Positions 1 to 64,000 of a stretch of DNA of 64,000 nucleotides are shown in pieces (position 1 is the stretch's first letter; each line of letters opens with the position of its first letter). This DNA comes from an uncultured Mucilaginibacter sp. (GTDB taxonomy: Bacteria > Bacteroidota > Bacteroidia > Sphingobacteriales > Sphingobacteriaceae): the NCBI RefSeq assembly GCF_903893715.1, contig NZ_CAITNG010000081.1:1-64000 (forward strand), given 5' to 3'. The notes below the pieces were generated by a model that worked only from the letters and a program-made list of their open reading frames with translations, made no database searches and was not told the origin of the DNA. Position numbers and translations under genes: made by a program.

Positions 1-1
1 C

Positions 2-196
2 ATGAAAGGTTTGGAAGATATGACTTTTTCGGATTGTCATAAGCAAGCCTCCGTAGTTGACATTGATGGAGTCAATATTCCTTTCCTTCATATTAACCAG
101 TTAATACAGAACAAGAAAAGTGTGAACAGGCCTAAAGACCAGATAGACGTGGTGGAGTTGGAGAAGATACGAAAGATAAGGGAAACAGGCAATTAG
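2..196 (+). CDS. C-terminal fragment of a nucleotidyltransferase-like protein (cut by window start)
   Basis: The gene is open at the left edge of the window, so its true start lies upstream; the ATG at base 2 is probably internal. The visible 64 residues end in a charged tail with the pattern IPFLHINQLIQNKK, then RPKDQIDVVELEKI. Small Bacteroidota nucleotidyltransferase-like (AbiEii/DUF6036-type) proteins often end this way, with a lysine-rich helix followed by a K-D-x-x-D motif. No catalytic core is visible, so activity cannot be judged. No operon partner follows: the next gene starts 132 bp downstream. The family call is from memory of the tail motif only. Confidence 0.5.
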   Translation: MKGLEDMTFSDCHKQASVVDIDGVNIPFLHINQLIQNKKSVNRPKDQIDVVELEKIRKIRETGN

Positions 197-328
197 TAGT
201 CATGGCATTTGCTTTATTAGGCGCAAATATTAAATGCACCGGCAACCGTAGAAAGAGTCTAAATTAAGTGACACTCATCATTGTCTGCGCTTTAGTTTAT
301 CAGCAATTTCGACAACAAAATCTGCTGT

Positions 329-1627
329 ATGTTAAAGTGCCCTGTCCGGTTAATTTTGTTATTGGCCATCCTCATTATGACCGATATCCCGGTCTGTGGC
401 CAAACCATAAGCCACTTCTCGATTGAACAGGTTTATCAATTGGCTCAAAAAAACTATCCGCTAATCAAACAGCGCGATTTGATAGCCAAAGCAAGTGATT
501 ATTCAGTTTCGAACGCGGCCAAAGGCTACTTGCCGACATTGGTGATAAATGGCCAGGCAACTTATCAGTCGACGGTAACCAGTTTTCCGTTTACCGTGCC
601 TGTTCCGGGCTTTACCTTGCCAACTTATAGCAAAGACCAGTACCGGGTTTATGGTGAGATAGATCAGGTAGTTTTTGATGGCGGGGCCATTAAAAACCAA
701 AAACAGACCGCCAGAGTAAACGGCATTATACAGGAACAAAACCTCGAGGTAACGTTGTATGCCCTGTATGACAGGGTAAACCAACTTTTTTTCGGCACCT
801 TGCTCATCAATGAGCAGCTAAAGCAAAACGACTTGTTGAAACAGGATATCCTGAATGGCATAAGCAAAGCAAAAGCATTGGTTGCGAATGGCACAGCCTA
901 TCGCAGCAGTGTTGATGAACTGGAAGCGCAGCTTTTACAAGCGCAACAGGCAATGGTTGAATTGAAGGCAGGCAAAAAAGCTTACCTATCTATGCTCAGC
1001 TTGTTTATCAATTCGCCGCTCGATGAAAGCTGTATATTGGACAAGCCTGCACCACCCGCGTACACCGACGACCGCGTAACCCGGCCCGAGTTGCTGGCCT
1101 ACGACCTTCAAAAGCGAAATTATGATTTGCAACGGCAAATGCTTAACATACAATTGCTACCCAAATTCGGTTTCTTCGCACAAGGCGGTTATGGCAGGCC
1201 GGGTTTAAATTCACTCAACAATAACTTTGCCTGGTACTACATGGGCGGCTTAAAACTGAGCTGGAATTTTGGCAGCCTGTACACCCTCAAAAACCAAAGG
1301 CAAATACTCGGCATTGACAAAACATCGTTGGATGTACAAAAGGAGACCTTTTTGTTCAATACCACCCTCACCCAAAAGCAACAACAAGCCGATATTGAGA
1401 AATACAACGACCTGTTTAAGCAGGACAATGCCATTATAGCTTTGCGCGAATCGGTAAAAAAAGCGGCGAGCGCACAACTGGAAAATGGCGTGCTCAGCGC
1501 GCACGATTATATCAACCAGGTAAACGCCGAAGACCAGGCCAGGCAAAACCTTATACTGCACCAAATAGAGTTGCTGCAATCGCAATATAATTACCAAAAC
1601 ACCATAGGTAACATCAAAAACCAATAA
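329..1627 (+). CDS. TolC-family outer-membrane efflux protein
   Basis: A 432-residue protein with an N-terminal hydrophobic signal peptide (about residues 1-24) and the two-repeat outer-membrane efflux protein layout: FSIEQVYQLAQKNYPLIKQ near the start, long alpha-helical stretches, and a C-terminal repeat with ENGVLSAHDYINQVN. It would form the trimeric outer-membrane and periplasmic channel of a tripartite exporter. It is the first gene of a six-gene same-strand operon with a periplasmic adaptor, two ABC ATPases and two ABC-2 permeases. That order supports an export role rather than a stand-alone TolC. The substrate cannot be read from sequence; related YbhGFSR-type pumps export drugs and cations. 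Confidence 0.9.
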   Translation: MLKCPVRLILLLAILIMTDIPVCGQTISHFSIEQVYQLAQKNYPLIKQRDLIAKASDYSVSNAAKGYLPTLVINGQATYQSTVTSFPFTVPVPGFTLPTYSKDQYRVYGEIDQVVFDGGAIKNQKQTARVNGIIQEQNLEVTLYALYDRVNQLFFGTLLINEQLKQNDLLKQDILNGISKAKALVANGTAYRSSVDELEAQLLQAQQAMVELKAGKKAYLSMLSLFINSPLDESCILDKPAPPAYTDDRVTRPELLAYDLQKRNYDLQRQMLNIQLLPKFGFFAQGGYGRPGLNSLNNNFAWYYMGGLKLSWNFGSLYTLKNQRQILGIDKTSLDVQKETFLFNTTLTQKQQQADIEKYNDLFKQDNAIIALRESVKKAASAQLENGVLSAHDYINQVNAEDQARQNLILHQIELLQSQYNYQNTIGNIKNQ

Positions 1628-1644
1628 CCTTTAGAGCTGCCAAA

Positions 1645-2586
1645 ATGAAAATCAGGATATTATTATATGTAAGTGTGTTGCCCCTTTTGCTGATGGGCTG
1701 TAACATGAATAGCCAGGTATCAGATGCTTCGGGGACGTTTGAAGCGGATGAGGTAATCGTGTCTGCCGAAGTGCCGGGCAAGTTGCTGTCGTTTAACATT
1801 GACGAGGGCTCGGTTTTGAAAAAGGACAGCGTGATAGGCATTATCGACCCTTTGCCGTTGCAATTACAAAAAGAACAGGTTGAAGCTACCATTGGCGCGC
1901 TGCACGAAAAAACTACCGATGTACGACCACAGGTGAAAATGCTGGAAGACCAGATAGCGGTATCACAAACACAACTCGACCAGGCTATTTATGAAAAAGC
2001 ACGCACTATAAGGTTGATCAACGCGGATGCCGCCACTACCAAACAATTGGATGACCTGAATACCCAGATCAAAGTATTGCAAAGGCAAATAGATGTAACC
2101 CGTGAACAGATAAAAGTACAGGAAACAAGTACCGGAACCCAAAACAGCTCGGTTTTAAGTGAGTATAAGCCGCTGCAAAAATCGGTAGCCCAAATAAACG
2201 ACCAGCTTAGGCGTACCAATATAGCTAATCCCATAAACGGGACTGTGTTGACCAAATATGCCATGGCCGGCGAGGTTACCGCTGCCGGGAAGGCCTTATA
2301 TAAAATAGCCGACCTGTCGGTGATAACACTTCGGGCGTATATTACCGGCACACAGCTGTCGCAGGTTAAACTCAATCAACAGGTGAAGGTATTGGTGGAT
2401 AACAATACGTCGGGCTATAAAAACTATACCGGAACGATTATCTGGATATCGGATAAGGCTGAATTTACGCCCAAAACCATCCAAACAAAAGACGAACGGG
2501 CTAATCTGGTTTACGCAATTAAGATACATGTTAAAAACGACGGCTATTTGAAGATAGGGATGTACGGCGAGGTTAATTTTAACTGA
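1645..2586 (+). CDS. HlyD/YbhG-type periplasmic adaptor lipoprotein
   Basis: A 313-residue protein with a lipoprotein signal: the lipobox LMGC puts the acylated cysteine at residue 19. It then shows the two halves of a biotinyl-lipoyl barrel, first around EVPGKLLSFNIDEGSVL and again after a helical hairpin at ANPINGTVLTKYAMAGE. A beta-barrel segment (LRAYITGTQLSQVKL) follows. This is the membrane-fusion protein that links an inner-membrane ABC pump to TolC. It starts 17 bp after the TolC gene and ends 1 bp before the first ATPase gene, so the genes are almost certainly co-transcribed. An inner-membrane-anchored lipoprotein adaptor of this length fits the YbhG group better than RND adaptors. 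Confidence 0.9.
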   Translation: MKIRILLYVSVLPLLLMGCNMNSQVSDASGTFEADEVIVSAEVPGKLLSFNIDEGSVLKKDSVIGIIDPLPLQLQKEQVEATIGALHEKTTDVRPQVKMLEDQIAVSQTQLDQAIYEKARTIRLINADAATTKQLDDLNTQIKVLQRQIDVTREQIKVQETSTGTQNSSVLSEYKPLQKSVAQINDQLRRTNIANPINGTVLTKYAMAGEVTAAGKALYKIADLSVITLRAYITGTQLSQVKLNQQVKVLVDNNTSGYKNYTGTIIWISDKAEFTPKTIQTKDERANLVYAIKIHVKNDGYLKIGMYGEVNFN

Positions 2587-2587
2587 T

Positions 2588-3508
2588 ATGAAAGCTGTTG
2601 TTGTCGAAAATGTAATCAAAACCTACAAAACCAAAAAGGATGTGGTTGAAGCCCTCAAGGGCGTTTCATTTTCGGTTGACAAGGGTGAGATATTCGGCAT
2701 CATCGGGCCCGACGGGGCAGGCAAAACATCCTTGTTCCGTATTTTAACGACGGTGTTGTTGGCTGATAGTGGTTCGGCTTCTGTAGACGGTTTTGATGTG
2801 GTTAAAGACTATAAGCAAATACGCCATCGGATTGGCTATATGCCCGGCAAGTTCTCATTGTACCAGGATCTGTCGGTGCAGGAGAACCTCGAGTTTTTTG
2901 CTACGATTTTTGATACTACTATCGCCGAAAACTACGACCTGGTAAAAGAAATATACCAGCAGATAGAACCCTTTAAAGACCGCAAGGCCGGGCAACTATC
3001 GGGCGGGATGAAACAGAAACTTGCCTTATGTTGCGCATTGATACACAAACCATCGGTATTGTTTTTGGATGAACCGACAACGGGGGTGGATGCCGTATCG
3101 CGAAAAGAATTTTGGGAAATGCTGCACAAGCTAAAACTACAAGGCATTACCATTTTAGTTTCCACCGCGTATATGGATGAAGCCGGCCTTTGCGACCGTG
3201 TAGCATTGATACAAAAAGGGCAGTTATTATCTGTAGATACTACTAAAGGAGTTATCAGCCAATTTAAAAAACCTTTATGGGCCGTAAAAGCCAGCGAAAT
3301 GTTCAGGTTGATGAACGCGATAAAAGACGACCCATTAGTTGAAAGCTGTTATCCTTTTGGTCAATATCACCATGTGGTTTTTAAAACCGGGAGCGATAAC
3401 AAAACTCATTTGGAGCAGTTGGCCAAACAGGGAAACTTTAAGGATTTTGAGGTACAGGCCATAGAGCCGGATATTGAGGATTGTTTTATGGCATTAATGA
3501 AGGAATAG
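2588..3508 (+). CDS. ABC transporter ATPase, first half of a YbhF-like pair
   Basis: A 306-residue ATP-binding subunit. Walker A is GPDGAGKT (about residues 40-47, Asp where Asn is usual), the signature is LSGG (137-140) and Walker B is VLFLDE (157-162). The H-loop position reads VSTAYMDEA, so the usual switch histidine is alanine (residue 194). A C-terminal extension of about 90 residues follows the ATPase fold. It works with the next gene: in E. coli YbhF both nucleotide-binding domains are fused in one chain, here they are separate genes 2 bp apart. Loss of the H-loop histidine suggests this subunit's own ATP site is non-hydrolytic while its intact LSGG completes the partner's site; that division of labour is inference. 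Confidence 0.93.
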   Translation: MKAVVVENVIKTYKTKKDVVEALKGVSFSVDKGEIFGIIGPDGAGKTSLFRILTTVLLADSGSASVDGFDVVKDYKQIRHRIGYMPGKFSLYQDLSVQENLEFFATIFDTTIAENYDLVKEIYQQIEPFKDRKAGQLSGGMKQKLALCCALIHKPSVLFLDEPTTGVDAVSRKEFWEMLHKLKLQGITILVSTAYMDEAGLCDRVALIQKGQLLSVDTTKGVISQFKKPLWAVKASEMFRLMNAIKDDPLVESCYPFGQYHHVVFKTGSDNKTHLEQLAKQGNFKDFEVQAIEPDIEDCFMALMKE

Positions 3509-3510
3509 CG

Positions 3511-4257
3511 ATGGAAAAGGAAAAAGTAATAACAGCCCATCAGCTCACTAAAAAGTTCGGGGCCTTTACCGCGGTAGATAATATCACCTTCGATGTGGAA
3601 AAGGGCGAGATATTTGGTTTTCTGGGTGCCAACGGCGCTGGTAAAACCACCGCCATGCGCATGTTGTGCGGCTTGTTGTTGCCAACATCCGGCCAAGCCA
3701 CGGTTGCAGGGTTTGACGTGTATAAGCAAAACGAGCAGATAAAACAGAACATAGGCTATATGAGTCAGAAGTTTTCGCTCTATGAAGACCTGACTGTGAG
3801 CGAAAACATCCGTTTTTACGGCGGCATCTATGGCTTACGCGACGAGCAGATTAAGATAAAAACGGCACAACTGTTAAAGCAGCTCCATCTGGAAGACCAG
3901 GAAAAAACCTTGGTTCGCGACTTGCCGCTTGGCTGGAAACAAAAACTCGCCTTTTCGATAGCCATAGTGCACGACCCCGCTATTGTTTTTTTGGACGAAC
4001 CTACCGGTGGTGTTGACCCCATAACCCGCAGGGAGTTTTGGAGCCTGATATATGAGGCATCGGCAAGGGGTATTACCATTTTTGTTACCACGCACTATAT
4101 GGACGAAGCGGAGTATTGCAACCGGGTTTCCATCATGGTAGATGGCAGGATAGATGCGCTCGACGCGCCGGCCAACCTGATGAAAACATATTCGGCAACA
4201 TCAATGGATGAGGTTTTTTTACAATTGGCCCGAAAAGCCGTACGAACAGGCGATTAA
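3511..4257 (+). CDS. ABC transporter ATPase, second half of a YbhF-like pair
   Basis: The ATG at 3511 is preferred over a TTG at 3481 because it follows the upstream stop by 2 bp, sits after an AAGGA stretch and gives a standard ATPase N-terminus (248 residues). Walker A is GANGAGKT (39-46), Walker B IVFLDE (158-163), and the H-loop histidine is present (VTTHYMDEA, His195). The signature is degenerate: LPLGWKQ (138-144) in place of LSGGQ. This complements the previous subunit, which has LSGG but lacks the H-loop histidine, so a heterodimer would have one canonical and one degenerate site. Pairing with two permease genes supports a drug or ion exporter. Confidence 0.92.
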   Translation: MEKEKVITAHQLTKKFGAFTAVDNITFDVEKGEIFGFLGANGAGKTTAMRMLCGLLLPTSGQATVAGFDVYKQNEQIKQNIGYMSQKFSLYEDLTVSENIRFYGGIYGLRDEQIKIKTAQLLKQLHLEDQEKTLVRDLPLGWKQKLAFSIAIVHDPAIVFLDEPTGGVDPITRREFWSLIYEASARGITIFVTTHYMDEAEYCNRVSIMVDGRIDALDAPANLMKTYSATSMDEVFLQLARKAVRTGD

Positions 4258-4272
4258 ACTAAATAATTAAAG

Positions 4273-5379
4273 GTGAAACAGTTTTTGATATTCGTAAAAA
4301 AGGAATGGCTGCACATCTGGCGCGACAGGCGAACCCTGTTTATCCTGATATGGATGCCTGTTATACAAATTGTTTTGTACGGTTTTGCGCTTACTAACGA
4401 AGTAAAGAACTCCAATATCGCCATTCTCGACCAATCGAAAGATGAGGCTACCACCGTTATCTCCAACGAGATCGCGTCGAGCAGGTATTTTCATCTGGTT
4501 AAAAACCTTAATTCGTATCAGGATATAGGAGCTACTTTTCGGACAGGCAAGATCCGGATGGCCGTAGTTTTTCCGGCAAATTTTCGTGACGACCTGCTTC
4601 ATGGCAACAGCGCCCAGATCCAGTTGATTGCCGATGCATCCGACCCTAATACGGCCAATATGCTTACCAATTACGCCAATGCCATTATCAATGATTACCC
4701 GCAATCCATTAACCAAAATCAGGACCTGCCTTATACCATCAAAACCCAGGTGCGCATGCTGTACAATCCCGAACTAAAAGGCGCGTACAACTTTGTGCCG
4801 GGTGTAATGGCCTTGGTATTGATGCTGGTTTGCACGATGATGACCTCGATTGCTATTGTGAAGGAAAAAGAAATGGGCACCATGGAAGTACTGCTGGTTT
4901 CGCCACTAAAACCGTTTCACATCATTATTGCCAAAACAGTACCTTATTTACTGGTTTCTGTCCTCAATATTACCAGCATATTGTTGTTGAGCGTATACGC
5001 ACTGGATGTACCCATAGTGGGCAGTGTGTGGCTGTTGATGAGCGAAAGCATGTTGTTTACCATCACATCGCTATCGGTAGGTATATTGATCTCGAATTTT
5101 GCGCAAACTCAACAAACCGCCATGTTTACCTCCATGATGAGTTTGTTCCTACCCACTTTGCTGTTTAGTGGCTTTATGTTCCCTATCGAAAATATGCCCA
5201 TACCCATGCAGATCATCTCGAATATAGTGCCCTCAAAATGGTTTTTTATCATCGTAAAGAATGTGATGATCAAAGGGCTTGGTTTTTCTTCGGTATGGAA
5301 AGAAACAGTCATATTGATCGGTATGACCACAACTTTATTGGGCATCAGTATTCACAAATTTAAGATCAGGCTGACATGA
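4273..5379 (+). CDS. ABC-2 type permease (YbhS/YbhR-like), first
   Basis: A 368-residue membrane subunit that starts with GTG, which gives the typical N-terminus KEWLHIWRDRRTLF before the first membrane segment (LFILIWMPVIQIVLYGFAL). A periplasmic domain of about 130 residues follows, then about five membrane segments. The ABC-2 coupling-helix motif VKEKEMGTMEVLLVSP is present. It lies 15 bp after the ATPase gene and overlaps the next permease by 4 bp (ATGA), so translation is probably coupled. It would form the pore together with the next gene. Confidence 0.93.
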   Translation: MKQFLIFVKKEWLHIWRDRRTLFILIWMPVIQIVLYGFALTNEVKNSNIAILDQSKDEATTVISNEIASSRYFHLVKNLNSYQDIGATFRTGKIRMAVVFPANFRDDLLHGNSAQIQLIADASDPNTANMLTNYANAIINDYPQSINQNQDLPYTIKTQVRMLYNPELKGAYNFVPGVMALVLMLVCTMMTSIAIVKEKEMGTMEVLLVSPLKPFHIIIAKTVPYLLVSVLNITSILLLSVYALDVPIVGSVWLLMSESMLFTITSLSVGILISNFAQTQQTAMFTSMMSLFLPTLLFSGFMFPIENMPIPMQIISNIVPSKWFFIIVKNVMIKGLGFSSVWKETVILIGMTTTLLGISIHKFKIRLT

Positions 5380-6497
5380 GGATGCTGAAATTTTTATTGC
5401 AGAAAGAACTCAGGCAGATCATCCGCGACCCGGCGATCATCAGGATATTATTCATTATGCCGATGGTACAGTTGCTCATATTGCCCCTTGCTGCCGACTA
5501 TGAGATCAAAAACATCAATCTTGGTGTAGTTGACCATGACCATACCGAATATTCGCGCAAATTGGTTAATAAGGTTATAGCATCCGGTTATTTTAGACTA
5601 AAAGACGATAGCCCAACTTTTAACCAGGGTTTAAAAGCCATTGAGTTGGATAAAACAGACCTGATACTGGAAATACCAGCACAATTTGAACGCAGCCTGA
5701 TTAAGGAAAACCAAGCTTCGTTATTTATTGCCGTCGATGCCATAAACGGTGTTAAAGCTGGCTTGGGAGGTGCCTATCTACAAAGCATCATCCAGGATTA
5801 TAATCAGGATGTGCGCGTGCAGTGGATACAATATCCGCGCTATAACCCGCAACCCACCATACAGGTTACCTATTCCGATTGGTATAACCCCAACATGAAC
5901 TACCGGGTGTTTATGGTACCGGGTATATTGGTAATGCTGGTAACTATGATTGGTTCATCTTTCGCATCCAACAACATAGTGCGCGAAAAAGAAATGGGAA
6001 CCATCGAACAGATAAATGTTAGTCCCATTAAAAAATACCAGTTTATTTTAGGGAAGCTCATTCCATTTTGGATGCTTGCCCTTACCGTATTGACGATGGG
6101 TCTCGCTATAGCGCGATTAGTTTATGGTATAGTGCCGCTTGGTAGCTATTTTACCATATATGTTTTTGCCGGCATCTATTTGGTAGCCATATTAGGCTTA
6201 GGTTTACTACTCTCTACCTATGCGCAAACACAGCAGCAATCTATGCTGGTGTCGTTCTTTGTTACCATGATATTTAACCTGCTCAGCGGTTTATACACCC
6301 CTATCGAAAGTATGCCCGGCTGGGCGCAGATGATTACCAAATTTAACCCGGTATCTTACTTTATCGAGGTTATGCGCATGGTGATGCTAAAAGGGAGTGG
6401 GCTTGGCGATATCAAATTCCAAATGCTGGCCATGCTGGGTTTTGCCGTGTTTTTTAATGGTTGGGCAATCTTAAATTACCGCAAACGGTCGGGATAG
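5376..6497 (+). CDS. ABC-2 type permease (YbhS/YbhR-like), second
   Basis: A 373-residue paralog of the previous permease with the same layout: N-terminal membrane segment (IRILFIMPMVQLLILPLA), periplasmic domain, then five to six membrane segments. The coupling motif VREKEMGTIEQINVSP is conserved. Its ATG overlaps the upstream TGA. It is the last gene of the efflux operon; a strong hairpin terminator lies about 55 bp downstream. Two different permeases plus two different ATPases mean the pump is probably a full heterotetramer. Confidence 0.93.
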   Translation: MRMLKFLLQKELRQIIRDPAIIRILFIMPMVQLLILPLAADYEIKNINLGVVDHDHTEYSRKLVNKVIASGYFRLKDDSPTFNQGLKAIELDKTDLILEIPAQFERSLIKENQASLFIAVDAINGVKAGLGGAYLQSIIQDYNQDVRVQWIQYPRYNPQPTIQVTYSDWYNPNMNYRVFMVPGILVMLVTMIGSSFASNNIVREKEMGTIEQINVSPIKKYQFILGKLIPFWMLALTVLTMGLAIARLVYGIVPLGSYFTIYVFAGIYLVAILGLGLLLSTYAQTQQQSMLVSFFVTMIFNLLSGLYTPIESMPGWAQMITKFNPVSYFIEVMRMVMLKGSGLGDIKFQMLAMLGFAVFFNGWAILNYRKRSG

Positions 6498-6550
6498 GTT
6501 GTTTGTTAATTTTATTGAGAAGTTACATCGGTTTTGCTATCCTCTTACCA

Positions 6551-6587
6551 AACAAAAAATGCCCGGATATGCCGGGCATTTTTTGTT
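6551..6587. terminator. Bidirectional intrinsic terminator (efflux operon / tRNA-Ser)
   Basis: A perfect 16-bp stem (6551-6566 with 6572-6587) and a 5-base loop. The outer stem is AACAAAAAAT/ATTTTTTGTT, so each strand ends in a T-run after the GC core GCCCGG/CCGGGC. It ends one base before the CCA of tRNA-Ser on the minus strand and about 54 bp after the last permease gene on the plus strand, so it can serve both units. Confidence 0.9.
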
Positions 6588-6677
6588 TGGCGGTGAGGGA
6601 GGGATTCGAACCCTCGGTACAGTTTCCCGTACGTCAGTTTAGCAAACTGATCCTTTCGGCCTCTCAGGCACCTCACC
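6588..6677 (-). tRNA. tRNA-Ser(GCU) with encoded CCA
   Basis: Read on the minus strand it is a 90-base class II tRNA. The acceptor stem GGTGAGG pairs with CCTCACC, followed by discriminator G and a genomic CCA. The anticodon arm is CAGTT-TGCTAAA-CTG-like with GCT in the loop, there is a long variable arm, and the T-arm contains GGTTCGAATCC. The long variable arm and GCT anticodon identify a serine tRNA reading AGC/AGU. The body without CCA is 6591-6677. Confidence 0.95.
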
Positions 6678-6720
6678 AGTACAGTCGCGCAAAGCGCATG
6701 TCCCCTGTTTTTTGGGATTG

Positions 6721-6750
6721 CAAATATAGCAAATCGCTTATCCCGTCAAA
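6721..6750 (-). promoter_or_regulatory. Bacteroidetes-type promoter of tRNA-Ser
   Basis: On the minus strand the sequence reads TTTG, then 18 bases, then TATATTTG. This matches the primary sigma consensus of Bacteroidota (TTTG at -33, TAnnTTTG at -7). It lies about 44 bases upstream of the tRNA 5' end. Confidence 0.75.
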
Positions 6751-6757
6751 AAAATAT

Positions 6758-8833
6758 TTAGTTATTCTGATAATCGATCCGCACGTGGTAAATACTCATC
6801 AGCATCCGTTTAAATATCATCTTGATCGTTTCGAGGTCTTTCAGCGTTATGTTGCTGTCTTTCAACTGTTCCTGGTCGAGCTTATATTCGATAATGCGGT
6901 CTACCAGCGAGTCGATGGTTTGGGCATTTGGTTCGTGCAGGGAGCGCGAAGCTGCTTCAACTGAGTCAGCCAGCATCAATACGCCTGTCTCTTTCGAAAA
7001 TGGGATAGGGCCGGGATAACGGAAAGTATTCTCGTCGACTATCTTCTCAGGGAAGTTTTTAAGGTACGATTGGTAAAAATAATCCACACGCGTATTGCCA
7101 TGATGGGTGCGTATAAAGTCGATTACAATTTCGGGTAGGTTCTCTTTACGCGCCATTTCGATGCCCTTGCTTACATGGCGGATGATGATTTGGGCGCTTT
7201 CCTTGTAAGTCAGCTTATCGTGCGGGTTAAAGCCGCTGTTTTGGTTTTCGATGAAATAGAGCGGGTTCTCAATCTTACCAATATCGTGATATAATGCACC
7301 CGCCCTAACCAGCAGGGCATTGCCGCCAATGGCATATATAGCGCTCTCGGCGAGGTTAGCAACCTGTAGCGAATGCTGGAACGTACCCGGGGCACTAAAG
7401 GCCAGCTTGCGTAGCAAAGTGGCATTGGTATTGGTGAGCTCGATGAGGGTAATATCAGACGTAAGGCCAAATACCTTTTCGAATATGTAGATAAGCGGAT
7501 AGGCCAGCAGTGTTGAGCCTACGCTAAACAGGAATGGCAAAAAGCCTTCCCAATCAATAGTGGTAAAGCTGCCTTCGCGGATGAGGGATATCCCCACAAA
7601 AGCCACAAAATAGTTAGCCAGAATGATAGCTGCCGATATAAGGAACTGCTCGCGCCGTACCAGATTTTTGATGCTGTAGATGGATACCATACCCGCCGTA
7701 ATCTCAAAAAAGCCAAACTCAAAACTGTTCGGCACAAAAAAGCCTGCAATAAGCACTACCAGCAAGTGTATATTGAGCGCGAGCCTGGTATCGAAAAGGA
7801 TACGGATGATAATAGGTACTATACAATACGGGATGTAATAAAAATTAGGCAACTGCAGCCTGATGGCCAACGATAAGGTTGCCAACATCGCTGTAATAAC
7901 CAGCAAAATAAGGCTCACCAAACGGTTGTCGTAATATATATCCTTACGAAAAAGGTACAGGAACACCATCAGCAAACTGATAACAATAGCAACCAATAAA
8001 AACTGGCCCATCAAAACCAGTCGCGGGTCGCCGTTAACGCGTACGTTATCGTCAAAGGCTGCTTTAAACGATTCCAGCTTTTGGTATATATCCTGATTGA
8101 TAACCGAACCTTTGGACACGATTAGGTCGCCTTTTTGCACCATGCCCCGGGTTGAGGATAAGCCTTCGATAGCTTCATTCTCTAACCTGCTGGTCAGTTT
8201 ATCATCAAAAGTGAGGTTGTACTGCAATCGGTCCTGTATGATACCGATGAGAAAGGCTTTGTCGATGTTTTTATAGGACGATAATGTCTGGTCGATATAA
8301 CTGAGGGCAGTTTCCGAAGTATATAGCTGCGCTGTGTTGGTTTCGGTGGCTATGTTATTGTGCAGTATGGTAATCCGGTAATTTTCAGACCCTGTTTGGT
8401 ATTTTTTGTTGAGGGTAAGCAGCCCCTTATCATACACCTCTTTTAAAAGGTTATAGCCAATGGTATAATATTTCTCCTTTAAATCGGGGGCAATGCCACT
8501 TGTTTTCCATTTTACCTCGAATCCGTTTTTATAACTTTCGAGGCTTTGCTGTTCGATACCTACGTCCAGTTGGTATATCGGAGTAATACTGCGGATAGCA
8601 GCATCACGGTCATCCTTTTTTTCCTGGTCGGTTTTTTGGATGGCGAAGATATATGGTGAAAGGAGATCTTTCTGGTTCCATACTTTGCCTTTTTCGTACT
8701 CGTACCTAAACTTGGCCTGTTTAGGCAGTACCAATACAATAAAGCAAATGCTCACCAGCATCATCAGCAGTTTGATGTTGCCTGAATATTTACGTAACAG
8801 CGCTTTTTGGCGCGAAGAGCTGAGTGTTGCCAT
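6758..8833 (-). CDS. 7TM-HD family phosphohydrolase (PgpH/YqfF-like)
   Basis: A membrane protein with an N-terminal membrane segment, a large extracytoplasmic 7TMR-HDED-type domain, about seven membrane segments and a cytoplasmic HD domain with the HDIGK motif (about residue 516). Further HD ligands appear in RTHHGN and MLADSVEAASR. Firmicute relatives (PgpH) hydrolyse cyclic di-AMP; that activity is established for the family, not for this protein. The ATG at 8833 (691 residues, MATLSSSRQK) is preferred over one at 8941 because a TAnnTTTG element at 8851-8858 lies between the two and the shorter start gives a normal N-terminal membrane anchor. It is divergent from the TPR gene. Confidence 0.88.
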   Translation of the reverse strand: MATLSSSRQKALLRKYSGNIKLLMMLVSICFIVLVLPKQAKFRYEYEKGKVWNQKDLLSPYIFAIQKTDQEKKDDRDAAIRSITPIYQLDVGIEQQSLESYKNGFEVKWKTSGIAPDLKEKYYTIGYNLLKEVYDKGLLTLNKKYQTGSENYRITILHNNIATETNTAQLYTSETALSYIDQTLSSYKNIDKAFLIGIIQDRLQYNLTFDDKLTSRLENEAIEGLSSTRGMVQKGDLIVSKGSVINQDIYQKLESFKAAFDDNVRVNGDPRLVLMGQFLLVAIVISLLMVFLYLFRKDIYYDNRLVSLILLVITAMLATLSLAIRLQLPNFYYIPYCIVPIIIRILFDTRLALNIHLLVVLIAGFFVPNSFEFGFFEITAGMVSIYSIKNLVRREQFLISAAIILANYFVAFVGISLIREGSFTTIDWEGFLPFLFSVGSTLLAYPLIYIFEKVFGLTSDITLIELTNTNATLLRKLAFSAPGTFQHSLQVANLAESAIYAIGGNALLVRAGALYHDIGKIENPLYFIENQNSGFNPHDKLTYKESAQIIIRHVSKGIEMARKENLPEIVIDFIRTHHGNTRVDYFYQSYLKNFPEKIVDENTFRYPGPIPFSKETGVLMLADSVEAASRSLHEPNAQTIDSLVDRIIEYKLDQEQLKDSNITLKDLETIKMIFKRMLMSIYHVRIDYQNN

Positions 8834-8850
8834 CCGTTTGTAAAACCTGT

Positions 8851-8858
8851 CAAAATTA
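8851..8858 (-). promoter_or_regulatory. Putative -7 element for the 7TM-HD gene
   Basis: The minus strand reads TAATTTTG, an exact TAnnTTTG match, 18 bases upstream of the ATG at 8833. No good -33 TTTG is seen. It would give a leader of about 12 bases and supports the shorter start. Confidence 0.45.
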
Positions 8859-8976
8859 TAATAAGTTTCGGTTAAATTGACAGTACCCGCGCAGAAAGCT
8901 CCATATAGAAATCTAACTAAAACAATAGTTGCAAAAATCATTTTAAACTATTATTTTAGTTGAAAACTTCTTGTCT

Positions 8977-10128
8977 ATGAAAAACACTTTGACCGGCCTC
9001 TTTTTAATGGTACTAATGATTAGTTCGTTCTCGTTAAAAGCTCAACAATATAACGTAAACGATGCTGCACTGATCGACATGTACCAAAACCAACGCTTTA
9101 TGGATGCGGTTGATTACCTAAAAAAGAACTGCCCTGAACCAATAACCAATATCAAGATACTAAGCCGGTTTGCGTATGCCTACCAAATGGCCGGGAAAGC
9201 GTTGCAAGCCGAAACTTATTATAAGCGGATGTACGACCAGGACTCGACCAGCGTGCCTGTTTTGCTCAGCCTTGCGGGAATCAATGCAGGCCGCGAAAAT
9301 AAATCCCAAGCGATTTACTTTTACGAGAAAGCAAGTAATATCGACAAAAATAACTTTCAGGTGTACAAGCAATTGGGGCATTTATATTTGGAAAAGGCAG
9401 ATACACTGAATGCTCTAAAAAACCTCTCGAAGGCTAATTATATTGACGCTGAAGAACCCGATGTTGCAACCGACCTGAGCGCAGTGCTTATTGCATCCAA
9501 AAAATTGAAACAGGCTGAAGGTATTTTGACACGCGCACTTGCCGCCGATTCGACCAATTTGCTTTTGCTTAGGCAGGTAGTTAACTTACAATACAATGCA
9601 AATCGGTTTAAAGAAACGATTGTTACCTGCAACAAAATTATCGAACAAGGCGACCAATCAGTAGGTGTCATCAGCAAATTGGGCAATTCGTACTACAAGC
9701 TTAAGAACCATGAATGCTGTATCGAATCATTCGCTATGCTGCCTGATATTTACCAAACTGAGGGTACTTACTACCTGGTTGCCATGAGTTATAAAGCACT
9801 GAAAAAATACAAACCAGCATTAGATAATTTCGACAATGCTTTAAAACAGGCGATATCCCCTTACACAGATAGCTATTATGATGAAATTGCAGATATTGAC
9901 GATACGCTAAACCAATTTAAAACAGAAGCCGCCAACTATCAAAAAAGCTTGTTTTTTAAAGAAAGCGGTACAATATATTATTCGTTGGCCAGCTTGTACG
10001 ACAAGCAACTCCACGACAAAAAAAGTGCCTTAAAATACTACAAGAAATACCTCGACTCCAAACCACCCGAAAAAGAACACGAGTACGTTGCTTACGTGCA
10101 AAGCAGGATAGTAGAGTTAAAGAAATGA
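8977..10128 (+). CDS. Exported tetratricopeptide-repeat protein
   Basis: The ATG at 8977 is chosen over a TTG six bases upstream; the product is 383 residues with a signal peptide ending near LKAQQYN. The rest is a string of TPR-like helical pairs, for example KIYYFYEKASNIDKNN-like and KQLGHLYLEKADTLNALK repeats spaced about 34 residues apart. Such proteins are periplasmic or outer-membrane-associated scaffolds; the partner cannot be read. It is transcribed alone, and its 3' end is 1 bp from the convergent proline dehydrogenase gene with no obvious terminator. Confidence 0.8.
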   Translation: MKNTLTGLFLMVLMISSFSLKAQQYNVNDAALIDMYQNQRFMDAVDYLKKNCPEPITNIKILSRFAYAYQMAGKALQAETYYKRMYDQDSTSVPVLLSLAGINAGRENKSQAIYFYEKASNIDKNNFQVYKQLGHLYLEKADTLNALKNLSKANYIDAEEPDVATDLSAVLIASKKLKQAEGILTRALAADSTNLLLLRQVVNLQYNANRFKETIVTCNKIIEQGDQSVGVISKLGNSYYKLKNHECCIESFAMLPDIYQTEGTYYLVAMSYKALKKYKPALDNFDNALKQAISPYTDSYYDEIADIDDTLNQFKTEAANYQKSLFFKESGTIYYSLASLYDKQLHDKKSALKYYKKYLDSKPPEKEHEYVAYVQSRIVELKK

Positions 10129-10129
10129 A

Positions 10130-11332
10130 TTATATCCCTCGCCTTTTTTTCTCCTTTGCTATCAAGCCAAGCTCCCGGCTCATTTGGCCGGATATGGCCG
10201 TATTCTCTTCGGCACGCCTGAAAAGATAAGGCAGCACCGCCTCGACAGGGCCATAGGGCACATATTTGGCCACGTTGTAATTGGCATCGGCAAGGTTAAA
10301 GCTCAGGTTATCGCTCATACCTAACAATTGCGAAAAATACACGCTCGGGTGGTTATGGTCAACTTTATGCGTGTTTAGCAGGTCGACTAAAAACCGGCAG
10401 CTATCTTCGTTATGGGTTCCAGCAACAAACGCCACATGCTTTATATTGGCTATACAAAACTCCATCGCGCTATTATAATCATAGTCGGTGGCTTGTTTTG
10501 TAGTTTGTATGGGCGACGGATAACCATTGTCGGCAGCACGCTTGCGTTCTTTTTCCATATACGCGCCGCGAACCAGTTTAGCGCCAAAATAAAACCCCTC
10601 GTCTATTGCTGTAGTGGCATGCTTTCTTAACGATTCCAGCTTATCATGCCTGTACAATTGGTAAGTGTTATAAACTATGGGGCGGGTTTTGTTATACTCC
10701 CGCATCATATTGAGCGCTAAGGCATCGATGGTGTCCTGTATCCAACTTTCCTCAGCATCTATCATTACGGGTATATCCAAGTCGAAAGCGGTTTCACAAA
10801 TATCATTGAACCTGCCTTTGGCTCTGGAAAATTCGTTTTGTTCGGCTTCGGTCAATGTTTGCCCAGCATCCAATTTTTCGAGCAAACCAAAGCGTACAAC
10901 ACCGGTTGGCTTAAATACGGTAAGCGGAATAGCCGGGTCGCCAACCGCGCGGTAGATAATGCGGATAATTTCGTCGCGGGTTTCATCAAAAACCTGTTCG
11001 TCGTCTTCGCCTTCAACCGAGTAATCTAATATGGTACCCACTTTGCCTTGGTGCAGGTTGTTGATTGCCTGCGTGCAGCCATTAATCGTTTCGCCGCCGC
11101 AAAAATGCTTGAAAATGGTGGCGCGGATAATACCTTTGATGGGCAAGCGTATCTTTAAAGCGAAGTTGGTGATAGGCGGGCCCACCCGCACAAAGAAATT
11201 GATGTTTATCAGCTTGAAAAGCCAATATGCACGCCGCAAAGCAGCATTTGAAGTATGGCGGAAGGCTATTTCGGTGTTTTCAAAAGAAAGGCCACCCTCA
11301 GGCGAAGGGGTATCGGTTTCATGGATCAGCAT
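10130..11332 (-). CDS. Proline dehydrogenase
   Basis: A 400-residue monofunctional proline dehydrogenase with the FAD-binding beta/alpha-barrel. Key segments are the LDYSVEGED region, the MIDAEESW strand, GAKLVRGAYMEKER, and the C-terminal YVPYGPVEAVLPYLFRRAEEN, whose paired arginines bind the proline carboxylate in this family. It oxidises proline to pyrroline-5-carboxylate and passes electrons to the membrane quinone pool. The length fits the short PRODH form found in Bacteroidota, without the P5C dehydrogenase domain of PutA. A TAnnTTTG element lies directly upstream of the ATG, which would make the transcript nearly leaderless. Confidence 0.93.
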   Translation of the reverse strand: MLIHETDTPSPEGGLSFENTEIAFRHTSNAALRRAYWLFKLININFFVRVGPPITNFALKIRLPIKGIIRATIFKHFCGGETINGCTQAINNLHQGKVGTILDYSVEGEDDEQVFDETRDEIIRIIYRAVGDPAIPLTVFKPTGVVRFGLLEKLDAGQTLTEAEQNEFSRAKGRFNDICETAFDLDIPVMIDAEESWIQDTIDALALNMMREYNKTRPIVYNTYQLYRHDKLESLRKHATTAIDEGFYFGAKLVRGAYMEKERKRAADNGYPSPIQTTKQATDYDYNSAMEFCIANIKHVAFVAGTHNEDSCRFLVDLLNTHKVDHNHPSVYFSQLLGMSDNLSFNLADANYNVAKYVPYGPVEAVLPYLFRRAEENTAISGQMSRELGLIAKEKKRRGI

Positions 11333-11336
11333 ACGG

Positions 11337-11344
11337 CAAATTTA
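11337..11344 (-). promoter_or_regulatory. Putative -7 element of the proline dehydrogenase gene
   Basis: The minus strand reads TAAATTTG only 4 bases before the start codon at 11332. A start site 5-7 bases downstream of this element would fall on or next to the ATG, implying a leaderless or very short leader. Confidence 0.4.
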
Positions 11345-11385
11345 TAAAATGTAACATATATTAAAGCTTTATCCGTTGAATAGTT

Positions 11386-11393
11386 TATTTTTG
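11386..11393 (+). promoter_or_regulatory. Putative -7 element of the S4-aroB operon
   Basis: The plus strand reads TATTTTTG, an exact TAnnTTTG match, 8 bases before the ATG at 11402. The leader would again be very short. Together with the opposite-strand element at 11337-11344 it defines a compact divergent promoter region of under 70 bp. Confidence 0.45.
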
Positions 11394-11401
11394 CGCTTCT
11401 G

Positions 11402-11608
11402 ATGATTGAGTTTAAACTTACCGAAGAATTTATCCCGATGATTCAATTATTGAAGGCCACCAACCTGGTACAAACAGGTGGCGAAGCCCAAATAGTTGTA
11501 ACAGAGGGCGAAGTAAAATACAACGGCACCGTTGACTACCGCAAACGCCTCAAAGTGAGAGCGGGCGATATAGTGGAGTTTCGGGGCAACAAAATTTTGA
11601 TCAAGTAA
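11402..11608 (+). CDS. Small RNA-binding S4-domain protein
   Basis: A 68-residue protein that is essentially one S4 domain: QLLKATNLVQTGGEAQIVV, then a GEVKYNG turn, then RKRLKVRAGDIVEF. It resembles the stand-alone YaaA/YbcJ-type S4 proteins that bind structured RNA, often on ribosomes. The start at 11402 gives the usual N-terminus EFKLTEEFIPM. It precedes aroB by 3 bp and is presumably co-transcribed with it; a functional link to aromatic synthesis is not known. Confidence 0.88.
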   Translation: MIEFKLTEEFIPMIQLLKATNLVQTGGEAQIVVTEGEVKYNGTVDYRKRLKVRAGDIVEFRGNKILIK

Positions 11609-11611
11609 CAA

Positions 11612-12685
11612 ATGAATACCTTACAAAGCATAGACTATCCCATCTATTTCAACAATATATCTGCCGAGCTGAACAGGTTTATAAAGCAGGGCAACTACTC
11701 GCGCTTTTTTGTGTTAACCGACGAGCATACTGCCAAATACTGCCTGCCTTTATTGATTGAAAACCTGGATGATAACGACAATTACGACCTGATTGAAATA
11801 AACGCAGGCGAAGAAAGCAAGAGTATCGACTTTTGCGTAGGAATTTGGAAGATGCTCATCGATTTCGGTGCCGACCGTAATAGCCTGCTGATTAATCTTG
11901 GTGGCGGTGTAATTACCGACTTGGGTGGCTTTGCAGCATCAACCTATAAACGCGGTATCGATTTTGTACATGTGCCTACTACACTTTTGGCGCAAGTTGA
12001 TGCCTCGGTAGGTGGTAAAAACGGTATCGATATTTTCAATCTAAAAAACATTATTGGCACTTTTACGCAACCCAAAGCTGTATTTATTGAGCATCGCTTT
12101 TTATCAACCTTGCCCGCAAGGCAGGTAAAATCAGGTTTGGCCGAAATGTTGAAACACGGCCTCATAGCCGATGCCGCTTACTGGCAAAAACTAAAACAAA
12201 GCGACCTTGAAAACCTGAACCCCGAGCTGATATACGATTCGATAGCCATTAAAAACGACGTGGTGATAGCCGATCCCAAAGAACGCGGCCTTCGCAAGAT
12301 CCTTAATTTTGGACATACTATTGGCCATGCTATCGAAAGCTATTCGCTGAACAATGATGAGAACCCCTTAACACATGGCGAGGCCGTTGTAGCCGGCATG
12401 ATATGCGAGACTTATCTTTCGCACCAAAAATGCGGGCTTTCCCTTACCGCGATGCAGGAAATTATCGATACACTGCTTGGCTTATATGGCAAATATCCAT
12501 TGGACGAATCAACTTTCGGCCAGCTGAACGATACCATGCGCAAAGATAAAAAGAACCAGGGCGGTAAAATCAATTGCTCGTTGTTGTCCAATATTGGTCA
12601 ATGCGAGATAGACAATGTGTGCACCGACGAAGAGCTTTGCGACAGCTTAAAATACTACGCTTCTTTAGAGTTCGAAAAAGCCTGA
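11612..12685 (+). CDS. aroB: 3-dehydroquinate synthase
   Basis: A 357-residue enzyme of the shikimate pathway that converts DAHP to 3-dehydroquinate using NAD and a metal ion. The NAD site GGGVITDLGGFAAS (about residues 97-110) and the following YKRGIDFVHVPTTLLAQVD with DASVGGKNGID are classic. The metal ligands are Glu178 in GLAEMLKHG, a histidine in FGHTIGHAIE, and a histidine in THGEAV. The length matches the family. It is the middle gene of a three-gene unit (S4 protein, aroB, small membrane protein). Confidence 0.97.
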   Translation: MNTLQSIDYPIYFNNISAELNRFIKQGNYSRFFVLTDEHTAKYCLPLLIENLDDNDNYDLIEINAGEESKSIDFCVGIWKMLIDFGADRNSLLINLGGGVITDLGGFAASTYKRGIDFVHVPTTLLAQVDASVGGKNGIDIFNLKNIIGTFTQPKAVFIEHRFLSTLPARQVKSGLAEMLKHGLIADAAYWQKLKQSDLENLNPELIYDSIAIKNDVVIADPKERGLRKILNFGHTIGHAIESYSLNNDENPLTHGEAVVAGMICETYLSHQKCGLSLTAMQEIIDTLLGLYGKYPLDESTFGQLNDTMRKDKKNQGGKINCSLLSNIGQCEIDNVCTDEELCDSLKYYASLEFEKA

Positions 12686-12715
12686 TTGACAAGGGGATTT
12701 ACCCAAAAAAGTAGC

Positions 12716-12967
12716 ATGAAGAAAGCCTACGAGCAACAAGTTAAAAAGATACTGTTAGCTGCCTTTGTTATCCTCAATGTCTCTTATTTGCTGGTCAACA
12801 AGCTGCTATTCGGTATCATGATCAAACCTGATCAAGCACCTTCATGGTTGATGTGGGCCTCCTTTTATACCGTTATGGCTCTTTTGGGATGGTTTACCTA
12901 CATATGGTTCATCCGGGCGGAAAAAAATACAAAACCCGCTCAACAGGAAAGCCAAAGCCAGGCATAA
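12716..12967 (+). CDS. Small two-helix membrane protein, function unknown
   Basis: The ATG at 12716 is used rather than a TTG fused to the aroB stop. The 83-residue product has two membrane segments (ILLAAFVILNVSYLLV and the WASFYTVMALLGWFTYIWFI region) and a polar Gln/Lys-rich tail. I do not recognise a family. It is 30 bp downstream of aroB and is followed by a terminator, so it is the last gene of that unit. Confidence 0.65.
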   Translation: MKKAYEQQVKKILLAAFVILNVSYLLVNKLLFGIMIKPDQAPSWLMWASFYTVMALLGWFTYIWFIRAEKNTKPAQQESQSQA

Positions 12968-12969
12968 AA

Positions 12970-13001
12970 AAAGGGCGGATGTTTTAAACACCCGCCCTTT
13001 T
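12970..13001. terminator. Bidirectional terminator after the aroB unit
   Basis: A hairpin with arms AAAGGGCGG and CCGCCCTTT and an inner TGTTT/AAACA pairing, flanked by A-runs on the left and T-rich sequence on the right. It lies between the convergent small membrane protein and M1 peptidase genes and can end both. Confidence 0.85.
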
Positions 13002-13020
13002 CATTTCCATATATGGCGCC

Positions 13021-15027
13021 TTATTTGGCAACTGGCTTATATACGTTGTTTTTCAGGTCCACATCCGGCAGGTGGCCATACGGGTCGAGCGTAACGCTTT
13101 CGATGGCTGAGGTTGATGGATATTTGAACGTCCATACAGCTCCACGCTGAAATATGTTAACCGGCAGTTTTAACACCTCGGTTTTACCGCCTACCTGAAC
13201 TATCTTTATCTCTACCGGCATCACCAGCTTCTCTTTGTTTACAATGGTGATGTAGGCGCCTTTTGACGGATCGCTATCGCTCACATATTTTACGCCGCCA
13301 ATAGCTTGGTCAAGCTTCCAGGTGGTAAAAAACCAGCCTTTCCAAAACCAGTTCAGGTCCTCGCCCGACGCGCTGTTCATGGCACGGAAAAAGTCGTATG
13401 GCGTAGGGTGTTTCATGGCCCAATACTTCACATAATAGTTAAAGGCATAATCAAATCGGTCGTGCCCTAAAACCAGGTTACGCAGCATGTCCAAACCTAA
13501 CGATGTTTTGTTATAGTAAGCACCATAATCGCGCAGGTTCATCGCTTCAGGAGGGGTCATCAGCGGGTCGAGGTTGCGTGAAAACTGACGCAAGATGTTC
13601 CGAGCCGATGTACTCACGGTATCAAAATACTCACCTTTGTTAAACTTCTCCGTCGAATACTCGTTGATGAAGGTGTTAAAACCTTCGTCTTGCCACATAT
13701 ACTTACGTTCGTTCGAGCCAACGATCATCGGGAACCAGTTGTGCCCTATTTCATGGGTGATATCTCCCCAAAGACCTCTCCCGCCAAGGTTATCCAAACA
13801 GAAAATAATACCGGGATACTCCATGCCCAAGGCCACTCCGGCCACACTAACAGCCGAGTTCCATGGGTACTCGATGTATTTGCCCGAATAGATTTCGATG
13901 CTGTATTTCAAATACTCGGTGGAGCGGCCCCAAGATGCGGATACGCTGCTACCCAAGCTTTCAACAGGGTAGGCCGACTGTGCTATACCTTTACGCCCCG
14001 AGGGGAAGTTGATCCTTGCGGCATCCCAGATAAAGGCTTTTGACGCTGCCCATGATACATCGCGGCTGTTCAACATTTTAAAGTGCCAGGTGCGGGTTTT
14101 GCCGATACCAAATTTGGTGGCTGCCTGCGCTACCTCTTCCGGCTTGATGATCATTACCGTTTTATCGCTTTTCCGTGCTTCGGCAATACGGCCTAACTGG
14201 GTTGGGGTGAGTACCTGGGCTGCATTTTGCAGGTCGCCCGATCCTACTACCGTCATATCGCTTGGCGCGGTAATGTAGTAGTCAAAATCGCCGTACTCGC
14301 AGTAAAACTCGCCTAAGCCCATATAAGGCAGCGTGTTCCAGCCTTCTATCTCATCGTACACGCACATGCGTGGGTACCATTGGGCAATCTCGTAAACTAC
14401 GCCTTGTTTAAAGGTTTTGCGGCCCATACGGTCGGCACCGTAAAACGGTATCGAAAAATCGTAGTTCACTTTTACCTGTATTTTGCCGCCATTGGCTGCC
14501 ATCGGTGTTTTTAGGCGCACCTGCATACGCGCGTCGCTAATTACCGGTGTAACATTATAGCTTTTGCCCATATAAGTAACCGTTACCGATTGGATATGAT
14601 AACCGCCGCGGCTAAAGCCGCGCACGTCAAACCTGTCGCCGCTAACGGGTGTAGTGGCAGCTCCGCGCGAGTCGGGCTTGAACAAATTTTGGTCCAACTG
14701 AAACCAAAGGTGGTCCAATTGGTCGGGGCTGTTATTGGTATACGATACCGTTACCTGGCCGGTAACCGTAGTATCTGTTGGCAGTTCGTTCAGGCTGGCT
14801 TTTATCTGGTAATCGGCACGGTTTTGCCAGTATTTTGGACCCGGCTTACCGCTTGCACTGCGCAACTCGCTGCCCGGCGTTGGCCAGGTAATGGGGCCAA
14901 AAGCGTCCTGATGTTCATAGTGGATTGAATCGGGTTGGGCGCCTGTTTGCGCCATCAGGTTTGCATTGCCCAGCATCAAAGCCGGTGCAAGCAGCAAACC
15001 AAATAATCTTGATTTAAGGTGTCGCAT
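13021..15027 (-). CDS. Exported M1-family zinc metallopeptidase
   Basis: A 668-residue protein with a signal peptide (about residues 1-27, ending LMAQ). The gluzincin motif HEIGHNW is at about 425-431, with the third zinc ligand 18 residues on at Glu448 (WQDEGFNTF). This is the HExxH-18-E signature of M1 aminopeptidases. The N-terminal half is a beta-rich domain, and a GLGEFYCEYGDFDYYI segment precedes the catalytic core. M1 enzymes release N-terminal amino acids; the signal peptide places this one in the periplasm or on the surface. It is monocistronic. Confidence 0.92.
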   Translation of the reverse strand: MRHLKSRLFGLLLAPALMLGNANLMAQTGAQPDSIHYEHQDAFGPITWPTPGSELRSASGKPGPKYWQNRADYQIKASLNELPTDTTVTGQVTVSYTNNSPDQLDHLWFQLDQNLFKPDSRGAATTPVSGDRFDVRGFSRGGYHIQSVTVTYMGKSYNVTPVISDARMQVRLKTPMAANGGKIQVKVNYDFSIPFYGADRMGRKTFKQGVVYEIAQWYPRMCVYDEIEGWNTLPYMGLGEFYCEYGDFDYYITAPSDMTVVGSGDLQNAAQVLTPTQLGRIAEARKSDKTVMIIKPEEVAQAATKFGIGKTRTWHFKMLNSRDVSWAASKAFIWDAARINFPSGRKGIAQSAYPVESLGSSVSASWGRSTEYLKYSIEIYSGKYIEYPWNSAVSVAGVALGMEYPGIIFCLDNLGGRGLWGDITHEIGHNWFPMIVGSNERKYMWQDEGFNTFINEYSTEKFNKGEYFDTVSTSARNILRQFSRNLDPLMTPPEAMNLRDYGAYYNKTSLGLDMLRNLVLGHDRFDYAFNYYVKYWAMKHPTPYDFFRAMNSASGEDLNWFWKGWFFTTWKLDQAIGGVKYVSDSDPSKGAYITIVNKEKLVMPVEIKIVQVGGKTEVLKLPVNIFQRGAVWTFKYPSTSAIESVTLDPYGHLPDVDLKNNVYKPVAK

Positions 15028-15678
15028 TACTTTTATTTTGTTGAACTACAAATAAACCAAATATGTTGGACTTAACAACAATCCGCCAATTCAAAATTCA
15101 GTAACAATTTAGGTATCTAACATTTTTCAGCCCCCCAAGCAGGGGGGAAAAAGTAAGATATATTTCACAAATCTATCCATCATCCTCACTGACAAATTTT
15201 CCAATGACTTAATGACCCAATGATCAATGCCTTACACAGGGGGAAAAAGTAGGAAATATTTCACAAATCCATCCATCATCCTCTCTAACAAATTTTCCAA
15301 TGACTTAATGGCCCAATGACTAATCCTTCACACCGGGGGGGATTTTGTAAGAAATATTTCACGTCTGTCTATCCTTATTCTTTGCTCCTTATTCTTTATG
15401 CAAAACTATACAAGGTACAAAAAATCGCCTGTATTTCCAAAAAAGCAACCAAATCCGCAACAAAAAAAAGGAGCATTCATCATATTTTTTTGTCCTGCCG
15501 CAGTCATTTAGTCCTCAATCGTTCTTCAAACAGCGATTTACCAAACAATCCAAAACCTCACAGTTAATATATTTTCTTTTTTTTTAAAAATTCATCATAT
15601 TTTTTAACTAACTTTATAACATAAACGCCCACTGCCGGTCCCTTTTTCCGGATTACAACTGCTCTTTAAATCCCCGTT
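15028..15678. other. Intergenic stretch with tandem repeats, no gene seen
   Basis: About 650 bp between divergent genes. The middle (15141-15362) is a tandem repeat described separately. From 15440 on it is A/T-rich with long A- and T-runs and no recognisable coding sequence. An 83-codon open frame at 15316-15567 crosses the repeat and looks spurious. Confidence 0.7.
15141..15362. repeat. Tandem direct repeat, about 97 bp unit, 2.3 copies
   Basis: Unit A runs about 15141-15237, unit B about 15238-15333, and a partial third copy about 15334-15362. Each begins with a G-run followed by AAAAAGTAAG-like sequence, TATTTCACAAATC, CATCCATCATCCTC and ACAAATTTTCCAATGACTTA. Corresponding points are offset by 96-98 bp. 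Inside each unit is a smaller octamer-like repeat built on AATGACTT, AATGACCC and AATGATC. Confidence 0.85.
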
Positions 15679-18600
15679 ATGTTGCCCGTAGTACCACATC
15701 ATATCATAGCCATTGGCGCTTCCGCGGGGGGAATGGAAGAGATTAACGCATTCTTCGATCATACACCTTTAGACGGCGTTTCGTATATCATCATCCAGCA
15801 CCTGTCGTCCGATTTTAAAAGCCGGATGGTCGAATTGTTGGCCAAGCACAGCAAGCTCGATGTTATTGAAGCTACCGACGGTATGACTGTGGAATGTAAC
15901 CTGGTCTACCTCATTCCGAACGATAAATACATGGTCATCCGCGAGGGTAAATTATTCCTCGCCGATAAAGAAAAAACCAAAGCACCGCACCTCACCATCA
16001 ACCGTTTCTTTACTTCGCTGGCCGAATATTGCGGTAAAAAAGCCATAGCCATTGTTTTGTCAGGTCTTGGGTCAGATGGTACCGAAGGGATAAAAGCGAT
16101 AAAAAAGGCGGGAGGCATGGTGATAGCCCGTAACCCCGAAACCTCCGATTTTGGAAGCATGCCGTCGCACGCTATTGCAACGGGCATGGTCGATTTTGTA
16201 CTGGAGCCCGAATTAATGCCAAATGCTATTGAGGATTATGTAAAGTACGGAACCGAACTGGTAACCGATAGCAAAGCGGATGAAAAAAGCCTCAAAGCCA
16301 TCCTTAACCTTATAAAAGATAAACTACCGCTCGATTTTTCTGAATATAAGCAAAGCACCATATTGCGCCGTACCTTAAGGCGGGCAGCACAGCATAACTT
16401 TTCGACCTTGGGCGACTACCTGGTTTTTTTAAAGAAAACGCCCGAGGAAATAGAGGCCCTGGCCAAAGACTTCCTCATCAGCGTAACCTCTTTTTTTAGG
16501 GACCCTGCCGCCTTTGAATATATCGAAACCAAGATATTTCCAAAGATTTTAGAAAAACTGGCCCCCGGAGAGGAATTAAAAATGTGGGTGGCAGGTTGCG
16601 CAACAGGCGAAGAAGTGTACTCCATCGGCATATTGATCTCAGAGCTGCTTGTCGGACCATTGAAAGATACCGTGGTGAAATTATTTGCTACCGATATTGA
16701 CAGTGCGGCTTTGGCTTATGCAGGTAAGGGGGTTTACCCGTCGGCTATTGCCAAAAGTATTTCGCCGCAGCGTTTGGAAAAGTATTTTACAAGAGATGGC
16801 GAAAACTATCGCATCAGTCCGGCTATACGTAAAATGGTCATCTTCGCCCAGCACGATTTGATTAAAAATCCTCCGTACTGCAATATGCAGTTTATCAGCT
16901 GCCGCAACTTGCTCATTTACATGACACCCATATTGCAAAAAAAGGTGTTTGCCATGTTGCTTTTTGGCCTTAAAATGGATGGATACCTCTTTTTAGGCTC
17001 CAGCGAAAACCCCGCGCCCATTATACGCAACCTCGAAGTGGTCAACAAAAAATGGAAGATTTATCGCAATCTCGAAACCAAGCGGGCGATGAGTTTTGAT
17101 GCTTTTTCATTCCCCGAACTGCCCGATAGCAAGCGTGCCAGGGCTGCCTTCGCGGGAGAATACCCTACTTATAACGCCGATTTAACATTGGCCGAGACCA
17201 TGCAGGAAAGCCTTGCCATAGGCTTGGGGTATTTAGCCGTTTGTGTTGATGAAGACAACCACGTTGTAAAATCTTATGGGCATACCGCGCCATATTTATT
17301 GCCTAAACTCTTTAACTCAAGCCTTACCGATCTTTTGCCCAAACCCCTGGCTTTGGCGTTCAATACTTTGAGCCGCCAGGCCATTGCCGATAATAAAAAG
17401 ACTACCGTAACAGGTATAAGAATTAAACACGCAGGCGGAGGGGTGATAAAAGTCGATCTGTCGGTGAGCCCGCTGCGTCAAAAAAACAGCCCGCAGCAAT
17501 GGTTGCTGGTTACTTTTAGCGAAGACAAAAGCGATCAACCCGATGCTTTGGCAACCAATGTTTTTGATGAACAGGCCAACCTGGATAAATACACCTTAAA
17601 CCTCGAAGATGAGGTAAAAGAGCTCAAAATAAAGCTGCATTCCCTGCGCGAGCAATTGGATGCCTCGAACGAGAACATGCAATCGTTTAACGAAGAGTTG
17701 CTCTCGGCCAACGAAGAGATGCAGAGTACTAACGAAGAAATGCAGTCGGTAAACGAAGAGCTGGATACCATTAATTCCGATTATCAGCAAAAAAACAAGG
17801 AATTGCTCGAAATCAACGACGACCTGAACAACTATTTCAGGAGCAACGTAAACGGGCAGTTGTTTATTGATAACGACTTGTTGTTGATGAAGTTTTCGCC
17901 GGGGGCGGTAAAACAGATCAACCTGTTGGAGAGCGACATTGGCCGCCCGCTTAGCAACATCTCCACCAATATCAAGTTCGAAACTATAATCGAAGATATT
18001 AAAACAGTGTTGGCAGAAGGGGGCATCATTACCAAAGAAATAGAAACTAACAATGGGCGTTGGTACCAAATCATGACGATGCCCTACGTGCAGCAAGCCG
18101 AAAATAAAAACAGCGGTGCTGTAATTACCTTTAACGACATTACCGAACTGAAAAAAGCCCAGCAAGAACTCAACGAGAAAAACAAAAGCTTGCTCCGGGT
18201 AAATGCCGACCTCGATAATTTTATCCATGCCGCCTCGCACGATTTGCTGGCGCCGCTGGGCAATATCGAAACGAGCATCAATATCATGAACAGGGTGGCC
18301 TTGAGCGGCGCCAAACTGAATGATTTCCTGAACATCATCAACACCTCTGTCAAAAAATTCCGTGCGTTGATTACCGACATCTCTACGATTGCAAAGGTTG
18401 AAGCTGATATGGCGATGATGGAGATGGTTAATATGGACGAAATCGTTAACAATATCGAGTGGAGCCTTGAAGATAAAATCATGTTGTCAGGCGCCGTTAT
18501 CAGCCGTAACCTGGCCGTCAAACAGGTCAGGTTTTCAAAAAAGAACATGCGCAGTATTGTATATAATTTAGTCTCCAACGCTATTAAATTTAATCGGGGT

Positions 18601-18894
18601 AAAAGCCCTGTTATCCTGATAAATACCAAAAAGGAGGGCGATCAGGTTGTACTTGCTGTTCAAGACAATGGCGAGGGTATCCCCAAAGAGGATATCGATA
18701 AGATATTCAATATGTACGGGCGGTTGAACCATGCGGTGGAAGGTCATGGCATAGGTTTATACCTTACCCAAAAAATAGTGAACGCGGCAGGCGGCAATAT
18801 CGTTGTACAAAGTGAACCCGGCGTTGGTACTACTTTTTTGATCTACTTAAAAGTGGAAACCGGACCCCAGGCTGCTATCCCTATTTTAAATTGA
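15679..18894 (+). CDS. CheB-CheR-PAS-histidine kinase hybrid
   Basis: A 1071-residue cytoplasmic signalling protein. Residues 1-190 are a CheB methylesterase with Ser15 (GASAGG), His41 (IIQHLSSDF) and Asp133 (GLGSDGTEG), but no receiver domain in front. About 210-460 is a CheR methyltransferase (SVTSFFRDP, AGCATGEEVYS, SCRNLLIYM). A long coiled coil of NEEM/NEEL repeats (about 635-720) leads to a PAS-like domain, a kinase core with His854 in HAASHDLLAP, and an ATPase domain (SNAIKFN, DNGEGIP, GHGIGLYL). Such hybrids occur outside chemotaxis operons, and no Che genes or receptors lie nearby. The next gene, a receiver, is the likely partner. Confidence 0.93.
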   Translation: MLPVVPHHIIAIGASAGGMEEINAFFDHTPLDGVSYIIIQHLSSDFKSRMVELLAKHSKLDVIEATDGMTVECNLVYLIPNDKYMVIREGKLFLADKEKTKAPHLTINRFFTSLAEYCGKKAIAIVLSGLGSDGTEGIKAIKKAGGMVIARNPETSDFGSMPSHAIATGMVDFVLEPELMPNAIEDYVKYGTELVTDSKADEKSLKAILNLIKDKLPLDFSEYKQSTILRRTLRRAAQHNFSTLGDYLVFLKKTPEEIEALAKDFLISVTSFFRDPAAFEYIETKIFPKILEKLAPGEELKMWVAGCATGEEVYSIGILISELLVGPLKDTVVKLFATDIDSAALAYAGKGVYPSAIAKSISPQRLEKYFTRDGENYRISPAIRKMVIFAQHDLIKNPPYCNMQFISCRNLLIYMTPILQKKVFAMLLFGLKMDGYLFLGSSENPAPIIRNLEVVNKKWKIYRNLETKRAMSFDAFSFPELPDSKRARAAFAGEYPTYNADLTLAETMQESLAIGLGYLAVCVDEDNHVVKSYGHTAPYLLPKLFNSSLTDLLPKPLALAFNTLSRQAIADNKKTTVTGIRIKHAGGGVIKVDLSVSPLRQKNSPQQWLLVTFSEDKSDQPDALATNVFDEQANLDKYTLNLEDEVKELKIKLHSLREQLDASNENMQSFNEELLSANEEMQSTNEEMQSVNEELDTINSDYQQKNKELLEINDDLNNYFRSNVNGQLFIDNDLLLMKFSPGAVKQINLLESDIGRPLSNISTNIKFETIIEDIKTVLAEGGIITKEIETNNGRWYQIMTMPYVQQAENKNSGAVITFNDITELKKAQQELNEKNKSLLRVNADLDNFIHAASHDLLAPLGNIETSINIMNRVALSGAKLNDFLNIINTSVKKFRALITDISTIAKVEADMAMMEMVNMDEIVNNIEWSLEDKIMLSGAVISRNLAVKQVRFSKKNMRSIVYNLVSNAIKFNRGKSPVILINTKKEGDQVVLAVQDNGEGIPKEDIDKIFNMYGRLNHAVEGHGIGLYLTQKIVNAAGGNIVVQSEPGVGTTFLIYLKVETGPQAAIPILN

Positions 18895-18899
18895 CTTTG

Positions 18900-19265
18900 A
18901 TGAAAAAAATATTGATTTTGGATGATGACAAGGATAACCTGGATATCCTTTCGTTTATTTTGACAGATACCGGATATGACGTAAAACTGTTGTCCTCAGG
19001 CGATACCGTATTTGATGAAATAGAAATATATCAACCCGACTTGATTTTAATGGATGTGCGTTTGGCCGGATTGGACGGACGGGAGATTTGCCGTAGCATT
19101 AAAGAAAACCAACTAACCAATGCCGTGCCTGTTATTTTGGTTTCGGCAACATTTGATTTGGCTGGATCGATGGACGGGCCAGGTGCACCCAATGGTTATA
19201 TCACCAAACCTTACGACTTGGACTATTTGCTTGATAGCGTAAAAAAATACATGGTTGCCGTATAG
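18900..19265 (+). CDS. Single-domain response regulator
   Basis: The ATG at 18900 is used, 5 bp after the hybrid kinase stop; a TTG at 18891 would overlap it. The 121-residue product is a bare receiver domain: acidic pocket ILDDD near residues 7-10, phospho-acceptor Asp52 in LILMDVRLAG, the conserved Ser/Thr in ILVSAT, and lysine in YITKPYD. It has no output domain, so it acts by protein contact or in a phosphorelay. Its position makes it the most likely phosphate acceptor of the upstream hybrid kinase. Confidence 0.92.
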   Translation: MKKILILDDDKDNLDILSFILTDTGYDVKLLSSGDTVFDEIEIYQPDLILMDVRLAGLDGREICRSIKENQLTNAVPVILVSATFDLAGSMDGPGAPNGYITKPYDLDYLLDSVKKYMVAV

Positions 19266-19361
19266 TACCCTGCCTCCTTTATCTACCGGAAATATTCCTC
19301 AAACAAACTCTCAATTATTTGGTTAACTTGGTTGACTATATAAAAGAACAATCAGGCCTAC

Positions 19362-21242
19362 ATGCAATTAACCGACGGAGAAGATCTACATTACGCTGTA
19401 CTCCGCGCACCCATCGGAATTTGCATACTTGATGCCGGCACGCTTATAGCCGAAATTGTAAACGATAAATTTTTGGAGGTAGCCGGCAAACCCTACAACC
19501 ACATACGTGGAAAGTTTTACTGGGACGCATTTGCCGAAATCCGTGAGCGTTATGAGGACGCCCTGGCCGGCGTAGTGCGAACCGGTGAGGCGTATTATGC
19601 GGATGAAGTAGAATTGATGCTCATCAGGCATGGCCGCGAAGAGATGATCTTTGTGACCTTTGTTTATTCGCCGATAAAAGATAAAACAGGTACAGTAACC
19701 AAAGTAGCTGTTTGGGTGCTCGAAAACACCAAACAGGTGGTTGAACGGCAAATGGCTGAGACCGCTCGGGTAATGGCCCAAAAAGAGCGGGATCGTTTGA
19801 ACCGTTTTTTTATGCAGGCCCCAACAGGTATTTGTATCTTCGATGGCCCCGAACTGGTATACGAACTGGTTAACCCCACCTACCAGCAATTGTTCCCGGG
19901 CCGCCAGCTATTGGGTAGAGCTTTGTTGGATGCCGTACCCGAGGTGCGCGACCAACCCATCTGGGATATATTGCAAAATGTTTACCGCACAGGCAAAACC
20001 TTTGAAGGCTATGAATTGCTCATTCCATTGGCCAGAACTGACACGGGATCGATAGAAGAGCGTTACTTTAATTTTATCTATCAGGCCAGGCTTAACGAAA
20101 AAGAGCAACCGGATGGCATCTTGGTCTTTGTCATTGAAGTAACCGATGCCGTCATCCTTCGTAACCGAAACATGGCGGAAAGGAAAATTGCCGAAGAAAA
20201 AAGCGCTAAGCTGGCCGCCATCATCGAATCGTCGGATGACGCTATTATCAGCAAAACCCTCGACAGTGTAATCACCAGTTGGAACGATTCAGCCCAACGC
20301 ATCTTTGGTTATACCGCTGATGAGATTATTGGTGAAACGATATATAAGTTGATCCCGCCCGATAGGTTGGAAGAAGAACCGCAAATACTTTCCCGGATAA
20401 AGTCGGGCGAACGGGTAGAGCATTTCGAAACCAGGAGATTAACCAAGGACGGCCAATTGATCGATGTTTCTGTCACCGTATCGCCTCTTAATGATTTGGG
20501 GGGTAATATCATTGGCTTATCAAAAATCGCACGCGATATCACCGAACAAAAGTTAAACGAAACACGCAAAAGCGATTTCATCGCTATGGTTAGCCACGAA
20601 TTAAAAACGCCGCTCACGTCGCTAAATATTTTGCTTCAGGTAGTGGGCACCAAACTTAAAAACAACGAGGACGGGTTTTTAGCCACCGCAATACAAAAAG
20701 CCAATATACAGGTGAAACGGATGACCGATATGATCAACGGCTTTCTTAATGTATCCCGCCTTGAGTCTGGTAAAATATTGATTGATAAACGAACTTTTCA
20801 ATTGGACGAACTGTTGGCCGAAGTAATTGATGAAGCCAACCTCGCCGGAAGCATGCACCGAATAAGTTTCGAGCCTGAACGGCCTGTTTCGATAACTGCC
20901 GATAGGGACAGGATCAGTTCGGTCATATCAAACCTGATTGGCAATGCCGTGAAATATGCCCCCGGCGGAACCGGTATCGAAATCAATTGCGTAGTCGATA
21001 ATGGAAAAGTTGTAGTCAGCGTGAAAGACGAAGGTCCAGGTATAAAACCGAGGGATATAGAAAGGATATTTGACCGCTATTACCGTGTCGACGCAGATCA
21101 TACAAAGCACGTGGCCGGCTTCGGCATTGGCCTTTATTTAAGCGCCGAAATTATTCATTTGCACGGAGGTGATATTTGGGTGGAGAGCGAAAACGGGAGA
21201 GGGGCTACCTTTTACTTCAGTTTACCAATTGCTAAGCCATAA
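19362..21242 (+). CDS. PAS-domain sensor histidine kinase
   Basis: A 626-residue soluble kinase. Two degenerate PAS domains start near APIGICILDAG and APTGICIFDGPE and share a repeat-like sequence. A canonical PAS domain follows (AIIESSDDAIISKTLD with a PAC tail, GLSKIARDITEQ). The kinase core has His412 in MVSHELKTPLTSL, N-box NLIGNAVKYAPGG, DEGPGIKP and GFGIGLYLS. No membrane segment is visible, so the signal is probably intracellular. It follows the receiver gene by 96 bp and probably shares its pathway. Its 3' end is 34 bp from the tRNA-Ala fragment that marks the accessory block. Confidence 0.93.
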   Translation: MQLTDGEDLHYAVLRAPIGICILDAGTLIAEIVNDKFLEVAGKPYNHIRGKFYWDAFAEIRERYEDALAGVVRTGEAYYADEVELMLIRHGREEMIFVTFVYSPIKDKTGTVTKVAVWVLENTKQVVERQMAETARVMAQKERDRLNRFFMQAPTGICIFDGPELVYELVNPTYQQLFPGRQLLGRALLDAVPEVRDQPIWDILQNVYRTGKTFEGYELLIPLARTDTGSIEERYFNFIYQARLNEKEQPDGILVFVIEVTDAVILRNRNMAERKIAEEKSAKLAAIIESSDDAIISKTLDSVITSWNDSAQRIFGYTADEIIGETIYKLIPPDRLEEEPQILSRIKSGERVEHFETRRLTKDGQLIDVSVTVSPLNDLGGNIIGLSKIARDITEQKLNETRKSDFIAMVSHELKTPLTSLNILLQVVGTKLKNNEDGFLATAIQKANIQVKRMTDMINGFLNVSRLESGKILIDKRTFQLDELLAEVIDEANLAGSMHRISFEPERPVSITADRDRISSVISNLIGNAVKYAPGGTGIEINCVVDNGKVVVSVKDEGPGIKPRDIERIFDRYYRVDADHTKHVAGFGIGLYLSAEIIHLHGGDIWVESENGRGATFYFSLPIAKP

Positions 21243-21276
21243 AAATGGGACGCCGAAAGACAACCCTTTTTTTATT

Positions 21277-21324
21277 AATGTGGAGAATATCGGAGTCGAA
21301 CCGATAACCTCTTACATGCCATGC
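21277..21324 (-). repeat. tRNA-Ala(GGC) 3'-half fragment (candidate attachment site)
   Basis: On the minus strand this matches the 3' half of the complete tRNA-Ala at 38955-39028, including anticodon loop, T-arm and 3' acceptor strand. 46 of 48 bases agree, and the first 29 (21277-21305 against 38951-38979) are identical. The 5' half is absent: sequence diverges abruptly after the anticodon stem. It cannot fold as a tRNA. A same-orientation partial tRNA copy is the usual trace of an element that integrated into the 3' end of a tRNA gene. Confidence 0.8.
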
Positions 21325-22084
21325 GCAGTCGTACGATTTTCATATCCTTTCATTTGTTTGCATTTTTTTATAAGTTATTGATTAAAAGTGATTTAATTAA
21401 GAATTGATTTGCAATCAATTTCAATTATTTTCCTTCGTTCGCAGTACTTGTGTGCAAATTGTGTGCACGGAGATAGTAACGAACTATACTCATTTCTAAT
21501 AAATTAATTAAGCACCACAACAGTCAGAACCTATTTGCTTGCCCAATGCGTTCGACTGTACGCTAGTAGGAATATTCAAAAGCCGTTGACCACTTACTTA
21601 ACCCCAAAACAGCAAAAAGTTAAGCTGTCGCACTTTAACAATTTCATTGTCTATGAGTTGTGATTTCCAAAGTTAACAACGCAAAATGCGTTTGAGACGA
21701 AAGGAATCAACTGGGTCGCCTATCTAAATATCCAATTATAGATCAGAAAGGTATTTTTAGGAACTGATTGAGCCGGAATTAGGATACGAGTTAATTCTCT
21801 TGAATTAATGAGACTTTGTTCAATGGACGAGCGTAAGCATTGTTGTGTACGTTTAAAAAGTCTTTTACTGATATATTCGGATTAAAAATCTCACTGAAAT
21901 TATTTTTTTGACAAAAAGATAGAACTCACGGGGATTAGCTTTTTATCGACCCAATTAATGCAGGTTTCAGGAATCATAAATTAACCTGTTCAAGAGATCT
22001 AACCCATCCTTCTTTTAAAATATTAATAACAACGAAAACGATCTCTTATTAGGGTTTCGTTGTATCGCTGATGGTAGCAATTAT

Positions 22085-22475
22085 GATGCCTATGTATCGG
22101 TTTCCCGTTGAGTAACAGCGTGGTTTCAGATCTTCCTGCAGCTTATTAATTAACGGGTGCCTACGAGCAGCATTTGGGTAGCGATTTTAAGGTGAGGCCT
22201 TCCGATTCATTGTGTTATCGGGGCAATGCGTTGTCCTTTGATTATAACGTTTCTGTAATATTGTATATGGAAGAAATTTTGACGAATGGGTTTAGTTATC
22301 GCAATGATAGTGCTCTGGCCGATATCTTTTTACTAATTTGAACAAGAATACACGGTTCGGTTTTAGCTATCAATTTAGTTTATGCAACTACGCATTGGGC
22401 AGACTAAACAATATCTCACAAGAGCTAAAGCTGACCTATCGATTTGGTAAAAGTCTGACTTTGGAAATTTTGTAA
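22085..22475 (+). pseudogene. Broken PorP/SprF-like outer-membrane protein gene
   Basis: Reading forward and allowing for one in-frame stop and frameshifts gives FPLSNSVVSDLPAAY, a stop near 22150, LTGAYEQHLGSDFKVRPS, then DYNVSVILYMEE and GFSYRNDSAL. A frame change near 22335 leads to LNKNTRFGFSYQFSL, and ELKLTYRFGKSL comes just before the TAA at 22473-22475. The order of a membrane strand, FK-x-x-PS, a beta strand, GFSYR, a strand with R-x-G-x-SY, and a final aromatic-ended strand is that of PorP/SprF family proteins linked to type IX secretion. The N-terminal half is not identifiable. The family call is from motif memory. Confidence 0.55.
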
Positions 22476-22638
22476 CAACTCTATTTAATGAACCTTTAAA
22501 CGCGCAGGTGTAATTGAAAGTCTTTCAAGCATTTGAGACCGATTAACAGAAATGGGGCATAAAAGTTTCTGTATTCAAAGCTCATGAAATCGGTTTTGGA
22601 AAATTGCGGTAATTCAAAAAAGACAATTATACTTCAAA

Positions 22639-24096
22639 TTATTTATCGACAATTAAAGTGGCGATAGCGTGAGGTAAAATTGTCGATGATGCAATATACC
22701 CATCCAGCGATAGTTGGTAGTTGACGCTATCGTCTGTTACATTGAGTATCACTACGGCCAATTTGCCATCGGTATTGATAAAAGCCGTGGTGGCCAACTG
22801 ACTGCGATTTGACGAACACGCCACCCGCTTAGCTCCCGGCCTGATGAATTTTGAAAATTGCCCTATATAGTAATAGGCGTTAGTGTAAGTTATATCGCCA
22901 GTTTGAGTATTGGCATGCACGGGCGCAAAACAATAATTGCCAACATGGTTGGGACCGCCGTTTTGATCGAGCAGGATATTCCAGTCTGACCATCCCACAA
23001 CGCCGCAATTCAGGTCGTTAATCATCGAGATGCCGTACTTTTCGCCATGTTCCCAATTGTCCATTTTTGAGGCATCAAATTTCTCGGTGCAGCCCTCGGT
23101 GAAAATGAGGTGCTTTTCAGGGAACGATTCGGCCACGCGTCGTACGTTGTCAAACTGCATAGGGCCACCTGTCCAGGTTTCATACCAATGATACCCGATG
23201 CCCCACACGTATTTAGCTGCTTGCTTGTCAGCCAAAACAGTAGCAGTGCGTTGAAATATCAAATCGCGGTTATGATCCCAAATAATAAGCTTTTTGTTGC
23301 TAAAGCCGTTATTGTGCAGCGCAGGGCCCAGATAGTTTTTTACAAAATCGCGTTCCTCTTCAGCCGTAAAAATACACGATTCCCATTTCTGCTGTGCAAG
23401 CGGCTCATTTTGTACCGTTAAACCCCAAACCGGTATTCCCTGTTGCTTATAAGCTTGTATAAATTTGATATAAAAGTTGGCCCAGCTTTGCGCGAAGGCC
23501 GGCAATAACTTACCGCCGTTTAAGGTGCTGCTATTGTCTTTCATCCAGGCAGGCGGGCTCCAGGGCGAAATAAACAACGATAGCTTACCTTTGGCAACCT
23601 TCATAGCCTCTTTAATGAGCGGCATTTTATATTTTTCATCGTGTGTGACACTAAATGTTTTTAAAGCCGCATCACCATCGCTCACGTAGGTGTACATGTC
23701 GCTCGAAAAATCGCAGCTTTGCATATTGGTGCGTGCCAGGGTATAACCAATGCCCGATTGTGGATTGAAATAGGCATTAATCAACTCTTGTTGTTTTGTT
23801 GCAGGAAGTTTATAAAAAGTTTCGGCGGCGGCATCTGTCAACGCTCCTCCGATGCCCACTATTGTTTGGAATTTTTTTAGGGTATCGATAAAAATAAGCG
23901 CATCCTTTTCGGTAGGCGCTTTTCTTGTCTTTGAGAGAGAAAGAATGTCGGTATGGCTAAGTCTGTAAGCGGTGTTTTGGGCGGTAGTGTAAATTTCAAC
24001 TTGTTTTTTTTGACTTTTTATTGCTTGTGCCGAACAGAAGCCGCAATACGCCGCCAGCAACAAAACCCCACAAGACATTTTATACCGATAATACAT
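22639..24096 (-). CDS. GH30-family glycoside hydrolase (probable endo-beta-1,6-glucanase)
   Basis: A 485-residue exported enzyme with a signal peptide (to about residue 24). The GH30 barrel is clear: GIGGALTDAAAETF, TLARTNMQSCDFS, SPWSPPAWMKDN. The acid/base is Glu231 in GLTVQNEP and the nucleophile Glu334 in IFTEGC. A C-terminal beta domain follows. The neighbours (GH16, GH3, SusCD) fit subfamily 3, whose characterised members cut beta-1,6-glucan; the subfamily is inference. Its ATG shares one base with the GH3 stop (TAATG), so the two are translationally coupled. Confidence 0.9.
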   Translation of the reverse strand: MYYRYKMSCGVLLLAAYCGFCSAQAIKSQKKQVEIYTTAQNTAYRLSHTDILSLSKTRKAPTEKDALIFIDTLKKFQTIVGIGGALTDAAAETFYKLPATKQQELINAYFNPQSGIGYTLARTNMQSCDFSSDMYTYVSDGDAALKTFSVTHDEKYKMPLIKEAMKVAKGKLSLFISPWSPPAWMKDNSSTLNGGKLLPAFAQSWANFYIKFIQAYKQQGIPVWGLTVQNEPLAQQKWESCIFTAEEERDFVKNYLGPALHNNGFSNKKLIIWDHNRDLIFQRTATVLADKQAAKYVWGIGYHWYETWTGGPMQFDNVRRVAESFPEKHLIFTEGCTEKFDASKMDNWEHGEKYGISMINDLNCGVVGWSDWNILLDQNGGPNHVGNYCFAPVHANTQTGDITYTNAYYYIGQFSKFIRPGAKRVACSSNRSQLATTAFINTDGKLAVVILNVTDDSVNYQLSLDGYIASSTILPHAIATLIVDK

Positions 24097-26372
24097 TATT
24101 GCGTTTTTATAAGTTGGAAAGTATCGGTTAACCTGATATCGTCCGAAGCGCTGCCAATCATTATATCGAACATGCCCGGTTCAGTGCTCCAAATCATTTT
24201 TTGATTATAAAATGCCAGTTTCTTTGAATCTATTTCAAAATTGACCACACAGGTTTCCGACGGTTTGAGATTTACTTTTATAAAGTCTTTTAATTCTTTA
24301 ACAGGCCGGGTTACGCTTGCAACCCTGTCGTGCAGGTAAAGCTGCGCCACTTCTTCGCCGGCGTATTTGCCGGTATTGGTTAGGGCAAAACTTATCAATA
24401 TCTTCTGCTTGTCATTCATAGTTTTTGCGCTCAATTTTAAGTCGGAATATTTAAAGCTGGTATAACTCAAACCATATCCAAAAGCATAGCGGGGGGTATT
24501 CAATTGGTCGATATAAGCAGATTTGTAGACCACATCTGCCGGACTTATTAATGGACGTCCTGTACTTTTGTAACTATAATAAATGGGAATCTGCCCTTCG
24601 GACCGTGGAAACGAAACGGGTAGTTTACCAGAGGGGTTGTAGTCTCCAAATAAAACGTCTGCCATGGCATTACCGGCTTCGGTGCCCAGCCACCAGGTGT
24701 ACAATATAGCCGGCGCGTGGTCGGCTGTCCAGTTAAAAATAAGTGGCCGACCTCCCATAACCAAAACAACCAATGGTTTCCCAGTTGCCCGAATGGCTTT
24801 TATCAAATCTTCCTGAACACCAGGTATGTGAATATTGGCGCGGCTTTTTGCTTCGCCGCTCATATCAAATGCTTCGCCTACGGCCATTACGACAACATCG
24901 GCCTGTTGTGCTGCTTTTACGGCATCGGCAAAACCTGCCCGAACAGTATCATCTATGTTGCAGCCCTTTGCGTACAATAATGTTGTATTGTTTCCCAGTT
25001 TATTTTGTATCCCTTCATATAACGAAACTGGATCGGTTTCGTCACTTTCGCCCCATGGCAGCGCCCAAAATCCCCGCATATCTTTTTTTGCCTTTGCAAG
25101 GGGGCCTATCAGTGCAATCTGCTTTAGGTTTTTTGATAAGGGCAATAATTGATTGTCGTTTTTCAACAGCACCATACTTTTTTGGGCTACCGAACGTGCT
25201 ATGGCTTTGTTTTCAGGAGAGTTTACAACTGTTTTTTCGCGTTCGGTGTTACAAAATCTAAATGGATCGTCAAACAAACCCAATTCAAACTTCTTTTGTA
25301 GTATCCGGCGCACCGCATCATCTATCAGCGCAACAGAAACCGCGCCCGATTTTACCAATTGCGGCAAATTATCGATATAGCTTCTTCCTTCCATATCCAT
25401 GTCGCACCCGGCGGTAATCGCGGCCATCGCAGCATGCCTTTTATCGGCAACGAAGCCGTGATTGATCATTTCGGTTATCGAGCCCCAGTCGCTCACAACA
25501 AACCCTTTATAGCCCCATTGGCCTTTTAGTATATCGCGTTGCAGGTAAGTGTTCCCGGTTGCGGGTATGCCGTTCAACTCATTGAACGAGTTCATGAAAG
25601 TTGCCGCACCTGCGTCAACGGCTGCTTTAAAAGGCGGCAAATAAACTTCCCATAAGGTTCGGTCGCTTATGTCAACAGAATTGTAATCGCGGCCCGCAAT
25701 GGCGGCACCGTATGCCGCAAAGTGCTTGGCACAGGCCATTACGGCGTCGAGACTGCCCAGACCATTGCCTTGAAAACCCTTAACCCGTGCAATAGCTATT
25801 TGCGAACCTAAGTATGGGTCTTCGCCGGCGCCTTCCATTATGCGTCCCCAACGCGGGTCGCGGCTGATATCAACCATCGGAGCAAACGTCCAGTTAATTC
25901 CGGAAGCGGCGGCTTCTGTTGCTGCTATACGGGCCGATAAACCAATGGCCGCCATGTCCCAGCTTGACGCTTCCGCGAGCGGAATGGGGAAGGTTGTATG
26001 ATATCCATGGATAACATCTTCGCCGAACAATAGGGGGATTTTTAAACGCGACTGCATAGCGGCCTGCTGGTAAATGCGTATATCAACCGTTCCGTTTACT
26101 TTTAGTATAGACCCAACCCTCCCCTGCTTTATTTCATCTACAATATTGCCGGTACTATTAATCGGGCCTGTGGCATTTTTATAGCTGGCGTATTGATTAA
26201 GTTGGCCCACTTTTTCCTCCAGCGTCATTTTTAGCAATAACTGGTCAACCTTTTGTGCGATAGGCGCTTGAGAATCCAACGTGTTTTGTTGCGCAAAACA
26301 CGTTAACGACCCTAACCAGATAAGTAAAATGGTTGTAATAGATAATTTAAGCATCCTGATGAATACTAACAT
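24096..26372 (-). CDS. GH3-family beta-glucosidase
   Basis: A 758-residue exported enzyme; translation may instead begin at a second Met seven codons in (26354), which gives a cleaner signal peptide. The GH3 N-terminal barrel has LLFGEDVIHGYHT, PRWGRIMEGAGEDP, KHFAAYG and the nucleophile Asp295 in GFVVSDWGSI. The second alpha/beta domain has VVLVMGGRPL, and a fibronectin-type III-like C-terminus follows. It would release glucose from gluco-oligosaccharides in the periplasm. It leads the GH3-GH30 pair and is separated from GH16 by a hairpin terminator. Confidence 0.95.
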   Translation of the reverse strand: MLVFIRMLKLSITTILLIWLGSLTCFAQQNTLDSQAPIAQKVDQLLLKMTLEEKVGQLNQYASYKNATGPINSTGNIVDEIKQGRVGSILKVNGTVDIRIYQQAAMQSRLKIPLLFGEDVIHGYHTTFPIPLAEASSWDMAAIGLSARIAATEAAASGINWTFAPMVDISRDPRWGRIMEGAGEDPYLGSQIAIARVKGFQGNGLGSLDAVMACAKHFAAYGAAIAGRDYNSVDISDRTLWEVYLPPFKAAVDAGAATFMNSFNELNGIPATGNTYLQRDILKGQWGYKGFVVSDWGSITEMINHGFVADKRHAAMAAITAGCDMDMEGRSYIDNLPQLVKSGAVSVALIDDAVRRILQKKFELGLFDDPFRFCNTEREKTVVNSPENKAIARSVAQKSMVLLKNDNQLLPLSKNLKQIALIGPLAKAKKDMRGFWALPWGESDETDPVSLYEGIQNKLGNNTTLLYAKGCNIDDTVRAGFADAVKAAQQADVVVMAVGEAFDMSGEAKSRANIHIPGVQEDLIKAIRATGKPLVVLVMGGRPLIFNWTADHAPAILYTWWLGTEAGNAMADVLFGDYNPSGKLPVSFPRSEGQIPIYYSYKSTGRPLISPADVVYKSAYIDQLNTPRYAFGYGLSYTSFKYSDLKLSAKTMNDKQKILISFALTNTGKYAGEEVAQLYLHDRVASVTRPVKELKDFIKVNLKPSETCVVNFEIDSKKLAFYNQKMIWSTEPGMFDIMIGSASDDIRLTDTFQLIKTQ

Positions 26373-26385
26373 ATTAAAGCGTATT

Positions 26386-26416
26386 AAAAACGTGTCCCGC
26401 CGAGGAACAGGACACG
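26386..26416 (-). terminator. Hairpin terminator or attenuator between GH16 and GH3
   Basis: On the minus strand CGTGTCC and GGACACG (26410-26416 with 26391-26397) form a stem followed by TTTTT. It lies in the 80-bp gap after the GH16 stop and before GH3. It should reduce read-through and may set the ratio between binding/import proteins and the two downstream hydrolases. Confidence 0.7.
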
Positions 26417-26452
26417 CTGTAGAAAAATGGTGTTAAAACAATTTGAATACTT

Positions 26453-27487
26453 TTATTGGTACACCCTGATATAGTCTATTTGCATGGTGGCGCTGGTGAA
26501 CGCAGGGTCAACCGTGCCTCCAAACGTTCCGCCCATTGCCAGATTTAACAGGATAAAGAAATTTTGATTAAATGGAAGGCTACTTGAATTAGCAACAGTT
26601 TGATAAACCTGGTTATCAACCAAAATATTAATAGATGATGCCGACCAAACTAATGAATAAACGTGAAACGCCGTTGTAGCGCCACTGATGATAGTGGTAT
26701 TTCCGTTTCCATTTGCACCCGAGTGGCCGGGATAATGTAATGTACCATAAATTTTGTTGGAATTATTGCCATTGGTTTCCATAATGTCCATTTCGCCGCA
26801 AGCGGGCCAGGCGGTGGTGCTTATATCGCTGCCCAGCATCCAAATGGCGGGCCAAGGCCCCATACCTGAAGGTAATTTAGCCCTGATATCAATACGGCCA
26901 TAGGTAAAAGCATATTTACCTTGCGTAAGTAACCGAGCAGACGTGTAAGCACTGCCGCTATAATTCTCTTTTAACGCAACAATATTTAACAGGCCGTTTT
27001 GAACAAAAACGTTTTGCGTACGGTTAGTATAATACTCCAACTCGCTATTACCCCATCCGCCCGAACCGGTACCAATATCATAACCCCACTTATTAGGGTC
27101 AGGAGCACCGTCGATATTAAACTCGTCCGACCAAACCAAATTTAGCTTAACACTAACCGTTACCGTTGTACTTGCAGATACGGTTTGCCCGGATGAACTT
27201 TTCGCGATAACATTCACATTATAAGTGCCTGATGCTGAATATTTATAGGTAACCACTCCCGATGCCACAGTTTGTATCACGCCGTTGCCAAAGTCAAAAT
27301 CGTAAGTTATAGCATTTGTGGCAACAGCTGTAAAATTTACGTTGCCTGTACTATCTTGGGCCGCAACCGCGCTTACAGTTAAATTAGTAGGCGGTAAATT
27401 ACCGGTGTCTGTACCACTTTGCCCAGACTTACTACAGGCTATCAGGAAAAAACTCAGTAAGATGCAGGCGTTAAGAAAATTCCTCAT
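26453..27487 (-). CDS. GH16-family beta-glucanase lipoprotein (laminarinase-like) with PKD-like domain
   Basis: A 344-residue lipoprotein with the acylated Cys at residue 18 (LIACSK). Residues about 33-113 form a PKD-like beta domain; the rest is the GH16 jelly roll. The catalytic motif is EMDIME: nucleophile Glu232, helper Asp234, acid/base Glu237. LVWSDEFN, GWGNSELEYYT and PWPAIWML are typical of bacterial laminarinases. It would cut internal beta-1,3 (or mixed-linkage) glucan bonds at the cell surface. The same kind of PKD-like domain begins the two upstream surface lipoproteins. Confidence 0.93.
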   Translation of the reverse strand: MRNFLNACILLSFFLIACSKSGQSGTDTGNLPPTNLTVSAVAAQDSTGNVNFTAVATNAITYDFDFGNGVIQTVASGVVTYKYSASGTYNVNVIAKSSSGQTVSASTTVTVSVKLNLVWSDEFNIDGAPDPNKWGYDIGTGSGGWGNSELEYYTNRTQNVFVQNGLLNIVALKENYSGSAYTSARLLTQGKYAFTYGRIDIRAKLPSGMGPWPAIWMLGSDISTTAWPACGEMDIMETNGNNSNKIYGTLHYPGHSGANGNGNTTIISGATTAFHVYSLVWSASSINILVDNQVYQTVANSSSLPFNQNFFILLNLAMGGTFGGTVDPAFTSATMQIDYIRVYQ

Positions 27488-27502
27488 TTTTAATTATTTA
27501 TA

Positions 27503-27538
27503 AACTTACCACATGGATATTAAATCCAGTGGTAAGTT
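27503..27538. other. Imperfect hairpin between surface lipoprotein and GH16 genes
   Basis: AACTTACCA (27503-27511) pairs with TGGTAAGTT (27530-27538), and GGAT pairs with ATCC inside. There is no clear T-run on the minus strand, so it may be a processing or stability element rather than a terminator. Confidence 0.4.
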
Positions 27539-27553
27539 GTTAATATTCACCAA

Positions 27554-28456
27554 TTATTTGGCCCTTAATATTTGATACCAGGCATTACCATCGGAGCCAA
27601 TATTCCGTAAAACCATTACATTGACCTTTAAAGATATAATTTCATACGTTGTGCCCCCGGTACCAAAATTTACAAGACCATTGCCGGGGACATTAAATTG
27701 CACTCCGGTTGAGTTAGTAGAATTAGACCCCGAGTTGGCTCCGGAAAAACCGAGTATTTTGGTTCCTCCCGTATTTATGACATAGCAGCCATCACCCCCC
27801 GATTGACCATAAAATGGCGTTGCGGCACCGATAATAAACGAAGAACCCAAATTATTATCGAGCATCGAAATGCTATTAGCACTTACCTGTGTAAATGTAA
27901 TGGTACCCGCGTAAGCACACGGGGTGGCCGCTTTTTCGTTGGGTACTGCCTGGTACCAATCGGGGGTGAAACTTGTTATTGGCCCAACACCAAAATGACC
28001 TGTTGTGTCTTTTGCCACGCCCCAATTTTTTGACGTACCGTTAGTAAGCAATGTTATGATGTTTGCCGGTATTTGATATTTGTATAACACCCGTATTTGC
28101 TTGCTTGCAGTCGTCATGGCGCCGCCGGTACCTATAGCGTTTACGGTAACCGTGTACGTATTGGTATCCAGTTTGGTGTATTTATAGTTGGCTGTGGTTG
28201 ATGTTGTGTACACCGAGTCGCCGTTACCAAAATAGATTTTGTAACCAAGCGCGTTGGTTGCCGATAAGGTAAAGGCAACGTTGCCCGAGCCATCGCCAGT
28301 GGGGTTGGCTGTATTTAAACCCTGTATAGCAGCGGTTATGGCTAAATTACTTGGTGCAGTAATACTCCCGAAAGTATAATCGGTCTTTTTACAAGCCGTT
28401 ATGGCTATTGTCGCCACGAAGGCCAACAACAAGACGTATTTCATATTTTTTTCCAT
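27554..28456 (-). CDS. Surface lipoprotein with PKD-like domain (probable glycan-binding)
   Basis: A 300-residue lipoprotein (ITACKK gives Cys at residue 22; a second Met at residue 5 could be the start). Residues about 33-125 are a PKD-like beta domain with a KIYFGNGD turn, matching the DFDFGNGV turn in the GH16 protein. The remaining 170 residues are rich in Gly, Ser, Thr and aromatic residues and match no family I recognise. The position between SusD and GH16 in a glucan locus is where SusE/F-like surface glycan-binding proteins are normally encoded; that role is inference. Confidence 0.7.
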   Translation of the reverse strand: MEKNMKYVLLLAFVATIAITACKKTDYTFGSITAPSNLAITAAIQGLNTANPTGDGSGNVAFTLSATNALGYKIYFGNGDSVYTTSTTANYKYTKLDTNTYTVTVNAIGTGGAMTTASKQIRVLYKYQIPANIITLLTNGTSKNWGVAKDTTGHFGVGPITSFTPDWYQAVPNEKAATPCAYAGTITFTQVSANSISMLDNNLGSSFIIGAATPFYGQSGGDGCYVINTGGTKILGFSGANSGSNSTNSTGVQFNVPGNGLVNFGTGGTTYEIISLKVNVMVLRNIGSDGNAWYQILRAK

Positions 28457-28473
28457 GTCTTTATTTTTTTTGG

Positions 28474-30573
28474 TTATAAAAAGATTGCGTTGTTCCAGTA
28501 AAACACCTTGCCCGAACCAGCATTGTTGAAGTCGAAGAAAACAGACGCTTTTACATATTTTACACCTGCTGTATACGAACCGGCAGATGGGGCGCTAAAG
28601 TCGAAGGTCAATGTTTCCCATTGGTTGGCAACTGTTGAGTTAACCTGGGTTTGCACAAATGTTGTACTGTTCAAATCTTCCAATTTCACCATGATGGGTA
28701 TGCCCGCGGCCGGAGAATATACCTGCAAGGTCATTTTTGTCCTTGTGGAACTGATTGGGATAGCTGTTGCGAAACCAACCGGCGTTCCCATGGTAGTGCC
28801 TGCCCATGTTTGCGCACCTGCGGGTTTGGTTGTTTTAGTTACCAAAGTGCCGGAGTTGGCCGGATCGGCTACAAGCGAGGAATAATTGCTTCCAAAATCT
28901 GTTACTGTATAATCAACATCAGGGTTATTGAAATTAACCGGCAAGCTCATTTGGGATAAAAAGTGCAGTTCATCCCAATAAAATACCGAACCGGTGCCCG
29001 CATTATTAAAATCGAAGAAGACAGAAGCCAAATCATATTTATTAGCCAGATTTAATGCCGGTGTCCCTGCCGCGTTTTGTGTAAAATCGAACGTTAGCAT
29101 TTCCCATTTGTTGGCTACTGTTGTTTTTACATCAGTCTCAACAGACAGGCCATTGTTGGGATTGGCGTGGTTATCCAATTTTAGTTTGACATCAAGACCT
29201 ACTGCTGGTGAATAAACCCTCAGTGTCATTTTAGTGGCGTTAGCTGTCAACGGAATGGCGTGCAAAAACCCGTTGGTAGTACCAATAGTTGTACCTGCCC
29301 AAGTTTGCGCTCCTGATGTTTTGGTCGATATCATCACATGGTTACTGCTATTGGTTGGGTCTTTACCGATCACAGTAGAGTTACCTCCAAAGTCGGACAT
29401 GGTATAATCTACCGTAGTCGCTTCAAAATTTACAGGTAAATCTATTTGTGTCAATGACGGCGGGGCCATCATCAAATCGTCAAAGTAAAAGGTTGCGCCC
29501 GTTCCGGCATTATTAAAATCGAAGAAAATAGATGCCAGATCATAGGTGTTAGCGGCTGTCCAGGCAGGTGTGCCCGTTGCCGGTTTGCTAAAATCGAAGG
29601 TTAAGGTTTCCCATTGGTTAACCAATGTTGTTTTAACATCTGTTTCTACAGATAAACCATTGTTTGGGTTGCCGTGATTATCGAGCTTTAGCTTCACATC
29701 CAAACCTGCAGCAGGTGATAATACCCTGACTGTCATTTTAAGATTTGCAGCAGTAAGTGGCACCGGAGTAGCAAACCCTGCGGCTGTACCGATAGTAGTA
29801 CCTGCCCATGTTTGTGCACCGGCTGTTTTAACAGATTTCATCACGTGGTTGGTACTAACTTTGGGGTCTACAGCGAACGTGGATACATTGCCGCCAAAAT
29901 CGGACATGGTATAGTTAGTGTTGGGGTCTTCAAAGTTTACCGGCAACGCTATTTGTTTGGATACATTGATAGTATCCAGATATTGCGTAGTTGCAGCACC
30001 CCCGCTTAAAGCGATGACCTTAACAATATACTTGCCTGCATTCACATAGTTATGGTTTACGGTTACGCCGGCCAGTATACTTACCGATGGGATTGGAGAT
30101 ACGTTGGTAGAGTCGCCAAAGTAAACTTTAAACAGGGTAGCATATTTTGCAGTTGCCGATACGCTTACCGTTAAATTGTTGGTTGTTACTTTTGCTACCA
30201 GGTTTTGTGGTGCCAAAAATGAAACCACCAGTTGTTGAGTAACGGTTACCGTGCCGCCAACTAGATCGTGAGCTATTACTTTAACATTGTAGGTACCCTC
30301 GGCATAAGTATGTAAGGTACTTTGCCCCGAGGGAACAGTTGCCGGGCTTACAGTGGCATCGCCATAGTAAACATCATATTTCACTACACCCGAGCCATTA
30401 GGGGTGATGGTTACAAGCCCCGTATTGTCATGCGTAATATTGAACATTACTGACACATTACTTGCCGGAGCAGCAGTATTAACCAAGGAGGTATCATCAA
30501 ATTGGTCTTTTTTACATCCTAAAGCCAAGCAAATAGGAATGCTGAGCAGCGCTAAAAATTTTGATATTTTCAT
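28474..30573 (-). CDS. Surface lipoprotein with PKD-like domains and three tandem binding modules
   Basis: A 699-residue lipoprotein (ALGCKK, Cys at residue 20). Residues about 40-205 hold two PKD-like domains. Then come three tandem copies of a 158-169-residue module at about 208-376, 377-541 and 542-699. Each has LPVNF near its start, then DFGGN or DFGSN, GAQTWAGTT, and VFFDFNNAG near its end. Repeats 1 and 2 share KLKLDN and NPNNGLSVETDVKTT; repeat 3 has diverged there. The module resembles beta-sandwich carbohydrate-binding modules seen in laminarin loci. It directly follows susD, the usual place of a surface glycan-binding protein. Confidence 0.75.
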   Translation of the reverse strand: MKISKFLALLSIPICLALGCKKDQFDDTSLVNTAAPASNVSVMFNITHDNTGLVTITPNGSGVVKYDVYYGDATVSPATVPSGQSTLHTYAEGTYNVKVIAHDLVGGTVTVTQQLVVSFLAPQNLVAKVTTNNLTVSVSATAKYATLFKVYFGDSTNVSPIPSVSILAGVTVNHNYVNAGKYIVKVIALSGGAATTQYLDTINVSKQIALPVNFEDPNTNYTMSDFGGNVSTFAVDPKVSTNHVMKSVKTAGAQTWAGTTIGTAAGFATPVPLTAANLKMTVRVLSPAAGLDVKLKLDNHGNPNNGLSVETDVKTTLVNQWETLTFDFSKPATGTPAWTAANTYDLASIFFDFNNAGTGATFYFDDLMMAPPSLTQIDLPVNFEATTVDYTMSDFGGNSTVIGKDPTNSSNHVMISTKTSGAQTWAGTTIGTTNGFLHAIPLTANATKMTLRVYSPAVGLDVKLKLDNHANPNNGLSVETDVKTTVANKWEMLTFDFTQNAAGTPALNLANKYDLASVFFDFNNAGTGSVFYWDELHFLSQMSLPVNFNNPDVDYTVTDFGSNYSSLVADPANSGTLVTKTTKPAGAQTWAGTTMGTPVGFATAIPISSTRTKMTLQVYSPAAGIPIMVKLEDLNSTTFVQTQVNSTVANQWETLTFDFSAPSAGSYTAGVKYVKASVFFDFNNAGSGKVFYWNNAIFL

Positions 30574-30596
30574 GTTGTTCTTCTTTTTATTAGAAA

Positions 30597-32108
30597 TTAA
30601 TAACCCGGGTTTTGCGCCAAGCCTGATACCGTAACTTCCTGCTGCGGTATCGGAAACAGCTCGTTTTTGCCTGTTTTAAAAGCTGATCCAAGCACCGTTG
30701 CTGCCTGACCGGTACGCACCAGGTCAAAAAAGCGCTCTCCCTCCATGGCCAACTCCAAACGGCGTTCGTTTAAAATTGCAGTGTAGAGCGTTGCTCCTGT
30801 TGCAGTAACATCATGCGAAGCATCGGCAACCTGAAATGCCCTGCGGCGTACCTGATTGAGGTAAAGCTGCGCTTTTGCATCATTATTGCTCTGGTTATAA
30901 GCTTCGGCAGCCATTAAAAGCACATCGGCATATCTGATGGTCCTGAAGTTGTTCAAATAGTTTAATTCGGGTTGCCCGCTGGTCTGGCCTTTTCGCGGCA
31001 AATACTTTTTATTGTAGTATCCGGTATTTTCATAGGGTGCGACCTGATAGGTAACATTTAAAGCCGGGTTTGCAGTGGCATAGGCTGCAACGTCAAACAA
31101 GGTACCCGGCTGGCGCTGGTCGCCTGCCTGATAGGCATTGTATAAGTTAACTGAAGGCAGATTAGTACTCCAACCTGCTGCATAGGGCATGGCCGATGTA
31201 CCGCTCATTTGCCTTACGCCGCATTGTTGTACCGAGTAGTTGCCTTGTCCCTGTAAAACATTCGACCATTGGTAGTAAGGAGAGCTATTGCTGTATTGAA
31301 TCTCAAATACAGATTCCGGGCCGTTCTCTCCTGATTTCACAAAAATCGAATCGAACTTGGTTACCAGCGTGAAAGCACCCGCGTCGATAACGCTTTGCAA
31401 AACCGGCGCGGCTGAAGTATATTTCTTTTCATATAAATAAACCTTGCCCAATAGTGCCTGTGCAGCATATTTGGTAACCCTCCCCGGTTGCGATTGTATG
31501 GTTGGCAATACAGATATGGCTTTGGTTAAATCGGCTTCCATTTGCGCATAAACAGCAGCGGGGGCCGCCCTTTGTAAAGTACCCGAGTTTGAAAAATCCA
31601 GGCGTTTATCGATAAATAGTGGTACACCGCCAAACATTTTTACCAGCGTGAAATAGTAATAGGCCCGCAAAAAGTAAATCTCGCCATACATGGCATCTTT
31701 ACCTGTAAAATTCACCTGCGCCCCCGAAGGGTTGTTTGTTTGGTATTGGGTAAGATAATTCGCCCTGTTTATGCCTTCATAGGCATACTGCCATATACTG
31801 GTCAGGGTGCCATTTGTTGGAGTAACTGTAAACTGGTCTATCTGTTGCAGGTCAAGCACGTCCGAAGCGCTTTCGCCGCCGGCCACTGAATTATCAGAAG
31901 CAATATCACCAATAGGTACCACCTGATTTAGCCATTGCAAGGGGGTATAAACACTGATTTCCATTGTTTGGTAATCGGATGCTGATTGCAATGATGACGA
32001 AGCCGTGATCAGGTAGGAGTCCGTAGGATTATAGTCGACAAATTTTTTGCAGGACGCGACCAAGACCATCAAGCCCATCATCGCTGCTATTTTTAAATAC
32101 GTTTTCAT
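30597..32108 (-). CDS. SusD/RagB-family surface glycan-binding lipoprotein
   Basis: The Met at 32108 is preferred over one at 32141: it gives a proper lipoprotein signal (VLVASCKK) and starts 16 bp after the SusC stop. The 503-residue product has the SusD pattern: FVDYNPTDSYL after the signal, TPR-like helices with GEIYFLRAYYYFTLVKMFGGVPL, and a C-terminal RYADVLLMAAEAYNQ with the LNERRLELAMEGERFFDLVR motif. SusD caps the SusC barrel and captures glycan at the surface. It is translationally close to SusC and followed by the triple-module lipoprotein. Confidence 0.96.
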   Translation of the reverse strand: MKTYLKIAAMMGLMVLVASCKKFVDYNPTDSYLITASSSLQSASDYQTMEISVYTPLQWLNQVVPIGDIASDNSVAGGESASDVLDLQQIDQFTVTPTNGTLTSIWQYAYEGINRANYLTQYQTNNPSGAQVNFTGKDAMYGEIYFLRAYYYFTLVKMFGGVPLFIDKRLDFSNSGTLQRAAPAAVYAQMEADLTKAISVLPTIQSQPGRVTKYAAQALLGKVYLYEKKYTSAAPVLQSVIDAGAFTLVTKFDSIFVKSGENGPESVFEIQYSNSSPYYQWSNVLQGQGNYSVQQCGVRQMSGTSAMPYAAGWSTNLPSVNLYNAYQAGDQRQPGTLFDVAAYATANPALNVTYQVAPYENTGYYNKKYLPRKGQTSGQPELNYLNNFRTIRYADVLLMAAEAYNQSNNDAKAQLYLNQVRRRAFQVADASHDVTATGATLYTAILNERRLELAMEGERFFDLVRTGQAATVLGSAFKTGKNELFPIPQQEVTVSGLAQNPGY

Positions 32109-32124
32109 TTCTGTAATTTTTAAA

Positions 32125-35100
32125 TTAAAATTTAAAATCAAGACCTACCAGCCCTATACGTGCCTGAGGATAATTTCCATAATCTACACCGCTGTTCATG
32201 ATTCCGCCCGATATTTCAGGGTCAAAACCGGTGTACTTAGTAAATGTGTACGCGTTTTTAACCTGGGCGTAAATGCGCAGGCTGGTATTTTGACCCTTTA
32301 AAATCGACTTCGGGATAGTATAGCCAAGCTGTATGTTTTTGATTTTTATAAATGAACCATCTTCAATATATCTGTCGGATACACGGGAGTTATCGCTCAC
32401 ATCAGTAAATGTATACTCAGGATTGGCCGCATCGTTAGTGGATCCCGGACCGGTCCATCTTGCTAAGATGGTACTTGGTTTGTTGGTATAGTTGGCGTTC
32501 CTGTCCCAGGCTTTAAAAATTTTGTTGCCTTCGGATATATAAACAAATGTAGTCAGGTCAAATTGCTTATACGCCAGGTTTAAATTCCAGCCCATGGTAA
32601 ATTTAGGAAAGGGGCTGCCTAAATCCGTTTGATCGGCACTGGTAATTACCCCATCGCCATTAACGTCAACATACTTTATACTTCCGGGTTGTGCTCCGGC
32701 TTGCGCCGGCGATTGAGTGATCTGCGCCTGCGTTTGAAACAGGCCATCTGTTTTATATCCCCAAAACTCGCCAGGGGCATATCCTGTTTTAAATACGGTA
32801 GCCGTTTGGCTTTGTCCGTTATAAAAAGACCCGCCGGTTACGATGGCCGAATTATCGGAATTAGTTGCCGTAACATTGCTTTTGAAAGTGCTAAAAGTTA
32901 AAGATGTGCTGAATTTAAAGTTTTTGCCAAAGTTAGTGTTGTAACTAACCATCGCATCAATACCCTTGGTAGATGTTGAACCGATGTTAGCATTGGAGGC
33001 AGGCACTGTACCTAAATACAACGACTGAGTTGGCGTAAACAACAGCCCGTCAACGTCTTTTTTGTACAAATCGAAGTTAAAAGTTAGCTTATGTGCCAAT
33101 TCAATATCAAAGCCTATATCGGTTTGCTTGTCTTTTTCCCACGCCAAATCAGGGTTTGCCAGCGAGCCGATTGATGAACCTGGCTCAAACATATTTCCGA
33201 AACTATAACCGTTGCTGTTGCCTATGGTATTGTAAGGCCCGCCTGTTACAATAGTTGATACTTGCGCATTGGAGGCATTACTATTACCTGATATACCATA
33301 GCTGCCTCTTAATTTCAAGAATGTTACCAGTTTAGATTGGAAAAAGTCTTCTTTCGAAACTATCCAGCCTAACGAGGCCGCGTAAAAATTACCAAACTTG
33401 TTATTGGCGCCAAATACCTGATCGCCGTCTTCGCGATCGCTAAAGGTGGCTAAATATTTGTCTTTATAGTCATAATTCAACCTAGCGAAGTAAGAGAGCT
33501 TTTTATCGGAATATTGGTAGTAATACCCTGTTTGCGCGTTGGTATTGGTGGCCGAGTTGACACCTGTTGCAGCGGTATAATCTGCGTATGTCCAGGAATT
33601 AAATGGTACATCCTGCCGCGACACACCGATTTGATTGCCGGTAATTTCGGCAAATGTAATACCGGCTACAGCTTGAAAATGATGGTCGGTTTTATAGCTA
33701 AAATCATAATTAGCATAACTTTCCCAGTTCCAGTTAAAATTACCGTTGCGGACTGAAGTAACCGAGTTATGATCGCCTGTTACAGTCGAACCATCCGCGT
33801 TCATGGTATTATCGCTATTATTTAAACCGTAAAAAATTAACGGGTTAAATGATTTTGCGTTGTCGTTATAATCGGTATAACCAAAGCGTGAGGTCAATTT
33901 TATATTTTTTACAACATCATATTGCAACTCAAACTTGCCGTATAGCTTATTGCCTAAATCTTTGTTATACGTATTATCGAGTTGTGTTAAGGGGTTATGT
34001 ACTTCCTGCAGTTCAAGCCTGCTAAAACCATAAGTGCCCACGGTGTTCGGTACATTGTTATAAACAGGTACTGTAGGGTCAAAGTTCAACGCATTGCCTA
34101 TTACGCTATTAAAAGAGTTTTCAGCAACGCCTTTTGAATTGAGAATAACATCGGTCGCATTAATGGTAAATCTCAGCTTTGGTGTTAAGTCAAAATTCAA
34201 ATTCGCGGTAAAGTTTCCGCGACCGTAATCTGATTTATCAATACCGCCTACTATACCAGCCTGATCGGTATAACCTGCTTCCAAAAAATAGGTGGTTTTA
34301 CTGGTACCACCGGTTGCCGATAGCGTATAATTTTGAAGCGGGGCATTTTTAAAAATCTGATCCTGCCAGTTAGTGCCAACCCCAACGGTACTTAAATTAG
34401 GGAAAATGAGGGGACCTCCCGATAAGGTACTGGCTTCGTTTTCCATTGCAGCAAATTGCGTTGCATTTAAAACATCTACTTTATTGGCTACCTGTTGAAT
34501 GCCATAGCTGGTACTCAACCTAAATTGTGTTTTTTGGTCTTTTTTACCGGTTTTGGTGGTTACTAAAATAACTCCGTTACCCCCATTTACACCATATATG
34601 GCGGTCGCGGCTGCATCTTTCAGTATCGACACCGATTCCACATCGGTAGGATTAAGTGAGTTAAAGTCGGTTAAAGTTTGTTCAACTCCGTCTATCACTA
34701 CCAGAGGATCACTACCTGTATAAGAAGGTATACCCCGGATCAAAACTGTTGGAGTTACGCCAGGCGAGCCGCTTTGAATAATTTCGACACCCGAAACCCT
34801 GCCTTGAATGGCATCTTCTACGCGAACTGCGTTAACTTTTTCGACATCTGAGCTTTTGATGGTTGATATTGCTCCGGATACCTTTTCGGATTTTTGAGAG
34901 CCGTATCCAACTACAACTACATCGTTTAATGTCCTGATATCATCCTGCAAAACTACATTGATTGTTGTGTGGTTGTTTACAGCAATATCCTGCCCGGTAT
35001 AGCCAATAAACGAAAAACTTAACACTGAATTTGCGGCCGCGCTGATAGTGAACTTTCCTGCTGCATCGGTCGAAACGGCCGTAGTGGTCCCCTTTACCTT

Positions 35101-35229
35101 TACGGTAACGCCTGGAAGTGGCAGTCCCGATCTATCGGTCACCTTGCCGGCAATCTTTAAACTTTGGGCAAATAGCTGGCTACCTGCAAAAAGTAAGAGT
35201 AAAATGAATAAAGTAATTTTTTTTCTCAT
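32125..35229 (-). CDS. SusC/RagA-family TonB-dependent outer-membrane transporter
   Basis: The Met at 35229 (MRKKITLFILLLLF) is preferred over one at 35265 because it begins a clean signal peptide; the product is about 1034 residues. Order: signal peptide, carboxypeptidase-regulatory-like domain (GKVTDRSGLPLPGVTVKVKG), TonB box region (DVVVVGYGSQ), plug (VLIRGIPSYTGSDPLVVIDG), and a 22-strand barrel whose last strand ends LVGLDFKF. It imports oligosaccharides with energy from TonB/ExbBD, encoded elsewhere. It is the first gene of the glucan locus and is divergent from the regulator. Confidence 0.96.
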   Translation of the reverse strand: MRKKITLFILLLLFAGSQLFAQSLKIAGKVTDRSGLPLPGVTVKVKGTTTAVSTDAAGKFTISAAANSVLSFSFIGYTGQDIAVNNHTTINVVLQDDIRTLNDVVVVGYGSQKSEKVSGAISTIKSSDVEKVNAVRVEDAIQGRVSGVEIIQSGSPGVTPTVLIRGIPSYTGSDPLVVIDGVEQTLTDFNSLNPTDVESVSILKDAAATAIYGVNGGNGVILVTTKTGKKDQKTQFRLSTSYGIQQVANKVDVLNATQFAAMENEASTLSGGPLIFPNLSTVGVGTNWQDQIFKNAPLQNYTLSATGGTSKTTYFLEAGYTDQAGIVGGIDKSDYGRGNFTANLNFDLTPKLRFTINATDVILNSKGVAENSFNSVIGNALNFDPTVPVYNNVPNTVGTYGFSRLELQEVHNPLTQLDNTYNKDLGNKLYGKFELQYDVVKNIKLTSRFGYTDYNDNAKSFNPLIFYGLNNSDNTMNADGSTVTGDHNSVTSVRNGNFNWNWESYANYDFSYKTDHHFQAVAGITFAEITGNQIGVSRQDVPFNSWTYADYTAATGVNSATNTNAQTGYYYQYSDKKLSYFARLNYDYKDKYLATFSDREDGDQVFGANNKFGNFYAASLGWIVSKEDFFQSKLVTFLKLRGSYGISGNSNASNAQVSTIVTGGPYNTIGNSNGYSFGNMFEPGSSIGSLANPDLAWEKDKQTDIGFDIELAHKLTFNFDLYKKDVDGLLFTPTQSLYLGTVPASNANIGSTSTKGIDAMVSYNTNFGKNFKFSTSLTFSTFKSNVTATNSDNSAIVTGGSFYNGQSQTATVFKTGYAPGEFWGYKTDGLFQTQAQITQSPAQAGAQPGSIKYVDVNGDGVITSADQTDLGSPFPKFTMGWNLNLAYKQFDLTTFVYISEGNKIFKAWDRNANYTNKPSTILARWTGPGSTNDAANPEYTFTDVSDNSRVSDRYIEDGSFIKIKNIQLGYTIPKSILKGQNTSLRIYAQVKNAYTFTKYTGFDPEISGGIMNSGVDYGNYPQARIGLVGLDFKF

Positions 35230-35815
35230 CGATAATTTTTTTAATTGATTTAACGGTTTGGGCAATTGGTGGTGCCCGGCAATTTTTAATAAAACAAAGC
35301 AGGCCGCCTAACCATAGGTCAGCAAACAAAAATCATAAATGTGCATAATGGTGGTTTATAAATCAAAACCACAAGGCGTGGATTTTGAACACTGCAAACA
35401 TGGGCATTATCTCCGCAAATAAAAATTTCCATACTACTACATAACCCATACAAAACGCTGATTTTTATCGATTTTGACAGTTTTCCACCCCTACAATACT
35501 ACTACATCAAGAAAAAATTATTTGTAAAAAGTTATCAGTTTATAACATGCCGAATTGTCGTTATTTACGCAATAAGGTGCTTAAAAACGTGCTTCCGGTG
35601 TTTAAATCCCATTTATACCCTGTTCAAAATCAATCGTCTTTCCGACGCTTATAACTGCAATTAGGCATGGTTGGGCATTATTGCAGCTTAAGCAACCGTT
35701 CGGCTGGTTTAATTTTAAGCTAAACATTTATACATTTATAAACCATTATAAATACCGGCTCCGGGCTTAAGTGCCAAACAAAACTTACCCAGAGCAATTA
35801 CTGTCGAAATAAAGT
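35230..35815. promoter_or_regulatory. Divergent control region of the glucan locus
   Basis: 586 bp without a gene between susC and its divergent regulator. It contains the inverted repeat GTGGTTT-8 bp-AAACCAC (35351-35372) and two exact copies of ATACTACTACAT (35431-35442 and 35496-35507, 65 bp apart, same orientation). These are the best operator candidates for the adjacent regulator. No exact TAnnTTTG promoter was found for susC. Confidence 0.55.
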
Positions 35816-38719
35816 ATGAGGAAATTTTACTTAATCATCTTATTACTGTTTGTAAAAACCTTAGTCTTCGGCCAAAACCCGATTGGGTTACCGCAAGTGG
35901 TCAACTTTACAAGCGCCGAATACCGGGGTGGTAATCAAAACTGGGATATACAGCAGGACGCGAATGGTATTATGTATTTTGCCAATAATGAAGGCCTGTT
36001 GACATATAATGGCCAAAATTGGAAGCTTTACCCAATTCCGAACAAAACAGTAGTGCGATCCGTTCAAATTGCCGATGACGGCAAAATATACACAGGCGCG
36101 CAAGATGATATTGGCTATTTTTTTCCCAATCAATTAGGTGTGCTGAAATACACCTCGTTAAAACACCTTGTTCCCAAACAAGATAGCTCGTTTAGCGATG
36201 TTTGGAATGTGGTGATTTTAGGAAAAAAAGTGTTTTTCAGGACCAATGCCAGGATATTCGAACTCGACAACGGCTCGATAAGATCGTACGAATCGAAAGA
36301 AGGCTGGCTTTATCTGGCAAAATGCAACGGCAAACTCATTGCCGAAGAGCGGTCCGGCCAGCTAATGGAGTTAAACAATACAAAGTGGGAGCCTTTGGCC
36401 ACGCTACCAGCTAAAAATATTGTAACGGCTGTACTCAGTTATTCGGGTGATACAATGATGGTGGCCACCCTAAAGGAAGGCTTGTTTCTGTTGCACAACA
36501 GCATATTGACTAAAAAATCAACCGTATTGGATGGACAATTTTCAAACGTTTGGATAAACACCATGCAAGCGATTGATAAAAACCACTATGCAATCGGTTC
36601 GGCCTTTAATGGTTGCTACGTCATCGATAAAAAAGGCAGGATGGTGCAAAACTTCTCTAATGAACAATCTTTACAAAAAAACAATATCCGCAGCTTATTT
36701 TCAGATCGTGATCAAAACATTTGGCTTGGCCTGGACGACGGGATAAGCTATGTTGCATATAATAGTTCCGTCAAACAGATTTATCCTGATGCCAATAAAC
36801 TCTCCTCTACCTATGCCGTTAGGGTTTTCAAACAGTCGCTGTATATTGGCACATCAGATGCCGTTTTCACCATCCCACTTAAAGACTCCGTAAAAGACAT
36901 CAGCAACAGCAGCAGCCGCTTTATTGAGGTGCAACGTACCAAAGGGCAGGTTTGGAACTTGAACGAAGTAAACAATCATCTGTTGTTAGGGAACGAAGAT
37001 GGTGCTTATCTTATTGATAAGAACAGTTCAAAACCTATTTACACATTTCCGGGTACTTGGCTGTTCAAACCGCTTTCACCCAACCAAACATCCAAAAGTG
37101 TGATTGTGGGCACTTACAACGGGTTACGTTTGTTGGACTATACCGGTAATCAATTTACCGACATGGGCCAACTGGATGGCCTTATGGAGTCGTTGAGGTT
37201 TTTAACTATTGATGCCGACGCACATACTATATGGGCATCGCATCCTTACAGGGGGGTTTACAAAATCGTTCTATCGGCAGACGGCAAAAAGATAGCGAGC
37301 CAAAAACTGTTTACCAGCCGCGATGGGTTACCGTCATCTTTGCACAATTATGTTTTCAAAATAAAGGGGCGGAATGCCGTCACTACCGAAAAAGGTGTAT
37401 ATGAATACGACTCCAAAAACAACCGTTTTTACCAATCGCCATACTTTTACGCAATTTTCAAAAACACTGAACTGCAATACCTTAATGAAGACAAGTACGG
37501 CAATATTTGGTTTATCGGCAATAAGAAAGTTGGTGTAGTTGATTTTAGCAGAAGCAATTCAGGAGTGCCTTTCACAATAGTTAACTTCCCTGAATTAACT
37601 GCAAAGGTTGTGGCCGGCTTTGAAAACGTTTATCCCTATGATAGCGAGAATGTGTTTATCGGTTCAAACAGGGGAGTTTTTCATATCAACTACGATAAGT
37701 ATAAAAAAAACATCAGTCAGCCCAACGTATTATTGGGACAAGTACGGATTATCGGCGATAAAGACAGTACTATATTCGGCGGGTACTTCTTGAGTAAAAA
37801 CCATGTTGACCAAACCCAAAATAAAGATTCGATTTTACAATTTCCCCATAGTTTTAACTCTTTTCATTTTGAGTTCTCTTCTACCTTATTTGAGCAACAC
37901 AGCAATATCGAGTTTAGCTATCAGTTGGTAGGTTTTGATACGCGGTGGTCGGAATGGAGTACCAAAAGCGAAAAAGAGTACACCAATTTAGGCTATGGCA
38001 CCTATACATTCAGGGTTAAAGCACGAAATAATTTGGGAAGCGAATCAAAATATGTTGAGTACAGTTTCGAAATAAAGCCGGCATGGTACCAAACTATTTG
38101 GTGCTATATGTTATACGTCCTGTTGATGCTGTTGACACTTTATAGCATTGTCAAGTTACAGCAGAAGAAGCATAAAAAGGCCGAAATACAGCTTAAGTAT
38201 ATGCATCAGTTGGAGATGGAGCATAACGAGCGCGAAATTGTTACCCTGAAGAATGAAAAGCTGGAAGCTGAAGTGGGCTACAAAAACAAAGAATTGGCTA
38301 CTACGACCATGCACCTGGTGCAGCGTGGCAAATTGATGGCGAAAATAAAAGAAGGACTATTGCTGATAAAAGACGCAGATGCAAACAGCAAACAGCGGGA
38401 GCTGTTAAAAGTACTTCGTTTGATAAATGAGGCCGAGCGAAAAGATTCTGACTGGGACCATTTTGCCATACACTTTGATCAGGTTCATTCCAATTTTTTA
38501 ACCACGCTAAAAAACAGATTTCCCGAATTGAGCCAAAACGACCTTAAAATGTGCGCCTATTTAAAAATGAATCTATCGTCAAAAGAGATTGCACAGTTAA
38601 TGAGCATTACCATAAGGGCTGTTGAAGTAAGCAGGTACAGGTTAAGAAAAAAACTCGAGCTTCCGTCGAACGTCAATTTGTTCGATTATTTGGTAAAAGC
38701 CACAGAGAAGGTTGATTAG
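35816..38719 (+). CDS. Membrane-spanning triple-tyrosine sensor/transcription regulator
   Basis: A 967-residue one-component regulator. A signal peptide (to about residue 19) is followed by a long periplasmic sensor made of beta-propeller-like repeats with the two-component-regulator propeller character, and a Y_Y_Y domain (FSYQLVGFDTRWSEWS with TNLGYGTYTFRVKARN). One membrane segment follows at about 760-781, then a coiled coil (about 785-850) and a LuxR-like helix-turn-helix near the C-terminus (LSSKEIAQLMSITIRAVEVS). There is no kinase or receiver domain. Related SusR-like and hybrid regulators sense oligosaccharide and switch on the adjacent susCD operon; that role is inferred from the divergent position. 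Confidence 0.9.
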   Translation: MRKFYLIILLLFVKTLVFGQNPIGLPQVVNFTSAEYRGGNQNWDIQQDANGIMYFANNEGLLTYNGQNWKLYPIPNKTVVRSVQIADDGKIYTGAQDDIGYFFPNQLGVLKYTSLKHLVPKQDSSFSDVWNVVILGKKVFFRTNARIFELDNGSIRSYESKEGWLYLAKCNGKLIAEERSGQLMELNNTKWEPLATLPAKNIVTAVLSYSGDTMMVATLKEGLFLLHNSILTKKSTVLDGQFSNVWINTMQAIDKNHYAIGSAFNGCYVIDKKGRMVQNFSNEQSLQKNNIRSLFSDRDQNIWLGLDDGISYVAYNSSVKQIYPDANKLSSTYAVRVFKQSLYIGTSDAVFTIPLKDSVKDISNSSSRFIEVQRTKGQVWNLNEVNNHLLLGNEDGAYLIDKNSSKPIYTFPGTWLFKPLSPNQTSKSVIVGTYNGLRLLDYTGNQFTDMGQLDGLMESLRFLTIDADAHTIWASHPYRGVYKIVLSADGKKIASQKLFTSRDGLPSSLHNYVFKIKGRNAVTTEKGVYEYDSKNNRFYQSPYFYAIFKNTELQYLNEDKYGNIWFIGNKKVGVVDFSRSNSGVPFTIVNFPELTAKVVAGFENVYPYDSENVFIGSNRGVFHINYDKYKKNISQPNVLLGQVRIIGDKDSTIFGGYFLSKNHVDQTQNKDSILQFPHSFNSFHFEFSSTLFEQHSNIEFSYQLVGFDTRWSEWSTKSEKEYTNLGYGTYTFRVKARNNLGSESKYVEYSFEIKPAWYQTIWCYMLYVLLMLLTLYSIVKLQQKKHKKAEIQLKYMHQLEMEHNEREIVTLKNEKLEAEVGYKNKELATTTMHLVQRGKLMAKIKEGLLLIKDADANSKQRELLKVLRLINEAERKDSDWDHFAIHFDQVHSNFLTTLKNRFPELSQNDLKMCAYLKMNLSSKEIAQLMSITIRAVEVSRYRLRKKLELPSNVNLFDYLVKATEKVD

Positions 38720-38910
38720 ATAACGCCAAAATTAGGAGACGATAGTATTGATTAAAGCGACCATTCGTCTTGATATTTAAAAAACTACAGAAGTCAAATG
38801 CTGAAAGGTAGGAACATTTTTACGAACACTTAATTTTTTATAAAAATGAACGCTTTTGCACGGAGTTTAGTCAGTTTGCAGACCAAGGAATCGTGTTACA
38901 CGGCTGGCAT

Positions 38911-38943
38911 AAAAAAGCCACCCAAACATTCGTTTAAGTGGCT
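38911..38943 (-). terminator. Intrinsic terminator of tRNA-Ala
   Basis: On the minus strand AGCCAC and GTGGCT (38916-38921 with 38938-38943), plus an inner AAAC/GTTT pairing, form a hairpin followed by TTTTTT. It begins 11 bases after the tRNA 3' end. Confidence 0.8.
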
Positions 38944-38954
38944 GATAATCAATG

Positions 38955-39028
<74 letters not shown>

Positions 39029-39039
39029 GATTGGGATGG

Positions 39040-39070
39040 CAAAAGTAACAAAAAAGTTTTTGTGGGCAAA
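39040..39070 (-). promoter_or_regulatory. Bacteroidetes-type promoter of tRNA-Ala
   Basis: On the minus strand: TTTG (39067-39070), 19 bases, TACTTTTG (39040-39047). This is a near-ideal match to the -33/-7 consensus. Transcription would start a few bases before the tRNA 5' end at 39028. Confidence 0.8.
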
Positions 39071-39523
39071 TATGTTTTTCAAAAAACCGAGTTGTTATAA
39101 AACAGCAAAGCCCCCTGATGGGCAGGGGGCCTTTACTAACCAATTATAAACCTAAATTATGAGAAGACTATTTTAAACTTTTTTCAATCTCGTCAACATC
39201 GTTGCTGATTTGATAGTGTAAAGGTAACACTAATTTTCAAAGCTCCAAATTTTTAATTGTAATTTTTTTGTCATAAACTACTAAAATTTTTAATCACCAC
39301 GTATTATTGGTGCGATATTATCAATAAAATTAACAAATAATTGATAAAATCAAAAATTGAATATCTTTAAAATTTGAATTTTTATCAAAAATTTAAATCG
39401 GTTTAATTATCAAATAAACCTTGATAAATTATTTTTATTGCTTCTTTTAGCCCGCTTAACATTATTTAACATATAGTGCAACCAATAATGTACTATATTC
39501 ATCTTAAATAAAAACGCTTTTGC
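39071..39523. other. A/T-rich intergenic region with a GC hairpin
   Basis: There is a stem GCCCCCTG/CAGGGGGC (39110-39117 with 39123-39130) without a clear T-run on either side. A five-codon open frame follows (ATG at 39160, MRRLF, then stop). Beyond that the sequence is very A/T-rich up to the start of the DUF5686 gene. No other gene seen. Confidence 0.55.
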
Positions 39524-41986
39524 ATGAAGTACACTTTTACACTGTTTATTTTCCTTTTTTGCGGCCTTAATTTATTTGCACAATTAGTTACCGTGAGCGG
39601 TACCATTACCGACCAAAGCAATCATCCCGTCCCGTTTGCCACTGTTTATGTAAAAAATACTACCAGAGGCACATCTGCAAACATCGATGGTAAATACCAA
39701 CTTCAACTCAATACCGGCGACTACGAGATACTTTACCGAGCCATAGGCTATCATCAGGAAAGCAGGAAGCTCACTATTAAGGCTGATATGCAAGTCAACG
39801 TTACCTTGGCCATAGAGGCCTACCAGCTAAAAAATGTAGACATCCATGCCACGGGCGAAGACCCTGCCTATGCCATCATCCGCAAGGCCATAAAAAAACG
39901 GCCTTTTTATCTTAAACAGGTAAATGCTTATAGCTGCGAAGTGTATATAAAAGGCTTGCAAAAATTATTGGCAGCGCCCAAAAAGTTTTTAGGTGCCGAT
40001 ATTGATAAAATAGCCCGCGAAAATGGCCTTGATTCAAACCGTACAGGCATCGTTTACCTGTCGGAGTCTGAATCTAAATTTACTTTTATGCAGCCCGATA
40101 AGGTACATGAGGAAATGATATCGTCAAAAGTATCGGGCCGTAATAATGCATTCAGTTTCAATCGCGCAAGCGACGTGAAGGTCGACTTTTACAAAAACAA
40201 CGAAGACTGGGAAGGCTTGAGCAACCGCCCGCTCATATCGCCCATATCTGATAACGCCTTGTTTTATTACCGCTATAAATTACTGGGCACTATTGTGGAG
40301 AACGGCGAGACCATCAACAAAATTCAGGTAATACCTCGCCGTGGTTACGACCCCGTTTTTGAGGGTACTATCTATATTATTAACGATAGCTGGCGGCTTT
40401 ACGGCACCAACCTGTTCATCACCAAAAAAGCCGGGATAAATTTTGTGGATACCCTAAAGGTCGACCAGCAGTTTTATCCGGTATCAAAAACGGTGTGGAT
40501 GCCGGCTTCTATTCGTTTCGACTTTACCGGGGGCTTTTTGGCATTCCGTTTTGGCGGGTATTTTATTTCGATATACAAAAATTACGACCTCGACCCTAAA
40601 ATCGAGAAGAACGAGTTTAACGAAGTATTGCGCATTACCAAAGAGGTGAACAAAAAAGACTCTGCCTACTGGAACGCCGAAAGGCCTATACCGCTAACGA
40701 CCGAAGAAACAACAGACTATAAAAAGAAGGAAGTACTAGCCAAAAAGCGCGAATCGAAAACCTATATGGACTCGATTGACAGCGTCAACAATAAGTTCAA
40801 GCTCAGCAGGCTACTCATTGGTTCAGGCATAAACCATAATGACCGATACCATAAAGAGTACATGCATTTTAACTCGGTTTTGGGTTCGCTATCATTTAAT
40901 ACGGTGGAGGGTTTTAACTTTAATTATGATGTAAGGTATGTAAAACAAATAGACAGTTTGAATAATCGATATTTATTGGTACAGGGCGCTATGCGCTACG
41001 GTTTTTCCGACAGGTTAGTACATGGCAATATCAACGGAAATATCCCGATAGCGAGCTATAACCTGGGCTTCAAATTCGGGTCGGATGTATTGGATATGAA
41101 TAATTTGGTGCCTTTTGGTAGCGGCGATAATACATTATACAGTCTCATCCAAAGGCAAAACTTCGAAAAGTTTTACGATAAGCAATTTGCCAACCTATCC
41201 CTGTCGCACCGCATTGCCGGTGGCTGGCAGGGTAGCATCGGAGCAGAACTTTCCAAACGCCAATGGCTGTCCAATACCTCATCGTATTCTTTTTTTTACA
41301 ACGATTCGCGCGAGTATACCAGTAATAACCCCATCCAACCTACCAGCAATGCCCCCTTATTTGCCAATAGCGACGCCTTTAAAGTAGCCCTCCGCACCAC
41401 TTACGATTTTAGTAACCAATACGAAACCTTCCCTAACGGGCGGCGTTATTTCCCGTCGAAATACCCAACATTGGGCATCAGCTATGTAAAAGGTATCAAA
41501 AATATATTTGGCTCTGATGTTGATTATGACGAACTCTCCGCCGATCTGCAAAAATCCGACATTAGCCTTGGCCTGTATGGCAAAACATCGTTTTACCTTG
41601 GCGCGGGTAAATTTTTGAATGCAGGCAGTGTATACTACACCGATTATAAACACTTCAACGGTAATTTATTGCAGGTTTACGACACCTCACCCAATAAGTT
41701 TTTATTGCTCGATTACTATAAGTACAGCACTGCCAAGCAATACTTTGAAGGACATTTGGAGCATAATTTTTCGGGCTTTATTACCAATAAACTGCCACTT
41801 ATCCGGAAGCTTAAACTGCAGGAAATTGTCGATGTGAATTACCTCGCCACGCCCGATTTGCAGGGCTATACCGAGTATGGTTTTGGCTTGCAGTACCTCT
41901 TTATCAGGGTAATGTATGGCATAGCCTTCAATAATGGGACCAAAGTAAGCCAAGGCTTTAGGTTCTCACTTGCCGGGCGTCGATAG
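39524..41986 (+). CDS. DUF5686 outer-membrane protein with carboxypeptidase-regulatory-like domain
   Basis: An 820-residue protein with a signal peptide (to about residue 19), then a carboxypeptidase-regulatory-like beta domain (VSGTITDQSNHPVPFATVYVK to about residue 105). The DUF5686 region follows (DPAYAIIRKAIKKRPFYLKQV, YSCEVYIKGLQKL), and the long C-terminal part has alternating beta strands ending RFSLAGRR, consistent with an outer-membrane barrel. The function of the family is unknown. Its 3' end is 3 bp from the convergent iron-permease-like gene. Confidence 0.88.
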   Translation: MKYTFTLFIFLFCGLNLFAQLVTVSGTITDQSNHPVPFATVYVKNTTRGTSANIDGKYQLQLNTGDYEILYRAIGYHQESRKLTIKADMQVNVTLAIEAYQLKNVDIHATGEDPAYAIIRKAIKKRPFYLKQVNAYSCEVYIKGLQKLLAAPKKFLGADIDKIARENGLDSNRTGIVYLSESESKFTFMQPDKVHEEMISSKVSGRNNAFSFNRASDVKVDFYKNNEDWEGLSNRPLISPISDNALFYYRYKLLGTIVENGETINKIQVIPRRGYDPVFEGTIYIINDSWRLYGTNLFITKKAGINFVDTLKVDQQFYPVSKTVWMPASIRFDFTGGFLAFRFGGYFISIYKNYDLDPKIEKNEFNEVLRITKEVNKKDSAYWNAERPIPLTTEETTDYKKKEVLAKKRESKTYMDSIDSVNNKFKLSRLLIGSGINHNDRYHKEYMHFNSVLGSLSFNTVEGFNFNYDVRYVKQIDSLNNRYLLVQGAMRYGFSDRLVHGNINGNIPIASYNLGFKFGSDVLDMNNLVPFGSGDNTLYSLIQRQNFEKFYDKQFANLSLSHRIAGGWQGSIGAELSKRQWLSNTSSYSFFYNDSREYTSNNPIQPTSNAPLFANSDAFKVALRTTYDFSNQYETFPNGRRYFPSKYPTLGISYVKGIKNIFGSDVDYDELSADLQKSDISLGLYGKTSFYLGAGKFLNAGSVYYTDYKHFNGNLLQVYDTSPNKFLLLDYYKYSTAKQYFEGHLEHNFSGFITNKLPLIRKLKLQEIVDVNYLATPDLQGYTEYGFGLQYLFIRVMYGIAFNNGTKVSQGFRFSLAGRR

Positions 41987-41989
41987 GGG

Positions 41990-42481
41990 TCAATTCACTT
42001 TGTCGAGCGCGATGTTGGTACCTTCTAAAGCTTCTTCCGCTTTTTTCAATTCAATAGCCTCTTCAACCGAATGGCTTTGCGTGTTGGTAGCGGCCAGTTG
42101 GGTCAGTTCCACCAGTTTTTGGTAATGCTCATAAAGGGTACGCAGTTCAACTTCGCTTAGGTCTTGTATATTCAGCAGGCGGTTGCTTGCTTTGTTATTG
42201 GCTGCTATCAACTCGTTTAGTTTTAACTGTACCGCTATCGATTCCTTGTTTTGTGCCTTCTGTATCAGGAACACCATCAAAAAAGTAATAATGGAAGTAC
42301 CCGTATTCACAATAAGTAACCATGTGTTTGAGTAACCGAATATCGGTCCGCTGATGGCCCATATCAATATCAGCCCTACGGCAATTGCGAACATAGCCGA
42401 TGTGGAGCTAAAATCGGTGATGGTATTGCTCACTTTTTCGAAAGCGCCTTTACTTTGTGTTTCGTCGTTTAGGTTGTTCAT
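41990..42481 (-). CDS. Low-affinity iron permease family membrane protein
   Basis: A 163-residue protein with two membrane segments (AMFAIAVGLILIWAISGPIF and WLLIVNTGTSIITFLMVFLI), then IQKAQNKESIAVQLKLNELI and a C-terminal helical tail. This is the pattern of the bacterial PF04120 low-affinity iron permease family, where the QNKDxxAIQxKLDELI motif is typical. Iron transport by the bacterial members is not well established. It is monocistronic and divergent from the MFS gene. Confidence 0.85.
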   Translation of the reverse strand: MNNLNDETQSKGAFEKVSNTITDFSSTSAMFAIAVGLILIWAISGPIFGYSNTWLLIVNTGTSIITFLMVFLIQKAQNKESIAVQLKLNELIAANNKASNRLLNIQDLSEVELRTLYEHYQKLVELTQLAATNTQSHSVEEAIELKKAEEALEGTNIALDKVN

Positions 42482-42607
42482 ACTTTTAATTTACGGGTAA
42501 CCACTTGCCAATTTCGTGCCACTAAGACATATCCCTATCACATCAACAGGTCGAAAAAACAATCAAGTTAAAAGCTTAATGGATAAAACGTTTTATTTGC
42601 AGCCTCA

Positions 42608-43801
42608 ATGCGTAATACACCTTTAAAACAACAACCACTGCTCACACCGTCATTACTTTGGGTGATGGCTATAGCTACCGGCTTGGTAGTAGCCAACATC
42701 TATTATAACCAGCCCCTGTTGAAGCAAATGGAGGGCACATTTAAAATAACTGAAGGCCGGGCGCAGTTAATTGCGGTGCTTACGCAAATGGGTTATGCTG
42801 CCGGTATGTTGCTGTTATTGCCACTGGCCGATATGTTGGAACGCAAACGACTGATGATGTTCGATTTTGTGCTCATTGTCCTTTCGTTGTTGGGCGCCGC
42901 GTTTGCGCCAAATATGGCCGTTATGTTGATAGCGAGCTTTTTTATTGGCTTATCATCCATGATACCACAAATGCTGATACCCATGGCCGCGCACTTGACC
43001 GGTCCCGAAAACCGTGGTAAAACCGTTGGCTTTGTAATGAGCGGTTTGTTGATGGGTATTTTACTGTCGCGGACCTTGAGCGGTTACATAGGCGCTCACT
43101 TTGGCTGGCGGACGATGTTTATAATAGCAGCCGCACTGATGCTTGTTTTATGGGTACTGCTTTATTTTATGCTGCCAACCGTAGAAGCTGAATACGATGG
43201 CAACTACGGCTCGCTGATGCGCTCAATGCTCAGACTCATCAAAACCGAACCTAAACTAAGGTTGGCCGCACTCCGTGGCGCTTTGGGCTTTGCCTGCTTT
43301 AGTGCTTTTTGGACAACCCTCACCTTTCTGTTAAGTCAGCCGCAGTTTAAAGGCAATAGCCAAACGGCTGGATATTTTGGCTTGGTTGGCGCATTTGGAG
43401 CCTTGGGTGCTTCGGTAATGGGGCGGCTGAGCGATAGGGTAAATCCTTATAAACTAACCACAGTTACTATTTTGCTCATCATCGTTTCGTATGTGGTTTT
43501 TTCCTTTTCGGGAAGCAGCATGATCGGCTTGGTTATCGGCGTTATCCTGCTCGACCTTGGTGTACAATCAACCCATATCTCAAACCAAACCATGGTTTTC
43601 GGCCTCAACCCGCACGAAAGGAACCGCCTTAATACAGTTTATATAGTTTGTTATTTTCTCGGCGGGTCACTTGGAACGTATTTGGCAAGTGCCGTTTGGA
43701 ACCGCTACCACTGGAATGGCGTGTGCGCCATCGGCCTTGGTTTTTCAACAACCTTACTGCTTGTACACTTGTTTAGCCGCCGCATAGCCGTTACCACCTA
43801 A
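42608..43801 (+). CDS. MFS transporter
   Basis: A 397-residue protein with about twelve membrane segments. It has the MFS N-terminal pattern (GLVVANIYYNQPLLKQME) and motif A-like loops LPLADMLERKRL and GRLSDRVNPYKL. It resembles the YgaY/YtbD-type group of drug or metabolite efflux MFS proteins, but the substrate is not readable. It stands alone; the ATG at 42608 gives a short cytosolic N-terminus of normal length. Confidence 0.92.
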   Translation: MRNTPLKQQPLLTPSLLWVMAIATGLVVANIYYNQPLLKQMEGTFKITEGRAQLIAVLTQMGYAAGMLLLLPLADMLERKRLMMFDFVLIVLSLLGAAFAPNMAVMLIASFFIGLSSMIPQMLIPMAAHLTGPENRGKTVGFVMSGLLMGILLSRTLSGYIGAHFGWRTMFIIAAALMLVLWVLLYFMLPTVEAEYDGNYGSLMRSMLRLIKTEPKLRLAALRGALGFACFSAFWTTLTFLLSQPQFKGNSQTAGYFGLVGAFGALGASVMGRLSDRVNPYKLTTVTILLIIVSYVVFSFSGSSMIGLVIGVILLDLGVQSTHISNQTMVFGLNPHERNRLNTVYIVCYFLGGSLGTYLASAVWNRYHWNGVCAIGLGFSTTLLLVHLFSRRIAVTT

Positions 43802-43985
43802 ACCGCTCAATTGTACCGACACACTGTAGCTTTTTTTAAACGATAATATTGCACTCTCATATTTTTCTATGATTTAAAATCCTTTTGCCAGCCTGTTTGC
43901 GTAGATATGATAACAAGCCATAGCGAAACAATTGTTTGGCATACTATTGGCAATACACAAAGCAACATATTAGAGCGATCAACCT

Positions 43986-44150
43986 ATGAAGACCATAAAG
44001 AAACCATCGATAAGCCAATTGCTTACCCGTTTCGATAACGAATTGAAGAATATATTATTGAACGATTTGAAAACGATGAAAGCTGCGAAAAGCGGAGTTT
44101 TAAATAGCATCAAACAAGGGATGGACGCCGGTACGTTATCGGCTGCCTGA
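43986..44150 (+). CDS. Possible small protein, 54 residues
   Basis: An open frame from ATG to TGA in the 408-bp gap before lpxB. The product is basic and helical (TIKKPSISQLLTRFDNELKN, LKTMKAAKSGVLN), without membrane segments or cysteines. I do not recognise it. Support is only that the frame is open, helical in pattern and sits alone in a long gap; it could be chance. The rest of the gap (43802-43985) shows no gene. Confidence 0.3.
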   Translation: MKTIKKPSISQLLTRFDNELKNILLNDLKTMKAAKSGVLNSIKQGMDAGTLSAA

Positions 44151-44193
44151 TCAACATATATATCTACCTATTTTTTTATCATCTACCTATGAA

Positions 44194-44227
44194 AAACAAA
44201 TCCCGGCCTTTAAGCCGGGATTTGTTT
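44194..44227. terminator. Bidirectional terminator overlapping the lpxB stop
   Basis: AAACAAATCCCGGC (44194-44207) pairs with GCCGGGATTTGTTT (44214-44227) around a CTTTAA loop. The minus-strand lpxB stop codon (44210-44212) lies in the loop and its last codons form the stem. T-runs follow on both strands. Confidence 0.85.
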
Positions 44228-45337
44228 TTTTGTAAGATAGCCGAAAATAAGGGAAGCAGTTTTTCCGGATGCACCGGGTTTGCCCATTCTTTCATCTAAT
44301 TCGACGTAGTTATCCAGCATTTGCTTGCGGTAAATCTCGTCATGCAATAACAGTTCTAATTCAGCTTGAACGGTTTCGCGTGTATAATCGCCCTGTATCA
44401 GCTCTTTCACCACCAACCTGTCCATAATGAGGTCTACCAGCGATATAAACCTGATTTGTATCACTGCCCTCGCTATCCCGATAGAAACAGCGTTCCCTTT
44501 ATACACCACCACCTGAGGTACATGGAACAATGCCGTTTCCAAGGTTGCCGTGCCCGAAGCTACGATGGCTGCCTGCGCTTTGTGTAATAAGTTGTATGTC
44601 GAATTGAACAGCACCGCAATGCTTTGCCCATCAACAAAAAAAGGCGTATAAAAGTCTATGCTGAATGATGGTGCGCCCGCTATCACAAATTGATATCCGG
44701 GAAACTGCCTTGCGCACTCCAGCATGGTTGGCAGCAAATAACTGATTTCCTGTTTGCGGCTACCCGGAAGGAGGGCGATGATAGGTTTATCCGACAAGCC
44801 ATTTGCTTTCCTAAAATCAGTGTCCGGTTTAAAGGCCGTTACAGCATCCAGCAAAGGGTTGCCAACATAGTCAACCTCCATATCCCACTTTTTATAAAAA
44901 TCAACCTCAAATGGCAAGATACAGAACAGATGGTCAACTGATTTTTTGATTTTTAGCACCCGTTTTTGGTTCCATGCCCAAACTTTTGGCGATATATAGT
45001 AGCAAACCTTAATCCCCTGTTTCTTTGCAAAATCGGCAACTTTTAGGTTAAAACCCGGGAAGTCAATCAATATCAGCACATCAGGTTGCCAGGCTACAAT
45101 ATCCTGTTTGCAAAATTTAAGGTTCCCTAAAACAGTACGCAGGTTAGCTATCACCTCCACAAAGCCCATAAAGGCCATGTCGGCATAGTGCTTTACCAAA
45201 GTGCCGCCCTCGGCCTGCATCAGGTCGCCGCCAAAATACCTGAACTCCGCATTAGCGTCCAAATTCTTCAACTCCTTCATCAGGTTCGAGCCATGCAAAT
45301 CGCCCGATGCTTCGCCGGCTACCAGGTAATAACGCAT
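44210..45337 (-). CDS. lpxB: Lipid-A-disaccharide synthase
   Basis: A 375-residue cytoplasmic-face enzyme that joins lipid X to UDP-2,3-diacylglucosamine in lipid A synthesis. Recognised by YYLVAGEASGDLHGSNL at the N-terminus, ADMAFMGFVEV, IDFPGFNLKVADFAKK, CYYISPKVWAWNQKRV, LPGSRKQEI and ASGTATLETALFHVPQVVVYK. Length is normal. It is monocistronic here; other lpx genes are not in the window. Confidence 0.96.
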   Translation of the reverse strand: MRYYLVAGEASGDLHGSNLMKELKNLDANAEFRYFGGDLMQAEGGTLVKHYADMAFMGFVEVIANLRTVLGNLKFCKQDIVAWQPDVLILIDFPGFNLKVADFAKKQGIKVCYYISPKVWAWNQKRVLKIKKSVDHLFCILPFEVDFYKKWDMEVDYVGNPLLDAVTAFKPDTDFRKANGLSDKPIIALLPGSRKQEISYLLPTMLECARQFPGYQFVIAGAPSFSIDFYTPFFVDGQSIAVLFNSTYNLLHKAQAAIVASGTATLETALFHVPQVVVYKGNAVSIGIARAVIQIRFISLVDLIMDRLVVKELIQGDYTRETVQAELELLLHDEIYRKQMLDNYVELDERMGKPGASGKTASLIFGYLTKKQIPA

Positions 45338-45596
45338 AAATTTATGTTCAGGTTAAACGGATATCCCATCCTGCAAAAGTCTGATTATTTTTTGATGAAT
45401 TTGTGGAACGCTTATCGTAATTATAAATCAAGGGTCGGAAGGATGTTCTGTAGTCTGTACTATGAAAGTTACATCAAACTGTTGTTTTTTTTGAGAAAAT
45501 CATAACGAACATAACATTACGGTTACACGTCGAACTTTTTTAGATTGCCACAGTCAGACCTTATAATCAAGGCAAATAATCAAAAACTGACCTAAA

Positions 45597-46157
45597 ATGA
45601 AAAAACTATCCCTCACGATACTGGCACTTGTACTAGGTACAGCAGTATTCGCCCAAAACACAGTGCCCTCTATAAAGGGTAACTCGGTAATTACCTACAC
45701 TTATACACAGGACGGGCAAGACCTGTCGCTCACCCTCACCTTTAGCAGCTTGGGCGACCCGATAAAAATAGACTGGAATATCGAAGGTGTTGGCTCCGGC
45801 AATTACGAAATGTCGCCCAAAGCACTCGAGAGTGGTAAAGGCATGGTAATAACAGCCGCTGAACCCGACCAGTTGACCAAGCTTCCCAGCTATCAAACTG
45901 TAGCCTGCATATCGAAAGAAGCATTTGCCAACATGGTAAAAACACAAAGCTTCGAGTTTGACGACCTGAAATATACCGTTAAAAAAGATGACAGTGGCAC
46001 CATCAAGTTAAATGGTAAACCACTGGATGTTTACCATGCTATAGCAACCAACGGCAAAGGCGAAATGTGGATATTGAACAACCCCGACTTCCCCTTGGTT
46101 TGCAAAACCAAAGATAATGCCCAGGGTGTTGATATTGCTTTGGTGAGCATTAAATAA
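45597..46157 (+). CDS. Small exported protein, unknown function
   Basis: A 186-residue protein with a signal peptide (MKKLSLTILALVLGTAVFAQ). The mature part looks beta-rich (VITYTYTQDGQDLSLTLTF) and has two cysteines (VACISKEAF and PLVCKTKD) that could pair in the periplasm. I do not recognise the family. It is monocistronic, preceded by a 259-bp gap and followed by a terminator shared with the convergent lipoprotein gene. Confidence 0.7.
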   Translation: MKKLSLTILALVLGTAVFAQNTVPSIKGNSVITYTYTQDGQDLSLTLTFSSLGDPIKIDWNIEGVGSGNYEMSPKALESGKGMVITAAEPDQLTKLPSYQTVACISKEAFANMVKTQSFEFDDLKYTVKKDDSGTIKLNGKPLDVYHAIATNGKGEMWILNNPDFPLVCKTKDNAQGVDIALVSIK

Positions 46158-46182
46158 GTACTTCTTCCGGATTATGTCCTAT

Positions 46183-46217
46183 AAAAAAGCCCTCGCGTTT
46201 GTTCGTGAGGGCTTTTT
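46183..46217. terminator. Bidirectional terminator between two convergent genes
   Basis: AAAAAGCCCTCGCG pairs with CGTGAGGGCTTTTT around a TTTGTT loop. T-runs follow on both strands. It lies between the stop codons at 46157 and 46221. Confidence 0.88.
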
Positions 46218-46220
46218 GTT

Positions 46221-47279
46221 TTACTGGTACTGTATGTAAATCGGTGCCGGCTTCAATTTCAATACCTCTTCAGGCGTCATCATATGGTTTGGCGCTTTCT
46301 TGATGTCGTTTTTGTAGAACAGTTTAAAGCCGGTGAATTGGATCGGTTCTTTATATATCCAATCGCGGTAAGTACCTAATTTCAGCTCCGGTTCGCCCCA
46401 GCCGTCCATATCCAAAACAAATTGTATTTCGGGGTGCAGTTTCATGTTTTTGGCATTGGTTACCATTTTACGGGTAAAGCGGTGCAGTATAAATATTTTG
46501 GGGGGCAGGTTGTATTTTTTTACCAGGTTAACCAAATAGTTGGTGGTAAAGTTAACATCCGTTGCATCGTATGTGCCGATACGTTTGCCCGGTACACTGC
46601 CTTCCTTCATCGAAAACTCCGGGTCAATACCCAAATGCACGTTCGGCATTTTTAAATATTTCTCCAAACGCGGTACCTCGGTTTGTACATTGCTAAAGCC
46701 CACTTGTATATCTAAAAACACCAGGGCATGTATGGTTTTGGCGATATGCAAAATGCTGTCAATCTGTTTATCGGGCATGCGCAAATTATGCAGTCCGTTT
46801 TTGCCGGGTTCGCCTTGAGCGGTTACGGCTATATAATGCAGTGCCGGCATGGTTGGGGTTTTAGGGTCGGCCTTTTCCCAATGCTTGCGCTCAGCTTGCA
46901 ATTTGGCAATCATTTCTTTAGGAGGCAGTTCGCCCAAAATGCCCATTTTTTTGGAATACAAATTACCGTAATAAGCTACCACCCTGTAAAAGGGCAATAT
47001 GGCACCTGGCAAAGGGTAAGGGGTATTTTTAACCGGCCAGCGCCCTGTGGTATCGCCATTGGCCAATCTTTTCATTAACGAGTCGTATTTGGCTTTGTCG
47101 AGTGGCGGATAAGTTACCTTAACTGCTGCTGTATCGGCAGCGGGTTTTTTAACAGTATCTGCCTTTATTGTTGTGGCTGCGGCCGAGGCTGTACCTGTTT
47201 TATCGCCGGAATGGCAATTGGTAAACGCAATAACCGATGTGGATAATACGATGGCGGAAAGAAGGGTTTTCAATTTCAT
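46221..47279 (-). CDS. Lipoprotein of unknown function with a barrel-like domain
   Basis: A 352-residue lipoprotein (lipobox FTNC, Cys22), then an Ala/Thr/Lys-rich linker to about residue 55. The mature domain alternates beta strands and helices: VVAYYGNLYSKKMG, ALHYIAVTAQGEPGKNG, ALVFLDIQVGFSNV, HLGIDPEFSMKEG, KIFILHRFTRKMV, IQFVLDMDGWGEPEL. This suggests a TIM-barrel-like fold, with acidic residues at strand ends (DIQ, DPEF, DMDGWGEPE) as in glycosidase-like enzymes, but no catalytic family is recognised. It is monocistronic. Confidence 0.65.
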   Translation of the reverse strand: MKLKTLLSAIVLSTSVIAFTNCHSGDKTGTASAAATTIKADTVKKPAADTAAVKVTYPPLDKAKYDSLMKRLANGDTTGRWPVKNTPYPLPGAILPFYRVVAYYGNLYSKKMGILGELPPKEMIAKLQAERKHWEKADPKTPTMPALHYIAVTAQGEPGKNGLHNLRMPDKQIDSILHIAKTIHALVFLDIQVGFSNVQTEVPRLEKYLKMPNVHLGIDPEFSMKEGSVPGKRIGTYDATDVNFTTNYLVNLVKKYNLPPKIFILHRFTRKMVTNAKNMKLHPEIQFVLDMDGWGEPELKLGTYRDWIYKEPIQFTGFKLFYKNDIKKAPNHMMTPEEVLKLKPAPIYIQYQ

Positions 47280-47392
47280 TTGAATTTAATGAGGCGATAA
47301 TAACACCAGTGCAAGATACCAAGCTTAACTAAGGCTTAGGGTTAAAAGTTTTTAACAATATTCAATTTTTGTTAACTGTGGATGCAAACTGC

Positions 47393-48283
47393 CTATGCTT
47401 TGTGTTTAAAAAACTTGCCAAAAACACCCAGCGGCAGTTTCGGCCCTGCGGTTGCCTGAAGGTAAAGTTCGCCTATCTCGAGGTTTTGTACTTTCGGGAA
47501 AGCGCTTTGCAGCAGGTTTTGTACAATAACCGACGAAAAGCCCAGCGAATATGTATTCAGAATCAAAAAGTGCTCTTCGGGGTCCAATAGTCTTACCACG
47601 TCGTGCATCATTTCGTTCAGGCTGTCTTCCAGCTTCCATTTTTCGCCGTTGGGGCCGTGGCCGTAGGCGGGCGGGTCTAAAATAATACCGTTATAGGTTT
47701 TACCGCGTTTTACCTCGCGTTTTACAAACTTGAGCGCGTCCTCAACCACCCAGCGTATATCCTTTATGCCCGATAGCTCCATATTTTCGTTGCCCCAGGT
47801 AACCACCTGCTTTATCGAATCCACATGAGTGGTATCGGCGCCGGCGGCCTTCGCTATCAACGATGCGCCGCCGGTATAGGCAAACAGGTTTAATACCCGC
47901 GGCTGCTCCGCTGTCTTGAATTTTTTGACATGGTGCGATATATAGTCCCAGTTAACCGCTTGCTCCGGGAAAACCCCCACATGCTTAAACGAAGTGAGCG
48001 CCATTCGCATGCGGATGCTTACATCATCGTTTTGGTAACCTATGTTCCAGCGGTCGGGCAGCCCTTGGTTCTTCTTCACCCACTCGCCCGAAGTTGCCGA
48101 GCGGCCCCTGAATTTAATATGGTGCCTGCGTTGCCATTCCGATTCGCTCAAGGCCTTGTCCCACACCGCCTGCGGTTCCGGACGAATCAACACCAGCTCG
48201 CCAAAGCGCTCCAGTTTCTCAAAATCGCCGCAGTCAATCAGTTCGTAATCTTTCCAGTGGGTAGGGGTAAGCAGTTGGATCAT
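47393..48283 (-). CDS. Class I SAM-dependent rRNA methyltransferase-like protein
   Basis: A 296-residue protein. The SAM-binding core has VLNLFAYTGGASLIAKAAGA (motif I), HVDSIKQVVTWGNEN and the catalytic-type motif NGIILDPPAYGHGP. The layout resembles RlmI/RlmK-like 23S rRNA methyltransferases but lacks the PUA domain; an N-terminal domain of about 100 residues is different. The DPPxYGxGPxGExW stretch is typical of Bacteroidota members annotated as rRNA methyltransferases; the exact target base is unknown. An octamer repeat array sits 10 bp upstream of its start. Confidence 0.82.
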   Translation of the reverse strand: MIQLLTPTHWKDYELIDCGDFEKLERFGELVLIRPEPQAVWDKALSESEWQRRHHIKFRGRSATSGEWVKKNQGLPDRWNIGYQNDDVSIRMRMALTSFKHVGVFPEQAVNWDYISHHVKKFKTAEQPRVLNLFAYTGGASLIAKAAGADTTHVDSIKQVVTWGNENMELSGIKDIRWVVEDALKFVKREVKRGKTYNGIILDPPAYGHGPNGEKWKLEDSLNEMMHDVVRLLDPEEHFLILNTYSLGFSSVIVQNLLQSAFPKVQNLEIGELYLQATAGPKLPLGVFGKFFKHKA

Positions 48284-48815
48284 TCTTTTTGCGTCATTAA
48301 ATCATTGGGTCATTTAGTCATTCCCCAAACGCCGACGGCTGCAAAGATAAAAACACATGGGTAAATATGGGTACATTAAAAAAACACATCTTCCGTCTTC
48401 CTCCCGATGGCTATCGGGATTACATCTTCCATCTTATCACATGGGTATTTATGGGTATGTGTAATGTGTTCCCGATAGCTATCGGGATGAGCGGATGTCA
48501 GCCTGCCGGCTGGCAGGTGCCAATATATAAATGCTTTTGACGCTTTGCGCCATGCGCTACGCGCTTTGCCAAACTCATGGGTATTTATGGGTATCTTTCA
48601 AAGAACAATTTGCTCGCCGGTAGATTTGACAACTTTTTAAAAGTTGTCAAATCTTTGGAGGCTATGGGTAAATATGGGTATTCTATAACAATAATTTCCA
48701 TCAACTCACCGCTCACTACTCACCACTCACCATTCGATACAATATAAGAAAAATCTGTTGCATTTGGAAATACCAATCATAAATAACTATATTTATAGTT
48801 ATAAACCAATCTTTC
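48284..48815. repeat. Intergenic mosaic of short interspersed repeats
   Basis: 532 bp without a gene. From left to right: four octamers GTCATTAA/ATCATTGG/GTCATTTA/GTCATTCC (48293-48324); ATGGGTA pair 1 (48357-48373); palindrome CCCGATGGCTATCGGG (48403-48418); pair 2 (48441-48457); palindrome CCCGATAGCTATCGGG (48471-48486); CCTGCCGGCTGGCAGG (48502-48517); a CGCTTTGCGCCATGCGCTA repeat (48541-48570); pair 3 (48577-48593); a 15-bp-arm hairpin (48623-48653); pair 4 (48664-48680); CTCACC/CTCACT repeats (48705-48732). The last 80 bp hold AACTATA-TT-TATAGTT (48785-48800) just before the next gene. Confidence 0.8.
48623..48653. repeat. Perfect hairpin with 15-bp arms
   Basis: GATTTGACAACTTTT and its exact reverse complement AAAAGTTGTCAAATC flank a single T. 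No gene ends near it, so it is more like a small mobile palindrome than a terminator. Confidence 0.8.
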
Positions 48816-49637
48816 ATGAAAACAACATTTGCCGCAGTTATGGGTTTGTTATTGGCACTTATCTCCCAAGCCCAAAAACTCCCAAACATCCAGCAAACAA
48901 GCCTTTACGCGCCTGAGAATGTTAAAATAGACGGCAAGGCAGACGAATGGGGCAATCAATTTCAAGCTTATAATCATGCTACTGATATTTTCTATACCAT
49001 AAGTAACGACGATGATAATTTATATGTTGTGGTGCAGGCTACCGATGCGGTGGTTATTAAAAAGATCATTTATGGCAATATTACGCTTACTGTAAATCAA
49101 GGAAATAAAGCAAGCAAGAATATTGCATTGAGTGTTACTTATCCCTCGATAGAAAGAAAAAATCAGGGTAGCATTATTCAGAATAAGAACAAATTAGTAA
49201 GCATTGCGAACGATGCGGCTGTGAGTAAAACCAACGATTCGTTGATAGCGGTTTTAAATACGCAAATGCTAAGTCTTTCCGGAATAAAAGTTAGCGGGAT
49301 CGTGTCTTTCAAAGATTCTTTGCTTACTGCCAATAACACTATGGGCATCAAGGCGATGGCATTAATGGATCATAGTCAGGCTTATACCTGCGAGATAGCA
49401 GTCCCGCTAAAATACTTAAAGGCTGCCGGTGTTACCAATGATAAGTTGAAATACAATATCAAGCTGAACGGCCTTTTTTACAATACCAATACAACAGTGC
49501 AACTATCGGCCGACGGACAGTCCACATTGCGTTCTACACCTGGCTACCCTTCCTTAGAGATGAAAAATACACCTGAAACATTGGTTTTGGATTATGCTAC
49601 CGACCTTTCAGGAGAATACACCCTCGCAAAAAAGTAA
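48816..49637 (+). CDS. Exported CBM9-like protein, first of a tandem pair
   Basis: A 273-residue protein with a signal peptide ending near LISQAQKLP. The mature N-terminus (LYAPENVKIDGKADEW, then YNHATDIFYTISNDDDNLYV) resembles carbohydrate-binding family 9-like or DOMON-type beta-sandwich domains, where an IDGKxDEW start followed by a DDxNLY strand is common. The C-terminal half has another strand block (YTCEIAVPLKYLK) and ends TDLSGEYTLAKK. The next gene is a close paralog 5 bp downstream. The ligand is unknown. Confidence 0.72.
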   Translation: MKTTFAAVMGLLLALISQAQKLPNIQQTSLYAPENVKIDGKADEWGNQFQAYNHATDIFYTISNDDDNLYVVVQATDAVVIKKIIYGNITLTVNQGNKASKNIALSVTYPSIERKNQGSIIQNKNKLVSIANDAAVSKTNDSLIAVLNTQMLSLSGIKVSGIVSFKDSLLTANNTMGIKAMALMDHSQAYTCEIAVPLKYLKAAGVTNDKLKYNIKLNGLFYNTNTTVQLSADGQSTLRSTPGYPSLEMKNTPETLVLDYATDLSGEYTLAKK

Positions 49638-49642
49638 TCGCC

Positions 49643-50458
49643 ATGAAAAAGATAACCCTTGTTTTGCTGCTGTTTAGCCTTGCCGCCACCGCCCAAAAAC
49701 TCCCCAATATCCAACAAGGCAGCCTCTATGCCCCGGCCAATATCAAAATCGATGGCAAAACCACCGAATGGAACAACCAGTTCCAGGCATACAACCACGC
49801 CACCGATATCTTTTACACCATCAGTAACGATGACGATAACCTGTATTTGGTTGTGCATGCTACAGATCCGGATGTGCTCACTAAAATAACCAATTGCGGT
49901 GTAGTGTTCAGGGTAAATGCTTCAGGGAAGAAGAGTGATGAAAATGCAGCATCCGTTACTTTCCCCATTTTTGAACTTCAATATCATAACAAACCCTATA
50001 TCCGTTTCACTATTATGGGCCAATTGGCATCTCAACGTAAGGCGGCAGCGTTGAATCCGGATTCGGTAAGCAGGGTGTCCAACAAAAAGTTACACTCAAA
50101 TGAGAAGTTTATACGCACCAGCGGTATACCGGGTATCGACACGCTTCTTTCAATTTACAGTAGCGAAGGCATTAAAGTTAGCGAAGCATTTGATAACACG
50201 ATGGCTTATACCTACGAACTTGCTATTCCATTAAAACATCTCAAGCTATCTACTGTAAATCCCACTAAATTTGCTTACCATATACTTTTACCGGGGATTA
50301 ATGTAGATAGGGATTTCGGGATTACGGCCACAAAGAATGCTAACGGAGTGTTTGTCGTTTCCCTAGCAGCAGGCGCGGAAGCTCCAAAAGGAGACCATCT
50401 ACCAGCCGTAACGTCAACCACCGATTTTTGGGGAGAGTATATGTTGGTGAAAAAGTGA
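49643..50458 (+). CDS. Exported CBM9-like protein, second of a tandem pair
   Basis: A 271-residue paralog of the previous gene. After the signal peptide both begin QKLPNIQQ, and the stretch FQAYNHATDIFYTISNDDDN is identical in both. The middle of the protein has diverged strongly, while YTYELAIPLKHLK and the ending DFWGEYMLVKK are conserved. The two genes form a tandem duplication on one transcript. A stub of a third copy lies at 50978-51016, beyond the toxin-antitoxin genes. Confidence 0.72.
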   Translation: MKKITLVLLLFSLAATAQKLPNIQQGSLYAPANIKIDGKTTEWNNQFQAYNHATDIFYTISNDDDNLYLVVHATDPDVLTKITNCGVVFRVNASGKKSDENAASVTFPIFELQYHNKPYIRFTIMGQLASQRKAAALNPDSVSRVSNKKLHSNEKFIRTSGIPGIDTLLSIYSSEGIKVSEAFDNTMAYTYELAIPLKHLKLSTVNPTKFAYHILLPGINVDRDFGITATKNANGVFVVSLAAGAEAPKGDHLPAVTSTTDFWGEYMLVKK

Positions 50459-50459
50459 A

Positions 50460-50753
50460 TTATATAAAGTCTTTGAGTAACCGCGCGGAATGGTGAATAC
50501 GGATAATTGCAATTTCATTAAAGGACTCTATTTTATAGATGATCCGATAAGCGCCTTCTATCAGTTCTCTTATTAATTCGTTTTCAAATTCGGGGACGAT
50601 CCGACCCGCTTTTGGCTGTTCAATTAAAATATCTACCCTGTCTACTAATTTGTCAATATATCGGTCTGCATAAAACTTCGAATCTTTTGCGATGTAATCA
50701 TATACCGATTGCAGATCTTCGAGTGCAAATGCCGTCCAAATTATTTCTGCCAT
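50460..50753 (-). CDS. ParE/RelE-family toxin
   Basis: A 97-residue protein with the ParE fold pattern: IIWTAFALEDLQSVYDYI at the start, a helix with RVDILIEQPKAGRIVPE, then ELIEGAYRIIYKIE and IIRIHHSARLL at the end. ParE toxins poison gyrase and RelE relatives cut mRNA; the motifs here are nearer ParE. Its start overlaps the antitoxin gene by 13 bp on the same strand, the usual antitoxin-first arrangement. It is convergent with, and 1 bp from, the CBM9-like pair. Confidence 0.9.
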   Translation of the reverse strand: MAEIIWTAFALEDLQSVYDYIAKDSKFYADRYIDKLVDRVDILIEQPKAGRIVPEFENELIRELIEGAYRIIYKIESFNEIAIIRIHHSARLLKDFI

Positions 50754-50920
50754 TCACGAACTTTTTGTTTAACCTGTTCATGGGTAAAGGTATTACCGAC
50801 ATTTAACTGATCCAGGCCTTTTTCTACCTTCTCTATCAGTATCAGTTTTTCAATTAAAACATCCAGCTCAAAATCGGTAGGCATATCATTAATAGCCTCG
50901 GTAGCCTTTGCTTTATTCAT
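50741..50920 (-). CDS. ParD-like antitoxin, 59 residues
   Basis: The minus strand runs from ATG at 50920 to TAA at 50741 and overlaps the toxin start by 13 bp. The product is a charged helical protein: NKAKATEAINDMPTDFELD, VLIEKLILIEKVEKG, then THEQVKQKVREW at the C-terminus. This is the pattern of small Bacteroidota antitoxins paired with ParE/RelE toxins (FELDxLIEKLIxIEKVExG, with HExVKxxxxxW). Residues after 40 probably wrap the toxin. It would also repress its own promoter, as such antitoxins do. Confidence 0.85.
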   Translation of the reverse strand: MNKAKATEAINDMPTDFELDVLIEKLILIEKVEKGLDQLNVGNTFTHEQVKQKVREWQK

Positions 50921-50977
50921 GGGATAAATTTTATACGAATATAATCAATTTTAAATATTTCCTGCCAATCAACGCCC

Positions 50978-51016
50978 ACGGATTTTTGGGGAGAGTATGT
51001 TTTGGTGCGGAGGTGA
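50978..51016 (+). pseudogene. 3' stub of a third CBM9-like paralog
   Basis: Reads TDFWGEYVLVRR followed by TGA. The end of the second paralog reads TDFWGEYMLVKK-TGA; the nucleotides agree at 32 of 39 positions. No upstream part of this copy remains: the toxin-antitoxin genes occupy the space. Confidence 0.75.
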
Positions 51017-51070
51017 GTGGCAGGATTTAGTTGCAGTAGCAGTCTCTTAAAACATCCAAACTGCCACTCA

Positions 51071-51088
51071 TCCCGATAACTATCGGGA
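51071..51088. repeat. Palindromic repeat TCCCGATA-AC-TATCGGGA
   Basis: Same family as the palindromes at 48403-48418 and 48471-48486. It lies just beyond the end of the MlaF-like gene (51101) and may also act as a weak terminator structure. Confidence 0.7.
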
Positions 51089-51100
51089 CTGCAACTGCTA

Positions 51101-51853
51101 CTATAACTTCTCCTTCGCTGCCCGCATAAACTTACTGGCAAACACAAAGGCGTTCAGTTCGGCATTATCGGTATGGGCTATTTCTTTGTTGGTGCCTTCC
51201 CACCAGTTTTGGCCGTCGTTTAAAAAAATGATGTGGTCGCCAATACCCATTACCGAGTTCATATCGTGGGTAACCACCACGGTAGTGGTTTGGAAATCGA
51301 CGGTAATTTCGGCAATCAGTTCATCTATCAGGATGGAGGTCTTTGGGTCGAGGCCCGAGTTGGGTTCATCCACAAACAAGTACTTCGGCTGCATGGATAT
51401 GGCCCGTGCAATACCTACCCGTTTTTTCATCCCGCCCGAAAGTTCGGCAGGGAAAAGTTTGTTCTTCCCGGCCAGGTTAACGCGCTCTAAGCAAAAGTTG
51501 GCCCGGTCTATCTTTTCGGCCTTGCTCATATCGGTAAACAAATTGAGCGGGAACATGATATTGTCCTGCACGCTCATCGAATCGAACAGCGCCGAACTTT
51601 GAAACAGCATGCCGATTTGTTTGCGGATAGGAACACGCTCCACAAAGTGCATTTTGGTAAAGTTTTGCCCATCGTATAGCACCTCGCCCGATGTGGGTTT
51701 ATGCAGGCCCACAATGCACTTAAGCAAAGTAGTTTTACCCGAACCCGAACTGCCGATGATGAGGTTGTTGCGGCCGGCTTTCAGTTGTACGTTGATGTCT
51801 TTCAGCACCACGTTATCGCCAAAGTTTTTGCAAATGTTGATGGTCTCTATCAT
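51101..51853 (-). CDS. ABC transporter ATPase, MlaF-like
   Basis: The ATG at 51853 overlaps the MlaE-like stop by 4 bp (ATGA) and starts a standard ATPase (250 residues, MIETINICKNFGDNVVLK); a longer frame from 51979 lies inside the permease gene. Walker A GSSGSGKTT, signature LSGGMKKRV, Walker B YLFVDEPNSGLD, H-loop VVVTHDMNS. With the MlaE-like permease it forms the inner-membrane core of a phospholipid (MCE-type) transporter that maintains outer-membrane lipid asymmetry. No MCE-domain (MlaD) gene follows. Confidence 0.9.
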   Translation of the reverse strand: MIETINICKNFGDNVVLKDINVQLKAGRNNLIIGSSGSGKTTLLKCIVGLHKPTSGEVLYDGQNFTKMHFVERVPIRKQIGMLFQSSALFDSMSVQDNIMFPLNLFTDMSKAEKIDRANFCLERVNLAGKNKLFPAELSGGMKKRVGIARAISMQPKYLFVDEPNSGLDPKTSILIDELIAEITVDFQTTTVVVTHDMNSVMGIGDHIIFLNDGQNWWEGTNKEIAHTDNAELNAFVFASKFMRAAKEKL

Positions 51854-52581
51854 AGCATGATACGCGATATAACTAAGTCGGCAAATAAGATCATGATACA
51901 GCTGAACACTACGCCGCGTGTAGCCGATTGGCCCACTTCCAGGGCGCCTCCGCTGGTATAAAAGCCCTGGTAAGCGCAAATAGAAGTGATGATATATCCA
52001 AAAAATAAGGCCTTCACCATCGATACCTGCAAAATGATGGGTTTAAAACCACCTGTCAGGCCCTGTATGTATTCGGCAACGGCCACTTCTTTTGATGCCG
52101 CGCAGGCAATGTACCCGCCAAACAAACCCAGCGAAATCGAAATGATAACCAGCAAAGGTATCATGGTGATGCCGGCTATGATTTTGGGAGATATTAAAAA
52201 ACCCGGCGCGTTTACGCCCATAATTTCGAGCGCGTCTATCTGTTCGGTAACGCGCATGGTGCCAATTTGCGAGGCAATGCTCGAACCTACACGGCCCGCC
52301 AACACCAGCGAGGTGATGGTAGGGCTGAACTCCAGTATGGTCGAGTCGCGGGTAATCGTGCCCACTACCGATTTGGGTATATAATCAACCACCAACTGAA
52401 AAGCCGTTTGTATGGTAGCCACCGCGCCAATAAACAACGAAATAATGGCCACAATACCCAACGAGCCAATACCGATGGATACCATTTCGCGCATTACCTC
52501 GGCCCAATACACGCTGAATTTTTCGGGCTTTTTAAAACTGAGCCGCATCAACAGTATATATCTCCCTAAATGGTATAGCAT
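51850..52581 (-). CDS. MlaE-family ABC permease
   Basis: A 243-residue membrane protein with about five to six segments and the MlaE core: GIGSLGIVAIISLFIGAVA, FSPTITSLVLAGRVGSSIAS, IGTMRVTEQIDALEIMGVNA, PKIIAGITMIPLLVI. It is the membrane partner of the overlapping MlaF-like ATPase. The pair is divergent from the SDR gene, with a 148-bp gap holding the promoters. Confidence 0.92.
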   Translation of the reverse strand: MLYHLGRYILLMRLSFKKPEKFSVYWAEVMREMVSIGIGSLGIVAIISLFIGAVATIQTAFQLVVDYIPKSVVGTITRDSTILEFSPTITSLVLAGRVGSSIASQIGTMRVTEQIDALEIMGVNAPGFLISPKIIAGITMIPLLVIISISLGLFGGYIACAASKEVAVAEYIQGLTGGFKPIILQVSMVKALFFGYIITSICAYQGFYTSGGALEVGQSATRGVVFSCIMILFADLVISRIML

Positions 52582-52729
52582 TCCTATTTATTAATTTGGC
52601 TAAAATACGCTTTTTAGTCAAAGTATGACCGCTGGCATTTAATAGCTTTGTAATTTTATTTAAACTTGATAATAGTTTTCTGTGTTAACAAGTATGCCTA
52701 ACATTGTGTTTAATTATATAAATTCAACC

Positions 52730-53434
52730 ATGCAAAACGTATTGATCACCGGCGCTTCAAAAGGAATGGGCCGTGCCATAGCCACCGCTTTCGCTAAAGA
52801 AGGTCTTAACCTTGCCCTATGTTCGCGCAACGAAAAAGAATTGTTGGCTTTGCGCGATGAACTGCTGGCCATCAACCCAGGCATCAAAGTGGCCATACGT
52901 CAAACCGATACGTCAGACAAAGCCGATATCAAAGCTTTCGCGGCATTTGCACAACAGCAATTGGGTTTTATCAACGTTATCGTCAATAATGTGGGCACGT
53001 ACATCCACCAAAGTATTTTGGATGATGAGGAAGATACCTTCAATAAACTCATCAATACCAACCTGCTGCCGGCTTACGAGCTGTACCGCTTTTTCGGTAA
53101 AACCATGATGGGGGCCAAAAGCGGGCATTTTTTTAATACCTGTTCGGTAGCTGCTATCGATCCTGTGATGCAAGCCGGCACATATTCTGTAACTAAGTTT
53201 GCCTTGTTGGGTCTAACAAAAGTAATGAGGCTCGAAATGCAGGCGCACAATGTTAAAGTGACCGCCATATTGCCGGGATCAACCTTTACAGAATCGTGGA
53301 AAGATTCAAACCTGTTGCCTGACTTGTTTGTTTCGCCCGGTGATGTAGCGGCGGCAATCATCTGCGCTTACAAAATGAGCGCGGGGGCAAACGTCGATGA
53401 GATTGTGATAAAACCTGTCGGGGGGCAGTTATAA
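52730..53434 (+). CDS. Short-chain dehydrogenase/reductase
   Basis: The ATG at 52730 is preferred over one at 52682 because it starts directly with the Rossmann strand (MQNVLITGASKGMGRAIA; 234 residues). The cofactor motif TGASKGMG (Thr-Gly-x3-Gly-x-Gly) and the NVG strand (IVNNVGTY) are present. The active-site serine lies in FNTCSVAAIDP and the YxxxK motif is YSVTK. The substrate is unknown. It is monocistronic and divergent from mlaE. Confidence 0.9.
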   Translation: MQNVLITGASKGMGRAIATAFAKEGLNLALCSRNEKELLALRDELLAINPGIKVAIRQTDTSDKADIKAFAAFAQQQLGFINVIVNNVGTYIHQSILDDEEDTFNKLINTNLLPAYELYRFFGKTMMGAKSGHFFNTCSVAAIDPVMQAGTYSVTKFALLGLTKVMRLEMQAHNVKVTAILPGSTFTESWKDSNLLPDLFVSPGDVAAAIICAYKMSAGANVDEIVIKPVGGQL

Positions 53435-53460
53435 CAATTAACAATTAAATGTAAAACAAC

Positions 53461-53955
53461 ATGAGAAACACTTTATACCGCGATGAAAATCGCAAAGCAA
53501 TAGGAGGTGTGTGTGCCGGTTTGGCCGACTACTTTAATATGGACATAGGCCTGATGCGCGTCATCTTTGTACTGGGCTGGATATTTGCCGGCTTAAGTTT
53601 TTGGGTTTATATTATTTTATGGATAGTGATACCCGCTAAATTTACCATTAATCCGGGTGTTGACTATACCATACCAACACCCGATGGCCCCACTGTGCCT
53701 GCCCGTTCTACGGTAACCGGCACCATGGTTGTGGGTTTGGTATTGATTTTCTTCGGTGCCCTGTTTTTAATGAAGGAATATGATATATTACCTTATTTTG
53801 AATACCACAAACTTTGGCCATTGGTATTTGTGGTATTAGGCCTTGCCATTATTTTTGGCGCCGGAAAAAGCCGGGAGATACCCAATCAGTTTGAAAACTG
53901 GCACAAGGCGCAAGGTGAACAAAAAGAAAACAAAGACACTAACGAAACCATTTAA
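53461..53955 (+). CDS. PspC-domain membrane protein
   Basis: A 164-residue protein. The N-terminal PspC domain is clear: LYRDENRKAIGGVCAGLADY, then MRVIFVLGWIFAG and YIILWIVIPA. After a linker, two more membrane segments (MVVGLVLIFFGALFLM and the LWPLVFVVLGLAIIF region) resemble the N-terminus of LiaF-like proteins. PspC proteins report envelope stress. It is 3 bp from the next gene and shares two predicted features with it, so they probably act together. Confidence 0.9.
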   Translation: MRNTLYRDENRKAIGGVCAGLADYFNMDIGLMRVIFVLGWIFAGLSFWVYIILWIVIPAKFTINPGVDYTIPTPDGPTVPARSTVTGTMVVGLVLIFFGALFLMKEYDILPYFEYHKLWPLVFVVLGLAIIFGAGKSREIPNQFENWHKAQGEQKENKDTNETI

Positions 53956-53958
53956 GCC

Positions 53959-54903
53959 ATGAGAAACGACAGACTGATACCGGGCATGATCCTGGTAATA
54001 ATCGGAGCGATTTTTTTGCTCGACAACTTTGGCTATATCAATTTTAGCTGGGAAACTTTTTTTAGTCTTTGGCCTATTATTCTCATCATAGCGGGGGTAA
54101 ACCTGGTGTTTGCGCACAACCGAACAGGTTGGGCAACCGCCTTAAAAATAATAGTATTAGTTATTGGAATGGGCATTTTAATTTGGGATGGCACAACCCG
54201 CCACGATAGCCATTGGAATTTTTCGTGGGAAAATAACATGAACGATAGCGACAGCTATACAGGTTCGGGCAATGGCGACTATAACGAGCCATATAACTCA
54301 GCGGTACAAACCGCCAAACTTAACATTAGCGGCGGCGCCACAAGCTATACCTTAAAGGATACCACCAACCAACTGTTTGATGCCAAAACACGCGAAAGCG
54401 GCATGGGCTATACCCTCAAAACCAGTATGGACAGCGCCACCGAAGTCATCGACTTCAGCATGAACGGCACCAAAAACAAACGCCACGGTTTTTTCTTTTT
54501 TAACCACAATGGCAATAAGGCTGTCATCAGGCTCAACAGCAAACCTGTTTGGGATATTGATGTATCTGCCGGGGCGACAAACCTCAAGTTCGACTTGACG
54601 CCCTATAAAGTGAAAAAACTGGAATTGGAGGGTTATGCCGCTTCCTTAGATGTTAAAATGGGTGAGCCTTTAGAGGCAACACATATTGAAATACAAAGCG
54701 GTGCCTCAACAGTAAAAATAGCCGTACCGCGCGATGCTGCCTGCGATATCACCACCGATACCGGCCTTTCATCACGAAACTTTAATGGGTTCGACAAAAA
54801 AGACGATTCGGAGTATCAAACCCCCGGATTTGATCACGCCGCCAAAAAAATGTACATCCACATTGAAGGCGGCATGGCCGATTTTAAAGTATCGCGTTAT
54901 TGA
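53959..54903 (+). CDS. LiaF-like envelope-stress membrane protein
   Basis: A 314-residue protein. N-terminal membrane segments (LIPGMILVIIGAIFLLDNFGY and LWPIILIIAGVNLVF, then IIVLVIGMGILIW) form a LiaI/LiaF-type (DUF5668-like) anchor. The C-terminal part is a beta-helix-like domain (AKLNISGGATSYTLKD, VSAGATNLKFDL, LEGYAASLDVKMG, IQSGASTVKIAVP) like the LiaF/DUF2154 adhesin-like repeat. In Firmicutes LiaF inhibits a cell-envelope sensor kinase; here no such kinase is adjacent. It is followed by a strong terminator. Confidence 0.82.
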   Translation: MRNDRLIPGMILVIIGAIFLLDNFGYINFSWETFFSLWPIILIIAGVNLVFAHNRTGWATALKIIVLVIGMGILIWDGTTRHDSHWNFSWENNMNDSDSYTGSGNGDYNEPYNSAVQTAKLNISGGATSYTLKDTTNQLFDAKTRESGMGYTLKTSMDSATEVIDFSMNGTKNKRHGFFFFNHNGNKAVIRLNSKPVWDIDVSAGATNLKFDLTPYKVKKLELEGYAASLDVKMGEPLEATHIEIQSGASTVKIAVPRDAACDITTDTGLSSRNFNGFDKKDDSEYQTPGFDHAAKKMYIHIEGGMADFKVSRY

Positions 54904-54923
54904 TTAAAACCTTTAAATTTACA

Positions 54924-54950
54924 GGGGAACAAAAACTTGTTCCCCTTTTT
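54924..54950 (+). terminator. Intrinsic terminator of the PspC/LiaF-like unit
   Basis: GGGGAACAA (54924-54932) pairs with TTGTTCCCC (54937-54945) across AAAC, followed by TTTTT. It lies 20 bp after the LiaF-like stop and separates that unit from the RDD genes. Confidence 0.88.
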
Positions 54951-54961
54951 GTTTTTATACC

Positions 54962-55570
54962 ATGCCCCAGGAATATGTTTTGGTTGTTAACGGCAGGCCC
55001 GAAGGCCCATTTACCATCGATGAGCTCAAGGCGCGCCGCATAAAGCCCACCGACTTTGTGCGCACCGATACCATGGACGACTACAAAGAAGCCCACGAAG
55101 TTGCCGAACTGCGCGCTATATTCGGTTTTGCCCTGCGGCCGGTAACGCCCCAGTACTTTGCCGGGTTCGATCAGCGGGTAATGGCCACCATGCTCGATTG
55201 GCTGCTGATTTCGGCCGTGTTTATGCTACCAGCGGTTATCGGCATGATTTTGATGCGGGATGCCATGATCAGGCTCGTTTTATTGGGCCTGATGTTTATA
55301 TTGGTTCCGCTTGCTAAATTTATTTACAGCATCGTATTGGAAGGCGGACCCAAACACGCCACCTACGGAAAAATTGTACTTCATATCAGTGTATGTGCAG
55401 AAGATGGTTCCAATACCGACTACACCAAAGCCGCGGCGCGCAACCTCACCAAAATATTATCCACGGTGGCCTTCCTAGTCCCGTACCTGCTCTGCTTTTT
55501 TACCAAAAAACAACAATGCCTGCACGATATGATAGCCGGTACGCTGGTGATAAAAGACAGGTTGGTGTGA
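54962..55570 (+). CDS. GYF_2-RDD membrane protein (first of two)
   Basis: A 202-residue protein. The N-terminus is a GYF_2-type domain (EYVLVVNGRPEGPFTIDELK, with the GPFT signature). It is followed by an RDD membrane domain (AGFDQRVMATMLDWLLISAVFM, then membrane segments, ARNLTKIL and KKQQCLHDMIAGTLVIK). RDD proteins are poorly understood membrane proteins; some act in ion transport. A similar gene lies 193 bp downstream, and the two probably arose by duplication. Confidence 0.85.
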   Translation: MPQEYVLVVNGRPEGPFTIDELKARRIKPTDFVRTDTMDDYKEAHEVAELRAIFGFALRPVTPQYFAGFDQRVMATMLDWLLISAVFMLPAVIGMILMRDAMIRLVLLGLMFILVPLAKFIYSIVLEGGPKHATYGKIVLHISVCAEDGSNTDYTKAAARNLTKILSTVAFLVPYLLCFFTKKQQCLHDMIAGTLVIKDRLV

Positions 55571-55573
55571 AGA

Positions 55574-55684
55574 AGTTCATAGTTGATGGTTCATAGTTCA
55601 TAGTAAAAGGGAAGCTTATTCGTAAAAGAATTGCGTACCCCCAAAACTTCTTACCATGAACCATGAACTATGATCTATGAACTT
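55574..55684. repeat. Inverted repeat of the GTTCATAGTTCAT family
   Basis: The left arm (55574-55604) is built from GTTCATAGT units and the right arm (55650-55684) from CCATGAAC and ACTATGA units, so the two are imperfectly complementary. Similar units appear again to about 55734 before the second RDD gene. Confidence 0.6.
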
Positions 55685-55763
55685 CCCGGCATGATCCATG
55701 AACAAAACAACGGCCATGAACTATAGAATTATATCCTTAATTTAGCAGCTCGCTTACAGTACA

Positions 55764-56450
55764 ATGGACAACGAATACTATATTTTAGAATCGGGCCAAA
55801 AAATAGGGCCATTTACCCCGCAGGAGCTGATGGACCGGCCGCTGGAGCCCGACGACCTGTTGGTGATGCCCTTGCAAAACCAAGGCACCGAGGCGCACCT
55901 GCTGCCCGAGTTTAAGCAGTATTTCATCGACGAGGGTATTTATTACCCTATGCCCGAAAATACGGCCAGCTACTTTTTACGCCTACCGGCTTATATTATC
56001 GATTTTATCATCATTGTATTTGGTACCGAGATATTGGCTTTTATACTTTTCCCGGGATACATGAGCCGTTTAATGGGCGTTTTTACATTAAGCGCTCTCA
56101 CCGACCCTAAGTTGCAGGAAAACCTATTGAAGCACCAAACCGAAATCATCATCATCCAACTGGTGGTTTTTGTGGTTACTGTTCTATACAATTCGCTTTG
56201 CGAGGCCGGCCGTATGCGCGGCTCGGTTGGCAAATATATTTTGGGACTGGCTGTGGTAGATGGTTTGGGTTATGGCCTAACCTTCTGGCATGCGTTAAGG
56301 CGGAACCTCGGTAAAACTATATACGAAGTTTTGGGCCTTATCATCGGCCCGCTTTCCTACCTGGCTTATATGAAAATCATCTGGTCATTCCGCCATCAAG
56401 CCATTCACGACCAGTTGGCTGGTTGTTTTGTGGTGAAAAGGAGTAAATAA
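55764..56450 (+). CDS. GYF_2-RDD membrane protein (second of two)
   Basis: A 228-residue relative of the previous gene: GYF_2-like start (EYYILESGQKIGPFTPQELM), then an RDD domain with about four membrane segments (LRLPAYIIDFIIIVFGTEIL, IIIQLVVFVVTVLYNSLC, FWHALRRNLGKTI) and the ending HQAIHDQLAGCFVVK. RDD proteins usually carry a conserved Arg and two Asp; the RLPAYIIDF region and HDQLAG are candidates. It is weakly coupled to the first copy by position only. Confidence 0.82.
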   Translation: MDNEYYILESGQKIGPFTPQELMDRPLEPDDLLVMPLQNQGTEAHLLPEFKQYFIDEGIYYPMPENTASYFLRLPAYIIDFIIIVFGTEILAFILFPGYMSRLMGVFTLSALTDPKLQENLLKHQTEIIIIQLVVFVVTVLYNSLCEAGRMRGSVGKYILGLAVVDGLGYGLTFWHALRRNLGKTIYEVLGLIIGPLSYLAYMKIIWSFRHQAIHDQLAGCFVVKRSK

Positions 56451-56523
56451 GAACCGAAATATTGCGGTAGCCATATTAGTGGAAAGCAAGTAACGAGGAT
56501 ATGAAATGCCCACAACATTTTTA

Positions 56524-56579
56524 GCCACTAAGACACAAAGTCTCGAATTGACAAGCTTAGTCCTTTGTGCCTTCGTGGC
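56524..56579. repeat. Interspersed inverted repeat upstream of ispG
   Basis: GCCACTAAGACACAAAG and, 22 bases later, CTTTGTGCCTTCGTGGC form near-complementary 17-base arms (15 of 17). This is the widespread ACTAAGACACAAAG intergenic repeat type, lying before the ispG promoter. Confidence 0.65.
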
Positions 56580-56639
56580 AACACAAAGTTTTGAAAATAA
56601 ACTTTACGTTCATCCAACCAACAAAAGCTTCCGAATACC

Positions 56640-56647
56640 TATTTTTG
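56640..56647 (+). promoter_or_regulatory. Putative -7 element of ispG
   Basis: Reads TATTTTTG, an exact TAnnTTTG match, 18 bases before the ATG at 56666. It supports that start over the frame opening at 56567. No convincing -33 element. Confidence 0.5.
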
Positions 56648-56665
56648 CAATACAAAATTATCTGC

Positions 56666-58696
56666 ATGGATGCCGAAGCGATAAAAGCCCTCAAAGGCCG
56701 TTACTGTAACTCACTAACAGAATACTCCCGTTTTAAAACCCGCGAGGTATTTATTGGCGATGTGCCCATGGGTGGCGATAACCCCATCCGCATCCAAAGC
56801 ATGACGACCACCAATACGCTGGATACTTTGTCCACGGTAGAGCAAAGCATCCGGATGATCAATGCCGGTTGCGAATATGTGCGCATTACTGCGCCAAGCA
56901 TAAAAGAGGCCCAAAACCTGGCCGACATAAAAAAAGAGTTGCACAAACGCGGCTATAAAACGCCCCTGGTTGCCGATATACACTTTACCCCCAACGCCGC
57001 CGAAGTGGCCGCCCGCATTGTGGAGAAAGTGCGGGTAAACCCGGGCAATTATGCCGATAAAAAGAAATTCGACCAGCTGACCTATACGCCAACAGAGTAC
57101 CAGGCCGAACTCGAGCGTATCTATAAAAAATTCGCGCCATTGGTTAAGGTTTGCAAGGAGTATGGCACGGCCATGCGCATTGGCACCAACCACGGTTCGC
57201 TGAGCGACAGGATCATGAGCCAGTACGGCGATACGCCGCGTGGTATGGTGGAGTCGGCAATGGAGTTTATGCGTATGTGCGAGGATATGAATTATTATAA
57301 CCTCGTTATCTCGATGAAGTCGAGCAACCCGCAGGTAATGGTGCAGGCCTACCGTTTATTGGTAGAAACCATGGTTGCCGAAGGTATGAACTATCCGCTT
57401 CATCTCGGCGTTACCGAAGCCGGCGATGGCGAAGACGGCCGTATCAAATCGGCAGTGGGGATCGGCACCTTACTGGAAGATGGCCTCGGCGATACCGTAC
57501 GTGTATCCCTAACCGAAGAACCCGAATACGAAATACCGGTTGCGCAGGCTTTGGTTAAACGTTATGTTGAGCGGAAAGCGAAAAGCACAAAGCACAAAGC
57601 GGAAGAAAAGCTTTCAGCTTTCGGCTTTCAGCTTTCGGCTCACAATCCCTACGAATACCAAAAACGCGAAACCTACGAAGCAAACGCCTTCATCGGCGGG
57701 CATATGGTGCCAAGGGTGGTGGTCGATCTGTCGGCCGCAAACCTGAAAGACCCCGCTGTGTTGAGCGATGCAGGGTACCTATATAGTGCCTTGCTGGATA
57801 AATATAACATGGCCGAGCAATCGGTCGATTTTGTGTACCTGGGCGATGCTTTGCCCTCGTTTAATTTCCCCGGTAATTTAAAGCAGTTGTACAATTATAA
57901 AACCTGGCAAACATTGGCCAATAAAACACTTTGCCACCCGGTTTTTGAATTGAGTGAATACGTCGGCGAAAGCCAAAAAGACCATGCCTTAAATTTGGTG
58001 CGCGTCAAACCTTCGGATATTGAAACAGCCGATTTTGGTGCTTTGCCATTGGATAAAACGCTTGTTTTTGTTTTAGAAACCGATGCCCTTAACGGGATGC
58101 AGGACCAACGCGCTTTCTTCTTCAAAATGGAAGAACTGGGTTTGGATGTGCCTGTCATCATCAAAAGGACCTACCCGGCAACTGAATTTGATCTCAGCAA
58201 AACCGGCGATATCACCAGCCCCGAAGAGCCGGTATCAAAACTACAGCTTTTTGCCGCTACCGATATGGGTGCTTTATTGGTGGATGGTTTTGGCGATGGC
58301 ATTTGGATAGATGCCCCATCCGTGCCGGCCAAAATAATTACTTCCACCGCTTTCGGCATTTTGCAGGCCACTCGTTCGCGCATATCAAAAACAGAATACA
58401 TATCCTGCCCCAGCTGCGGCCGTACCCTGTTCGACTTGCAGGAGACCACCCAAATGATCCGCAGCCGTACCAGTCACCTCAAAGGTTTAAAAATAGGCAT
58501 CATGGGCTGCATCGTAAACGGTCCCGGCGAAATGGCCGATGCCGATTACGGCTATGTAGGTGCAGGCCCTGATAAGATAACGCTGTACCGTGGTAAGGAA
58601 GTGGTGCAAAAAAACGTGAGTTCGGCCAATGCCTTGGATGAGTTGATTGGTATTATTAAGGATGATGGGAATTGGATAGAGCCAAGCGAAAGCTAA
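56666..58696 (+). CDS. ispG: 4-hydroxy-3-methylbut-2-enyl diphosphate synthase, long (three-domain) form
   Basis: The 676-residue product is the three-domain IspG found in plants and Bacteroidota: an N-terminal TIM barrel (PIRIQSMTTTNTLDT, VADIHFTP, RVNPGNYADK, MRIGTNHGSLSDR), an inserted second barrel (about 330-570), and a C-terminal [4Fe-4S] domain with CPSCGRT, GCIVNGPGEMADADYG and GPDKITLY. It makes HMBPP in the MEP isoprenoid pathway. Between barrel one and the insert, residues about 302-325 are an in-frame repeat-derived segment (KAKSTKHKAEEKLSAFG-like) not expected in the family. Its stop overlaps the convergent next gene by a few bases. Confidence 0.95.
   Translation: MDAEAIKALKGRYCNSLTEYSRFKTREVFIGDVPMGGDNPIRIQSMTTTNTLDTLSTVEQSIRMINAGCEYVRITAPSIKEAQNLADIKKELHKRGYKTPLVADIHFTPNAAEVAARIVEKVRVNPGNYADKKKFDQLTYTPTEYQAELERIYKKFAPLVKVCKEYGTAMRIGTNHGSLSDRIMSQYGDTPRGMVESAMEFMRMCEDMNYYNLVISMKSSNPQVMVQAYRLLVETMVAEGMNYPLHLGVTEAGDGEDGRIKSAVGIGTLLEDGLGDTVRVSLTEEPEYEIPVAQALVKRYVERKAKSTKHKAEEKLSAFGFQLSAHNPYEYQKRETYEANAFIGGHMVPRVVVDLSAANLKDPAVLSDAGYLYSALLDKYNMAEQSVDFVYLGDALPSFNFPGNLKQLYNYKTWQTLANKTLCHPVFELSEYVGESQKDHALNLVRVKPSDIETADFGALPLDKTLVFVLETDALNGMQDQRAFFFKMEELGLDVPVIIKRTYPATEFDLSKTGDITSPEEPVSKLQLFAATDMGALLVDGFGDGIWIDAPSVPAKIITSTAFGILQATRSRISKTEYISCPSCGRTLFDLQETTQMIRSRTSHLKGLKIGIMGCIVNGPGEMADADYGYVGAGPDKITLYRGKEVVQKNVSSANALDELIGIIKDDGNWIEPSES
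57571..57640 (+). repeat. AAAGC/GCTTT repeat element inserted in frame in ispG
   Basis: The first half is built from GCGGAAAGC, AAAAGC and ACAAAGC units and the second from GCTTTCAG and GCTTTCGG units, so the halves are complementary and could form a hairpin. About 70 bp; the reading frame of ispG is kept. This GCTTTCAGCTTTC repeat type is common in intergenic regions of related genomes. Confidence 0.7.
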
Positions 58697-59025
58697 TTCA
58701 GCGGCTTAAACCCTGCAAACATATCCGCCGACTCTGCCAAAGTATTCAAAGGCACACAATCACACACTTCGGCAAACGCTGCCCATATTTTATGCACATC
58801 GGGGTTGCCGTGCGCCTGTTTAATGGCTTCGGCATTCAGCCACTCAAACACCTCGATAATGGTGCCGTCGGCTGTCTCCATGATCGAAGGTTTACGGTCG
58901 GCAACCAAGCCAAGTTTTGCCAAATCGGGCACGTGGTTCATTACAATTTCTTTTAAAGCTTCGTTTTTGCCGGGTTTGGGTTTGTAGGCTACGATAACAA
59001 GGCTGGGGCCGATTTGGTTGTTCAT
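58693..59025 (-). CDS. Small monooxygenase-fold (ABM-like) protein
   Basis: A 110-residue ferredoxin-like alpha/beta protein: SLVIVAYKPKPGKNEALKEI at the start and EVFEWLNAEAIKQAHGNPDV in the second half, as in antibiotic-biosynthesis-monooxygenase-type dimers. Catalytic identity in this fold is hard to read and many members have other roles. The 3' end overlaps the ispG stop by about 3 bp in convergent orientation. The divergent neighbour is an ECF sigma factor. Confidence 0.7.
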   Translation of the reverse strand: MNNQIGPSLVIVAYKPKPGKNEALKEIVMNHVPDLAKLGLVADRKPSIMETADGTIIEVFEWLNAEAIKQAHGNPDVHKIWAAFAEVCDCVPLNTLAESADMFAGFKPLN

Positions 59026-59190
59026 GGCGATAAATTTTACTAAAATTACAAATTACTGAGCCATGATAAACCTATGCAATGATTTTTTTTGAGATTGAGT
59101 TAGAAACTAAGTAGAACATTGTCCCAATCAATATCCGTCGTTCATTATTAAACAAACAAACCTATATTTACGTTCCAAGGTCCACCTGCC

Positions 59191-60426
59191 ATGCAAAACG
59201 AAAAAGAGCTCATTCCGCATTTGTTCCGTCGCGAGTTTTCAAAAATGGTTACCGTGATCAGTAAACTGTTTGGCTTGCAGCACATCGAGGTGGCCGAAGA
59301 CATTGTGAGCGAAACCTTCCTCATCGCTACCGAAACCTGGGGCATGAAAGGCATACCGCCAAACCCCACGGCCTGGCTGTACGCCGTGGCCAAAAACAAA
59401 ACACTCGAGTATCTGCGCCGCGACAAAGTCTTCGCCGAAAAGGTGGGCCCGGCATTGGCTTTAGCCGAAAACACCAACATACAATCTATCACGCTCGATT
59501 TTTCAAGCCAAAACATCAACGACAGTCAGTTGCAAATGCTCTTCGCTATTTGCGACCCCATTATTCCCGCCGAAGCGCAAATCGGTTTGGCATTGCGCAT
59601 CCTATGCGGTTTTGGTATCGACGAGATTGCTGAAGCTTTTTTATCGAACAAAGAAACCATCAATAAACGCCTGTACCGTGCCCGTGAAAAATTGCGCGAA
59701 ACCAAAGTGAAACTCGAAATGCCGGGTGAGCAGGAGGTAAGCGCCCGGCTCGACAATGTATTACATGCCATTTACCTGTTGTTTAACGAGGGATATTATT
59801 CCACCACCCAAAACAAAATATTGCGGCAGGATATGTGTGTGGAAGCATTGCGCCTGGGCGTGATGCTCGCGGGGTACGGAAAAACCAATCTGCCCCAAAC
59901 TAATGCTTTAATTGCATTGATGTGTTTCCACGCCTCGCGGTTTAACGCAAGGCAGGATAGTAATGATGTCGTGGTTTTATACGCCGATCAGGATGAAGCC
60001 CTATGGGACAAAGAACTCATCAGGCAAGGCAACCGTTACCTCAACATTTCGGCAAAGGGCAGCGTAATCAGCTCATACCACCTGGAAGCGGCCATCGCGC
60101 AGCTACATTCAAAAAAAGATGACACGACCGAAAAATGGGAGGCCATTTTGCAATTATATAACAGGTTGTTGCAAATCAATTACTCGCCCGCAGTGGCCGT
60201 TAACCGCACTTTTGCTTTGTACAAGGCTCGTGGCGCTGCCGAAGCCATTATTGAGGCCGAAAAACTGCCCGCGCAAAACAATCATTTTTATTTTACCCTG
60301 CTGGGCGAATTGTACAAAGACATCGACACCATGCACGCCAAAGCTCAGTATCAAAAAGCATACGCTTTGGCAAAAACCGAAAAGGAAAAGAGCGTGCTCA
60401 GCCTAAAAATTAAGGCAATAAAATAG
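59191..60426 (+). CDS. ECF sigma factor with C-terminal TPR-like domain (ECF42-like)
   Basis: A 411-residue protein. Residues 1-170 hold sigma regions 2 and 4 (EDIVSETFLIATETW, PTAWLYAVAKNKTLEYLRRD, GFGIDEIAEAFLSNKETINKRLYRAREKLRE). The remaining 230 residues are helical with TPR-like character (HAIYLLFNEGYY and the SYHLEAAIAQLHS and LYNRLLQINYSPAVAVNRTFAL stretches). This is the COG4941 architecture in which the tail controls sigma activity. No anti-sigma gene is adjacent, as usual for the group. The DGPF/YCII partner normally next to ECF42 genes is absent; a small monooxygenase-fold gene stands in its place. Confidence 0.92.
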   Translation: MQNEKELIPHLFRREFSKMVTVISKLFGLQHIEVAEDIVSETFLIATETWGMKGIPPNPTAWLYAVAKNKTLEYLRRDKVFAEKVGPALALAENTNIQSITLDFSSQNINDSQLQMLFAICDPIIPAEAQIGLALRILCGFGIDEIAEAFLSNKETINKRLYRAREKLRETKVKLEMPGEQEVSARLDNVLHAIYLLFNEGYYSTTQNKILRQDMCVEALRLGVMLAGYGKTNLPQTNALIALMCFHASRFNARQDSNDVVVLYADQDEALWDKELIRQGNRYLNISAKGSVISSYHLEAAIAQLHSKKDDTTEKWEAILQLYNRLLQINYSPAVAVNRTFALYKARGAAEAIIEAEKLPAQNNHFYFTLLGELYKDIDTMHAKAQYQKAYALAKTEKEKSVLSLKIKAIK

Positions 60427-60471
60427 CGGCCGCGTTTTCACACAAGCCGCTACAGGGGAGTTTAAAAACAA

Positions 60472-61776
60472 TTATTCTTTTACAAAAGCGTGCCTCAACT
60501 CTTCAACCTGCTCATTATTAATAGGCACCAGCGAGCCGATGGAAGCACACATCACTAACGATTTGGCACTAAACTCGGCTACTTCCAAATAATCAAAGGT
60601 TTGCAACAGCTTATCGCCGGCGACCAGCACGCACGAGTTTTTGATAATAATGGCCGGGTTGTGTTTGTTGATGATGCTTGGTATCACATCCTTGCCGGTA
60701 AAGTGCTCGCCAAAATCGAGGGTGCTCACGTCCTGCAAAAATATCCAGCTTTCGGGTATGGTGCGCACGTTAAAGGTTTCGCCGGTAACGGCATATGCCA
60801 TCAGATAGGGCGATTGTGTCAGTATGATGGAATTGATTTCGGGGTGCGACGCGTAAATTTGTTGGTGCAGATGTGTGGACCGGCTCGGGAATTTACCCGG
60901 CTCGCGTTTGCCGCCTTTTATTTGCACAATATCGTCCAGGGTCAGGTCCCAGCGGGGCACATCGGTCGGGGTGATCAGGAAGTCGTTACCCCTCCAGCGG
61001 GTCGATACAGTTCCATACGAACTGATCATCAGCCCTTGTGTACAGGCGCGTTGTATAATATCGCATATTTCTTTTCTTTTTTCACGCTCGTCCGACGGGT
61101 GGGTAACATTTTCAATTTCGGGCAGCGGTGCAGGTACCTGCGCTTCCGAATCGGCAATTTGTTTATCAGTAAGATAATTTGGCTGGCCTATAGCTTTGCC
61201 ATAAAGCAGGGTGCGCGCGCAAAGCTCCAGAGTTTCAAAGCGTTCAAAAGTATCCGCCAAATCGGCACCGCCAACCACCGTGCCATGATTTTCCATGATA
61301 ACGGCTTTGTAGCCCTTGGTAAATTCGACGGCTATTTTGGCACCTAAAGCTTCGCTGCCCGGCAGTTCGTATTCGGCATAACCTACAGGGCCGCATACGC
61401 GGCTGGCCTGTGTAATTACCCTGGTATTGGGTATGGTGCGTACAATACTGAACGAAACCAATGCCGGTGGATGCGCGTGGATAATGGCGCGTATATCCGG
61501 CCTGATTTGGTAAATAGCTTTATGGAACGGAAATTCGGATGATGGCTTATGGCAGCCGATAATGGTGCCGTCTTTTTTCACACAAACTATATCAGTGGGT
61601 TGCAACTTTCCCTTGTCGACCGCCGATGGCGATATCCAGATATCTCCGTTATCATCAATTATCGAAATATTACCACCCGATGTGGTGGTTAAACCCCTGC
61701 GGTAAATTCGGAGCATAACCAACGCTATCTGGTCGCGGGGATGCATGAGCTTTGTATTTAGTATATCGTTTTGCAT
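60472..61776 (-). CDS. Tandem class II aldolase/adducin-family protein
   Basis: A 434-residue protein made of two class II aldolase-like domains. The first (about 10-215) has SGGNISI, the zinc-binding HAHPPAL and MENHGTVVGG, so it could be an active sugar-phosphate aldolase or epimerase. The second (about 235-430) keeps the fold (SYGTVSTRWRGNDFLITP, SRSTHLHQQIYASHPEI) but has TQSPYLM where HAHP is expected and KNSCVLVAG in place of ENHG, so it is probably catalytically dead. The substrate is unknown. It is monocistronic. Confidence 0.88.
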   Translation of the reverse strand: MQNDILNTKLMHPRDQIALVMLRIYRRGLTTTSGGNISIIDDNGDIWISPSAVDKGKLQPTDIVCVKKDGTIIGCHKPSSEFPFHKAIYQIRPDIRAIIHAHPPALVSFSIVRTIPNTRVITQASRVCGPVGYAEYELPGSEALGAKIAVEFTKGYKAVIMENHGTVVGGADLADTFERFETLELCARTLLYGKAIGQPNYLTDKQIADSEAQVPAPLPEIENVTHPSDEREKRKEICDIIQRACTQGLMISSYGTVSTRWRGNDFLITPTDVPRWDLTLDDIVQIKGGKREPGKFPSRSTHLHQQIYASHPEINSIILTQSPYLMAYAVTGETFNVRTIPESWIFLQDVSTLDFGEHFTGKDVIPSIINKHNPAIIIKNSCVLVAGDKLLQTFDYLEVAEFSAKSLVMCASIGSLVPINNEQVEELRHAFVKE

Positions 61777-61843
61777 TACAAATATTATTGTAAACCGGAG
61801 CGAACACCATGTTTGTTCCGTTTAGCAAATAATGCAATTCGTA

Positions 61844-62287
61844 TCAACCCGGCGAATGACAGTCATCATATTTGTACGAAACATCCATCATAACCCGCGA
61901 ATGTTTCGCATGGTTTGGGTTGGCGTACCTCCATGCCCAAAATATCAATAATACCTGTAGTGGGATACGCAGCCATGCTATGAGTGGCGTAATCAATAAA
62001 CTGCCCATCTTCATGGGCGCATGAACAATCATGCCGATATGCACCGGCAAAAAAGCGATCAACATCATTATAATCCAAAAAGCGCCTTCAGCACGTGTTT
62101 TTTCAAATGCGAGCATCAACGCGAAGCTCATTTCGCAAAGGCCGGCCAATAAATTCAGTACTTTAGGGTAGGGCATATAGGCCGGGATAATACTGATATA
62201 ACCCTCGGGATGGATAAAATGGTTAATGCCTGCAACCATATAAAAAATAATTAACGCAACAAGGCTCAGTTTCTTGTGTACTTTCAC
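61844..62287 (-). CDS. DoxX-family membrane protein
   Basis: A 147-residue protein with four membrane segments: LVALIIFYMVAGINHFI, YPKVLNLLAGLCEMSFALML, FWIIMMLIAFLPVHIGMIVH and LRIPLQVLLIFWAWRYA. The pattern GINHFxxPxxYxxIxPxxxP near the N-terminus is typical of the DoxX family. Some members act in redox or thiosulfate metabolism but most are uncharacterised. It is divergent from hemA. Confidence 0.85.
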   Translation of the reverse strand: MKVHKKLSLVALIIFYMVAGINHFIHPEGYISIIPAYMPYPKVLNLLAGLCEMSFALMLAFEKTRAEGAFWIIMMLIAFLPVHIGMIVHAPMKMGSLLITPLIAWLRIPLQVLLIFWAWRYANPNHAKHSRVMMDVSYKYDDCHSPG

Positions 62288-62398
62288 AGCTTAATAAACG
62301 AAAAAAAATTTCGTTCGGTTTTTTGATACTAAAAAGCCTGAAATTAGTGTTTAAACGCAATTTATAACCATTCTAAATTGACTTTGTTTGACAAAGTA

Positions 62399-62432
62399 TT
62401 GACATAGCATCGTGTGTTGAGTATTACTTTTG
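62399..62432 (+). promoter_or_regulatory. Putative promoter of hemA
   Basis: TTG at 62399-62401, 23 bases, then TACTTTTG (62425-62432). Matches the TTG-N17-23-TAnnTTTG pattern at its upper spacing limit and gives a leader of about 17 bases before the TTG start. Confidence 0.5.
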
Positions 62433-62454
62433 TCCCGCATTATTTTATATCGCT

Positions 62455-63684
62455 TTGAAATATCTAAAGATTATAGCGTTTACGCACAAGCAGATCGAAC
62501 TAAAGGAACTGGGCAAATTGGTAATTTGTCAGGAGAATTTGACCGATAAGCTAAAGCAGGTTCAAAGCGAATTTAAAATCCCCGAAATTTTTTATCTGGC
62601 CACCTGTAACCGTGTGGAGTTTGTGTTAGCTACGTCGCAGGTAATTGATAAAGCCTTTACCAAAAAATTCATCGCTGCATTGCAGATAGGCCTTTGCGAA
62701 GACTATATGGCCACCTTTTTGGCCGGCGTTTCTATTTATCACGAACAGGAAGCCTTGAACCATTTGCTGCGCACTTCATGTTCCTTAGAGAGTTTGGTGG
62801 TGGGCGAAAAAGAAATTTTAGCACAAGTACGTAAAGCATACGAAAGTTGCAGAGAAGCAGGCCTTACCGGCGATTACCTGCGCATGGTAATGGAACGCGT
62901 AGTGAAAACAGCCAAAGAGGTGTATACAGACACTATGATATCGCGAAAGCCTATCTCAGTGGTATCATTGGCCTATCGCAAATTAAAAGACCTCGACCTC
63001 TGCTCCAAAGCCCGCATCCTGATTATCGGTGCCGGCGAAACCAACCAAAACATCTCCCAATATCTTCAAAAACATAAATTTTCAAACTTTTCAGTATTTA
63101 ACCGTACGCTTTCCAAGGCTGAAGAATTGGCAGCCAACCTGAACGGCGATGTCTATAATTTGGACGATTTGAAGACTTACAATAAAGGTTTTGATGTTAT
63201 CATCACCTGTACATCGTCGGTAAGGCCTATTATTACGCCCGAAATTTATACCACCCTGCTCAACGGTGAAACAGGCAAAAAAACCATTGTGGATTTGGCC
63301 ATACCTAACGATACCGACCCTGAGGTGGTAAAACAGTTCAATATCAACTTTATCGAAGTGCACTCGCTGAACGAAGTGGCCAAAAACAACCTGAAAGACC
63401 GTTACGAAGAACTGGTTTATGCCGAGCAAATTATCGAAAATAACATCAGGGAGTTTGTGCCGGTGCTAAAACAACGTCAGATTGAGCTGGCTATGAGCCA
63501 GGTACCCGTTAAGATAAAAGAAATACGCCATCGTGCCCTTAACTCTGTTTTTGCTGATGAGGTTGGTAATATGGACGAGCAATCGCGCGAGGTGCTCGAA
63601 AAAATCATGGACTACATGGAGAAAAAGTACATCAGCGTACCCATGGTAATGGCCAAAGAGATTTTGGTGAATAATTGCAATTAA
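62455..63684 (+). CDS. hemA: Glutamyl-tRNA reductase
   Basis: A 409-residue enzyme that begins with a TTG; no ATG gives the family's N-terminus, and the TTG yields MKYLKIIAFTHKQIELKEL. The catalytic cysteine is Cys51 in YLATCNRVEF. SLVVGEKEILAQVRKAYE and the NADPH strand ILIIGAGETNQNIS follow, and the C-terminal dimerisation helix ends at the stop. It makes glutamate-1-semialdehyde from glutamyl-tRNA, the first step of the C5 haem route. hemC follows 111 bp downstream with its own promoter-like element. Confidence 0.95.
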   Translation: MKYLKIIAFTHKQIELKELGKLVICQENLTDKLKQVQSEFKIPEIFYLATCNRVEFVLATSQVIDKAFTKKFIAALQIGLCEDYMATFLAGVSIYHEQEALNHLLRTSCSLESLVVGEKEILAQVRKAYESCREAGLTGDYLRMVMERVVKTAKEVYTDTMISRKPISVVSLAYRKLKDLDLCSKARILIIGAGETNQNISQYLQKHKFSNFSVFNRTLSKAEELAANLNGDVYNLDDLKTYNKGFDVIITCTSSVRPIITPEIYTTLLNGETGKKTIVDLAIPNDTDPEVVKQFNINFIEVHSLNEVAKNNLKDRYEELVYAEQIIENNIREFVPVLKQRQIELAMSQVPVKIKEIRHRALNSVFADEVGNMDEQSREVLEKIMDYMEKKYISVPMVMAKEILVNNCN

Positions 63685-63769
63685 GCACCTGCTTTTTAAA
63701 ACGGCAAGCCCCCTTAGTCAACCCAACTTCACATTACAATAAAATTTACAATTCCTGCCGTTTAAAAGT

Positions 63770-63777
63770 TAAATTTG
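63770..63777 (+). promoter_or_regulatory. Putative -7 element of hemC
   Basis: Reads TAAATTTG, an exact TAnnTTTG match, with a TTTA 21 bases upstream (63745-63748) as a weak -33. It sits 18 bases before the hemC ATG. Confidence 0.5.
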
Positions 63778-63795
63778 CGCTGCAAAAAACTATAG

Positions 63796-64000
63796 ATGTT
63801 CGACAGAAAACTCATAATTGGTACCCGCGGCAGCGACCTGGCCCTTTGGCAGGCTAATTTTGTTAAAGACAGGTTGGCCGAAAACAACATCACCGCCGAA
63901 CTGAAGATCATAAAAACCCAAGGCGACCGTATATTGCACCTCAGTTTTGATAAACTGGAAGGCAAAGGGTTTTTCACTAAAGAACTGGAAGAAGAACTGC
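63796..64000 (+). CDS. hemC: Hydroxymethylbilane synthase, N-terminal part (cut by window end)
   Basis: The ATG at 63796 opens a frame that runs off the right edge; 68 residues are visible. It begins [20 protein letters not shown], the porphobilinogen deaminase N-terminus with the R-G-S-x-L-A-L-W-Q motif. IIKTQGDRI and [13 protein letters not shown] follow, all conserved in the family. It polymerises four porphobilinogens to hydroxymethylbilane. Lying next to hemA it forms a haem/tetrapyrrole cluster. Confidence 0.95.

Follow-up and report, generated by a model that had tools for sequence, protein, structure and literature searches.

Dispersed short repeats probably keep rewriting permissive loops of IspG and valyl-tRNA synthetase in Mucilaginibacter

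In Mucilaginibacter, dispersed heptad and palindromic repeats probably overwrite a small number of permissive loops in housekeeping enzymes again and again, subject to a filter that keeps the reading frame open; we give this reading a probability of about 0.78. The genomes of this genus carry many short dispersed repeats, mostly intergenic. Some are arrays built from a 7-nt unit (such as AAAGCNN, AAGTCNN or AAAGGNN), in many cases with two arms that complement each other; others are GC-rich palindromes, among them a ~80-bp element. Such repeats would recurrently enter a linker between domains of IspG (site 1), a loop in the second domain of the same enzyme (site 2) and, in valyl-tRNA synthetase (ValS), one further loop, with each incoming repeat replacing the earlier loop sequence in place. 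IspG and ValS are presumably essential. Because these enzymes are needed, only in-frame, stop-free versions would persist, so that the loop would be rewritten while the core is conserved. The repeat found in the window, a stretch of 64,000 nucleotides on contig 81 of the source genome (G000), would be the present site 1 version of its species and was presumably supplied by the dispersed repeats of the same genome. At the molecular level, a repeat may be inserted into an old array or copied there by template switching, after which the old units are lost, and the effect on the enzyme is probably near neutral.

The ispG gene and its heptad element

The long-form ispG gene (gcpE) lies at positions 56666..58696 of the forward strand of the window. 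Its open frame runs unbroken through the repeat element from a GTG at 56567 to the stop at 58696, and translation more likely starts at the ATG at 56666, as read from the sequence. The encoded protein is a long-form IspG with a full-length match to IspG models: it matched TIGR00612 with 466 bits (E 9e-140), above the curated cut-off of 280, PRK00366 with 392 bits (cut-off 345), Pfam GcpE with an E value of 1e-125, and NCBIfam PRK02048 over positions 3-612 of a 613-position profile with 738 bits (E 1e-221), below the cut-off of 886 for that model. The segments CPSCGR and MGCIVNGPGE, with a putative role in 4Fe-4S catalysis, were invariant across 31 aligned sequences, and the closest relative among the matches listed was M. 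rivuli (IspG identity of 89%).

Site 1 is the repeat-coded, variable inter-domain linker VERKAKSTKHKAEEKLSAFGFQLSAHNPYEYQKRE (57566..57670, forward strand), which corresponds to residues 304-338 counted from 56657. The heptad element within it extends on the same strand from GAGC to GCTC (57569..57642, ends read by eye) and forms a hairpin, with a left arm of four AAAGCNN units at 57575..57600 and a right arm of four GCTTTNN units at 57610..57635, both also on the forward strand. Tandem Repeats Finder called both arms with a period of 7. As RNA, the element folded into a single regular hairpin of AAAGC:GCUUU stacks split by 2x2 internal loops, so that five bases of each heptad are paired and two are unpaired; its folding energy is -35.5 kcal/mol (z -4.1), and none of 200 shuffles did as well. 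Together with the period-7 calls and the genome-wide count of the unit given below, this places the element far outside what chance would produce. Site 2, the second-domain loop TYPATEFDLSKTGDITSPEEPVSKLQLFA (58169..58255, forward strand), has an ancestral, non-repeat form in the window. Between the preceding gene and ispG, at 56520-56600, we observed another repeat-like stretch (actaagacacaaag ... ctttgtgccttcgtggc), which by eye resembles an imperfect inverted repeat.

The initial annotation had described an in-frame repeat of intergenic type that joins the first barrel of IspG to its inserted domain, with flanking motifs intact and probably tolerated as a linker. The location and in-frame reading were confirmed from the sequence, and the type and setting of the repeat agree with our results, while the proposed bounds of 57571-57640 were slightly too narrow given the GAGC and GCTC ends. 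The idea of a tolerated linker is in line with an AlphaFold2 model built on a 31-row alignment (mean pLDDT 73, pTM 0.72), in which the first barrel was predicted at residues 45-314 and confidence fell below a pLDDT of 50 at residues 313-326, within site 1. The same model predicted site 2 as a loop between a strand at residues 500-505 and a helix at residues 525-542. Given low confidence near residues 571-640, domain packing was not used. The best Foldseek matches were GcpE/IspG structures, over the first barrel.

Loop sequence across the genus

Of 149 Mucilaginibacter genomes, 143 gave an ispG match in a protein search; 130 loci were taken from these, together with 40 loci from other genera of the family. 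Site 1 could be extracted from 126 of the genus loci and from all 40 others; the four exceptions were two repeat-carrying loci (L016 and L056), one frameshifted locus (L085) and one on a contig that ends early (L088). A repeat label was assigned to site 1 in 114/126 genus loci, while the same rule labelled 0/629 length-matched windows of the core and, after shuffling, 0.5% of the linkers. The labels were AAAGG (35 loci), AAGTC (24), CTCAC-type (14), AAAGC (11), GC-rich palindrome (11), CCATGG (10), AATCAAG (8), ATCTCA (1) and none (12); judged from these loci, the repeat family at site 1 differs between species. Sequence identity within site 1 was 0.46 at lag 7, 0.41 at lag 14 and 0.37 at lag 21, while lag-7 identity was 0.23 in the core and 0.29 in the linkers of g16, g4, g15, g18, g20 and g7. 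Outside the genus, labels were restricted to 8/40 loci (five from g21 and one each from g10, g15 and g25). The initial annotation had named conservation of the segment in non-repeat codons among relatives as evidence against a captured repeat; within the genus, the linker was instead repeat-coded in all but 12 of the 126 loci, in many families, while outside it 32/40 linkers had no repeat label.

The comparison demonstrated fixed sites, filled with repeats whose families differ in close relatives, and it changed the interpretation of the window segment in several respects. The linker is also present in relatives without a repeat, measuring 27-29 residues in the five repeat-free g16 loci and 34 in the window by the same rule, so that the difference amounts to 5-7 residues and not to the roughly 24 extra residues proposed initially. 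The two nearest tree relatives of the window species (L010 and L011) carry other units at site 1, and AAAGC is therefore the window species' own within that group. A single capture event, also proposed initially, does not accommodate a site that was repeatedly rewritten: on the ispG tree, the genus rows call for no fewer than 67 changes of label. Nor is the segment an addition: the repeat appears to replace an older linker, and ispG has a second such site and valS another.

Some further observations concern individual linkers. The palindrome CCCGATAGCTATCGGG occurred inside the ispG linker of two loci from different genera, L086 (G135) and L246 (G251). In L085 (G121), a near-complete draft otherwise, ispG was split over two frames, the break lying at site 1 or immediately behind it; this could be a genuine break or an error of the draft. 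The ispG matches on contig 218 of G107 and contig 552 of G094 stopped near site 1 (query residues 346 and 333, respectively), perhaps at assembly breaks caused by the repeat.

Site 2 is a loop of 28-29 residues between the VIIKR and LQLYA motifs, and was found in 147/166 loci; once over-long extractions were dropped, 116 genus loci were counted. The form SYPxxEFxGPxGDxMxPEEPxSK was present in the extracted loci of g4, g15, g16, g19 and g22, and a similar, ancestral-type loop was present in six genus members (G000, which holds the window, G050, G058, G028, G041 and G093). In the other 110 of the 116 loci the loop was replaced, in 70/110 with a repeat-family label and in 40/110 without one, and examples of replacements include ESESPEVGKSES (AAGTC heptads), DHGPSTMDHG (CCATGG) and KVSPTGGDLEGA. 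These counts follow the wider rule for the ancestral form (6 ancestral and 110 replaced); a narrower rule missed three of the six, which sit among its 43 unlabelled rows and likewise among the 113 site 2 rows classed as repeat for the lag-7 work. Given that the ancestral form was retained in few members and replaced in the rest, the ancestral loop was probably lost in most of the genus, largely to repeats.

Turnover was also apparent between close species. On a FastTree tree of loop-free IspG cores, in which 65 of 163 inner branches were below 80, the genus rows required a minimum of 67 label changes at site 1 and 60 at site 2, while ten shuffles were listed at 75-82 and 63-70, respectively. 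Given that these values lie just under the shuffled ranges, the labels are nearly, yet not wholly, scrambled on the tree. Among pairs with a core identity of at least 98%, site 1 DNA was less than 60% identical in 6/18 and site 2 DNA in 8/16. G026 and G122, for example, had cores 98.5% identical and differed in both loops: the former carried AAAGG and AAGTC heptads at the two sites, and the latter a GC-rich element at both. Two families were mixed at site 1 in 15/126 loci, and these mosaics look like what would be expected of swap intermediates. From this comparison of species, we infer that loops are replaced.

The phenomenon extends to a second gene, which ruled out an oddity of ispG only. 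In the source genome, valS (L348:2636-5314, contig 73 of G000, minus strand) has in-frame heptads in an internal loop before the EEDVVDTW motif, with AAAGC heptads followed by ATGAACT/ATTAACT heptads. ValS was found in all 46 genomes searched. Thirty loci were taken, 11 of which fell outside the extraction rule, and lag-7 arrays (AAAGC, GACTC, CAACT-type or AATCTCA units) were present in 10 of the 19 extracted loops, several of the others being shorter and without an array. In G050, a near relative of the window's genome, the unit differed from that of the window's genome in both ispG and valS.

Origin of the repeats and competing explanations

The genome search proposed in the initial annotation found the strict AAAGC triplet AAAGCNNAAAGCNNAAAGC 67 times in the 4.02-Mb source genome. 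The AAGTC pattern occurred 13 times and the AAAGG pattern was absent, and the reversed-pattern control gave 0 for each of the three; a looser AAAGC pair pattern gave 163 matches compared to 51 for its reversal. All six source-genome arrays with at least four units were without a spanning frame of 150 aa. Of seven further matches to the window element in this genome, six had no stop-to-stop frame through them, and the seventh (L005) lay within a 491-aa stop-to-stop frame, probably upstream of the gene start. Two-unit AAAGC matches under long frames (L259, L260, L261, L266, L270, L275 and L281) were set aside as single pairs rather than arrays. A search of the source genome for a close donor of the window element found none, the best match being 77% identical over 78 nt.

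Across 452 kb of the source genome, a sample that includes the window and for which contigs were partly picked for holding matches, we detected eight lag-7 arrays, while none of eight other lags gave more than one array. Six of the eight lay outside ORFs, even though ORF coverage was 88%, and the two inside were those of ispG and valS. Similarly, 9/10 lag-7 arrays lay outside ORFs in 400 kb evenly spaced along the complete genome G023; the tenth was rejected as an in-gene case, as it lay within an ORF but upstream of the part matching GMP synthase. The same G023 stretches (L319-L338) held 14 lag-8 arrays beside the ten lag-7 arrays, and two of 12 distinct array rows in this genome (L299 and L311) fell under stop-to-stop frames of 183 and 216 aa. 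Elsewhere in the window, heptad arrays of AGTTCAT and ACCATGA were observed just upstream of the ORF at 55764 (55574-55604 and 55653-55682), an array with the unit ACTCACC, a type used in the ispG linker of other species, at 48704-48732, and 2.3 tandem copies of a 96-bp unit, with 85% matching, at 15143-15362.

The unit at site 1 was associated with the genome's own repeat repertoire. After exclusion of 52/126 loci without a clear unit among AAAGC, AAGTC and AAAGG, the site 1 unit was the genome's commonest of the three in 50/74 genus loci, compared to a permutation expectation, with kinship ignored, of 30.3 and a maximum of 42 in 10,000, and in 48/74 after ispG's own copies were subtracted. 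By class, the match came mostly from AAAGG (35/37), with 6/12 for AAAGC and 7/25 for AAGTC; raw AAGTC counts were not significantly higher in the AAGTC class (p 0.16), while shares were higher in all three classes. A joined query made from four site 1 segments that hold either the GC-rich element or a mosaic with CCATGG, run on six genomes, gave at least 40-51 matches in five of them and 12 in the sixth, and most of the matches listed fell on the ~80-bp element. Copies of this element at site 2 of the same genome's own ispG were 87-94% identical in G014, G039 and G122, and in G014 the ispG element had a 94% copy outside ispG.

Stop-carrying heptads are depleted on the coding strand. Among heptad pairs from genus sites 1 and 2, which are non-independent, a stop was present on the coding strand only in 22, on the other strand only in 83, on both in 44 and on neither in 114, while the corresponding numbers in a small intergenic sample, where strand is arbitrary, were 20, 15, 17 and 39. 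Given that 7 is not a multiple of 3, three units cross all frames, and a stop-bearing unit is thus barred in any phase.

Birth of the arrays in place, from local sequence by slippage and point mutation rather than from repeats elsewhere, would agree with the missing close donor for the window element, and heptad arrays in principle slip easily. We nevertheless consider this origin improbable, as the ~80-bp ispG element in G014 is non-periodic and has a dispersed counterpart in that genome at 94% identity, and the heptad follows the genome repertoire in the 50/74 loci above. That one intergenic repeat was captured once and recently, adding ~24 residues to the IspG of the window species, is highly improbable: while the element is real, in frame and of intergenic type, and the nearest two relatives carry other units, this idea is contradicted by the relatives' linkers, which hold repeats of many families throughout the genus and are just 5-7 residues shorter in repeat-free g16. 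Homologous recombination between species could instead import ispG tracts with a foreign loop, in which case repeats would enter coding DNA rarely and then spread. The site flanks are conserved enough to recombine, and similar loops, such as KVSPTGGDLEGA, occur in relatives that are not nearest to each other. However, in eight close pairs DNA identity was about as high right beside the sites as is usual for the gene, dipping only slightly in some pairs, and G026 and G122, whose DNA adjoining the sites was at most slightly less similar than the remainder, differed at both sites although the stretch that separates these is ordinary; we therefore regard such exchange as unlikely.

A hairpin in mRNA or DNA might also be selected at the domain boundary, for example as a translation pause while the first barrel folds, and the unit might then vary since only structure matters. 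In addition to the strong fold of the window element, site 1 linkers folded better than their own shuffles (mean z -2.33, n = 126; AAAGG class -4.17), while outgroup linkers did not (-0.10, n = 19). Against this, 60 core segments had a z of -1.44, the CTCAC-type and AATCAAG classes of site 1 reached only -0.19 and -0.85, and 110 site 2 loops -0.72. Segments with an 8-mer and its own reverse complement were no commoner at site 1 (0.44) than in the core (0.52), and genera without the repeat have the same enzyme without a hairpin repeat. Thus, a conserved hairpin as the function was rejected and a required hairpin is unlikely; selection for such a structure seems to us quite improbable, and hairpins accompany intact two-arm elements. 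We accordingly favour recurrent replacement by dispersed repeats under an open-frame filter. More tentatively, a process not yet recognised in Mucilaginibacter and some relatives might write, and rewrite in place, arrays with a changeable 7-nt unit, even inside internal loops of housekeeping enzymes, a possibility to which we give a rather low probability.

Known repeat systems and implications

In-frame repeats are already known, and the rapid turnover of repeat families at fixed internal sites seems to be a novel variation on them. Rickettsia palindromic elements, in the part of the report considered here, are short dispersed palindromic repeats of 105-146 bp with 12-bp terminal inverted repeats, found between genes and in frame in conserved protein genes (19 reading frames), and a guanylate kinase that carries one is still active (PMC2229807). 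The window repeat is likewise dispersed, with 67 strict AAAGC triplets and intergenic copies in the same genome, and palindromic, with a stem-loop z of -4.1, a property that is not general for sites 1 and 2 across the genus. Compared by description, the ispG loops differ in that arrays of many kinds of 7-nt unit fill the same loop across species; recurrent swapping at one site is not described for the Rickettsia elements in that part of the source (PMC2229807).

The TAACTGA heptamers of Beggiatoaceae, cyanobacteria and some Bacteroidetes are, in the sections of the source used here, tandem 7-nt repeats of one unit sequence that are mostly intergenic; those within reading frames mainly affect protein termini or hypothetical proteins, and stop-containing orientations are argued to be barred from reading frames (PMC4679880). 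The ispG arrays share the tandem 7-nt units, and g21 linkers, the only ones among labelled loci with CAGTTAT-type units, use the related unit CAGTTAT; the window's own units are AAAGCNN and GCTTTNN and not TAACTGA. Unlike the ispG loops, the TAACTGA heptamers show no unit turnover at one internal site in those sections (PMC4679880). The ~80-bp element, like REP-type palindromes and MITEs, is a dispersed, short, GC-rich palindrome, and we placed it in neither class; nor did we class the window element, whose GAGC and GCTC ends were read by eye, as a MITE. Cyanobacterial heptanucleotide hairpin repeats (STRR, including those of the P6b loop of the tRNA-Leu intron) are also 7-nt-unit hairpins that vary between strains; to our knowledge, they reside in an RNA intron or between genes and not in a protein-coding loop. 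Among the titles and abstracts listed by searches of the open-licence PMC literature, there was no report of repeats in IspG or of in-frame heptads in this family, nor of a genus in which many repeat families take turns at fixed internal loops of core enzymes.

These results call for caution when genes are annotated or structures predicted, as such linkers would be repeat-derived rather than conserved features. How short heptad repeats move and change their unit in bacteria, and how far loops of core enzymes tolerate rewriting without loss, become questions open to test, for which site 2 offers a natural before-and-after series, ancestral in the window's group and swapped in most others. Should the unrecognised rewriting process exist, sites 1 and 2 of IspG, together with the loop of ValS, would keep a natural record of it and exemplify an ongoing, non-homologous replacement of loops in core proteins. 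Across more than 100 species, intergenic repeats would act as a steady supply of new loop sequence for housekeeping enzymes.
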